A DNA stretch of 40,530 bases. Origin: Acidobacteriota bacterium. Its GTDB lineage: Bacteria; Acidobacteriota; Terriglobia; Terriglobales; Acidobacteriaceae. Where the stretch lies: NCBI GenBank assembly GCA_021790995.1, contig JAJYFA010000016.1, positions 1-40,530 of the forward strand, read 5' to 3'. This document shows positions 1 to 40,530 of the stretch, one piece after another. The stretch's first letter is position 1. The number at the start of each line of letters is the position of its first letter. The translations under genes were made by a program, and so were the position numbers. Below the pieces are notes generated by a model. It was not told the origin of the DNA. It saw only the letters and a list, made by a program, of their open reading frames with translations, and ran no database searches.

Positions 1-37
1 GAGTGTACGCTTGCTCATGACGAGGTGATTCCGGCCC

Positions 38-1492
38 GTGCCGCCTGCTCTCCAGTATCTTTCTTTTGACCCTGCCGATCCGCGGGCTGCGCTCACACAG
101 TTGCCGCAGGCGCAGGCGGTGTTTGCTCTCTATGGCGCCGATGCGCGCGGCGAGCCGTATATTGGCCGTACGCCGAATCTGCGCGCGCGCCTCGAAAAGC
201 TGCTGCAGCCCTCGGCAAAGCATCCGCGCCGGCTGCATCTCGCCGGGCTCGTGCGCGAGATTCGCTGGCGGCTTGCGGGCTCGGAGTTCGAGTCGCTGCT
301 TGCGCAGTTCTCGCTCCTTGAAGAGATCCACGGCGCCAAGGCACTGGAACGGATGCACCTGCGCTCGCCGGCCTTCGTGCGCTTTCTCGGCGGCAACCCA
401 TACCCGCGTATTATCGTGACCAACCGCCCCAGTCTGCGCGAGGCCGCGTGGGCCTACGGGCCCTTCCCCTCGCGCGCCGCCGCCGAGCGGTTTGCCGAAG
501 AGGCGCTGAAGCTGTTCCTGCTGCGCCGTTGCACGGACGATCTCGCGCCCTCGCCCAACCATCCGGGCTGCGTCTACTCCGAGATGAAGATGTGCCTCGC
601 GCCCTGCTACCAGGGCTGCACCGATGAACGCTACGCTGAAGAAGCCGCCGCCGTCGAAGGCTTTCTGGCGACGCGCGGCGAGAGCCGGCTCGTTGTGTTG
701 CGCACCGCGCGCGGCAAAGCTTCGGAGGAACTGGAGTTCGAGTCTGCCGCGGCGATTCATGCGCAGGTCGAGCGCGTGGAGGCCGTGCGGGCGCTGGCCG
801 CGGAATTGGTGCGGCCCTTGAGCCAGCTCCGCGCCGTCATCCTGCAAGCCTCGGCCAACCCCGGCGAAGCCGCGGTTTTCCTCTTTGAGAATGGGCGGCT
901 GCGCGGGCCGGCAGCATTCTCCACCCTCGGCATGAGAGTCCAGAACGAACAGTCCGGCTCAACGTCGCTGTTCGCGCAGCCCATGGCGATCGAACCCGTG
1001 CCGGAAAAGCCGGAAACAAGAGACCAGGGCAACGAGGAAACAAGGGACCAAACGAGCGAGGAAGCGGAGACTGGCGCAAGTTCTCCAGACGAGGCTTTGA
1101 AACGTCACGACCAGGGCGCCCAGCCAGTGCGTGGGTTGCGCGCCGAAACCGGCCCGGCAAACGAGGCAGCATTAGCCGCTGTTGCGTCCTTCGCTCCGGC
1201 AAGAGTTCCGCGTGGCCTTCTCGAATCCCGCCTCGAAGCCGCGCTGGCCGAACTCGCCGCTCCCGCCCCTCCGCCTTCGGCCACCATCCGCCAGGGACAT
1301 CTCGCCTTGCTCAAGCGCTGGTACTACCGTCCCGAGGCGCGCCGCGCCGGCGAAATCTTTTTTCCTGGCGCCGAAGGCCATTGGCCGATCAAAGCGATTC
1401 TGCGCGGAATTGGGCGTGTGGCGGTCAGTCAATCGAATCCCTCGCGCAAGGATCCAATTCAGCCGTCCCGCCTGGCTGGCCCCGCCGCCTGA
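38..1492 (+). CDS. UvrC-like GIY-YIG protein lacking the UvrC C-terminal nuclease domain
   Basis: The N-terminal half resembles UvrC, the incision subunit of nucleotide excision repair. A degenerate GIY-YIG motif (ALYG at 30-33, YIG at 41-43, then NLRARL) is followed by a UvrC-like stretch (SLLAQFSLLEEIH), a cysteine region (MKMCLAPCYQGC, about 195-206) and a UVR-type helix pair near 222-251. Residues about 310-385 are a polar low-complexity linker with an 8-residue repeat (ETRDQGNE, ETRDQTSE). The final 80 residues (LKRWYYRPEARRAG, WPIKAILRGIGRVA) are not the RNase H-like endonuclease or helix-hairpin-helix domains of UvrC, so this is not full-length UvrC; compare Cho-type proteins. The GTG start is chosen because GAGGTGA lies about 10 nt upstream and a stop codon at 26-28 closes the frame. 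The tail of an unseen upstream gene may lie in bases 1-28. A DNA-repair or DNA-processing role is inferred. Confidence 0.8.
   Translation: MPPALQYLSFDPADPRAALTQLPQAQAVFALYGADARGEPYIGRTPNLRARLEKLLQPSAKHPRRLHLAGLVREIRWRLAGSEFESLLAQFSLLEEIHGAKALERMHLRSPAFVRFLGGNPYPRIIVTNRPSLREAAWAYGPFPSRAAAERFAEEALKLFLLRRCTDDLAPSPNHPGCVYSEMKMCLAPCYQGCTDERYAEEAAAVEGFLATRGESRLVVLRTARGKASEELEFESAAAIHAQVERVEAVRALAAELVRPLSQLRAVILQASANPGEAAVFLFENGRLRGPAAFSTLGMRVQNEQSGSTSLFAQPMAIEPVPEKPETRDQGNEETRDQTSEEAETGASSPDEALKRHDQGAQPVRGLRAETGPANEAALAAVASFAPARVPRGLLESRLEAALAELAAPAPPPSATIRQGHLALLKRWYYRPEARRAGEIFFPGAEGHWPIKAILRGIGRVAVSQSNPSRKDPIQPSRLAGPAA
1012..1067 (+). repeat. Degenerate 24-bp (3 x 8-nt) tandem repeat inside the UvrC-like gene
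   Basis: Two 24-bp imperfect copies lie at 1012-1035 and 1036-1059, with a fading third beginning at 1060. Each starts GGAAACAAG(A/G)GACCA and splits into 8-nt units. Because 24 is a multiple of three the frame is kept, and the array encodes the acidic linker. The style matches the octamer array in the 3' end of hypC. Confidence 0.6.
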
Positions 1493-1526
1493 TAAACTGT
1501 CCCCGCAAGGAGTTTCGCTTTTATCC

Positions 1527-2237
1527 ATGGTTGAGCTGCTTCCATCCATTCTTTCCGCCGATTTTGCGCATCTGGCCGACCAGGTTGCCGCGGCCGAGCG
1601 GGGGGGAGGCACGGTCATTCACGTCGATGTGATGGACGGCCACTTTGTGCCCAATATGACGATCGGCCCGCCAGTGGTGAAGAGTCTGCGCAAGGCCACC
1701 AGGCTGCCGCTCGACTGCCACCTCATGATCGATAACCCCAACGATTTCATCGCTGCCTTTGCCGATGCCGGGGCCGACTGGGTGAGCGTTCACTACGAAG
1801 CCTGCCCCCACCTGCACCGCACGCTCGAACTCATCCTGCACCAAGGCATGAGGCCGGGAGTGGTCCTGAACCCGGCGACGCGGGTGGACCTGATGGTCGA
1901 GATCCTGCCCATGGTGCACCACGTGCTCATCATGAGCGTGAATCCAGGCTTCGGTGGCCAGGAGTTTATCCCCTTTTCGCTGGCGAAGATCCACCGGCTG
2001 GCCCTGATGCGCCGCGAACTAGGCCTGCAATTTAAGATCGAAGTAGACGGCGGGGTGGCTCACGACACGGTCGCCGCCATCGTCCAAGCAGGTGCGGAAC
2101 TGCTGGTTGCCGGTAGCGCCGTTTTTGGCGCCGGCGACCCGGAACGCGATGCGCGCGCTCTGCTGGCTGCGGCACGCCAGGCAGAAGATCTCCACTCCGC
2201 AAGCAAATTGGCGGACGAGAAGAGTAAAATTCACTGA
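1527..2237 (+). CDS. rpe: Ribulose-phosphate 3-epimerase
   Basis: This enzyme interconverts D-ribulose 5-phosphate and D-xylulose 5-phosphate in the cytosol (pentose phosphate and Calvin-type pathways). The 236-residue TIM barrel shows the family signatures in order: LPSILSADF at the N-terminus, HVDVMDGHFVPN (metal-binding Asp and His), DCHLM, MSVNPGFGGQ in the phosphate/active-site loop, and VDGG with the second metal Asp. The length is normal for the family apart from a short polar C-terminal extension. The ATG at 1527 is chosen because the ILSADF strand follows it at once and AAGGAG lies upstream at 1507-1512, though its 14-nt spacing is long. It starts only 34 bp after the UvrC-like gene, so the two may be co-transcribed. 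Confidence 0.96.
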   Translation: MVELLPSILSADFAHLADQVAAAERGGGTVIHVDVMDGHFVPNMTIGPPVVKSLRKATRLPLDCHLMIDNPNDFIAAFADAGADWVSVHYEACPHLHRTLELILHQGMRPGVVLNPATRVDLMVEILPMVHHVLIMSVNPGFGGQEFIPFSLAKIHRLALMRRELGLQFKIEVDGGVAHDTVAAIVQAGAELLVAGSAVFGAGDPERDARALLAAARQAEDLHSASKLADEKSKIH

Positions 2238-2388
2238 TAGGAACAAGCCGAGTTAGCGGAGGTAGTCCTCCCCCCCGGAAGCGGTTCATCGGCAAATGTC
2301 AAGCGTTGTGGGTCCGATGAGCCAACAAGGGAGAGAAAGCCTGTTCCGAGCGGACGGCCTTACGGGCGCCGTTCTCCAATGAGGTAGC

Positions 2389-3906
2389 ATGAACCGGTCG
2401 TCTCTGAAAATCGTCGCTGTCGCGCTGGCTGTGCTGTTCCTGGGCGGGGTTGGGGCAGATGCCCGCACCCGGCAGAAGCAGAAGAAGCACAAGAAGTCCT
2501 ACGATCTGAGCGCCAATCCGCTGGCCAGCGTGCAGTCGAAGCAACCCGATAAGGAGCTCTACGACAAGGCCATGGTGGCCTTGAAGAAGGGCCGCTACGA
2601 CGTTGCCCGTCTTGACCTGCAAACTCTGCTGAACACCTATCCCGAGTCGGAATACCGCATGAGGGCCAAGCTCTCGGTCGGCGACACCTGGTTCAAGGAA
2701 GGCGGGTCGGCAGCCCTGACGCAGGCCGAAGCTGAGTATGAGGACTTTATCACCTTCTTCCCCAACGCGCCCGAGGCGGCCGAGGCCAAGATGAAGGTGG
2801 CTGACATCTACTACGACCAGATGGAGAAGCCCGACCGCGACTACACCAATGCTCAACAGGCCGAGAGGGAATATCGGGAGATGATCAATATGTTCCCGGA
2901 TTCTCCGCTCATCCCGCGCGCCAAGCAGAGACTGCGCGACGTGCAGGAGGTTCTGGCGGAGCGCGAATTCCTGATCGGCGGCTTTTACGAGAGCCGTGAG
3001 GATTTTGTAGCTGCCATTGCCCGGCTTGAAACTGTGGCCGATGCTTATCCGCTCTATTCCAAGAGTGACCAGGTTCTCATCGGTATTGGCGACGCATACG
3101 CAGGCGAGGCGCACAACGTGATGCTCGCCCCCGGCCTGAACGGCGCCATCCGCGAGCGCCTGAGCGCCTTGTACGAGAGCAAGGCCGCCCAAGCTTACGA
3201 CAGGGTGATCACGCGCTATCCCATGGCGCCGCACGTTGAGGATGCTCGCGACCGGCTCGTAGCCATGAACCGGCCGATTCCCGAGCCAACCCAGGCGGCT
3301 ATCGCCGAGAACGACGCAGAGGTGCGCAGCCAGCAACCGCTGCACTTTACCGATAAACTCTTCGGGATCATCAAGCGCGGTCCGACGGTGGTTTCGGCTA
3401 CGCACGTCGGCGAGCCTACGATTACGGATCCCAAGCGCGTGCTGGCGCCGGAGATTACCAAAGAGAACGTAGCCATGTTCCGAGAGGCCGCGAACTTGAA
3501 GACGCCTGTCTCGGTCGTCACGCCTACCGGCCCCAACGAGCCCCCGCGCAGCGACCAACCCTCGACTGCTCCGATTGAGATGCAGGCTCCGGCGACAGGC
3601 ACTGGCATGGGCGTTGAAATCGTGAATGCGCCCAACAGCCCGGCCCAGACGCCGGCAAGCGCCCCCAAAACCGATCCTAACGCGCTGGTAAAGCCCGTGG
3701 GCCCGGTCAACACTTCGCTGCCGTCTGCGTCTGCGCCCGCCGAGGCTCCCGTACAGGTGAACGACATCAAGCCCGGCGACGTTACGGCGCCGATTGTTGC
3801 CGCCGCCCCCAAGGGCAAGCAGAAAAAGCCCAAGGTGGACCTGAGCGAACAATCCTCCAGCAAGAAGAAAAAGAAGAAGGGCCTGGGCAAGCTGAACCCG
3901 TTCTAA
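2389..3906 (+). CDS. BamD-like tetratricopeptide outer-membrane assembly protein
   Basis: The protein has an N-terminal signal peptide (hydrophobic about 7-22, then ADA-RTRQ) and a BamD/YfiO-like helical-repeat region, about 50-290. That region contains LYDKAMVALKKGRYDVA, LLNTYPESEYRMRAKLSVGD, FITFFPNAPEAAEAK and MFPDSPLIPRAKQRL. BamD is the TPR lipoprotein of the BAM complex that inserts beta-barrel proteins into the outer membrane. Two features differ from the textbook protein. No lipobox cysteine is visible at the signal cleavage site, and a long Pro/Ala/Thr-rich extension (about 330-480) ends in a lysine-rich tail (SSKKKKKKGLGKLNPF), doubling the usual length of about 250. The start is supported by GAGG 5 nt upstream. 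A hairpin terminator follows. The envelope role is inferred from the family; a generic secreted TPR protein is possible. Confidence 0.82.
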   Translation: MNRSSLKIVAVALAVLFLGGVGADARTRQKQKKHKKSYDLSANPLASVQSKQPDKELYDKAMVALKKGRYDVARLDLQTLLNTYPESEYRMRAKLSVGDTWFKEGGSAALTQAEAEYEDFITFFPNAPEAAEAKMKVADIYYDQMEKPDRDYTNAQQAEREYREMINMFPDSPLIPRAKQRLRDVQEVLAEREFLIGGFYESREDFVAAIARLETVADAYPLYSKSDQVLIGIGDAYAGEAHNVMLAPGLNGAIRERLSALYESKAAQAYDRVITRYPMAPHVEDARDRLVAMNRPIPEPTQAAIAENDAEVRSQQPLHFTDKLFGIIKRGPTVVSATHVGEPTITDPKRVLAPEITKENVAMFREAANLKTPVSVVTPTGPNEPPRSDQPSTAPIEMQAPATGTGMGVEIVNAPNSPAQTPASAPKTDPNALVKPVGPVNTSLPSASAPAEAPVQVNDIKPGDVTAPIVAAAPKGKQKKPKVDLSEQSSSKKKKKKGLGKLNPF

Positions 3907-3936
3907 ATCGGCAAAATCGACGAGCGATCCACGATC

Positions 3937-3966
3937 AAGGGCTGCCTGCGGGCGGCCCTTGCGTTT
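3937..3966 (+). terminator. Hairpin terminator after the BamD-like gene
   Basis: A 9-bp stem (AAGGGCTGC pairing with GCGGCCCTT, one G-U pair) with a 6-nt loop occupies 3937-3960, followed by a short T-containing tail. It lies 30 bp after the stop codon and before the toxin-antitoxin operator. The T tract is weak, so termination efficiency is uncertain. Confidence 0.55.
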
Positions 3967-3984
3967 CGCAGATAGAATTCTTTT

Positions 3985-4023
3985 CACGTGGTATTACAAT
4001 AGGGATTCTAGTAATACCATGTG
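3985..4023 (+). promoter_or_regulatory. Inverted-repeat operator of the AbrB/VapC operon
   Basis: Two 13-bp arms, CACGTGGTATTAC (3985-3997) and GTAATACCATGTG (4011-4023), are inverted repeats matching at 12 of 13 positions with a 13-nt spacer. The right arm ends just before the ribosome binding site AGGAGG of the antitoxin gene. Antitoxins of this type commonly repress their own promoter by binding such repeats, so this is the likely autoregulatory site. Confidence 0.7.
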
Positions 4024-4041
4024 CTTCAGGAGGTGTGACCA

Positions 4042-4299
4042 ATGGCGACGACGGTTACGATCAAGGGACAGGTAACCATCCCCAAGCGGATTCGCGACGC
4101 AAAGGGATTCAAGCCGGGATCCAAAGTTGTCTTCGATATCAACGAGGCGGGAGAGACAGTCATTCGGCCCGTAGGCCGGCGTGTGTCTCCTGGCCCCATC
4201 CGCCTGGATCGAGTGATTGGCTCCTCGCAGATCAAATGGGGAGGCACCACCGACGAGTATATGGAGCTGATTCGCGGATATTCCGATGATCCTCGTTGA
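4042..4299 (+). CDS. AbrB/SpoVT (MazE/VapB)-type antitoxin
   Basis: This 85-residue protein opens with a swapped-hairpin AbrB DNA-binding domain (VTIKGQVTIPKRIRDAKGFKPGSKVVFDI, residues about 5-35), the fold used by VapB and MazE antitoxins to bind their operator. The C-terminal half (PIRLDRVIGSSQIKWGGTTDEYMELIRGY) would be the toxin-wrapping segment. AGGAGG at 4028-4033 supports the ATG. The gene overlaps the downstream PIN toxin gene by 14 bp, which suggests translational coupling. An inverted repeat sits in its promoter region. The antitoxin role is inferred from this pairing and the fold. Confidence 0.88.
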   Translation: MATTVTIKGQVTIPKRIRDAKGFKPGSKVVFDINEAGETVIRPVGRRVSPGPIRLDRVIGSSQIKWGGTTDEYMELIRGYSDDPR

Positions 4300-4684
4300 C
4301 TCGAACATCATCTTCGATCTGCTCGACAACGATCCGCAATGGTGTCTCTGGTCAGGTGCCCAGATACAGCGATGCGTTCAACTGGACAAGATTGCAATCA
4401 ATGCCATGATTTACGCGGAGCTTTCACCAAGATATCGATCCGAGGCAAAGGTCGATAAGTTACTGAAGGAATTGATGCTGGATTTCGTGGAGATTCCGCG
4501 ATCCGCCGCCTTTCTTGCCGGTAAAGCCCACCTTCTGTACCGGCAGCGCGGCGGGGCGAAGACAAGCGTCTTGCCGGATTTTTTCATTGGCGCGCACGCA
4601 ACGGTTTTGGGTTGCCCTATCCTCACGCGCGACACACGACGCTATGCCGCCTACTTCCCCACGGTCCCCCTCATCGCGCCGTGA
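4286..4684 (+). CDS. VapC-like PIN-domain toxin ribonuclease
   Basis: This 132-residue PIN domain would be an Mg-dependent RNase toxin neutralised by the upstream AbrB-type protein. The acidic residues expected of the active site are present: D5 in ILVDSNIIFD, E45 in IYAELSPRY, D98 in VLPDFFIGA, and D116 in LTRDTRRY. The length is typical of VapC. The start codon lies inside the end of the antitoxin gene (14-bp overlap). VapC toxins usually cleave tRNA or rRNA; the target cannot be read from the sequence. All catalytic acids are intact, so the pair may be functional. Confidence 0.9.
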   Translation: MILVDSNIIFDLLDNDPQWCLWSGAQIQRCVQLDKIAINAMIYAELSPRYRSEAKVDKLLKELMLDFVEIPRSAAFLAGKAHLLYRQRGGAKTSVLPDFFIGAHATVLGCPILTRDTRRYAAYFPTVPLIAP

Positions 4685-4792
4685 GTCGCGCTTGCCCGTC
4701 GTCTGCTACCCTGAGAAGTAGCCCCTTCTGTTTGAAAACCCCTGTATTCATGGGCGTTTTCCCGAAATCTTCCGGGGCTCGCGCGAGAAAAA

Positions 4793-7633
4793 ATGCCTCA
4801 CGATCTGCCCAAAGCTTACGACCCAACCGCCATTGAGGATCACTGGGCGGGGTACTGGGTCCGCGAGAATCTTTTTGCTGTTCCGGCGCCCGCTCCCGGC
4901 ACGACACTTGTCCAGAACCAGGGCCTGGACGGCAAGTCCCCCTTTACCATTTTGCTGCCGCCGCCCAACGTGACTGGCCGTCTGCACATGGGCCATATGC
5001 TCAACCAGACGGAGATGGATATTCTCACCCGCTGGCGGCGCATGAGCGGGCGGCTGGCGCTGTGGGTTCCCGGCACCGACCACGCGGGCATCGCCACGCA
5101 GATGATGGTGGAGCGGCAACTTGCTGAAGAAGGCTCGTCGCGCCAGAAGCTTGGACGCGAAGCCTTCATTGAGCGCGTCTGGGCGTGGAAGCGCCACTAT
5201 GGCGGCGCGATTCTTGAACAGATGAAGCGGCTCGGCGCCTCCGTCGACTGGAGCCGCGAGTACTTCACCATGGACGAGCACCTGTCGATTGCCGTCCGCG
5301 AGGCGTTTATCCGCCTCTATCATCAGGGCCTCATTTATCGCGGGGCCTACATCGTCAACTGGTGCCCGCGCTGCCAGACCGCCATTAGCGATCTCGAAGT
5401 GGTTCACCAGGAGCAGAAGGGACACCTCTGGGAGATCAAGTACCCCGTCATTGGCCCTGCGGGCGGCAGCGTTTCGGATGAGTTTATTACCGTTGCGACG
5501 ACGCGCCCGGAGACGATGCTGGGCGATACGGCCGTGGCGGTCCATCCCGAGGACGAACGCTACCTCGATCTGCACGGCAAGAAGCTGCGCCTGCCGTTGA
5601 TGAATCGCGAAATTCCCCTCGTGACCGACGAATGGGTGAGCCGCGAGTTTGGCACTGGCGCGGTGAAGGTGACGCCGGCGCACGACCCGAACGACTTTGC
5701 TCTCGGTGAGCGGCACCATCTGCCCTCCATCAACGTGATGGACGATCGCGGCCACATGAACGAGAACGGCGGACCTTACGCGGGTCTCGACCGCTACGCG
5801 GCTCGCAAAAAAATCGTGGCTGATCTCGAAGAGCAGGGGCTCCTCGTGGCCGTCAAGGACTACACGAACAACGTGGGACACTGCGACCGCTGTAAGACGG
5901 TCGTTGAGCCGCGGCTCTCCACGCAGTGGTTCATCGCCGTCAACAAGAAGCCCGAGGGTGGCGGCGCATCGATGGCCGAGCTGGCCATTGCCGCCGTCAA
6001 GGCAAGCGCTGACGGCACCAAGGCGATCCGCTTTACGCCGGAGAACTACGAGAAGATTTATCTGGAGTGGATGACGAACATTCACGACTGGTGCATCTCG
6101 CGCCAGCTCTGGTGGGGGCATCGCATTCCCGCCTGGCGCTGCGCCGCGTGCCAGGAGATCACAGTGCCCAAGCCCAACCAGGCCGATCCCACCGTCTGCG
6201 CCCGCTGCGGCTTGGACCAGATCGCGCAGGAGACCGACGTGCTTGATACGTGGTTCTCCTCGGGGCTGCTGCCGGTGTCGGTCTTTGGCTGGCCGCACCT
6301 GACGCCGGAGACGCGCGCCGGCTTCGACGCTTTTTATCCGACGAGCCTTCTCGTGACTGGGTTCGACATTCTGTTCTTCTGGGTCGCGCGCATGATCATG
6401 ATGGGCTGCTGGTTCTCTAGCGACGTGCCGCTCAAGGACGGCAGCCCGCGCCCGCTTGCCGAATCCGTGCCCTTCAGAGAAGTCTATATTCACGCGCTGG
6501 TGCGCGACGCCAACCGCGAGAAGATGTCGAAGACCAAGGGCAACGTCATCGACCCCATCGAGATCGTGAAGCAGTACGGGACGGATGCGGTGCGATTCAC
6601 GCTCGCGTCAATGGCCTCGCCGGGAACGGACATCGCCTTCAACGTGGCTCGCACCGAGGGCTACCGCGCCTTCGCCAACAAGATCTGGAACGCCGCGCGC
6701 TTCATCTTCATGAACGTGGACAAGGCGGCAGAAGCCGGCATCAAAGTTGATCCCTCGACGCTCGGCTCCATCCCGGTTGTAGGAGCCGATGCGCCCCTGG
6801 AAGATCGCTGGATTGTCGCCGTGCTAGAGTCCACTGCGAACGATGTCAATCGTTCCCTGGAAAATTACCGCTACGACGATGCCGCCAACGCGATTTATCA
6901 ATTCTTCTGGGGCAGCTTCTGCGATTGGTATCTGGAAATCGTAAAGAGTCGCCTCGATTTTTCGGAAACCCCTGAAAACGCAAAGATCGGGGCTGCGCTC
7001 ACGACACTGCTCAACGTATTTGAAGCTTCACTGCGGCTGCTCTCGCCCTTCATGCCGTTCATCACAGAAGAGATTTGGCATGCAGTCTATGATGGCAATC
7101 CTCCAGCGAAGTCAATCGCGCTGACATACTATCCGCCAATACAAGGCGTTATTGATGTGACGTCGCAGACCGAGATGGAGCTTCTGCGAGCGCTTGTCGC
7201 TGAAATCCGTGGCCTTCGCAAAGAAATCGGAGTTGAAGAGAAGGCTTCAACCCCAATCGAAGTTCGAGTGGATTCTGCGAAACGCAAGCTCATCGAAGAA
7301 AATCACGCGATTGTGGAGCGCCTAGCCCGTGTCAGCGAGATTCGCTTCGTCGAACAGATCAGCGAAGGCCTTTCGAAACATCACGCCGCCGCATTCGACG
7401 TTGCCGTAGTCTATGAGAAGAAGATCGACCCCGCCGCCGAGCGCGAACGCTTGACAAAGGACATCGCGAAGTACGAAAAAGGTCTGGCCTCCGCCGAGCG
7501 CCAGTTGGGCAATGAAGCCTTCCTGAAGAAGGCCCCACCGCAGGTGGTCGAAGGATTGAGGAAACAGGAAGCGGAGACGCGCCTGCTGCTCGAAAAGGCC
7601 CGCGCCGCGCTTATTGCGCTGCCCAGGGAGTAG
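4793..7633 (+). CDS. valS: Valyl-tRNA synthetase
   Basis: This class I aminoacyl-tRNA synthetase charges tRNA-Val. The HIGH motif appears as HMGH (65-68) within PPPNVTGRLHMGHMLN, and the KMSKS loop as KMSKT (577-581). The CP1 editing domain carries TTRPETMLGDTAVAVHPED. A zinc-type cysteine set (WCPRCQTA, HCDRCKTV, CAACQE, CARCG) lies in the middle. The C-terminal about 70 residues are the coiled-coil arm found in ValRS (AAERERLTKDIAKYEKGLA). At 946 residues it is full length. No strong Shine-Dalgarno sequence precedes the ATG (GCGAGAAAAA), but the N-terminal YDPTAIEDHWAGYW matches the family start. The portion from about 6950 to 7400, the anticodon-binding part, is visibly less GC-rich than the catalytic part. 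Confidence 0.97.
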   Translation: MPHDLPKAYDPTAIEDHWAGYWVRENLFAVPAPAPGTTLVQNQGLDGKSPFTILLPPPNVTGRLHMGHMLNQTEMDILTRWRRMSGRLALWVPGTDHAGIATQMMVERQLAEEGSSRQKLGREAFIERVWAWKRHYGGAILEQMKRLGASVDWSREYFTMDEHLSIAVREAFIRLYHQGLIYRGAYIVNWCPRCQTAISDLEVVHQEQKGHLWEIKYPVIGPAGGSVSDEFITVATTRPETMLGDTAVAVHPEDERYLDLHGKKLRLPLMNREIPLVTDEWVSREFGTGAVKVTPAHDPNDFALGERHHLPSINVMDDRGHMNENGGPYAGLDRYAARKKIVADLEEQGLLVAVKDYTNNVGHCDRCKTVVEPRLSTQWFIAVNKKPEGGGASMAELAIAAVKASADGTKAIRFTPENYEKIYLEWMTNIHDWCISRQLWWGHRIPAWRCAACQEITVPKPNQADPTVCARCGLDQIAQETDVLDTWFSSGLLPVSVFGWPHLTPETRAGFDAFYPTSLLVTGFDILFFWVARMIMMGCWFSSDVPLKDGSPRPLAESVPFREVYIHALVRDANREKMSKTKGNVIDPIEIVKQYGTDAVRFTLASMASPGTDIAFNVARTEGYRAFANKIWNAARFIFMNVDKAAEAGIKVDPSTLGSIPVVGADAPLEDRWIVAVLESTANDVNRSLENYRYDDAANAIYQFFWGSFCDWYLEIVKSRLDFSETPENAKIGAALTTLLNVFEASLRLLSPFMPFITEEIWHAVYDGNPPAKSIALTYYPPIQGVIDVTSQTEMELLRALVAEIRGLRKEIGVEEKASTPIEVRVDSAKRKLIEENHAIVERLARVSEIRFVEQISEGLSKHHAAAFDVAVVYEKKIDPAAERERLTKDIAKYEKGLASAERQLGNEAFLKKAPPQVVEGLRKQEAETRLLLEKARAALIALPRE

Positions 7634-7651
7634 GAATGGTAACTGCGGATC

Positions 7652-7700
7652 CTTCGACTTCCCGACCGCCGCGGCAGGCGCGTCGCTCAGGATGACAATG
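7652..7700. repeat. CCTTCGAC...CTCAGGATGACA intergenic repeat-like segment
   Basis: The segment begins CCTTCGACTTCCC and ends CGCTCAGGATGACA. It resembles a degenerate dispersed intergenic sequence that I associate with many high-GC bacterial genomes, but there is no second full copy in this window, so the call rests on recollection. It lies in the valS-nadC spacer directly before the heptamer array. Confidence 0.3.
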
Positions 7701-7702
7701 CC

Positions 7703-7786
7703 GGGAGTTGAGCTAGTACCACTGAGAACTGCAAACTGAGAACTGCGAACTGCAAGTTGTGAACTGAAACCGGACCACTGACCACT
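7703..7786 (+). repeat. Heptamer short tandem repeat array (family A) abutting the nadC start codon
   Basis: About 12 consecutive 7-nt units occupy this stretch, with consensus G-N-N-N-ACT. The clearest are GAGAACT (7724 and 7738), GCAAACT, GCGAACT, GTGAACT and two GACCACT units (7773-7786). The array ends 5 nt before the nadC ATG, so it occupies the place where a promoter and ribosome binding site would be expected. A weaker three-unit relative follows the fucosidase gene at 13638-13658. Confidence 0.75.
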
Positions 7787-7791
7787 GCTCT

Positions 7792-8688
7792 ATGGACTGG
7801 AAAACGCACCGCATCGACGCACTGCTGGAGCAGGCCCTCGAAGAGGATCAGGCTGCGCGGGACGCAACCACGCATCTCACTGTCGATCCCGGCCTGCGCG
7901 CCACCGCTTCGGTCCTAGCCCGCGAAGACCTGGTTGTCGCCGGCCTGGGGGCCATCCCGCGCTTTCTTGAGATCTACGCGCGCCTCGATCGGCGCCCGAA
8001 CGCGCAGACGCGCTTCGAGGTCGTCAGCCATCCCGAGATTTTTGATGGGGTAAAGGCCCGCAAGGGCCAGGTGCTGGCCGTCATCCGGCACAACGCGCAG
8101 GTCCTGCTCAGTTGCGAGCGCGTGATTCTGAATCTTCTGCAGCATCTGAGCGGCATCGCCACGCTGACGCGCAAATATGCCGACGCCATTCACGGTACGC
8201 ACACTCACGTGCTCGACACGCGCAAGACCGTTCCCGGCCTCAGGGCGCTTGAGAAATACGCAGTCCTTTGCGGCGGCGGCGCCAATCATCGTCTGGATCT
8301 CGCCTCTGGAATTCTCATCAAGAACAATCACATCGCGCTTGGCGGCGGCATCCCGGCTGTACTCGGGCGCGCTCTCCGCGAGCGCCAGCCGGGGCAGCGC
8401 GTGCAGGTGGAAGTGCGCACGCCAAAGGAGCTTGACGAAGCCCTGGCCCACGGCGCCGAGGCGATCCTGCTCGACAACATGACGCCCCAGGAAGTGAAAT
8501 CGTCTGTCAAGCGAATCCGATCGAGCCAGCCCGGCCGCGTGATTTTCACCGAAGCCTCGGGTGGCATCGTGCTTGAGAATATTCGCGCCTACGCCGAGGC
8601 TGGCGTTGACTTTATCAGTGTGGGCGCGTTGACGCACTCGGCCCGCGCCGTCGACATCTCAATGTCCATCGCAGCCGAGCAGAACTGA
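7792..8688 (+). CDS. nadC: Nicotinate-nucleotide pyrophosphorylase (quinolinate phosphoribosyltransferase)
   Basis: This cytosolic enzyme condenses quinolinate with PRPP to give nicotinate mononucleotide and CO2 in de novo NAD synthesis. The 298-residue protein shows the family pattern: ILNLLQHLSGIATLT, DTRKTVPGLRALEKYAV, CGGGANHRLDL, ILIKNNHI, EVRTPKELDEALAHGAEAILLDNM split over the middle of the barrel, EASGGI, and DFISVGALTHSARAVDIS near the end. The ATG at 7792 gives the normal N-terminus, but no Shine-Dalgarno sequence is present, since a heptamer repeat array runs up to the start codon. birA starts 3 bp after the stop, so the two form an operon. nadA and nadB are not in the window. Confidence 0.96.
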   Translation: MDWKTHRIDALLEQALEEDQAARDATTHLTVDPGLRATASVLAREDLVVAGLGAIPRFLEIYARLDRRPNAQTRFEVVSHPEIFDGVKARKGQVLAVIRHNAQVLLSCERVILNLLQHLSGIATLTRKYADAIHGTHTHVLDTRKTVPGLRALEKYAVLCGGGANHRLDLASGILIKNNHIALGGGIPAVLGRALRERQPGQRVQVEVRTPKELDEALAHGAEAILLDNMTPQEVKSSVKRIRSSQPGRVIFTEASGGIVLENIRAYAEAGVDFISVGALTHSARAVDISMSIAAEQN

Positions 8689-8691
8689 TCG

Positions 8692-9561
8692 ATGTACGAC
8701 CTCGCCGCACTCGAAGTCGAATTGGCCGGCACCATCTTTGCCGGTAAGCTGCACTACTCTCGCACTACCGGCTCGACGAACTCGGATGCGGTGGCTGCGG
8801 CTCGCAGCGGCGCGCCGGGCGGTTCAGTCTACTTTGCCGATGAGCAGCTGGCTGGCCGCGGGCGTGGCGATCACGGCTGGGTCTCCGCCGCCGGCGAAGG
8901 GCTTTACGCGAGCGTGCTTTTTCGCCCGGAGATTCCCCCCGCGCGCCTGCCACTGCTGCCGCTTGCCGCGGGTCTTGCCGCCGCCAGCGCCATCCGCGCC
9001 GCTGCTTCGCTTGCCGTCGATCTGCGCTGGCCCAACGATCTGCTGATCGGCCCGCGCAAGGCTGGGGGCATCCTTGTCGAGTCGATCATCCATTCCAAAG
9101 GTCCGCCCCACGTAGTGGTCGGCATTGGCATCAATGTGCATCAGCACACGTTTCCGCCGGACCTGGCCACACCGGCTACATCGCTCGATCTCGAATCCGG
9201 GGCCCCCAGCGACAGGTCTTCGTTGCTGGGGTGGAAATCCGGGGCCCCCAGCGACAGGTCTTCGTTGCTGGGGTGGAAATCCGGCCGTCGCATCCCGCGG
9301 CAAGCCCTCCTGCTCGCGCTGCTAAAATCGCTGGAGCAGGAAGCTCAGGCGCTGGCAAGTCAGGACGCGGCAAAAGGAATCGTGGAGCGCGTTGAAAGGG
9401 CCTCCTCGTGGATGCGCGGCCGCAGCGTGGAAGTGCACGGCCCGCAGGCTTGCATCGGCGTCACGGACGGATTGAACGAGAACGGCTTTCTGCGAGTGGC
9501 GACCGCGAAGGGGATGGTCATGGTGCAAACCGGCGGCTTGCGGGAAAATATCAGCTTCTAG
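8692..9561 (+). CDS. birA: Biotin--[acetyl-CoA-carboxylase] ligase, group I, with repeat insertion
   Basis: This enzyme attaches biotin to the biotin carboxyl carrier protein through biotinyl-AMP. There is no N-terminal helix-turn-helix, so it is a ligase only, not a repressor. Visible motifs are STNSDAV, AGRGRGDHGWVS (the GRGRxGR-type biotin/ATP loop, with DH replacing the usual residues), DLRWPNDLLI with KAGGIL, and VGIGINVH. A C-terminal SH3-like domain starts near RGRSVEVHG. Between ATSLDLE and RRIPRQALL the gene carries two in-frame copies of a 14-residue repeat (SGAPSDRSSLLGWK) encoded by a palindromic 42-bp element. It falls in a loop where family members vary in length, so activity may be kept. 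The final codons and the TAG stop are part of a heptamer repeat. It starts 3 bp after nadC. Confidence 0.93.
   Translation: MYDLAALEVELAGTIFAGKLHYSRTTGSTNSDAVAAARSGAPGGSVYFADEQLAGRGRGDHGWVSAAGEGLYASVLFRPEIPPARLPLLPLAAGLAAASAIRAAASLAVDLRWPNDLLIGPRKAGGILVESIIHSKGPPHVVVGIGINVHQHTFPPDLATPATSLDLESGAPSDRSSLLGWKSGAPSDRSSLLGWKSGRRIPRQALLLALLKSLEQEAQALASQDAAKGIVERVERASSWMRGRSVEVHGPQACIGVTDGLNENGFLRVATAKGMVMVQTGGLRENISF
9194..9284 (+). repeat. Tandem 42-bp palindromic element inserted in frame in birA
   Basis: Two identical 42-bp units (9194-9235 and 9236-9277) are followed by 7 bp of a third (9278-9284). Within each unit CCCCAGCGAC and GTTGCTGGGG form a 10-bp hairpin (one G-U type mismatch) with an 8-nt loop; in unit 1 the arms are at 9204-9213 and 9222-9231. 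From memory, related CCCCAGCAACGAAGACC elements are scattered between genes of Terriglobia genomes; that needs a search. Confidence 0.85.
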
Positions 9562-9585
9562 CCGCTAGCTTCTAGCTTCCAGCTT
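9551..9585 (+). repeat. Heptamer repeat array (family B) overlapping the birA stop codon
   Basis: Five 7-nt units run TCAGCTT, CTAGCCG, CTAGCTT, CTAGCTT, CCAGCTT. The birA stop codon TAG (9559-9561) and the last two sense codons lie inside the first two units. A second array in inverted orientation lies at 9623-9657, so the two can pair as an imperfect long hairpin. Confidence 0.75.
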
Positions 9586-9622
9586 GTTCGTGTCAGATTC
9601 ATCGTTTGGCCGTGGCGAGAAT

Positions 9623-9657
9623 AAGCTAGTAGCTACAGGCTAGAAGCCAGGAGCTGT
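9623..9657 (+). repeat. Heptamer repeat array (family B, inverted) that carries the coaX ribosome binding site
   Basis: Units run AAGCTAG, TAGCTAC, AGGCTAG, AAGCCAG, GAGCTGT. The junction of the last two units makes AGGAG (9649-9653), placed 8 nt before the coaX ATG, so the repeat apparently supplies the Shine-Dalgarno sequence. Its orientation is opposite to the array at 9551-9585, 37 nt away. Confidence 0.7.
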
Positions 9658-9661
9658 TTTT

Positions 9662-10477
9662 ATGCTGCTCGCACTCGACGTTGGCAACACCAATACGACC
9701 CTCGGCCTTTTCAAGTTCGTTGGTGAGAAGCCCGAGCTCGTGGCGCACTGGCGCGTCACCTCGCATCGTACCCAGACCGTAGACGAATATGGCGTCTTCT
9801 TCGTCAAGCTCTTCGAGATGCACGGCATGTCGCCGAAGCAGGTGACCGATATCGTGATCGCGTCAGTGGTGCCGCCGGTTGACTCCACGCTGCGCCAGGT
9901 GTGCGAGACGTATTTCAGCGTCGAGCCCATGTTTATCGAACCCGGCATCAAGACCGGCATGAAGATGCTGATCGACAATCCCACCGAACTGGGCGCGGAC
10001 CGCCTGTGCGACGCGATTGCCGCCTATGAGCGCTACGGCGGCCCTTGCATTGTGGTGGACTTTGGCACGGCCACGAAGTTTGAAGTCATCTCGGCCGAAG
10101 GCGAATACATGGGCGGCGCCATTGCGCCCGGCCTTGGGCTGAGCGCCGATGCGCTCTTCTCGCGCGCCGCGAGGCTCTACCGCGTCGACATCAAGCGTCC
10201 CGCCAAGGTGATCGGCACCAACACTGTCGCGCATCTGCAGAGCGGGCTCTACTACGGCTACATTGGTCTGGTGGATGGCATCATCGAGCGCATTCTCGCC
10301 GAGTTGAGCGCAGATTCCGGCACGCCGCCGCGCATTGTGGCCAGCGGCGGGCTTGCGCATCTCATCGCGCCCGATTCGCGCTACATTCAGGAGATTGACG
10401 ACATGCTCACGCTCAACGGGCTGCGCATTCTTTTCGAGCGCAACCGCCGTGCGCGACCCCGCGGCCGCGCGCACTGA
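9662..10477 (+). CDS. coaX: Type III pantothenate kinase
   Basis: This cytosolic enzyme phosphorylates pantothenate, the first step of coenzyme A synthesis. It belongs to the ASKHA fold and is unrelated to CoaA. Motifs in order are LLALDVGNTNTTLGLF (phosphate 1 loop with catalytic Asp at position 6), the GADRLCDAIAAY segment, VVDFGTATKFEVI (phosphate 2 loop; many relatives have FGTATTFD), GGAIAPGLGLSADALF and GTNTVAHLQSGLYYGY. The length of 271 residues is slightly above the usual 255-260 because of an Arg-rich tail. The start is supported by AGGAG 8 nt upstream inside a repeat. It is separated from birA by 100 bp of repeat-containing sequence. Confidence 0.95.
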   Translation: MLLALDVGNTNTTLGLFKFVGEKPELVAHWRVTSHRTQTVDEYGVFFVKLFEMHGMSPKQVTDIVIASVVPPVDSTLRQVCETYFSVEPMFIEPGIKTGMKMLIDNPTELGADRLCDAIAAYERYGGPCIVVDFGTATKFEVISAEGEYMGGAIAPGLGLSADALFSRAARLYRVDIKRPAKVIGTNTVAHLQSGLYYGYIGLVDGIIERILAELSADSGTPPRIVASGGLAHLIAPDSRYIQEIDDMLTLNGLRILFERNRRARPRGRAH

Positions 10478-10579
10478 AGACAGCGCGTCGTCAGTGCGCG
10501 CGCGGTTCAAGTCATAGCGCGCTCTTGGCATTCTTTGTGAAAAGGATCGAATCGCAAATGCCGGATTTTCCGCGCGGAT

Positions 10580-11902
10580 TCACAGCCCCGACAGGATCTC
10601 CTGCGGACCCGGGGTGCGCGCGCGCAGGCTCTCTGCGGTCAGCTCGTCGGCTTTGCGCAGCCTCGGAAAGGCCGCGGCCCACAACCCAGCAACGGCCAGC
10701 GCGCCTACCCCGCCAATCACCGTAGCTCGCACCGCGCCCCACCACTGCGCCGTCAGTCCGCTTTCAAACTCGCCCAGTTCGTTGGAAGCGCCGACAAACA
10801 GCGAGTTCACTGCGCTCACGCGTCCGCGCATCTCAGGCGGTGTGGCCAGTTGCAGCAGGGAACCGCGAATGATCACGCTGATGCTATCGGCCGCGCCTGC
10901 CACGAAGAGCGAGGCCAGCGAGAGCCATAGCGAGCGCGACAAGCCGAAGACCACTGTCGCCGCGCCAAAGATCGAAACGCACGTGAAGAGCCATCGCCCC
11001 GCGCGGCGACGCAACGGAAACCGCGCCATCGCCAGCGACATTGCCACGGCGCCTGCCGCGGGCGCAGCGCGCAGCATTCCCAGACCGCGCGGCCCCTGGT
11101 GCAAAATATCGTGCGCGAAGATCGGCATCAGCGCGGTGGCTCCACCCAGCAACACCACAAAGAGGTCGAGCGAGAGCGAGCCAATCAGCAGTTGCGCCTG
11201 CCGCACATATTGAAAGCCTGCCAGCAGCACCTTCAGCGAAAGATCGCGGTGCTCCATGCGTCCGGGCCGCGCGTTCAGTGTGGCCACCAGGGCAAGAAAC
11301 CAGCCCAGCGTTCCCAGCGTGAACACATAGACGATGCCCGCGCCCTCCAACCGCGTGTGTGGCGCGAATTGCGCGAGCGGAAACGTGAACAGCAGTCCGC
11401 CCAGCGCCGGGCCGGTGATGTTGGCGAACTGAAAGATCGCGCCGCCCCAGGTGACCGCATTGACAAAGTGCGATTCAGGCACCAGGTGCGGGACCAGCGC
11501 CGTGCTCGCCGGTCCGGAAAATGCGCGTCCTGTGCCGATGAAAAACAGGACCGAATAAATCGCCAGAATGTTTTGCGTATTGTTGCGCGCCAGCACCACC
11601 AGCGCTGTGGTGCAGATGCACTGAAGCGTGTAGCAGATCAGGATCACACGCCGCCGGTCGAAGCGGTCAGCCACGTGGCCCGCCGGCAGCAGGAACAGCA
11701 GACCGGGGAGGAAAAGCGCCAGTCCCGTGTAGCCCAGATCGATGGCGCGGTGCGTAATGGAGTACACCTGCCATGCCACGGCGACCGATTGCGCTTCGGC
11801 ACCGAGAATCACTGCCACGCGCGCGAGCTGGTAGCGCCTGAAGTCCCGGTAGGCGAAGGCCTCAAGGCCGCGACGCAGCAATGTAGGGGAAGTGGACGTC
11901 AT
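10580..11902 (-). CDS. MFS transporter (DHA3/EntS-like family)
   Basis: This 440-residue inner-membrane protein has about 12 predicted hydrophobic segments, and its N-terminal part resembles the MFS_3/enterobactin exporter group: FAYRDFRRYQLARVAVILGAEAQSVAVAWQVY, written here as the start of helix 1. The A-loop motif between helices 2 and 3 is GHVADRFDRRRVIL, followed by a conserved SGPASTALVPHLVP. Members export small molecules such as siderophores or drugs by proton antiport, but no substrate can be assigned. It converges on coaX and diverges from the fucosidase gene. No Shine-Dalgarno sequence is seen; a TTATAC hexamer lies about 14 nt upstream of the ATG. Confidence 0.88.
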   Translation of the reverse strand: MTSTSPTLLRRGLEAFAYRDFRRYQLARVAVILGAEAQSVAVAWQVYSITHRAIDLGYTGLALFLPGLLFLLPAGHVADRFDRRRVILICYTLQCICTTALVVLARNNTQNILAIYSVLFFIGTGRAFSGPASTALVPHLVPESHFVNAVTWGGAIFQFANITGPALGGLLFTFPLAQFAPHTRLEGAGIVYVFTLGTLGWFLALVATLNARPGRMEHRDLSLKVLLAGFQYVRQAQLLIGSLSLDLFVVLLGGATALMPIFAHDILHQGPRGLGMLRAAPAAGAVAMSLAMARFPLRRRAGRWLFTCVSIFGAATVVFGLSRSLWLSLASLFVAGAADSISVIIRGSLLQLATPPEMRGRVSAVNSLFVGASNELGEFESGLTAQWWGAVRATVIGGVGALAVAGLWAAAFPRLRKADELTAESLRARTPGPQEILSGL

Positions 11903-12095
11903 AGTCTTTTTTCAGGGTATAACGAATCGCGTGGCTTGCGATCGGAACGCTGCAAGGGCGCCCGAATCGAGGCGCGGAATTCCTGACGGCCTTTGCCGCG
12001 CTGGTTGCGGCAGGCAGAATCGCAGAATCTGCGGCGGCTCTTCAAGAGATTTCAGACGCACCACATTGGTTGCGGTCAAGGATGAGGCCAGTCTG

Positions 12096-12147
12096 TTATA
12101 TTGGCTCGGCGGGGATTTTTGCCCTGATTTCGTAAACGCTAACGAAA
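12096..12147 (+). promoter_or_regulatory. Putative promoter and LacI-type operator of the fucosidase gene
   Basis: A -10-like TATATT (12097-12102) is followed, about 26 bp downstream, by TTTCGTAAACGCTAACGAAA (12128-12147). Its two 10-bp halves match as a palindrome at 8 of 10 positions around a central CG, the pattern typical of LacI-family operators. That position would block transcription when bound. No good -35 element is visible and no LacI-family gene is in the window. Confidence 0.45.
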
Positions 12148-12197
12148 CGCCGGCCCGGCTGCCGGCCAGAGGCCTGCACCGAGGGAGGGAGACAACG

Positions 12198-13631
12198 ATG
12201 GATTGGAGTGAAAGCACGAGACGGGTGTTTTTGAAACAGTTTGGCGCGGCGGGCGCCGCGGCTTTGGCCGCCAGCAGGGCGAACGGGCTGGCAATGCCCG
12301 CGGGCCAGGGCGCGCAAGCCCCTGCGGCGCAATCGGCACTGACGGCTACTGACCAGAAGCAGGCGGCCACACGCGAGGCACGCATGGCATGGTGGCACGA
12401 GGCCAAGTTTGGCATGTTCATCCACTGGGGCCTTTACAGCGTCATCGGCCAGCACGAATGGGTAAAGGAGCACCAGGGAGTACCAATTCCCCAGTATGAG
12501 ATCCTGGCCAAGCACTTCCACCCCAAACCAAACGCGGCCCGCGACTGGGCGCGGCTCGCCAAGCGCGCAGGCCAGAAGTACATGGTGATGACCACCAAGC
12601 ACCACGAGGGTTTCTGCAACTGGGACACCAAGCTCACCAACTACAACGCCATGCAACAGGGGCCGGGGCGCGATCTGGTGCGCGAATACGTGGAAGCGGC
12701 GCGGGCCGAAGGGCTGCGCGTGGGCTTCTACTACTCGCTCATGGACTGGCACCATCCCGACGGCGCCAGGTGCAAGACGGACGAGGCCGCTCGACGGCGC
12801 TTTGTGGACTATACGCACGGGCTGATCCGCGAGCTGATGACGAACTACGGCAAGATCGACATTCTCTGGTACGACGTGGACTGGCCGCTGACCGCTGACG
12901 AGTGGGAGTCGGAACGGATGAACGAGATGGTCTTCTCGCTCCAGCCCGAGATTATCGTGAACAATCGCAACGGCCTCCAGGGCGATTTCTCCACGCCGGA
13001 GCAGCACATCCAGGCCTCGAAGGCCGGCCGCGCGTGGGAGACCTGCATGACGCTGAACGAGAGTTGGGGTTTCAATCGCACCGACAACCAGTGGAAGACG
13101 CCGAAGACGATCGTGAACAACCTCATCACCTGCGCGCGCGGCGGCGGCAACTACCTGCTCAACATCGGTCCCGAGCCCGACGGCTCCGTGCCGCCGGCGT
13201 CGGTGGAGATACTGGAAGCCGTGGGCAAGTGGATGGACACCAATGGCAAGACCATCTATGGGTCGGAGCGTATGTACGCGGAAGGGTACGCGCTGGTGAA
13301 CTTCACGCGCAAGGGCAACACGCTCTACGTGCACGTGTATAACTGGCCCGGCCACACGCCCGCTGCCGAGTGGCTCGACTTCTACAAGCCCGAGGCGGTG
13401 GTGGCCATCGGCGGCCTCAAACCCAAGGTGCTCTCGGCGCGCGTACTGAAGACCGGCCAGAAGGTCGAGTTCACGCAGGACGAGTTCAGCTTCCGGCTCA
13501 CGGGCCTGCCGATGGTGGCTCTCGACCAGCCAGCCACAACGATTGAAGTGCAGTGCGACGGCGAGCCGATCGTCGATCACTCGGCGATGCGCCCGCTCTG
13601 GCCGCGCTACAAAGTGGGGATCAGTATTTAA
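12198..13631 (+). CDS. Alpha-L-fucosidase, GH29, with Tat signal peptide
   Basis: This glycoside hydrolase removes terminal L-fucose with retention of configuration. The N-terminus carries a twin-arginine signal (STRRVFLK at 6-13, then an Ala-rich hydrophobic stretch), so it is exported folded. GH29 features are FGMFIHWGLYSV (71-82), TTKHHEGF (132-139), FYYSLMDWHH and ILWYDVDWP, with D226 the likely nucleophile. They continue with NNRNG, ESWGFNR, NNLITCARGGGNYLLNIGP and DGSVPP. The ATG at 12198 is preceded by GAGGGAGGGAGA and directly starts the Tat signal; open frame further upstream is not needed. It stands alone, with a LacI-like operator in front. The product likely scavenges fucose from plant or microbial polysaccharide; the acid/base residue cannot be named with confidence. 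Confidence 0.93.
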   Translation: MDWSESTRRVFLKQFGAAGAAALAASRANGLAMPAGQGAQAPAAQSALTATDQKQAATREARMAWWHEAKFGMFIHWGLYSVIGQHEWVKEHQGVPIPQYEILAKHFHPKPNAARDWARLAKRAGQKYMVMTTKHHEGFCNWDTKLTNYNAMQQGPGRDLVREYVEAARAEGLRVGFYYSLMDWHHPDGARCKTDEAARRRFVDYTHGLIRELMTNYGKIDILWYDVDWPLTADEWESERMNEMVFSLQPEIIVNNRNGLQGDFSTPEQHIQASKAGRAWETCMTLNESWGFNRTDNQWKTPKTIVNNLITCARGGGNYLLNIGPEPDGSVPPASVEILEAVGKWMDTNGKTIYGSERMYAEGYALVNFTRKGNTLYVHVYNWPGHTPAAEWLDFYKPEAVVAIGGLKPKVLSARVLKTGQKVEFTQDEFSFRLTGLPMVALDQPATTIEVQCDGEPIVDHSAMRPLWPRYKVGISI

Positions 13632-13665
13632 GCGGCTGAGAATTACGAACCGCGAACCATAAATA

Positions 13666-13700
13666 CCTTCACGCGAGCGCCGTCATCGCTCGCGCGAAGG
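13666..13700. terminator. Hairpin at the 3' end of the larA-like gene, between convergent genes
   Basis: CCTTCACGCGAGCG (13666-13679) and CGCTCGCGCGAAGG (13687-13700) pair over 13 bp with one A-C mismatch and a 7-nt loop. It overlaps the last codons and stop of the leftward larA-like gene and lies 35 bp after the fucosidase stop, so it could terminate both. No long T tract is present. Three family A heptamer-like units precede it at 13638-13658. Confidence 0.45.
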
Positions 13701-14949
13701 TATACGGACCCTCCGGCAGCAGCGCCACGCGCGCTCCGGGCGCGAGGCCGCTGAAGAGCGCGGCAGTCGCCGCGTTCACACTGTCAAATGCGTTGGCTCC
13801 GAGGCTCCCCATCTGGCCGCGCGCCGCGCCGGGGGTGTAGAACAGCAATTCGTTCTTCAGCCCGGTCCGCGCCATCTGTTGAAGCTGCCACTGGTCGATT
13901 TCGACCGGCGCGTTCGCAATCGCGCTGAGAAACTCCGCGTGGCCGCGATAGTCCCGGAGCAGTCGCGCGTACTCAGGCGAGCCGATTCCCTCGGCACACT
14001 CGGCGACGAGCAGAATTTTTCCGCCGGGCTTGACGATGTGCTGCGCCGCGGTGATCCCCTTGATGCACTGGTAGAAGGTCAGGTCGAGCGGATACCCGGC
14101 CGACGAGGTGATGACTGCATCGGCAAGGCGGTCAAGCGGCGTCAGGGAGTTGTTCATCATGAACTCTACGCCTGCCGCGTGCGCCTTCACGGGATCGCCG
14201 GCGAAGACGCCCGAAATCCCGCGCTCGCGCGTCAGCGTCACGTCGAGGATAAAGTCATGGCGTGCCAGAGCGGCGGCTTCCAGCAGTTCCGCATGGAGCT
14301 GATTGCCTTCGATCGATCCCTCGGTGGCGAGCGGATCGCCGACGAAGCCCGGCGAGTGAATGACTTTGATGGTTTCCTGCGCCGCCACTCCGGGCACGAC
14401 GAGCTTGCGTCCGCCGCTGAAGCCCAGCATCAGGTGGGGCTCAATGAAGCCCAGCGTAATGTGCAGATCGGCGGCCACAAAGCGATCGTCGACATACACC
14501 GGCGTGCCGCGGCGCGTGACGCCCACGGCGCGGTGTGCGGCAAAGTCGCGTGCATCGTGGCTGACGGCCTTGTAGGTTGCGGCGATCTCCGGCCCGAGAA
14601 TGACGTCAAGCTCTTCCGGCGTGGCTGCGCGGTGCAGGCCGGTGGCGATGATGATGGTGACGCCCTCTTTGGGAATGCCGGCAGCGTGCAGACGCTTGAG
14701 CAGCGGCGGAAGAGTGACGCGGTTGGGCGCTGGACGCGTGATGTCGCAGACGGAGATGGCAGCAGAGCGCTTTCCAGCGGCCAGTCTTTCGATCGGTTCG
14801 CTGTGGATCGGTTTGTCGAGCGCCGCATCGAGGGCTGCCGAAACATCGTCGAGAGCGCGCGCCGCGCGGCTCCGCACCACATGGCAGTCGAATCCGTCGG
14901 GAGTGGTGACTGTAATACCATGCTTGCCGAATGCGAAATGGGTTTTCAT
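13669..14949 (-). CDS. LarA-like nickel-pincer-dependent racemase/epimerase
   Basis: The protein matches the lactate racemase LarA family, which uses a nickel-pincer nucleotide covalently held by lysine and interconverts 2-hydroxy acids. Visible features are VCDITRPAPN (N-terminal domain), IIATGLHRAATPEEL (His) and SHDARDF. Others are GFIEPHLMLGFSGGRKLVVPGV, whose SGGRK lysine corresponds to the cofactor-binding lysine, and HSPGF with a further active-site His. Length, about 426 residues, is normal. The ATG at 14949 follows GGGGGA; the frame also opens at a TTG 15 bp earlier. The cofactor genes larB, larC and larE are absent here. LarA homologues act on several 2-hydroxy acids, so lactate is only one candidate. 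It lies 39 bp downstream of folP on the same strand. Confidence 0.85.
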   Translation of the reverse strand: MKTHFAFGKHGITVTTPDGFDCHVVRSRAARALDDVSAALDAALDKPIHSEPIERLAAGKRSAAISVCDITRPAPNRVTLPPLLKRLHAAGIPKEGVTIIIATGLHRAATPEELDVILGPEIAATYKAVSHDARDFAAHRAVGVTRRGTPVYVDDRFVAADLHITLGFIEPHLMLGFSGGRKLVVPGVAAQETIKVIHSPGFVGDPLATEGSIEGNQLHAELLEAAALARHDFILDVTLTRERGISGVFAGDPVKAHAAGVEFMMNNSLTPLDRLADAVITSSAGYPLDLTFYQCIKGITAAQHIVKPGGKILLVAECAEGIGSPEYARLLRDYRGHAEFLSAIANAPVEIDQWQLQQMARTGLKNELLFYTPGAARGQMGSLGANAFDSVNAATAALFSGLAPGARVALLPEGPYTFARAMTALA

Positions 14950-14988
14950 CAATCCCCCAAACAAAATGGAAAAATCTCTGCGGCCATT

Positions 14989-15888
14989 CTATTCGGAAGC
15001 GGCAAGAATAGCATCGGTAATGCGCGCTGCTTCGACCGCCGGGCGCACCTCATGGACACGCACAATTGACGCGCCGTTCAGGATTGCCGCCGTCATTGCG
15101 GCCAGGCTTGCATTTTCGCGCGCACGAGGCGGTGCATCGCTGCCGTCAAAGAGCGGCGCGAGCGTGCGCCCGAGAAACGATTTGCGGCTCAGTCCCACGA
15201 AGAGCGGACAGCCCAGCGCGAGCAGTTCCGATTGCCGGCGGAGCAGCGCGTAATTCTCGCCGAAGCGTTTGCCGAATCCGTAGCCGGGATCGACAACCAT
15301 CCGGTCCGGCTTGATTCCGGCCTCCCGCGCCACGCGCAGGCTTGCGGCCAACCCGTCGCGCACCGCAGCCACGAGCGCGTCGGGAGCGAGCGTTGGTTGC
15401 GCGCGCCACTCCTCGGGCCGGCCGCGCGTGTGCGAGACAACCACCCCCGCGCCAATCTCGGCGCAAACCTGTGCGAGGCCGGCATCCCACGCGAAGCCGC
15501 TGGCGTCGTTCACAATCTCCGCGCCTGCCTGGAGCGCCGCGCGCGCCGTGGCCGCCTTGTAGGTGTCCACTGAAAGCACCGCAAGCGGACGCGCCTTCAG
15601 CACTCCTTCGAGAACCGGCAGCAGCCGCGCTTGTTCTTCCTCGGCGCTGACGAGCGCATCCACGCCGCCTGCGCGCGATCCGGGCCGCGTGCTTTCAGCG
15701 CCCAGATCGAGCAGGTCGGCGCCTTCCTCGATCAGCCTGATGGCGTGGGAGGCGGCCTCGTCCGAAGACAGAAAAAGACCACCATCCGAGAACGAGTCGG
15801 GAGTAACATTCACTACGCCGCAGACGAGCGTGCGCCGGCCCAACTCAAGCGCGCGTGTGCGCAGCCGCCAATTTGCTACGGTTCGCAT
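14989..15888 (-). CDS. folP: Dihydropteroate synthase
   Basis: This enzyme joins p-aminobenzoate to 6-hydroxymethyl-dihydropterin pyrophosphate in folate synthesis and is the sulfonamide target. The TIM-barrel motifs are all present: VCGVVNVTPDSFSDGG, ADLLDLGAESTRPGS, VLSVDTYKAATARAAL, IVNDASGF, VDPGYGFGKRFGENYALL, PLFVGLSRKSFLG and IVRVHEVRP. I prefer the ATG at 15888 because GGGAGTGGGAG lies just upstream; an in-frame ATG at 15927 would add 13 residues with no clear ribosome binding site. It is divergent from the carboxypeptidase gene, the two starts lying 57 bp apart. The folB/folK genes are not here. Confidence 0.95.
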   Translation of the reverse strand: MRTVANWRLRTRALELGRRTLVCGVVNVTPDSFSDGGLFLSSDEAASHAIRLIEEGADLLDLGAESTRPGSRAGGVDALVSAEEEQARLLPVLEGVLKARPLAVLSVDTYKAATARAALQAGAEIVNDASGFAWDAGLAQVCAEIGAGVVVSHTRGRPEEWRAQPTLAPDALVAAVRDGLAASLRVAREAGIKPDRMVVDPGYGFGKRFGENYALLRRQSELLALGCPLFVGLSRKSFLGRTLAPLFDGSDAPPRARENASLAAMTAAILNGASIVRVHEVRPAVEAARITDAILAASE

Positions 15889-15944
15889 AGGCTCCCACTC
15901 CCGATGGTACGCCGCTGCGCCTCGCATCCTGCTAATCTCGTGGC

Positions 15945-17684
15945 ATGACGATTTTGCGGCGAATCCCGGCCATTGTGTGCGGTGTTGTCCTGTTGTGCGG
16001 TCCTGCTCTGAACGCGCAAGCCTCTGCCCGCCGGGAGCATCACGCGCCGCCGCGCAGAATACCCGAAACCGGCTCTCTTGCTGAACGCATCAAGAGTATT
16101 CTTGCCGATCCCGAACTGAGCCGTGCGCACTTCGGCATCAGCGTGACCACGCTCGACGGGCAACCGCTCTACGGCTTGAACGACGCCGAACTCTTCACGC
16201 CCGCCTCCAACGCCAAGCTCACCACGACCGCGACTGCCTACGCGCTGCTGCCCGTGCAGACTCTCACGTGGACGACCTTCGTGGTGGCCAATGGTGACGT
16301 GGATGCATCGGGCACACTGCACGGCGACCTGGTTCTGCTCGGCGCCGGCGATCCCACGATCGGCGCGCGGCCCTATCCTTACGTGGAGCCGGGAACCACC
16401 CCACCTGCAGAATCGCAGGCGGGCGCCGGTCAATCCAACGCAAATGCAGTGAGCGCCGCTTCATCAACTGCCACGCCGGCAAGCGTGACTCAGGGAAGCG
16501 AGGTCTCGCCCGAAGTGGCCGCGGAGAATGCGCACGCACTCAAGATCCTGGCGCCGCTCGATCTGCTTGCCGAGCAGGTGGAGCAGGCGGGCGTGCGCAC
16601 GGTGGAAGGTGCGGTGGTGGGCGATGACACCTATTTTCTCGACGAGTCCTGGGGACCGGGATGGAGCTGGGACGATCTGCAATGGAGCTACGGCGCGCCG
16701 GTTTCCGCGCTGACTTTCAACGAGAATACCGATGAGCTGAACGTCGACGAGCGGCCGGCCGGGAGCGGACATACCGTGGCCTCGTGGACGCTTGACGTGG
16801 ATTACTTCACGGTGGACAACAGCATGAAGCCTGCTGCTTCGGGGCAGGAAGCGCATCCGGGCCTGGAGCGCCGTCCCGGCCTGACAATGGTGCGCGCCTG
16901 GGGCACGGTTCCCGCCGGTGGGCTGCATGTTTCAATGGCTGTTGACGACCCGGCGGAGTTCACCGCTGACGCTTTCAAGCTCGCCCTGCTGCGCCGCGGC
17001 GTCAAGGTAAACGGCGATCCCGAATCGCGCCACCGGTTCTCGACCGGAACCGGCGATTTTGCCGCCGAGCGCGCGATGCCGCTGAAACTGGCGCCGGTTC
17101 AACTTACATCCATCTCCGGCGCTATCGAGGGCCGGCGCGTGCTGGCTGCCCGCATCTCCGTGCCGGTGGCCGAAGACATTCAGGTCACCAACAAGACCAG
17201 CCAGAACCTGCATGCCGAGATGCTTTTGCGGCTGCTGGGCAAGATTTATGGAACAGACGGCAGCTTTGAAGAAGGCGCACGCGTGGTGCGGCAGTTCCTG
17301 GTGGATGCAGGCATCGACGACCGCGATTTCTTCCTCTACGACGGATCGGGCATGAGCCCGATGGACCAGATTACGCCGCGCGCTCTTACGCACCTGCTTG
17401 CCTTTGCGTCGCACCAGCCGTGGGGCGATGCCTGGCGCGAGACGCTGCCTGTAGCCGGTGTCGATGGGACGCTCGATCACCGCTTCGCGGACACCGCGCT
17501 CAAGGGCAAAATGTGGGCCAAGACCGGAACCTTGTCGGAAGCGAACGCGCTCTCCGGTTACGTGGCCGCCGCCAGCGGGCGCACAGTGGCCTTTTCCATT
17601 CTGGTCAACAATCACTATCCCGACAGTGACGCGGAAGAGCAGGCCATCGACCGCATCGCGGAGGCGATTGCCGCGGCGGAGTGA
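15945..17684 (+). CDS. dacB: D-alanyl-D-alanine carboxypeptidase/endopeptidase, PBP4 (DacB) family
   Basis: This periplasmic penicillin-binding protein (peptidase family S13) trims or cleaves peptidoglycan cross-links. A signal peptide ([11 protein letters not shown], cleavage near 25) precedes the catalytic domain. The three active-site motifs are SNAK (S88-K91 in FTPASNAKL), the SxN-type SGM within [12 protein letters not shown], and KTG (about 526-528 in [16 protein letters not shown]). As in S13 enzymes a large extra domain separates the first two motifs. Within it, residues about 145-190 are a low-complexity Ser/Ala/Pro stretch not expected in the core fold. No Shine-Dalgarno sequence is visible; GCTAAT lies 8 nt before the ATG. 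It converges with the LolA-like gene, with 11 bp between the stops. Confidence 0.93.
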
Positions 17685-17695
17685 AGGGTATTCAG

Positions 17696-18622
17696 TCACT
17701 TCTGCGGCGGCGGTTGCGGCTGCTGATTCTGCGGCTTGCCTGCGTTGTCGATCTCTTTGCCGCCATAGAAGATCTTGGACGTTGAGCCAAACCGCTTGTA
17801 GTCGGAGTACTTGACGACGTCGCGGATGTGCACGTCCTGCGCCATGTAGCCGTAACCGCCGGCAAAGTGCAGCCAGCCCTCGCCCTTGGTGTAAACGGGG
17901 AACCAGTAATGGCCGTCGATCTGCTGCCGCCAGGTCATGAAGGGCGGGTGCAGGTCTTCCTGGCCGCGCTTGGTGTCGTCGGGGACCATGCGGCCGTCGG
18001 TGACCACGATCTGCAGATCCTGCGAGTCCACCCAGATGCGGCCGTCCAGGTATCGCTGGTGTTTTTCGATCACTTTGGGAGACACGTCGAAGACGTAGCA
18101 CCCCAACTCGTCCACCTTTTGCCGGCCCACATACTTGATGTTGTATTTGGGCAGGTCGGCGGTGGTGAGTACGAAGGGATAGCCATACTCGATGTCGTGC
18201 AGGTCGGAGGGCGACATCATGATCCCGCCGTTCTCCAGCGTGCTCGGCGGCGCATCGACCACCTTTTCCGTGCGCCTGCCTGTCGGGTCAAAGACCACGT
18301 CGTCCACTTCGTACCATTCGCCGGTTACTTTGTTCTCGTCGTCCAGTGTGTCGACTCGGGCGGTGCGGCGGTAGGTGTAGTGGTTGAGAGCATCTTGAAA
18401 TTCGGTCTCCTTGGCCGCGAAACGCTGGATGATTTGTTCCGGGGGAATCGCGGGAGCCGACAGGTTCATGGGACCGAAGCCCGAGTCGAGCGGCATGGGG
18501 GTAAATGTATCCTGCGCCGCGGCAGATTTCAGCCCCAGCAACGAGGAATTGCTGCCGGAAATCCCGACAAAGGCAAATGCGGCGAAGGCAGCCGCCGCAA
18601 TCCACGGACGTAATTGCACCAT
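17696..18622 (-). CDS. Secreted LolA-like protein of unknown function
   Basis: This 308-residue protein has a signal peptide (AAAAFAAFAFVGIS, then an Ala-rich cleavage region ending SAAAQ). The remainder looks like the half-barrel LolA/LolB/outer-membrane lipoprotein-sorting fold: FQDALNHYTYRRTARVDTL, GEWYEVDDVVFDPTGRR, YVGRQKVDELGCYVFDV, GRIWVDSQDLQIVVTDGRM and GHYWFPVYTKGEGWLHF. The pattern of converting a substance while reporting 'DGRIWVDSQDLQIV' is common in such proteins. The tail is Gln/Pro-rich. The ATG at 18622 is chosen because GGAGGAGAGGG lies 6 nt upstream and it opens the signal peptide. The function is unknown; lipoprotein or lipid handling in the envelope is a fold-based guess. 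Confidence 0.7.
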   Translation of the reverse strand: MVQLRPWIAAAAFAAFAFVGISGSNSSLLGLKSAAAQDTFTPMPLDSGFGPMNLSAPAIPPEQIIQRFAAKETEFQDALNHYTYRRTARVDTLDDENKVTGEWYEVDDVVFDPTGRRTEKVVDAPPSTLENGGIMMSPSDLHDIEYGYPFVLTTADLPKYNIKYVGRQKVDELGCYVFDVSPKVIEKHQRYLDGRIWVDSQDLQIVVTDGRMVPDDTKRGQEDLHPPFMTWRQQIDGHYWFPVYTKGEGWLHFAGGYGYMAQDVHIRDVVKYSDYKRFGSTSKIFYGGKEIDNAGKPQNQQPQPPPQK

Positions 18623-18660
18623 GGTTGACCCTCTCCTCCGATCTGTGCGCACTTTCAATT

Positions 18661-18842
18661 CCGGCGCAGCCCCTCGCCGGCTCTAGCTGGTTAGATGCAG
18701 TTGGGCGGCTTTTGGGAGGTTTTTGTCAGAAAGGGTGGAGTCCTCCCGAATCCGCCCTGCAAGCGCGAAGGCAGGGCTTCCCCAATCTGTGGGAGAACAC
18801 GCGTCAGGATGGTTAAGGTGGGCGACGCCTTTGTCGCCCCAC
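18661..18842. repeat. Intergenic element made of three hairpins
   Basis: The spacer between the LolA-like gene and rpsA holds three inverted repeats. The first is CCGGCG/CGCCGG (18661-18680). The second is a long one with arms 18703-18719 and 18742-18757 (nested GGGCGG...GGAGG against CCTCC...CCGCCC, about 16 bp with one bulge). The third is GTGGGCGAC/GTCGCCCCAC (18818-18826 with 18833-18842, loop GCCTTT). The density suggests a palindromic dispersed element or a structured leader of rpsA. No protein is credible here. Confidence 0.5.
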
Positions 18843-18888
18843 GTGGAACCCTCGCTGTCGGCCGTGAAACAATGAATCCATTAAGCTC

Positions 18889-20763
18889 ATGACTGACGAA
18901 ATCCTTCCATCCGCCGAACCTACGCCTACCGCGCCCGAACCCGCGCCCGAACTCGCGCAGGAAACCGTCTCCACCGAGACAGCACTGCCCGCTACGCCGG
19001 CCGAGATCCGCATCGGAGAGAGCGCGACTGTCGCTGCCGCCGAGAGCCAAATCCCGGCCAGCGAACCAGAGCCGGTCGAGTCCTTTGCTGACGTGCTCTT
19101 CGCATTCGAGCGTACACACACGCATCGCGCCGAGACGAAACAGCTCGAAGGCACTGTGGTCTCGCTCTCTGCCGATCAGGTTTTCCTCGACATTGGCTAC
19201 AAGATGGAAGGCGTGCTGCCGCGTTCGGCCTTCGAGAACAACGCCGGGCAAGTAAAGCCCGGCGACGCGTTCCCCGTCTCCATCACCGGCCGCAACGAGG
19301 AAGGCTACTACGAGCTTTCGCGCTTCCGCGTAGCGCAGCCGCGCGACTGGTCGGCGATCGAGCGCGCCTTCGCCGAGAAGACCGCTGTAGCCGGAACCGT
19401 GACCGAGCAGGTGAAGGGCGGCCTCAGCGTCGACATCGGCGTGCGCGCCTTCATGCCCGCCAGCCGCAGCGGCGCGCGCGATGCCGCCGGACTCGAAGCT
19501 CTTGTCGGCCAGCCCATCACCTGCCGCATCACCAAGCTCGATGTCGCCGATGAGAACGTCGTCGTCGATCGCCGCGTAGTTCTGGAAGAACAGGCTCGCG
19601 CCGGGATCGCCGAGCGGCGCGCCGCGCTCAAGGAGGGCGACACCGTCACCGGCAAGGTGCGCACGCTGATGCCTTACGGCGCGTTTGTTGAGATCGAGCC
19701 AGGACTTGACGGGCTGCTCCACATCAGCGACATCTCGCGTTCCCGCGTGGCCAGGCCGGAAGACGTGCTCTCCGTCGGCGAAGAGCTTACTCTTCGCATC
19801 CTGAAGATCGATCCCGAGAGCAACAAGATCTCACTGGGTCTCAAGCAGCTCCAGCCCGAGCCCTGGGAGACCGCTGCGGAACGCTATCTGCCGGGGCAGC
19901 GCATCGCCGGCGCTGTCACGCGGCTCACCGACTTTGGCGCATTCGTCGAGCTCGAGCCTGGTCTCGAAGGCCTCATTCACATCTCGGAGATGTCGTGGGA
20001 CAAGAAGGTCCGCCATCCCGGCGATCTGCTGCACCAGGGCGACCGCGTCGACGCCGTCGTGCTCTCCGTCAAGCCGCCTGCCGGCACAGAACCTGGCCGC
20101 ATCTCGCTTGGCCTCAAGCAAACACTTGCCGATCCGTGGCTCGAAGTTCAGCGCAAGTTTTCCGCGGGCTCGCAGATCGAAGGCCCCGTGACCAAGCTGA
20201 TGAACTTTGGAGCGTTCGTTGAGATCGCGCCGGGCGTCGAAGGACTGGTCCACATCAGCGAGATCGTCGCAGACCGCCGGCTCAACCATCCGCGCGACGT
20301 GCTGCGCGCGGGCCAGCGTGTGAAGGCGCTCGTTCTCGCCATCGATTCCGAGAAGCGGCAGATCAAGCTCTCAATGAAGCAGTTGATCCCAACTTCGATC
20401 GACGAATACATTGCTGAGCACAAGGCGGGCGATCGCGTCTCCGGCCGAGTCGTTGAGCTCACGGCCTCCGGGGCAACGGTCGAACTCGGTGAAGGCATCC
20501 GCGCCACCTGTAGTGGAGAAGGCGCTGGCCGTGCAGGCAATGCGCCTTCGGTGCAAGCAGCGCCTCAAAAATCCACCGCGCCGGAATCGGCCGTCGGCCA
20601 ACCGGATCTCTCGCAGCTCTCGTCGATGTTGAAGGCTCGCTGGAAGGGCAGCGCGCCCGCGTCGTCGGCGGTTTCCGCGTCGCTCGCCGCAGGCCAGATT
20701 CGCAACTTCAGAATCACGAAGCTTGTTTCAGACTCCAAAAAGATCGAAGTGGAATTGACGTAA
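18889..20763 (+). CDS. rpsA: Ribosomal protein S1 / multi-S1-domain RNA-binding protein
   Basis: The protein has a Pro/Ala/Glu-rich N-terminal extension (about 1-70) and then six S1 (OB-fold) repeats. The clearest lines are EGTVVSLSADQVFLDIGYKM, AGTVTEQVKGGLSVDIGVRA, GKVRTLMPYGAFVEIEPGLD, GAVTRLTDFGAFVELEPGLE and GPVTKLMNFGAFVEIAPGVE, followed by a degenerate sixth (GRVVELTASGATVELGEGIR). The third to fifth carry the classical LLHISDIS/LIHISEMS/LVHISEI endings. S1 binds mRNA on the 30S subunit and aids initiation. At 624 residues it is slightly longer than E. coli S1 (557), owing to both tails. No Shine-Dalgarno sequence precedes the ATG. A paralogous S1-domain protein elsewhere in the genome cannot be excluded. 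Confidence 0.9.
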   Translation: MTDEILPSAEPTPTAPEPAPELAQETVSTETALPATPAEIRIGESATVAAAESQIPASEPEPVESFADVLFAFERTHTHRAETKQLEGTVVSLSADQVFLDIGYKMEGVLPRSAFENNAGQVKPGDAFPVSITGRNEEGYYELSRFRVAQPRDWSAIERAFAEKTAVAGTVTEQVKGGLSVDIGVRAFMPASRSGARDAAGLEALVGQPITCRITKLDVADENVVVDRRVVLEEQARAGIAERRAALKEGDTVTGKVRTLMPYGAFVEIEPGLDGLLHISDISRSRVARPEDVLSVGEELTLRILKIDPESNKISLGLKQLQPEPWETAAERYLPGQRIAGAVTRLTDFGAFVELEPGLEGLIHISEMSWDKKVRHPGDLLHQGDRVDAVVLSVKPPAGTEPGRISLGLKQTLADPWLEVQRKFSAGSQIEGPVTKLMNFGAFVEIAPGVEGLVHISEIVADRRLNHPRDVLRAGQRVKALVLAIDSEKRQIKLSMKQLIPTSIDEYIAEHKAGDRVSGRVVELTASGATVELGEGIRATCSGEGAGRAGNAPSVQAAPQKSTAPESAVGQPDLSQLSSMLKARWKGSAPASSAVSASLAAGQIRNFRITKLVSDSKKIEVELT

Positions 20764-20891
20764 CCCGGCCCTTCGACGACGCTGCGCCGGCACAGGCCTG
20801 TCATGTGCAGGCGCCTGCGCGCTCAATTTGTGTTTCCTGCGCGGAATTCTGCGTAGTGAGGCGCTACCGGCCTTTGAGAAAATAGATCTTC

Positions 20892-22859
20892 ATGCTTGCG
20901 CTCCAGAATGCCGGCAAACGCTTCGGGCCGAGGGTGCTCTTCCTCGAAGCGAACTGGCTCATCCAAAACCAGGAAAAAACCGCGCTGGTCGGCGCCAACG
21001 GCACGGGCAAATCGACGCTGATGAAGATTCTCGCCGGGCTGGATGCGCTCGACTACGGCTCTCTCGACCGGATGCGCGGTATGAGCATCGGCTATCTGCC
21101 GCAGGAGGGTTTGCAGCTTGCCGGCCGCACCGTCTTCGAGGAGTGTCTCACTGTCTTCGACGAACTGCATGAGATGGAGCGTGAAGTCGAGCGGCTTGCG
21201 GCGCAGATGGCGGAACTCGATCACGAAAGCCAGGAGTTTCAATCCGTCGCCGAGCGCTATTCGTTGTTGCAGGATCGCTTTCATTCGCTCGATGGCTACG
21301 CGCTCGATGCTCAAGTGGGCAGCGTTCTCACGGGCCTCGGCTTCGACAAACAGGATTGGACACGGCAAACCGGCGAGTTCTCCGGCGGCTGGCAGATGCG
21401 CATCGCACTTGCTAAACTTCTGCTCGCCAAACCTAATCTTCTGCTTCTCGACGAGCCCACCAACCATCTCGACCTCGAAACCCGCAACTGGCTCGAGAGC
21501 TATCTTAAAAGCTATCCCTTTGGCTACATCCTTATCTCACATGATCGCTACTTTCTCGATGTCACCATCGACCGCACGGTGGAGATATGGAACAAGCGCC
21601 TGACGATCTACCAGGGTAATTACACAAAGTATCTCAAACAGAAAGATGAGCGCCGCGATCAACTCCTCGCTGCTTACCGCAACCAGCGCGAGCGCATTGA
21701 GCATCTTGAGGCATTCATTAACCGGTTCAGGTATCAGGCCACCAAGGCCAGGCAGGTGCAGTCGCGCATTAAGGAGCTTGAGAAGATCGAGCGCATCGAG
21801 GTGCCGGAGGGAGAGCCCGTCATCCACTTCAAGTTTCCCCAGCCGCCCCCCTCGGGCCGCACCGTTGCTGAAGCCGAGAGCCTGCGGAAGGATTACGGCG
21901 CAAAGTGCGTTTTTTCCGATGCGCGCTTCACCATCGAGCGTGGTGACCGCGTGGCGCTTGTGGGCGTGAACGGCGCCGGCAAATCGACGCTCATCAAGCT
22001 GCTCACCGGCGGCGAGCTTCCGAGCGCAGGATCGATCAAACTCGGCCATAATGTTGCCGCGGAGTACTTTGCGCAGGATCAGTACAAGGTTCTCGATCCC
22101 GAAGCGCGCATGTTGGACGACATCGGCCGCGCCGCCGTCAGAGTCCCCGAGGTGACGCTTCGCTCGCTGCTTGGCTGTTTTCTCTTCTCCGGCGACGACG
22201 CCTTCAAGCCGCTGGGTGTGCTCTCGGGCGGCGAGCGCAATCGCTATGCACTGGCGCGCATTCTCGTGTCGCCTGCGAACTTTCTGCTTCTCGACGAGCC
22301 TACCAATCACCTCGACATGCGCGCCAAGGACGTGTTGCTCGAAGCTCTCGACAGTTACAGCGGCACCGTGGTTTTTGTTTCGCACGACCGCTACTTCATC
22401 GACCGCCTGGCCACGCGGGTTCTGGAGATCGAGAATGGCGCCATCACGGCGTACGAGGGCAACTACGAAGACTATCTGCGCCGCAAGGAGGCGCTGGCCG
22501 CTGGAACGCCAAATGCCGGGATCAAACAGCCTTCTGCCGAAGTGGATACGCCTGGCGGAGCAACGATCCTCATCGAAGGCGGCTACGAGGAGACAAACAG
22601 CGCCGCTGCATCGTCGGCTTCCCGCGCCCGCCGCCTGAACCCGATTAAGCAGAAACAGATGGAAGACCGCTGCGCGTTTCTTGAAGAGGAGATCCCGCGC
22701 GTCGAGGCCTCCATTGCGCATACCGAGCAGCAGCTCGGCGTTTACGTCTCGGCCGCGGAAACGCAGCGCCTCACAGAACTCGCCGAAGATCTCCGCGCGC
22801 AGCTTGCCGCGCTTAACGCAGAGTGGGAGGATCTCATGCTGCAGCTTGATCTTTCCTGA
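20892..22859 (+). CDS. ABC-F family ATPase (Uup/EttA-type)
   Basis: This soluble protein has two ABC cassettes and no membrane segments. Cassette 1 has Walker A GANGTGKST (34-42), signature SGGWQMRIALAKLLL and Walker B LLLLDEPTNHLDLE. The ABC-F linker (FRYQATKARQVQSRIKELEKIE) follows. Cassette 2 has Walker A GVNGAGKST (near 357-365), signature LSGGERNRYALARIL and LLLDEPTNHLDMR. A C-terminal coiled coil (RCAFLEEEIPRVEASIAHTEQQ) resembles the DNA/RNA-binding tail of Uup and YdiF/YheS-type proteins. Family members act on ribosomes or ribosome assembly, and some give antibiotic resistance. The exact subgroup is uncertain. GAAAAT lies 8 nt before the ATG and there is no Shine-Dalgarno sequence. 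Confidence 0.92.
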   Translation: MLALQNAGKRFGPRVLFLEANWLIQNQEKTALVGANGTGKSTLMKILAGLDALDYGSLDRMRGMSIGYLPQEGLQLAGRTVFEECLTVFDELHEMEREVERLAAQMAELDHESQEFQSVAERYSLLQDRFHSLDGYALDAQVGSVLTGLGFDKQDWTRQTGEFSGGWQMRIALAKLLLAKPNLLLLDEPTNHLDLETRNWLESYLKSYPFGYILISHDRYFLDVTIDRTVEIWNKRLTIYQGNYTKYLKQKDERRDQLLAAYRNQRERIEHLEAFINRFRYQATKARQVQSRIKELEKIERIEVPEGEPVIHFKFPQPPPSGRTVAEAESLRKDYGAKCVFSDARFTIERGDRVALVGVNGAGKSTLIKLLTGGELPSAGSIKLGHNVAAEYFAQDQYKVLDPEARMLDDIGRAAVRVPEVTLRSLLGCFLFSGDDAFKPLGVLSGGERNRYALARILVSPANFLLLDEPTNHLDMRAKDVLLEALDSYSGTVVFVSHDRYFIDRLATRVLEIENGAITAYEGNYEDYLRRKEALAAGTPNAGIKQPSAEVDTPGGATILIEGGYEETNSAAASSASRARRLNPIKQKQMEDRCAFLEEEIPRVEASIAHTEQQLGVYVSAAETQRLTELAEDLRAQLAALNAEWEDLMLQLDLS

Positions 22860-22893
22860 GCCCCGCAGCCGTATTTTGCAGGAAATGCAGTTT

Positions 22894-23003
22894 TATAATC
22901 CGGATTGGACGAGCGTATAATCCGGATTGGACGGATATATAATCCGGAATGGACGTGCAATGAATCCGGAATGGACGAATCTTAAATCCGAAATGAATGC
23001 GCC
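22894..23003 (+). repeat. Five tandem 22-bp repeats at the 5' end of the AAA_14 ATPase gene
   Basis: Units start at 22894, 22916, 22938, 22960 and 22982. The first three begin with the consensus -10 hexamer TATAAT followed by CCGG(A)(T/A)TGGACG. Units 1 and 2 contain the perfect palindrome AATCCGGATT; units 4 and 5 are diverged and extend into the coding sequence, so the first residues of the ATPase (MNPEWTN) are repeat-encoded. The 22-bp period is about two helical turns, placing every copy on the same DNA face. Candidate roles are an operator array, repeated promoters or iterons. Confidence 0.85.
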
Positions 23004-24231
23004 GGAAAATGCGCTGTATCCGCGTTTTGCCGCCGGAGCTGTGGCTACGGCGCTCAAGGACACCCCGGTTATCCTGATCGATGGGCCTCGCCAGTGCGGC
23101 AAGACAACCATGGTCCGCGACCTGATGACAGGCCGCCGCGAGTTCCTTACGCTCGATGATGAGACGGTTTTCGCGGCGGCGCGCAGCGATCCGTCTGGAT
23201 TGGTCCGCTCCTCCGGCCGCTTCACGATCGACGAGATCCAGCGCGCGCCTGAACTCCTGCGGGCCATCAAGAGAAGAGTCGATCTGGATCGCCAGCCAGG
23301 GCGTTTTTTGCTCACAGGCTCGGCCAATCTGCTCGCGGTGCCCAAAGTCGCCGAAAGCCTGGCAGGCCGCATGGAAATCGTCAGCCTGCTGCCGCTGGCC
23401 CGGGCCGAAATTTATGGTCGCAAGCCGGGGTTTCTCGAAGCGGCATTCCGGGGCAGGATGACAAAGCCGGGCCAACTTCTTATTGGCAAGAACCTGGTAG
23501 AGGCAGTGCTGACCGGCGGCTATCCGGAGATGCTCAAGCGCAAGCGGCCCGCCCGGCGCCTCGCCTGGGCGCGCGAGTACATCCGCGCCATCGTCGAAAG
23601 AGACGTGCGCGACATCGCTGAAGTGGAGAGGCTCGACCGGATGCCGCGTCTGCTCCAGGTGCTGGCGCACCATTCGGCTCAATTGACCAACTTCACCCAG
23701 ATGGGCGGCCAGATTGGCTTCGACGACAAGACAACGCGAAAGTATGTGGGCATTCTGGAGCAGTTGTTTCTGGTGCGCAGAGTACAGCCCTGGTTCCGCA
23801 ACGAACTGAGGCGCTTGGTCAAAACGCCCAAGCTGCATTTCCTCGATTCCGGACTCCTGGCTGCGCTGCTTGGCATTACTCCCGAGCGCGTTGCCGCCGA
23901 CCGCGCCATTTTCGGCAGACTGCTCGAGACCTTCGTCTTCGCGGAGATCCTCAAACATCTTTCGTGGCTCGATCGCACCTGCGCGATCTTTCATTATCGC
24001 GACAAGGATCAGGACGAGGTCGATCTTGTGCTCGAAGACATGGCTGGAGCAGTAGTCGGCATCGAGGTCAAGGCCGCTGCAACCGTGATGACAAGCGACT
24101 TCAAGGGGTTACGTAAACTCGCCCAGGCATGCGGCAGCGCCTTCCAGGCGGGCATTGTGCTCTACGACGGTGAAACCACGGTTCCCTTCGGTCGCCGGCT
24201 TTTTGCTGTGCCCGTTTCCTGTTTGTGGTGA
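22960..24231 (+). CDS. AAA_14/DUF4143 family ATPase
   Basis: This is an ATPase of the AAA_14 plus DUF4143 architecture. Walker A is GPRQCGKTT (about 42-50 from this start) and Walker B FTIDEIQ (about 88-94), followed by LLTGSANLL (sensor-like). DUF4143 covers the C-terminal half, with YIRAIVERDVRDI, TTRKYVGILEQLFLVRRV, KLHFLDSGLLAALLG and a nuclease-like HYRDKDQDEVDLVLE...GIEVKAA. That last pattern recalls the D-ExK core of restriction-endonuclease-fold proteins. The biological role of this abundant family is not established. The ATG at 22960 lies in repeat unit 4; an ATG at 22993 and a TTG at 22927 are alternatives. No convincing ribosome binding site is present. Genes either side are housekeeping, so it looks like an independent insertion. 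Confidence 0.88.
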   Translation: MNPEWTNLKSEMNAPENALYPRFAAGAVATALKDTPVILIDGPRQCGKTTMVRDLMTGRREFLTLDDETVFAAARSDPSGLVRSSGRFTIDEIQRAPELLRAIKRRVDLDRQPGRFLLTGSANLLAVPKVAESLAGRMEIVSLLPLARAEIYGRKPGFLEAAFRGRMTKPGQLLIGKNLVEAVLTGGYPEMLKRKRPARRLAWAREYIRAIVERDVRDIAEVERLDRMPRLLQVLAHHSAQLTNFTQMGGQIGFDDKTTRKYVGILEQLFLVRRVQPWFRNELRRLVKTPKLHFLDSGLLAALLGITPERVAADRAIFGRLLETFVFAEILKHLSWLDRTCAIFHYRDKDQDEVDLVLEDMAGAVVGIEVKAAATVMTSDFKGLRKLAQACGSAFQAGIVLYDGETTVPFGRRLFAVPVSCLW

Positions 24232-24257
24232 CCGGGCGCTGCTCGATTTCCATCGTG

Positions 24258-24272
24258 CATAATCAAAATACG
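24258..24272 (+). promoter_or_regulatory. Putative -10 box of ppc with almost no leader
   Basis: CATAAT (24258-24263) matches five of six -10 consensus bases and lies 9 nt before the ppc ATG. Initiation about 7 nt downstream would give a leader of about 3 nt. No Shine-Dalgarno sequence is present between them. The -35 region is poor. Confidence 0.4.
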
Positions 24273-27149
24273 ATGGCTTCCCTTTGGTATCCCGAAAGCT
24301 GGACCCAGCGACTGGCCGAATTGGAGGCGCAATCCGGCGATCTGAAAGAAGCGCCACTACGCCGCGATGTGCGTTCGCTGGGTGCGCTGCTGGGCACAGT
24401 GCTGCGCGAGCAGGCTGGCGACGAGGCATTTGCACAGGTTGAGGCGCTGCGCCAGGGAACGATCCGCCGCCGCGATGCCGAGTTGCGCGGCCAAACCGGC
24501 GAAGCTGCTCGCCACGCCTTAGCCGCGCTTGAACTGGTGCGCGCGCTCCCGGTCGAGCGCGCCATCCTGCTCACGCGCGCCTTTGCCTTTTACTTCGAGC
24601 TCATTAATCTGGCCGAGACCAACCATCGCAAGCGCCGCCGCATGGCGCTGCGCCTGAGCGGGCAGGCAGGCCGCCAGCGCGGCTCTCTCGAAGGCACGTT
24701 CTCGGAGATGCGCCGCGTGGGCATTCCCGCGGAAGAAGCTCTCGACTGGCTGCGCCGCGTGCTGGTCGTGCCCGTGTTCACGGCCCATCCCACGGAAGCC
24801 GCGCGCCGTACCGTGATGTTCAAGCGCCGCCGCATTGGTGAGCTTCTCGCTGCGCTTGACCGCATTCCCGTCCCCGGGCAGGATCTGGCGCGGCTCGAAG
24901 AGCTTGTGCTGGCCGAGATCACCAGTCTCTGGCAGACCGACGAGGTGCGCTCGCGGCGGCCCACGGTCTACGACGAGATCAAGATGGGCCTCGACTACTA
25001 CGATGTCTCCATCTTCGAGACCCTGCCCGAGCTTTATCGCGAGATCTCCGCGGCGCTCGAAGCAGCTTACGAAATCGCGATTGAGCCGCACGATCTGCCG
25101 CTGGTGCTGCGCTTCGGTTCCTGGATCGGCGGCGACCGCGACGGTAATCCCTTTGTCACGCCGGAGGTCACGCGCGCGGCGCTTCAACTCGCCCGCGGCC
25201 ATCTGCTGCTCCACTATCAGCGCCAACTCGACCGCATCGTCGATCTGCTCACCTCGAGCGCTCAGCAGCGGCCGGTGAGCCCAGCGATCCTCGACCGCCT
25301 CCACGCGTACGTGACGCAGGTGCACACACCGGAAGCACAGGTCTTCGGCGCGCAATACGAGTTTGAGTGTTATCGCCGATTCGCCATCTGTTTGAAGGCG
25401 CGCATCCAGCGCACTCTCGAAGAGATGGGCGAGGCGCATGTGGCTTCCGGTCCCGCCCTGCCGGTCATGCCCTACACGCTGGCGCGCAGCCAGGACAAGC
25501 TCACCCAGTCGTTGCCGGCCTACTGTTCAGCGCAGGATTTTCTTGACGATCTCGAAACCCTCCGCGCGTCGCTTGCCTCGAACGGCGGCATTCGCATTGC
25601 GCGCACGCTCATCGATCCGCTCATCCTCAAGGTGCGCGCCTTTGGCCTGCATCTGCACACGCTCGACATCCGCCAGCATGCCCACGTCCATGCCGCTGCC
25701 TTGCAGGAGGCCATCGGCGATACCACGGCGCCTTCGCTGGCCGGCGCGCTCTCCGCGCAAACAGCAAACGTGCTTGAGACCTTCCGCGCCGTCTCTGAAG
25801 TCAAGCAGGGATGCTCTCCGGAGTCGATCTGCCATTACGTCATCAGCGGCGCCTCGTCGGTTGACGACGTGCTGACCGTGATTCGCCTGGCGCGGCTCGG
25901 CGGCGTCACCGTGGAAGGCTCAGGCGAAGGCCACGGCGCAGACCCCGGTTTAATGCCCGTGCCGCTCTTCGAGTCGATTGAAGATCTGCGCAATGCGCCT
26001 GCCATCTGCCGGGAGCTATGGAGCCGCCCCGACTATCGCAAGCTGCTCTCAAGCTGGGGCGACTGGCAGGAGATCATGCTGGGCTACTCCGACTCGAACA
26101 AGGACGGCGGCATGTTGACATCCACGTGGGAGATCTTTCGCGCGCATCGCGATCTGCACTCCGTCGCCCACGAGGCCGGCATCAGGCTGCGCATCTTCCA
26201 TGGCCGCGGCGGCACGGTGGGCCGCGGCGGCGGGCCCACGCATCGCGCCATCTTCGCCCAGCCCTTCGACGCCTTCGACGGCCAGTTGCGCATCACCGAG
26301 CAGGGCGAGGTGCTCAACTTCAAGTACGCCGATGAGGTGCTGGCCGAGCGCAATCTCGAACTGATGATCGCTGCCTCATTAGACGCTTTAGCCCGGCCCA
26401 ACGCGCACGATCCCGAGGGCCACTTCACGGGCGTGCTCAAGCCGGAGTGGGAGGCTGCGCTCGATGAGCTTTCCCGTCTCGCTTACGGCTTCTATCGCGA
26501 GCACATCATCGAGGATCCCGGCGTTATTACCTACTTCGAAGAGTCCACGCCGGTGGGCGAACTCGAGAACGCCAAAATCGGCTCGCGACCCGCGCGTCGT
26601 AACGATTCGCCGCGACTCTCCGATCTCCGCGCCATCCCGTGGGTTTTTGGCTGGACGCAATCGCGGTTGCTCGTGCCCGCGTGGTTCGGTGTGGGCTATG
26701 CCCTCGACCGCTATCTCGCGCAGTCCGGCGCGGCCTCCGAAGCGAATCTTGAGCTGCTCGCAACCATGGCCACAGAGTTCCCGCTTTTCATCGATCTGTT
26801 GCGTAACGTGGAGATGGCGCTCGCCAAGGCCGACCTTGGCACTGCGCGATTCTATTCCACGCTGGTCAAGGACACGGGGCTTCGCGAACGTATCTACGGC
26901 ATGTTTGAGGCCGAGTTCCATCGCACGCATCGCGGCCTCCTCGCCGTCCTGCGCCAGACGGAACTGCTTGAGACCAACCGGGTCCTAGCTCGCTCCATCA
27001 AGCTGCGCAACCCCTACGTCGACCCCATGCACCTGATTCAGGTCGACATGCTGCGCCGCAAACGCCAGGGTGAAAATACGCCCGAGGTCAACCGCGTTAT
27101 TGCAGCGACGATCAACGGTATCTCGGCGGGCCTGCGCAACACGGGGTGA
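24273..27149 (+). CDS. ppc: Phosphoenolpyruvate carboxylase
   Basis: This enzyme carboxylates phosphoenolpyruvate with bicarbonate to oxaloacetate, refilling the TCA cycle. The 958-residue protein has the catalytic histidine in VFTAHPTEAARRTVM (H172), LRFGSWIGGDRDGNPFVTPE, and LGYSDSNKDGG with K610. It also has FHGRGGTVGRGGGPTHRAI (His643 and the flexible Gly loop). It ends LRKTG-like (AGLRNTG), the conserved C-terminal helix that reaches the allosteric site. The ATG at 24273 is preferred over an earlier GTG in frame because the family N-terminus begins there and CATAAT lies 9 nt ahead. It follows the ATPase gene by 41 bp and converges with hypE. Confidence 0.97.
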   Translation: MASLWYPESWTQRLAELEAQSGDLKEAPLRRDVRSLGALLGTVLREQAGDEAFAQVEALRQGTIRRRDAELRGQTGEAARHALAALELVRALPVERAILLTRAFAFYFELINLAETNHRKRRRMALRLSGQAGRQRGSLEGTFSEMRRVGIPAEEALDWLRRVLVVPVFTAHPTEAARRTVMFKRRRIGELLAALDRIPVPGQDLARLEELVLAEITSLWQTDEVRSRRPTVYDEIKMGLDYYDVSIFETLPELYREISAALEAAYEIAIEPHDLPLVLRFGSWIGGDRDGNPFVTPEVTRAALQLARGHLLLHYQRQLDRIVDLLTSSAQQRPVSPAILDRLHAYVTQVHTPEAQVFGAQYEFECYRRFAICLKARIQRTLEEMGEAHVASGPALPVMPYTLARSQDKLTQSLPAYCSAQDFLDDLETLRASLASNGGIRIARTLIDPLILKVRAFGLHLHTLDIRQHAHVHAAALQEAIGDTTAPSLAGALSAQTANVLETFRAVSEVKQGCSPESICHYVISGASSVDDVLTVIRLARLGGVTVEGSGEGHGADPGLMPVPLFESIEDLRNAPAICRELWSRPDYRKLLSSWGDWQEIMLGYSDSNKDGGMLTSTWEIFRAHRDLHSVAHEAGIRLRIFHGRGGTVGRGGGPTHRAIFAQPFDAFDGQLRITEQGEVLNFKYADEVLAERNLELMIAASLDALARPNAHDPEGHFTGVLKPEWEAALDELSRLAYGFYREHIIEDPGVITYFEESTPVGELENAKIGSRPARRNDSPRLSDLRAIPWVFGWTQSRLLVPAWFGVGYALDRYLAQSGAASEANLELLATMATEFPLFIDLLRNVEMALAKADLGTARFYSTLVKDTGLRERIYGMFEAEFHRTHRGLLAVLRQTELLETNRVLARSIKLRNPYVDPMHLIQVDMLRRKRQGENTPEVNRVIAATINGISAGLRNTG

Positions 27150-27207
27150 TGCGTCCGTAGAACAGAAAAGACAGCCCAGACCGCGCAACCATCAAAGCTG
27201 AGCCGGC

Positions 27208-28278
27208 CTAACAGATACGCGGCAACTGCTCGCCGATCATGGTGGGGATGACGCGATTGGCGCCCAGGGCGGTGCGCGCGACCAGCATGCGTTTGTGTTC
27301 GGCGGTTACGTGACCGATGCGCGCGGCGTCTTTTCCCAGTGGATGCGCGCGCAGAATTTCGACAACGCGCTCTGCGGCTTCGGGTGCGACAAAGAACACC
27401 GCCTTGCCTTCGTTGGCCACATAGATAGGATCGAGTCCAAGCAATTCACAAGCGGACTGCACCTCCGGCCGCACGGGAATGCTCGCCTCGTCGAGGGCGA
27501 CGCCGACATCGGAGGAGCATGCAATCTCGTTCAGCGTCGAAGCAAGGCCACCGCGCGTAGGATCGCGCATGGCGTGAACCGCGGCGCCCACGCCGTCGAG
27601 AACTTCGGCGATCATGCCGTTCAACGCGGCGCAGTCGGAGCGGATCTGGCTCTCGAACTCCAGGCCCTCGCGCACGCTCATGATGGCCATGCCGTGGTCG
27701 CCGATGGTCCCCGAAACAATCACGGCGTCGCCGCTTTTTGCTCGTTTTGGACCGACCGCGGTGTTTGAACGAAGGACGCCAACGCCCGCCGTCGTGATGT
27801 AGCAGCCGTCGCCGTGGCCGCGCTCGACGACTTTCGTGTCGCCGGTAACGATCTGAACGCGCGCGGTTGCGGCGGCTTTGGCCATGGCGCCGACGATTGC
27901 AGCGAGCTGGCTGAGCGGAAAACCTTCTTCAAGGATGAAGCTTGCGCTCAGGAACTTCGGCTCCGCTCCAGAGACGGCGAGATCGTTGACGGTTCCGTTC
28001 ACCGCGAGGTCGCCAATGGAACCGCCGGGAAAGAACAACGGCTGCACGACGAAAGAGTCGGTGCTCATGGCCAGGCGCGCGCCGGCGGTTTCGAAAACCG
28101 CTGCGTCGCCCAGGTTTTCGAGGGCCGGATTGCGAAAGGCAGGCAGGAAAAGGTGTTCCACGAGTTCGTTGCCCAGCTTGCCGCCGCCGCCGTGGCCCAT
28201 CACGATGGTGGGGTAGTCGGCGAGCGGTAGCGGGCAGGACCAGTTGGAGAAGCCGGGCGCTTTCGAATTTTCCGTCAA
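27208..28278 (-). CDS. hypE: NiFe hydrogenase maturation protein HypE
   Basis: HypE dehydrates its C-terminal thiocarboxamide to a thiocyanate and supplies the cyanide ligands of the NiFe active site. The protein is a PurM/AIR-synthase-like ATPase: MGHGGGGKLGNELVEHLF, DTKVVERGHGDGCYI, GDAVIVSGTIGDHGMAIM, DPTRGGLASTLNEIA and the C-terminal PRIC, whose last cysteine carries the carbamoyl group. All these are visible, so it should be active. The start is a TTG with AAAGG about 9 nt upstream; the protein begins MTENSKAPGF. It is the third gene after hypC and hypD, with a 111-bp gap after hypD that contains heptamer repeats. hypF, which delivers the carbamoyl group, is not in the window. Confidence 0.96.
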   Translation of the reverse strand: MTENSKAPGFSNWSCPLPLADYPTIVMGHGGGGKLGNELVEHLFLPAFRNPALENLGDAAVFETAGARLAMSTDSFVVQPLFFPGGSIGDLAVNGTVNDLAVSGAEPKFLSASFILEEGFPLSQLAAIVGAMAKAAATARVQIVTGDTKVVERGHGDGCYITTAGVGVLRSNTAVGPKRAKSGDAVIVSGTIGDHGMAIMSVREGLEFESQIRSDCAALNGMIAEVLDGVGAAVHAMRDPTRGGLASTLNEIACSSDVGVALDEASIPVRPEVQSACELLGLDPIYVANEGKAVFFVAPEAAERVVEILRAHPLGKDAARIGHVTAEHKRMLVARTALGANRVIPTMIGEQLPRIC

Positions 28279-28389
28279 TGATCGAGCCTTTCCCGGCGAC
28301 AGCCAGTTGCTACTGAGATCTGAATACGGCCCCTGATGCGAGCAACGCCAGAGATCACTGCGCGGTCAAGAGTTCTGCGCTACCGCAGG

Positions 28390-29540
<1,151 letters not shown>

Positions 29541-29544
<4 letters not shown>

Positions 29545-29900
29545 TGCTGCCCGCGCTGGCCTGCTGGCTCGCTGGTCTGCTGACTCACTGCCTCACAACT
29601 CCCATCCGGGCAATTCGACTGCGGACGCGCGGCAGCACGGGAGAGTGCTTCTTCTTCGCTGGCCAACTCCTCGTCGAGCAGGCCCATGGTGCGGAAATCG
29701 GCGAGGGTCTGCCTGGCTGTCTCCTCGTCGATCTTGGAGATGGCAAAACCCACGTGTACGAGAGTGTAGTCACCAACCTCGACCTCGGGGACGTAGTCGA
29801 GACAGACCTTCTTGACTACGCCGCCGAAGTTGACCTTTCCCATGCGAATAGGGCCGCCGGTCGAGATCTCTTCGACTTTTCCAGGAATTGCGAGACACAT
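29541..29900 (-). CDS. hypC: NiFe hydrogenase maturation chaperone HypC
   Basis: HypC is the small OB-fold chaperone that binds HypD and carries the iron unit to the hydrogenase large subunit. It begins MCLAIPGKV with the essential Cys2, followed by [36 protein letters not shown], typical of HypC/HupF. The core ends near residue 82. The 119-residue protein then has an unusual tail ([19 protein letters not shown]) encoded by an octamer tandem repeat and lacking family similarity. It starts with ATG; AAGG lies just upstream. The promoter region carries a CRP/FNR-type site. It is the first gene of hypC-hypD-hypE. Confidence 0.94.
29556..29595 (-). repeat. Octamer tandem repeat in the hypC 3' end
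   Basis: Five 8-nt units each begin CTG on the plus strand, at 29556, 29564, 29572, 29580 and 29588 (CTGGCCTG, CTGGCTCG, CTGGTCTG and so on). Read on the coding strand they encode the Gln/Ser-rich HypC tail. The array ends just before the hypC stop/hypD start overlap. Confidence 0.65.
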
Positions 29901-29908
29901 AGCACCTT

Positions 29909-29953
29909 CTTATACCGCCGGGAGGTGTTGGTCAAATGTGATTTGGATCACAT
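29909..29953 (-). promoter_or_regulatory. CRP/FNR-type activator site and promoter of hypCDE
   Basis: ATGTGATTTGGATCACAT (29936-29953) contains TGTGA-N6-TCACA exactly, the CRP-type consensus. On the minus strand TATAAG (29914-29909) is a good -10 box, 8 nt before the hypC ATG. If transcription starts about 7 nt past the box, the site is centred near -42, the usual position of class II activation. The regulator (CRP, FNR-like or another family member) is not in the window. Confidence 0.7.
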
Positions 29954-30029
29954 GGAGATAGGCTGAGCCGCCACAAGCAGGGAAAGATGATCCGCAGGGC
30001 CGGCTATCGACTGTCTCTTCCGGACCTGG

Positions 30030-31103
30030 CTACGTGCCTTTGCGGATGCCGATGATCGCCATCATGCGGCCGGTGTGGCCCTGAGAGACTCGATGCGAGA
30101 AGAAGAGATCGCGATGGCATTGGGTGCAGCCGCCCACAATCTGGATTGCGCGCGGAGAAAGTCCTGCGTCGAGCAACTGACGGCGGTTGGCCTCAATGAG
30201 GTCTGCGTGCAGGCTGGGGCCAATGGGCGAGTGGCCGGGGGCGCGCTGGGTCAGGAACAGCATGGGATACCTGGTTTTGATGGGGTCGGAGTCGAAGACC
30301 TCGTGGAAGAGTTCGCGCGCATAGCAGAATTGCGACTCGAATTCGGTGCGCACCTCTTCGCCCACGGCATAGCAGCAGGCCGAAGCGCCGGGACCGACGG
30401 CGGCGATCAGGTCGCGAGAGCGCGAGCCATAGAGGAGTCTCATGCGGCCGACGCCGGTTTCGACGATGCGCTTCACGGTGCCGCGCCAGCCCGCGTGGAG
30501 GGCGGCGACGATGCGCTGGCGGCGATCGGCTACCAGAACGGGGATGCAGTCGGCGGTCTGTATGGCAAGCAGTATGCCGGGATCGGCGGTGATCTGGCCG
30601 TCGGCGAGGCGCGGTGCAGAGCGGCCGGCGTCGGCGTGCGTCGAATCGACCACGAGGTTCGAGTGGATCTGTTTGAGGGTCACGAGCGGAGTGGTGGGGT
30701 TGTCTGTAACCGCCTCAGCCAGGAGGCGGCGGTTGGCGAGAACGGTCGAGCGGTCATCCGCTTCGGTAAAACCGAGGTTCAGCTCGCCGGGAGCGTCCTC
30801 GGGGCAGTACGCCCGGCTCGAGCCGCCCCTGCGGGTGCTGAATCCGCTCCAAAGCCAGGGCAAGTCCCAGCCAGGAATGGGAAGCCACTCGACTCCGTTG
30901 GCGGCGCGGCGGGTAGCGGGACGCGGCGGAGCAAGCTCTTCAGGAGCTATACGGTCAGGATGGGATGAGCGGGGCGGATGCGCTTTGCCGCGCTGCGGCC
31001 GGCGCGGGTTACTAACCAGGCCTGCCTCGCGATAGAGCGCATCGAGGGACTCCAGCGCCGCTGCTGGAGAAGCCGGGGACGGAGGACGAGATGAGAGCCG
31101 CAT
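30030..31103 (-). CDS. YfiH/PgeF-like polyphenol oxidase (laccase) domain protein
   Basis: The C-terminal about 250 residues match the YfiH/DUF152 family. Members act on purine nucleosides or on muropeptide precursors, and some have laccase-like activity. Residues of the zinc/active site are seen in VTLKQIHSN, AIQTADCIPVLVADR, AALHAGWRGTVKRIVETG and VGPGASACCYAVG. The N-terminus to about residue 80 is Pro/Arg-rich and unrelated. I place the start at the ATG at 31103, though the ribosome binding site is poor; a later start near the folded domain is possible. The leftward orientation matches hypC, but the 129-bp gap with a regulatory site separates them. Substrate unknown. Confidence 0.85.
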   Translation of the reverse strand: MRLSSRPPSPASPAAALESLDALYREAGLVSNPRRPQRGKAHPPRSSHPDRIAPEELAPPRPATRRAANGVEWLPIPGWDLPWLWSGFSTRRGGSSRAYCPEDAPGELNLGFTEADDRSTVLANRRLLAEAVTDNPTTPLVTLKQIHSNLVVDSTHADAGRSAPRLADGQITADPGILLAIQTADCIPVLVADRRQRIVAALHAGWRGTVKRIVETGVGRMRLLYGSRSRDLIAAVGPGASACCYAVGEEVRTEFESQFCYARELFHEVFDSDPIKTRYPMLFLTQRAPGHSPIGPSLHADLIEANRRQLLDAGLSPRAIQIVGGCTQCHRDLFFSHRVSQGHTGRMMAIIGIRKGT

Positions 31104-31658
31104 CGCTGCTTCGATTCTATCGTTTTGCACGGAGCGGCGAGGTTCGATTGCGGTCCGTGGCGGCTGGCTCTTCAACCGACGACAGTGGGCAGGCAGGCAA
31201 GGCAATGAAGGAAAGGCTCGAAGCCGCTTGCGGAGAGCATGTGGGCCTACCTTCCGGTAGGCCCGCTCGAGAGGCGGTTAAGGAGGGGATCCAGGGGGGT
31301 AAGTTTGAGAAGAGGTTCCGAAGAACCCTCAAAAGAGAATTGTTACCGTTCTTGGTGGGACAACATGGGGAAGCCTCTGCTGATTACTAACTAAGATGCA
31401 GGACGTTGCGAAAGGTTGCAAGGAGATGCCTCCGGAGGGTCGAAGAGGAGTTTCCATCTGATAGGGAAAAGCGCCCATTGGTCCGGAAATGGGAGGATCG
31501 TCGCTGGGCGAGGCCGGGAAACGATCTGCCAGAACGCTGTTCCTTCCTTGCGGGTCGCTTCGCTTTCCAGTTCCTTAGTCCCTACTCTGGCACCCTATGC
31601 AGGTAAAAGACGGCAAAGGGCTTGCGCGCGCCAGCAACCTTTAGGCACTCTTTAGATT
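31104..31658. other. 555-bp non-coding spacer with two strong hairpins
   Basis: No open frame here looks like a protein. Two hairpins stand out. GGGCCTACC/GGTAGGCCC (31243-31251 with 31256-31264) is a perfect 9-bp stem with a TTCC loop. GAGGTTC/GAACCCTC (31312-31318 with 31323-31330) has a CGAA loop, which reads UUCG on the minus strand, a very stable tetraloop. It may hold the divergent promoters of the flanking genes or a small RNA; I cannot assign one. Confidence 0.4.
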
Positions 31659-32273
31659 GTGAGGAAATTGCTCTACTTCATCGTGGCTGTGGCTGCAATC
31701 GGAGCGATCGCCTGGTACGTCTATACGCGCGGCGTCTGGCAGGGAATGGGCGGCGGTGTGCCCACGGACGTAACGAATAGCTATCGGGAGCCGGCGCGCG
31801 TCTCGTGGCGCGGAATCAGCCAGCCTCAGGATGGGTTCAGCATCGACATGCCGTCCGACACGAGCCAGATCCAGGTTCCCGCCTACAATGCGCAGGGCGA
31901 CCAGGAGCAGATGGAGATGCTGGTGGCCACGCCGAACGCGGAGACGACTTACGCACTGGCCTGGGACGATAACCCGCCGGTGGTACGGGCCAGCGGCCAA
32001 GTGGCGGAGCGCACACTCGATCATGCACGCAATGGAGCTTTGGCGCGGACCCAAACCACCCTGACGGGTGAATCGAGCGCTACCTACTTGGGCTATCCCG
32101 AGCGGAACTTCAGCGCACGCAACGCCAACGGCGGCCTGCTCGATGCGCGGCTCATTCTGGCCGGAACAAAGCTCTACATGATGATTGCGGCCTTCCCTGC
32201 CGAGAGCGCGCGGCGCGACCGGGATGTGAACCACTTCTTCGATTCGTTCAAGCTGGCTGCGGGCGCACGGTAA
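31659..32273 (+). CDS. Membrane-anchored protein of unknown function
   Basis: This 204-residue protein has an N-terminal membrane helix (LLYFIVAVAAIGAIAWYVY) without a lipobox, so it is likely anchored in the inner membrane with the rest outside the cytosol. The soluble part (SQPQDGFSIDMPSDTSQIQ, GYPERNFSARNANGG, LDARLILAGTKLYMMIAAFP, VNHFFDSFKL) resembles small PsbP/LpqN-type exported domains in general layout. I do not recognise a family with certainty. The GTG start at 31659 directly precedes the membrane segment; no ribosome binding site is visible. It converges with the downstream short-chain dehydrogenase gene. Confidence 0.7.
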   Translation: MRKLLYFIVAVAAIGAIAWYVYTRGVWQGMGGGVPTDVTNSYREPARVSWRGISQPQDGFSIDMPSDTSQIQVPAYNAQGDQEQMEMLVATPNAETTYALAWDDNPPVVRASGQVAERTLDHARNGALARTQTTLTGESSATYLGYPERNFSARNANGGLLDARLILAGTKLYMMIAAFPAESARRDRDVNHFFDSFKLAAGAR

Positions 32274-32331
32274 AGGGAGTAAGTCAGCGGCTACATATCT
32301 CTGAAATTACGTGGGTACGCCCCCATTTGCC

Positions 32332-33138
32332 TCAGTCGCGCGAGGGCTCCGGCTTGGGCCGCGCGCCTTTTTCGACGAAGTGTGTGATGAGGCCGACGGG
32401 CAGGAAGCGCACGAGAAACGCCGTGAAGCGCCCGCTTGGCTTGGGAAGGATGGTGCGCTGGCCGCGGGCCAGTGCGTCCATGGCGAGGCGGGCCACCTCT
32501 TCGGCGGACTGTAACTTGCGGGTGCGGAATCTGGAGGCTCGCGCAACCTCAAAGAATTCGCTCTCCGTGGTTCCGGGACAGAGCGCGGTGACTTTGATGC
32601 CGTACTGTGCGACTTCAGCCGCAAGTCCAAGAGCAAAAAAGCGGTCGAAGGCCTTGGTGGCGGCGTAGGTGGCCAGATAAGGCAGCGGTTGAAAGCTGGC
32701 CGTGGAGGCGACCACGAGCACAAACCCCCGGCCGCGCTCGATCATGCGCGGCAGGTAGATCCGCGAGAGGCGCACCACGGCCTCGCAGTTGACGCGCACC
32801 ATGCTGAATTCCTGCTCCGGTTCAGTCTGGTGGAATGCGCCGTACTGGCCGAGGCCGGCGTTGTTGACGAGGATGTCAACCGTGAAGCCGGCGCCTTCGG
32901 TGGCGTCGTAGATTTGTTGCGGAGCGGCAGGATCGTTCAGGTCGGCGATGACGATGCGGGTTTCCGTGCCTTGCGCTAAGAGCTCGGCGGCGAGAGATTC
33001 GAGGCGATCCTGGCGCCGCGCCGTGAGGATGAGTTTTGCGCCGCGCCCAGCAAGCTCGCGCGCCAAGGCTGCGCCGATTCCGGCGCTGGCTCCGGTGACC
33101 AGCGCCCATTTGCCATGAAAATCAGTTTTTGCCGCCAT
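32332..33138 (-). CDS. Short-chain dehydrogenase/reductase
   Basis: This is a classical SDR with a Rossmann fold. The nucleotide-binding motif is TGASAGIG (near residue 16), with TARRQDRLE giving the Arg of NADP-preferring enzymes, then VNNAGLG. The catalytic Ser lies in VVASTASFQP, and YAATKAF holds Tyr-Lys of the YxxxK motif. The length of 268 is normal. The C-terminus (GRFTAFLVRFLPVGLITHFVEKG) is amphipathic or membrane-associated, as in the YqjQ/DltE-like SDRs. Substrate is unknown. No Shine-Dalgarno sequence; TATTCT lies 9 nt before the ATG. Confidence 0.9.
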   Translation of the reverse strand: MAAKTDFHGKWALVTGASAGIGAALARELAGRGAKLILTARRQDRLESLAAELLAQGTETRIVIADLNDPAAPQQIYDATEGAGFTVDILVNNAGLGQYGAFHQTEPEQEFSMVRVNCEAVVRLSRIYLPRMIERGRGFVLVVASTASFQPLPYLATYAATKAFDRFFALGLAAEVAQYGIKVTALCPGTTESEFFEVARASRFRTRKLQSAEEVARLAMDALARGQRTILPKPSGRFTAFLVRFLPVGLITHFVEKGARPKPEPSRD

Positions 33139-33170
33139 CGCACCAACAGAATAAAGGATGAGGCGAGGGC

Positions 33171-33707
33171 CTAGTTCGTCGAAGGCGCTGGCGCGGTTGC
33201 CGGAGCGGTTGCCGGAGCCGCGGCTGGAGTGGCCGCTGGAGCCGGAGCCGGCGGCGCATTCTTGTAAAGCGTACGGATGTAAGCGATCAGTTCCCGGACC
33301 TCGGAGTCGGTGGCGCGGTCTGTGTCCTCAGGCGGCATCGGGTCCTTGCCCTTGCGAATGCTATTGAATAATTCGCTGTCGGTCTTGTTGGCCAGCGTCT
33401 TCGGATCGGTCCAATCCTCAATGGTGATACCCATGGTGTTTTTGCCGTTACCTGTGTCGCCATGGCACAGAGCGCAGTCTCTTGTGAAGAGGATCTTGGC
33501 TTGAGCCATGGACTGTTTCGCATGGGCCTGAGCATCTTTGGCTTGAGTCTGAGCCTCTGCCGCCGATTTGGCGGAATTTTTTTTCTGTGCGGCAGGTGCA
33601 TTTCCCGACGCTGCTGCCGACGCAGCCTGCGGGTTATGCCCCACCATCGGCAGATAGACCAAGGCAAACAAAACCAGTGCGAAAACCAGTACGAACGACT
33701 TGAACAT
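33171..33707 (-). CDS. Secreted monohaem cytochrome c
   Basis: The protein starts with a hydrophobic signal or anchor (FKSFVLVFALVLFALVYLP), then an Ala/Gln/Lys-rich stretch. The class I cytochrome c domain has the haem site CALCH in LFTRDCALCHGDTGNGKNTMG and an axial Met in KDPMPPE, then VRELIAYIRTL, the C-terminal helix. The final 25 residues are Ala/Pro-rich (APATAPATAPAP) and contain a 12-bp DNA repeat (copies at 33195-33206 and 33207-33218). It acts as a periplasmic electron carrier; partner unknown. The ATG at 33707 follows GAGGAGG with 5-nt spacing; the GTG just before it is less likely. TATAAT on the minus strand at 33773-33778 is a candidate -10. Confidence 0.9.
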   Translation of the reverse strand: MFKSFVLVFALVLFALVYLPMVGHNPQAASAAASGNAPAAQKKNSAKSAAEAQTQAKDAQAHAKQSMAQAKILFTRDCALCHGDTGNGKNTMGITIEDWTDPKTLANKTDSELFNSIRKGKDPMPPEDTDRATDSEVRELIAYIRTLYKNAPPAPAPAATPAAAPATAPATAPAPSTN

Positions 33708-33991
33708 CACACCCTCCTCGACAGATGTCAGCTGAAACGGGCATCTTTGTGCTGTTTGGGTTCTCGGGAGGAATTATAGGCCGGTTTTGTGGAAAGGGCT
33801 ATGGGAGCGAGCACGGGGTACCAGGATGCAAACGGAGAGTTCCTGCGCGGAACGGAGCTGCGCCGGGAATCGGCGCGCGTGGCGGACCGGCAGCTTCGTG
33901 GGACGGCGCCGTTTCCGCCGGCGTTTCCGGCCCTGCCATGCATGAAGCGCGAGCGCGTTGCGCTCCAATACCGCCAACCCGCTGTCTCCTT
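33708..33991. other. 284-bp spacer upstream of the cytochrome c gene
   Basis: The spacer contains a candidate minus-strand -10 box TATAAT at 33773-33778 for the cytochrome c gene, with a poor -35. Several short overlapping frames on both strands look like chance frames in GC-rich DNA. No other feature is seen. Confidence 0.35.
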
Positions 33992-35716
33992 TTAGTGGAC
34001 AGCGCCCGGGCCGGGCCCCTCACCGGGACGGTTCTTGCTCAGGAGAAATGCCAGCGCCACCAGAACGAGTGAGACCCAGGAAAGTTCCATGTAGACATCC
34101 TGATAGCCCTGCGTCTGCGCCTGCTGGTTGAGCTGCATGTAGACCTGCGCCAGCGCCATGTGGCTTGCGTTGGCCGCGCCGAAGGAGTTGCCCAGAAAGC
34201 CGGACAGCGCCCGCGTGTGCTGATCGAAGGCGGGAGTTCCCGGCGTCATGGCCTGCTGCAGGTGCTGCTGGTGCCAGAGAGAGCGGCTGGTGACCTGCGC
34301 GTTGGTGACGGCGATCAGGATGGATCCGCCGATGTTGCGCACGAAGTTGATGAGGCCGGCCACCTGATTGCTCTGCTCCTTCGGCATGCCCACGTAGGCC
34401 GCGTTGGTGATGGAGATGAAACAGAACGGCAGGGGCATCATCTGCACCACGCGCAGCCACGACGCCTCCGCAAAACTCATCTGGAGATTGGTGACATGGG
34501 CCGCGTAGCGGAAGGTGATGAAGAGCATGGTGAAGCCAAGGGCGGCGAGCCAGCGCGCGGCAACCTTCCCCGTGGCAAAGCCGGCGAAGGGCATGACGAA
34601 CAGCAGCGCAACACCGCCGGCGGTCAAGGCCAGGCCGGCCGTGGTGGCGTTGTAGCCGAGCAGTTGCTGCGTGAACTGCGGCTGCAGAACGGTGTTGGCG
34701 TTGAGCACGCCGCCCACCAGCAGCATCAGGAAGCAGCAGATGGCAAAGTTCCTGAAGCGGAAGAGACGCAGGTTGATGAGCGGGTCCTTCTGGCGCCACT
34801 CCCAGACGATGAGGCCGATCATGCCAATGGCAAAGAGAAGGCAGAAGACGCGGATGAAGTCCGAGGCGAACCAGTCGTTCTCTTCGCCCTTGTCGAGCAT
34901 GATCTGCAGGCCGCCCATGGCCAGGGTCAGAAAAGCCAGACCCATGTAGTCCATATTGCGCAGGCGCGAGGGATCGGCCTTGATCCATGGCGGATCTTCG
35001 ACCATGCGCGTTACCAGCAGAAAGGCCAGGATGCCGACGGGGATGTTGATGAAGAAGATCCAGCGCCAGGAGAAGTTGTCGGTGATCCAGCCGCCCAGCG
35101 TGGGTCCAATCGAAGGCGCGAGCACGGCGACCAGTCCGTAGAGAGCAAAGGCCTGGCCGCGCTTGTGGGGCTCGAAGGAGTCGGCCATGATGGCCTGCGC
35201 CATCGGCTGCATCCCGCCACCGAAGGCGCCCTGCAACACGCGGCACACCAACAGGATGGTGAGTGATGGCGCCGCGCCACAAAAGAAGCTCGCAATGGTG
35301 AAGCCCGTGATGCAGAGAGTAAAAAAGTTGCGGCGGCCCATCAAAGAGCTGGCCCAGCCGCCCAGTGGCAGCACAATGGCGTTTGAGACCAGGTAGCTGG
35401 TGAGCACCCATGTGGCCTCGTCGGTGCTGGCGCCGAGCGCGCCTCCGATGTGCGGCAGGGCGACATTGGCGATGGAGGTGTCGAGCACCTCCATGAATGC
35501 CCCCAGCGCCACCGTCATGGCGATGAGCCAGGGATTGACACGGGGCTTCCAGTGGTCGTGGGCGGAAAGATCGGGCGAAAGATCGGGCGAAAGATCGGGC
35601 GAAAGATCGGGATTGACCGCCGTCGCCGGGAGATTGCCGGGGTTTGCGCCTGCCAGTGCACGCACGCCCTCACGGCCTGATCGCGGCGCGGGCAGTGTGG
35701 CGTCGATCGCTGACAA
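33992..35716 (-). CDS. DHA2-family MFS multidrug exporter, EmrB/QacA-like
   Basis: This is a 14-helix MFS exporter that uses proton antiport. Conserved signs are MEVLDTSIANVALPHI (motif D1 of the 14-TM family), VLTSYLVSNAIVLPLGGW, LASSLMGRRNFF-like loop, LQGAFGGGMQPMAQAIM, GPTLGGWITDNFSWRWIFFINIPVG (motif C and beyond, listed in pieces here) and INFVRNIGGSI. The N-terminus before helix 1 has the repeat NPDLSPDLSPDLSPDLS encoded by a 12-bp tandem repeat (35565-35611), so this cytoplasmic tail can vary in length without a frameshift. The start is TTG, supported by AGGAGA 7 nt upstream. No EmrA-type adaptor gene is adjacent. Substrate unknown. Confidence 0.92.
   Translation of the reverse strand: MSAIDATLPAPRSGREGVRALAGANPGNLPATAVNPDLSPDLSPDLSPDLSAHDHWKPRVNPWLIAMTVALGAFMEVLDTSIANVALPHIGGALGASTDEATWVLTSYLVSNAIVLPLGGWASSLMGRRNFFTLCITGFTIASFFCGAAPSLTILLVCRVLQGAFGGGMQPMAQAIMADSFEPHKRGQAFALYGLVAVLAPSIGPTLGGWITDNFSWRWIFFINIPVGILAFLLVTRMVEDPPWIKADPSRLRNMDYMGLAFLTLAMGGLQIMLDKGEENDWFASDFIRVFCLLFAIGMIGLIVWEWRQKDPLINLRLFRFRNFAICCFLMLLVGGVLNANTVLQPQFTQQLLGYNATTAGLALTAGGVALLFVMPFAGFATGKVAARWLAALGFTMLFITFRYAAHVTNLQMSFAEASWLRVVQMMPLPFCFISITNAAYVGMPKEQSNQVAGLINFVRNIGGSILIAVTNAQVTSRSLWHQQHLQQAMTPGTPAFDQHTRALSGFLGNSFGAANASHMALAQVYMQLNQQAQTQGYQDVYMELSWVSLVLVALAFLLSKNRPGEGPGPGAVH
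35565..35611 (-). repeat. 12-bp tandem repeat in the exporter N-terminus
   Basis: Nearly four copies of GAAAGATCGGGC (35565, 35577, 35589, 35601 partial) encode repeated DLSP in the cytoplasmic tail. In-frame copy-number change is possible. Confidence 0.85.
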
Positions 35717-36133
35717 CAGAGGTCTCCTGAAAGTGCGCTGGCTTTTTTGAATGTTGTTTGGCCGGGGAAAAGCTCATCGCTGCCGCAGGCTAGATCGCGG
35801 CGCGCAAAATTCCGCTGGCAAGCCGGTAATGCATCCGGGTAGTACTTATAGATTAATAGATTCGCAAGCGCGGCATAGGGTGCAGAGATTCGAGTCCGCG
35901 CCGGTCATGGGCGCGGCCGGCATTGCCGGGGCAGGGCGTTCTGGCAGCATCCATCGCGCGATGGCTTTGGGGATCTGAATTCTATGAGGATTTGACGCAG
36001 GAGCTGAGTCGCTGCCCTCGGCTGCGTGCGGTCAGTATCCGGTCAGCTTCCCGGATCCCGAATCGGGACCCGAGAAACCCGGAGCGGTGCAAAGTCTCAC
36101 CTTCCCATGCGCAGGAGCACAACGCCGAGCGAG
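35717..36133. other. 417-bp spacer between the exporter and VWFA-protein genes
   Basis: No coding region is convincing. An AT-rich patch near 35850-35870 contains ATAGATTA and ATAGATTC as a direct repeat and could hold a promoter for the leftward exporter gene (TATAAG and TATTAAT on the minus strand). TCCCGAATCGGGA at 36056-36068 is a palindrome. I see no RNA gene. Confidence 0.35.
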
Positions 36134-37075
36134 TTACTTCGAGACGGGGTACACCCAGACTTCCTGCGGCGCGTCGACCTTGACGTGCGCGCTGACTGAG
36201 AGCTTGATCGACTGCATCTCGGGCTTGTCGCCGATCGTCGTCATGAATTCCATCTCGTACTGGTTGTCGAGGCGGCGGCTGATGTCTTCAAAGTAGGGGA
36301 CGAAGCTCACCGGATTGCCTAAACCTTGCCAGTAGCTGGTACCCCCCGTGCCCGCGGTAAGCTGAGCCAGCAGATTCTGGCCGTCGTCGGCGCCGTATTC
36401 CGTGCGGTCCAGGAAGTCGGCACTGCGCCAGTAGATGGCGTAGACGATCAGGTGCGCGCGCACCGCGTCATCCATGGCGGCCTGGACGTAGGGATCTTCA
36501 GGGTCGTAGCGCACCTCGTAGTAGTCGATGCCGTCGGTGATCATAACCACTTCGCGCCGTGCGTGCATATCGCTCGATGGCCAGTTTTTTGCCAGAGACG
36601 ATAGGCAGAAGTAAGGGCTGGCGCTGATGGCCGCGCCTCCATGAACCGGCAAATGCAAACCGCGAAGCGCCGCGTTGTGATCCGTTGTGAGCGGCCCAGC
36701 AAGTTGCGCCATCCCATTGAACATATAGCCGACGCTGACCTTCGTGCCTGGCCGCAGGTTCTGGATGAACTTTGCAATGTCGCTCATCTGCGTTCCCAGG
36801 CTGGTGCGCGCGCCATCGTCGATAAGAACCACCAGTTCCACGTCGCTCTCGGGGCTGTGCAGCGGCATGAAGCGGGTGATCTCCGTATTCTTGCCGTTCA
36901 CTTTCAGATGCAATGCAGACTGGGGAACGCCGCCAGGTGCTTCCTTCTTGGGAACGACGGTGACGATCGTGCCTGTTTGCACCGGCTGCTTTTGCTCGGC
37001 GGCCATGGCAAACGTGGCTGCGAGCATCGCTCCGCCCGCGAACAAGACAGCAGCTTGAAGTTTGTGCCCGTGCAT
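36134..37075 (-). CDS. Secreted VWFA-related protein (acidobacterial type)
   Basis: The protein has a signal peptide (AAVLFAGGAMLAATFAMAA, cleavage before EQKQ) and a von Willebrand A-like domain. VVLIDDGARTS starts the domain where the MIDAS DxSxS would be; here it reads DDGAR, so the metal site is degenerate. VMITDGIDYYEVRYDPED and LIVYAIYWRSADF form the later strands, and QNLLAQLTAGTGGTSYW is the matching late segment. This layout fits the VWFA-related domain described mainly from Acidobacteria, whose role is unknown but extracellular. The ATG at 37075 is chosen because AAAGGAG lies upstream and the signal peptide follows. Confidence 0.8.
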   Translation of the reverse strand: MHGHKLQAAVLFAGGAMLAATFAMAAEQKQPVQTGTIVTVVPKKEAPGGVPQSALHLKVNGKNTEITRFMPLHSPESDVELVVLIDDGARTSLGTQMSDIAKFIQNLRPGTKVSVGYMFNGMAQLAGPLTTDHNAALRGLHLPVHGGAAISASPYFCLSSLAKNWPSSDMHARREVVMITDGIDYYEVRYDPEDPYVQAAMDDAVRAHLIVYAIYWRSADFLDRTEYGADDGQNLLAQLTAGTGGTSYWQGLGNPVSFVPYFEDISRRLDNQYEMEFMTTIGDKPEMQSIKLSVSAHVKVDAPQEVWVYPVSK

Positions 37076-37394
37076 AAGTACTTGCTCCTTTCGCGCTGGG
37101 GGCCCATGGTGGGCGTGCCCCAACTCGTCTCACAAGTTTAGATGCAGCTGGAAGAATAAGCACTGCAAATATGGGCCTTGGAATGCCAGGCGCACCGCTG
37201 TAAGGCGCAATATATTAAAAATAAAGGATTTGTTGTGATGTGGGGTTCTTCCCGATGAGGTGACCTTACTCGTGCTACGGACCGTTTGGGCGCCGGGATG
37301 GTTCCTGAAGCCGTTGCCGTGACGGCGCGCATCTGTGACCAAAGTCGCTGTTCGCAGCCTGCCGCCGCATTAGTCTGCCTTTAGCGAGGGAGAG
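37076..37394. other. 319-bp divergent promoter region
   Basis: This spacer lies between the leftward VWFA-type gene and the rightward NapH-like gene. An AT-rich stretch near 37205-37240 (TATATT on the minus strand) may be the promoter of the former. For the latter, a near-palindrome at 37335-37350 lies upstream of a weak -10, TAGTCT (37371-37376). Confidence 0.5.
37335..37350 (+). promoter_or_regulatory. 16-bp near-palindrome upstream of the NapH-like gene
   Basis: GTGACCAAAGTCGCTG contains GTGAC-N4-GTCGC, the 14-bp spacing of FNR/DNR-type sites with altered half-sites. Its centre (37341.5) is about 32 nt before the centre of a -10-like TAGTCT, hence near -41.5. An identical 16-mer precedes the radical SAM gene. 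Confidence 0.5.
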
Positions 37395-38501
37395 ATGGCG
37401 ACGCCGGTGCTGGAGAGAATCGAGAGCAATCCCGTAAAAAAGAAGCCGATCCGCCGCCCCATGCCCGATCGGTCCCAACGCATCCGCCACATCGTGCAGG
37501 CAGCGTTTGTGGTGTTGAACGTCTGGATTGGCGCGCAGTTCTATCTGTGGGTGCGCTTCTTCGAGCGCGGCGGCCACGGGTTTGCAGTTCCCCGACCTGC
37601 GGGCGTCGAAGGCTGGCTGCCCATCGCCGGCCTGATGAACACCAAAGAATTCTTCCTCACTGGCCGCGTCTCCGCCATTCATCCGGCGGCGATGTTTCTG
37701 TTCATGGCCTTCGTAGCGATCAGCCTGCTGGCGAAGAAGGCCTTCTGTTCCTGGATCTGTCCGGTTGGCACGATCTCGGAATCGCTCTGGAAGCTCGGGC
37801 GCAAGCTCTTCCGGCGCAGTCTTCATCTGCCGCTCTATCCACCGCGCTGGCTCGACATTCCTCTTCGCGGCCTCAAATACGTGTTGCTGGGCTTCTTCCT
37901 CTTCGTGGTTGGAACCATGTCGGCCGACGCGCTTCAAAGCTTTATGGCCACGCCTTATGGCCTGATCGCCGATGTCAAGATGCTGAACTTCTTCCGCAAC
38001 ATGGGAGAGACGGCGGCCATCATTATTGTGCTGCTGGTGGTCGGCTCCATGCTGGTCGAGAACTTCTGGTGCCGCTACCTATGTCCGTATGGCGCGTTGA
38101 TGGGCCTGGTCTCGCTGCTGAGCCCGATCAAGATTCGCCGCGACGCCGATGCCTGCATCGATTGCGGCAAATGCGCCAGGGCCTGCCCGGCCGCACTGCC
38201 CGTCGACCGGCTGGTGCAGATCCGCTCCGTCGAGTGCACCGCGTGCATGGAGTGCGTGGCAGCATGCCCCTCGGCGAATGCGCTGCAGCTTGCGCTTCCA
38301 CCCCGGCGCAGCAATGCTCCGGCCCAGCGCTGGCTGCGCCGAGCGCTTTCGCCGCTTGCGGTTGCATGCCTGATCGTGTACCTCTTTCTCGGAGCCGTTC
38401 TCTTTGCCCATGCCACGAACCACTGGCAAACGCGCATCCCGAGCCAGATGTATCTCGATCTGATTCCCAATGCCGATAGCTTTGCGCATGGCGGCATGTG
38501 A
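37395..38501 (+). CDS. NapH-like membrane-bound 4Fe-4S ferredoxin
   Basis: This integral membrane protein, about five helices, has two CxxxCP motifs (FCSWICPVG and WCRYLCPYG) and two ferredoxin clusters (CIDCGKCARACP, CTACMECVAACP). Both types are typical of the NapH/NosR/RdxA/CcoG group, which transfers electrons between the quinone pool or membrane and periplasmic or cytoplasmic reductases. Hydrophobic segments are near IVQAAFVVLNVWIGAQF, AAMFLFMAFVAISLLA, VLLGFFLFVVG, AAIIIVLLVVGSMLV and VACLIVYLFLGAVLF. The start is backed by GAGGGAGAG. The partner reductase is not nearby. The shared 16-bp motif suggests co-regulation with the radical SAM-hemerythrin operon. Confidence 0.88.
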   Translation: MATPVLERIESNPVKKKPIRRPMPDRSQRIRHIVQAAFVVLNVWIGAQFYLWVRFFERGGHGFAVPRPAGVEGWLPIAGLMNTKEFFLTGRVSAIHPAAMFLFMAFVAISLLAKKAFCSWICPVGTISESLWKLGRKLFRRSLHLPLYPPRWLDIPLRGLKYVLLGFFLFVVGTMSADALQSFMATPYGLIADVKMLNFFRNMGETAAIIIVLLVVGSMLVENFWCRYLCPYGALMGLVSLLSPIKIRRDADACIDCGKCARACPAALPVDRLVQIRSVECTACMECVAACPSANALQLALPPRRSNAPAQRWLRRALSPLAVACLIVYLFLGAVLFAHATNHWQTRIPSQMYLDLIPNADSFAHGGM

Positions 38502-38564
38502 GCGGAAGTTGCGGGAATGGAGGATCCCGACCAGATTCGTCCCGCGCGCGTAAATGCTCTGCCG

Positions 38565-39098
38565 CTATTGCCTGCGCGCGCGAAACTCCTCACCGATGGC
38601 GGCAATGACTTGCGCATCCAGAGCCTCGGCGGCGCAGGGAAAGACGACGCGCTCCTCAAGCTCGATGTGCTCTTCATAAAGGCTTTTGATCTGGCTGGCA
38701 GTGGCGGCGAGTTGTTCCTCTTCCTCGGCGGATAAGCGGCCCGCATCGATCCACTTGCGGTAAAGCGCCTCAATTATTGCGTGCAACTCGTTCGCGCGCC
38801 GGTGATCGCTTTCCAATCCGCCGGTCGCTTCCGCCGCCTGGTCTGTGGTTGCCGCGCGAAGCCGCGGGAAGAGCGACTCTTCTTCGTCCGCGTTATGCCG
38901 CTGGCCGCCTGCACGAAAATACTGGAGCGAGGCCTCCACGGCTTCACGCTCTTCGTCTGTCACGCGGCGTCCACGGGCGCGCCCGGCAACCAGGCACAGA
39001 ATGTTGAGAAAATGCTCGATGCGGCGGTGGCAGTCCACCAACATGCCGATCGGATCGTCAAATCCGCTGTCGGGTTTGGCGCCAATTTGAATTCCCAT
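38565..39098 (-). CDS. Hemerythrin-like HHE-domain protein
   Basis: This 177-residue four-helix di-iron protein has the full set of candidate ligands: H24 and H29 in DCHRRIEHF, H68 with E72 in RHNADEEESLFP, H99 and H106 in ESDHRRANELH, and H144 with E148 in EEHIELEERVVFP. Such proteins sense or handle O2 or NO, or repair iron-sulfur clusters (YtfE/RIC group). It starts 3 bp after the radical SAM gene; CAGGGAG, in the end of that gene, can serve as the ribosome binding site, so the two form an operon. Confidence 0.92.
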   Translation of the reverse strand: MGIQIGAKPDSGFDDPIGMLVDCHRRIEHFLNILCLVAGRARGRRVTDEEREAVEASLQYFRAGGQRHNADEEESLFPRLRAATTDQAAEATGGLESDHRRANELHAIIEALYRKWIDAGRLSAEEEEQLAATASQIKSLYEEHIELEERVVFPCAAEALDAQVIAAIGEEFRARRQ

Positions 39099-39101
39099 GC
39101 T

Positions 39102-40244
39102 TCAGGCTCCCTGCAATACATGAAGGTTCGATGCGTGTTTCACGCTTGAAGACGGAATAAACCCCTTGGGGATGTAAGAGCAGCACGGCTCTTCATCGAA
39201 GGGATTGCCGGTGAGCGCGTAGGCGCGGGCGCGCGAACCGCCGCAAATCTGTTTGAACTCGCAGGCGCCGCACTTGCCTTCGAGGCGTGAGGGATCGCGC
39301 AGCGCAAGAAACAGAGGCGACTCCCGGTAAATGCGCGCCAGCGGCTGTTCGCGGATGTTGCCTGCGGAAACCGGCAGGAATCCGCTCGGGAAAACGTCGC
39401 CGGTATGCGAGATGAAGACGAAGCCCTTGCCGTCATTGAGCCCGCGCGGCGCGCGGCCGATGGTGTCGGGCAGTTTCTCCGGCGATTCCATTGTTATGCC
39501 CGCGCGGCGTTCGGCGGCGCGTTGCTGCAGGAGATAGCGCCGGTAGTGTTGCGCCTCGGTGGTCTTGATGTCAAAGGGCGCAATCTGCGAGAGCTGGTGG
39601 AGCCTGGCAAACACCTGCTCGAACTCATCGGCATTCAAGAGGTCGTTCAGTTTGCCGCGGCCCGTCGGCACCAGGAAGAAGACGCTCCAAAGCGTGATCT
39701 TCAGTTGTTCCATCAGCGCAACCAGTTCGTCGATCTCGCCGATATTGCGGCGGCTGAACGTGGTGTTGATCTGCACGGGAAGTCCGGCCTCGTTGGCCCA
39801 GCGCACGGCGTCAAGCGTGCGGGCAAAGGAGCCGCTCATGCCGCGGAAGGCGTCGTGCGTGGCCGCGCCCGCGCCGTCCATACTCACGGCGAGCCGCGCC
39901 AGGCCGGCGGCTTTGAGCCGAAACACGACCTCGCGCGTCAGCAGGGGCGTGGCGCTTGGAGTGAGCGAAACGCGCACTCCCACTTGTCGCGCGTGGACGA
40001 TGAGATCGAAGAGATCGGGCCGCTTGATGGGATCGCCGCCCGTGAGCACAAATACGGGAACACGCATGGCGGCAATGGCATCGATCAGCCGCTTGCCTTC
40101 CTCGGTGCTGAGCTCCAGTGGGTGGCGCTCGGGCTGCGCCGATGCGCGGCAGTGCACGCAAGCCAGGTCGCAAGCCTGCGTCATCTCCCAGATCGCCAGA
40201 AATGGCTTTTCGCTAAAGTCGATGGTTTCCGCCGGAATCTGCAT
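39102..40244 (-). CDS. Radical SAM/SPASM-type protein (NirJ/AhbD-like)
   Basis: The radical SAM cluster motif CDLACVHC (C25, C29, C32) lies in IWEMTQACDLACVHCRAS. LTGGDPIKRPDL is the GGDP (GGE-type) segment, followed by VSMDGAGAATHDAFRG and INTTFSRRN. A C-terminal cysteine set (KCGACEFKQICGGSRAR, EPCCSY) would bind an auxiliary Fe-S cluster, as in SPASM proteins. The layout is nearest to haem d1/AhbD-type and TIGR04053-type radical SAM proteins, but the substrate is unknown. The ATG at 40244 is preferred over an upstream TTG; GAGGAG lies 12 nt before it. A 16-bp motif shared with the NapH-like gene lies upstream. The hemerythrin gene follows. Confidence 0.88.
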   Translation of the reverse strand: MQIPAETIDFSEKPFLAIWEMTQACDLACVHCRASAQPERHPLELSTEEGKRLIDAIAAMRVPVFVLTGGDPIKRPDLFDLIVHARQVGVRVSLTPSATPLLTREVVFRLKAAGLARLAVSMDGAGAATHDAFRGMSGSFARTLDAVRWANEAGLPVQINTTFSRRNIGEIDELVALMEQLKITLWSVFFLVPTGRGKLNDLLNADEFEQVFARLHQLSQIAPFDIKTTEAQHYRRYLLQQRAAERRAGITMESPEKLPDTIGRAPRGLNDGKGFVFISHTGDVFPSGFLPVSAGNIREQPLARIYRESPLFLALRDPSRLEGKCGACEFKQICGGSRARAYALTGNPFDEEPCCSYIPKGFIPSSSVKHASNLHVLQGA

Positions 40245-40278
40245 GTATTCAGGAGACTCCTCACCGCCTTTTCGCGCA

Positions 40279-40294
40279 GTGACCAAAGTCGCTG
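40279..40294 (-). promoter_or_regulatory. 16-bp near-palindrome upstream of the radical SAM-hemerythrin operon
   Basis: GTGACCAAAGTCGCTG here is identical to 37335-37350. It lies 35-50 nt before the ATG at 40244 and contains GTGAC-N4-GTCGC. In the direction of transcription it reads GCGAC-TTTG-GTCAC. No clear -10 box is seen downstream. Confidence 0.5.
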
Positions 40295-40351
40295 GAAAGA
40301 CGAGTGCGCCGTAGCGGCCGCACCTGCATCCATCCAGCCTGCATTGGCTGG

Positions 40352-40530
40352 CTAATCCAGAAATTCGCGCACGAACGCGTCCTGGGAGTGCACGAGTTCG
40401 CGCAGCGAGCCGTCGAAGATCAGCCGGCCCTCGTTGAGCATGAGAAAGGTGGTGTCGGGGTTGGTTTCACCTTCAGGTAGCGGAACCATACGCTCCTGTT
40501 CGCTGTCAAAACGATGCGTGCAGATCGTGA
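40352..40530 (-). CDS. ABC transporter ATP-binding protein, C-terminal fragment
   Basis: Only the last 59 codons are inside the window; the gene continues past the right edge. The frame reads CTHRFDSEQERM..., then FLMLNEGRLIFDGSLREL and ends DAFVREFLD, closing with TAG. This matches the end of ABC ATPase subunits such as MlaF/Ttg2A, where the H-loop His (here in TICTHRF) is followed by L-x-x-GRI-x-x-DG and a final VRQFL. A phospholipid-transport (Mla) subunit is the best guess. The radical SAM gene starts 107 bp downstream on the same strand. Confidence 0.7.
   Translation of the reverse strand, partial: TICTHRFDSEQERMVPLPEGETNPDTTFLMLNEGRLIFDGSLRELVHSQDAFVREFLD

Follow-up and report, generated by a model that had tools for sequence, protein, structure and literature searches.

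The described system closest to the locus analysed here is PDC-S01, a phage-defence candidate of the same PADLOC family, which combines the Pfam domains AAA_14 and DUF4143. In its accessible text, PMC12988326 counts PDC-S01 as the fourth most common defence across prokaryotes and gives validation as pending for most defence candidates of its kind, and by the accessible text of PMC13356809 no individual locus is more frequent than it in rumen genomes. These portions of the two papers hold no mention of a direct-repeat operator or of a DNA-binding role for PDC-S01, and the corresponding portion of PMC11514479 treats other PDCs. For the Thermus AAA_14/DUF4143 gene TT_P0211, the accessible part of PMC4406477 lists a fold change of 6.6 between plasmid-bearing and plasmid-free strains. 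We found no published account of the repeats described below or of a PDC-S01 mechanism in a search whose reach ended short of most subscription papers and of all bioRxiv preprints.

In the operators of toxin-antitoxin systems and phage repressors, a DNA-binding product covers its own promoter via repeated sites, and plasmid iterons are direct repeats of about 22 bp. The unit described here lies in the genome of an Acidobacteriota bacterium, within a stretch of 40,530 nucleotides (contig JAJYFA010000016.1) that we call the window. What sets it apart from PDC-S01 as presented in those portions of the literature is a putative direct-repeat operator. Unlike the toxin-antitoxin and phage-repressor systems it consists of one gene, for an AAA+ protein with a predicted winged helix and a nuclease-like end, and where the ATPase family has arrays, their repeats are direct and mostly spaced by two or three turns of the helix. 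The combination of AAA+ and winged helix is shared with Orc1/Cdc6 (fold match 2qby), to which the similarity is partial. A plasmid Rep-iteron system would bring a replication gene with it; profile scans of four neighbours in the window detected no replication gene or initiator beside the array.

The repeat array and its gene

Five direct-repeat units, each exactly 22 bp long, begin at 22894, 22916, 22938, 22960 and 22982 on the forward strand (22894-23003), four of them good and the fifth decayed, just as the original prediction had placed five such units at the ATPase gene. We propose this array, whose period recurs in relatives, as a private operator. Its core is TCCGGAWTGGACG: cores 1 (22899-22911) and 2 (22921-22933) read TCCGGATTGGACG, cores 3 (22943-22955) and 4 (22965-22977) read TCCGGAATGGACG, and the decayed core 5 (22987-22999), which contains the likely start codon, reads TCCGAAATGAATG. 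TATAAT heads units 1-3 and AATCCGGATT lies within units 1 and 2, both as first reported from the sequence. The array had also been thought to begin at the end of the ABC-F gene; its first unit lies 34 bases past the ABC-F stop (22859). Tandem Repeats Finder scores the array at 101 for period 22 and at 125 for period 44. Two other tandem repeats of the window are found at 9194-9284 (42 bp, 2.2 copies, 100% matches) and at 35560-35611 (12 bp, 4.2 copies, 97%).

The window array is unique in its genome. All four copies of the 15-mer AATCCGGAWTGGACG in the 4.15-Mb assembly fall in the array, with none for the reversed control. Allowing up to two mismatches adds 17 matches, one inside the array and 16 elsewhere (reversed control 1), and across the whole assembly none of these 16 scattered matches lies within 100 bp of another.

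The ATPase gene (22993-24231, forward strand) encodes an AAA_14/DUF4143 protein of 412 aa assigned to PDC-S01 by PADLOC, in a family that we take to be COG1373. The protein matches the family profiles PF13635 (1.7e-48) and PF13173 (1.2e-23) and, across residues 7-412, PADLOC model PDLC04790 (1.4e-171); PDC-S01 models were likewise matched by all nine array-bearing relatives scanned. Earlier in-frame starts exist at 22960 and 22927. The start is most likely the ATG at 22993 inside unit 5, because eight close relatives (L009, L010, L038-L040 and L070-L072) have an ATG that fits as start inside their last unit (TCCGAAATGGCCGAC and similar). With this start the array would be almost wholly non-coding, and a change in copy number would therefore leave the frame intact. 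The idea that a change in copy number could switch the frame finds no support.

The locus sits between the ABC-F gene (20892-22859), its upstream neighbour, and a PEP carboxylase gene. Array and gene occupy one segment (22860-24232, forward strand), which is missing where ABC-F adjoins PEP carboxylase. This junction was compared in 30 loci, one of which is the window itself. Among the 29 relatives, six lack the segment and have ABC-F and PEP carboxylase adjacent (aligned at base level for one of the six, L182), seven others hold 600-1000 bp of different sequence, and the remaining 16 have no ABC-F within the stretch examined. An unsystematic look noticed no transposase or target duplication around this segment. 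The junction varies among L201, L184, L185 and L197, being empty, filled with other sequence or, in L201, occupied by an additional 5' fragment of the carboxylase gene.

Conservation of the array in relatives

Of the 25 relatives that share at least 43% identity with the window protein, 20 have a significant array. Lack of the repeats in close orthologues had been named as an outcome that would speak against a repeat-plus-ATPase unit; close relatives carry the arrays, in both Acidobacteria and Proteobacteria, and the association proves real and wide among relatives. Among the first homologues fetched above 50% identity, ten loci (L038-L047) have 22-bp TCCNNNNTNGACG arrays; they come from Acidobacteria, beta- and gamma-Proteobacteria and one organism named only as Proteobacteria. 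The nitrospiral L048 (49% identity) has one unit, and L050, a partial gene, was left out of the judgement. In nearly all array-bearing loci inspected the array lies just before or at the start of the ATPase gene. On a Pseudomonas mendocina plasmid (L235) the units of the 22-bp array are more uniform (ACTACAGATTCCGGTATT), and the array is set at an unusually large distance, about 180-240 bp, upstream of the ATPase.

Units were located by TCCNNNNTNGACG with at most one mismatch, a rule that builds in the conservation of the fixed letters and leaves spacing and spacer as free results. In 23 loci, which have between 2 and 8 units wherever units were located, neighbouring units are 22 bp apart in 60 of 61 cases. 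Sixteen of the 60 come from seven loci whose retrieval pattern itself required one 22-bp spacing, and the other sixteen loci give 44 of 44. The single exception is a spacing of 17 to a weak match at an array edge; L048 has no units by this rule. Across the 23 loci the spacer between cores carries little sequence information. Since the 22-bp period is constant while the spacer is nearly uninformative, the pattern points to selection on spacing. These spacings support protein binding at a period of two helical turns, as had been suggested for the window, although the binding itself is something we infer.

A further 26 loci were drawn from viral contigs (10) and from 50 listed plasmid records (16). 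With a score written after 23 of these 26 had already been inspected, lag 22 was the top of 26 lags at p <=0.02 in all 22 loci with at least 43% identity, and it was significant and top in none of the four loci below 38% identity. L211 and L212 have helix and array in common, and L221 has three units identical to those of L091 from the earlier loci.

Arrays in the wider DUF4143 family

From 148 ORF matches, 116 distinct proteins with Walker A were retained, 112 of them with enough upstream DNA, and their upstream regions were tested against dinucleotide shuffles. By a single-window score at p 0.01, 39 of the 112 family regions carry an array, compared with 7 of 205 regions taken from elsewhere in those loci. 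A summed score, chosen after this cruder first result and applied to the same 112 regions, identifies an array in 58 of 112, compared with 10 of 175 control regions lying upstream of other genes (Fisher p 2e-19). Controls had scored in 7 of 180 at first, and the five regions that held the ATPase's own array were then removed; for the L063 control region, the array was judged to be the ATPase's own from position and lag. Three of the ten scoring controls have lags 22 or 32. Four loci (L068, L071, L072 and L075) were fetched by array pattern, three of which pass, and excluding these four gives 55 of 108; L096, L097, L099 and L100 come from genomes picked by array pattern. By the summed score against shuffles, a significant array is absent from 54 of the 112 family upstream regions. 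The counts by identity to the window protein are 20 of 25 at 43% or more, as above, 5 of 27 at 30-43% and 33 of 60 below 30%. Chance as the origin of the arrays was considered and is ruled out by the reversed-pattern controls and the shuffles.

Two and three helical turns dominate the array periods of the family. Of the 58 significant lags, 35 are 22-23, 16 are 31-34 and seven are others, and the more distant relatives often show arrays with a 23-bp or 31-34-bp period and a different sequence. Repeats are specific to clades, with TTTCAATTGGTCG in alphaproteobacteria and CGCCAACTCTCCAAGT and CGCCATTTATTGTAGT in Bacteroidales. The second DUF4143 ATPase of the window genome (L002) has its own, different 31-bp array. 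One Bacteroidales genome holds 19 DUF4143 matches, 13 of which have an array at p <=0.015; these repeats differ from each other, and several of them adjoin a promoter element of the TTTGCA type. Motif similarity climbs with protein identity above 45% among 53 arrays, six of which have p >0.05 and up to 0.2 (Spearman 0.17 over all pairs).

In L127, L145 and L158 some units of 32-34-bp period hold inverted repeats, and operators of that class may be dyads. In the Thermus region read, where we presume TT_P0211 to be TT_RS11170, the ATPase L209 (14854-16074, reverse strand) has an upstream inverted repeat, TGAATGA-CTA-TCATTCA, which was recognised by eye, and lacks a direct array. A lag-22 array is present, however, in a second Thermus relative, L234.

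Covariation between the recognition helix and the repeat

In the AlphaFold2 model of the window ATPase (pLDDT 91.4, pTM 0.91), the helices and strands between the AAA+ and the nuclease-like parts are consistent with a winged helix. The predicted recognition helix spans residues 245-257 (23725-23763, forward strand). Among 312 variable columns compared over 39 loci, residue 246 is the best predictor of core positions 1-2 of the repeat: Lys246 goes with CC in 26 of 26 loci and Val or Ile246 with TT in 13 of 13, by a scoring function that was written after inspection of 23 of the 26 further loci and favours CC or TT at these positions by design. These counts ignore kinship, the sequences share ancestry and the counts are not independent; for L226, L231, L232 and L230 we assigned the left half of the repeat by hand, for L211, L214, L210 and L046 we restated it as found, and L041 and L048 have one usable unit each.

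Within the CC class (26 loci), core position 3 is best predicted by residues 249 and 245, first and second of 306 columns. Arg249 goes with G in 12 of 12 loci, Gln249 with A or T in 9 of 9 and Lys249 with G once; the exceptions are Ala249, paired with G in one locus and with C in another, Gly249, paired with C, and Asp249 (L068), paired with G. Arg-guanine and Gln-adenine are standard protein-DNA contacts. The rule for Arg and Gln at residue 249 does not extend beyond the CC class: among TT-class loci Gln249 is paired with C (7) or A (3), and Arg249 is paired once with C. For position 3 over all 39 loci residue 245 ranks first and residue 249 sixth.

A non-redundant set of 20 loci was obtained by dropping the eight hand-set or restated loci, those with at most one unit and those redundant at 80% identity or more. 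In this set residue 246 again ranks first and residue 245 first, and residue 249 is tied first among the 12 CC-class loci and ranks 33rd for position 3 over all 20. Columns outside the helix also score high, namely 393, 25 and 213, and 341 for position 3, as shared ancestry would give.

The contacts proposed from this covariation all fall in the left half of the repeat core, with none assigned to the right half. Because helix residues 246, 245 and 249 best predict this left half, we think it very probable that the ATPase binds its own repeats. Two features expected of an autorepressor with its own operator are found, in that residues of the putative DNA-binding domain track the operator and repeated sites lie over the gene's own start region, conserved in relatives. 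The explanation that we favour as likely, judging from these sequence patterns, is that the ATPase binds its own repeats over its own promoter as an autorepressor.

Nuclease-like region and related folds

The Walker A motif GPRQCGKT was placed at residues 31-38 by alignment (23083-23106, forward strand). The nuclease-like region of DUF4143 (23926-24072, forward strand) contains E312, D344, E358 and K360, which are invariant in 36 of 36 aligned sequences and suggest that the DUF4143 end forms a PD-(D/E)XK nuclease site. Fold matches in the PDB include the archaeal ATPase PABY2304 (2qen), RuvB, clamp loaders and Cdc6/Orc1 and, weakly, the Can2/Card1 nucleases, with a TM-score by query length of at most 0.43 among the matches listed.

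The likeness to Cdc6/Orc1 and RuvB, the invariant nuclease-like residues and the resemblance of the 22-bp direct repeats to plasmid iterons would all suit a second explanation, by which the ATPase binds the repeats and the array serves, as origin boxes and iterons do, as an assembly, loading or target site from which the protein would act on DNA, for example in nuclease licensing or replicon control, and transcription would be affected only as a by-product. We regard this as unlikely, given that the array lies so consistently at the gene's own start, the more distant array of L235 apart, and that the four scanned neighbours include no replication gene.

Arrays away from the ATPase

A two-unit pattern was searched in 399 genomes of the class and matched nine, including the window's own (reversed control 0). 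In the other eight genomes, four arrays precede an ATPase (47-70% identity), three precede other genes and one lies inside a coding sequence, which looks like chance. The three orphan 22-bp arrays stand before vapBC (L066), a TOTE-primase-like fragment (L067) and xis-int/hipBA (L069), all named from translations. Of the three genomes with these orphan arrays, G368 (81% complete) has only a distant ATPase match, and G104 (99%) and G346 (77%) yield none at E 1e-20 or better. Repeats without any ATPase had been foreseen as contrary evidence. They occur in a minority, three of eight genomes, with four of the eight arrays before an ATPase, and these arrays without a close ATPase are the main evidence against a strict pairing.

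The three orphan arrays would agree with a different host regulator that binds the repeats and has the ATPase as one of its targets. Such a regulator would have to account for the different repeats of paralogues within one genome and for the recognition helix of the ATPase itself being the best predictor of the repeat's left half, and we consider it quite improbable. Least probable of all are stacked promoters or a phase-variation switch by copy number: three window units begin with TATAAT and copy number ranges from 2 to 8 between relatives, but only 14 units, a minority, have TATAAT in front of them, spread over 9 of 23 loci, alphaproteobacterial arrays read TTTCAATTGGTCG, the array precedes the likely start and leaves the frame unaffected, and two Agrobacterium plasmid copies have equal unit numbers, four each, so that the stacked promoters first suggested for the window are not supported.

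A pattern search also retrieved 11 viral contigs. Seven represent one phage family with two units inside a coding sequence, two have units antisense in a dnaN-like gene and one other is L084. We take these for probable chance matches. A phage contig, L065, has two exact window-motif units on the reverse strand (8531-8567), in a gene near terminase genes.

Proposed mechanism and implications

Under autorepression, the gene would be a one-protein, self-regulated unit made up of an AAA+ domain, a winged helix and the nuclease-like DUF4143 end. The winged helix would bind the 22-bp repeats upstream of its own gene, and the fixed spacing of two turns would line up the bound protomers along the same side of the double helix, so that an AAA+ oligomer could assemble on the array. 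Such an oligomer would cover promoter and start codon and thereby repress the gene. Repression would be relieved, perhaps by invading DNA, and the ATPase level would rise. Each lineage, and each array-bearing paralogue in one many-copy genome, appears to have its own repeat sequence, which in the window's clade would be matched to its own recognition helix. With a private repeat for each copy, the copies therefore need not cross-talk.

We also put forward, tentatively and as rather doubtful, a wider reading in which PDC-S01 proteins are self-addressed nuclease-ATPases. Every copy of the gene would have a private address, an array spaced by two or three turns, for its own winged helix to read, and this array would act as a lock and a sensor at once. 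The AAA+ assembly might then be drawn off the array by invading or damaged DNA, the gene would be derepressed and the nuclease would act. With such addresses, many copies could exist side by side in a genome, and up to 19 DUF4143 matches are seen in one.

If autorepression through a private operator is correct, the consequences would reach beyond the window. PDC-S01 is among the most abundant families of defence candidates, as far as the accessible parts of PMC12988326 and PMC13356809 indicate. A private operator read by a known helix would allow binding sites to be predicted and a specificity code of two or three residues to be drawn up. The promoter array could serve as a reporter for the releasing signal, and the family might offer DNA-binding modules that are insulated from one another.
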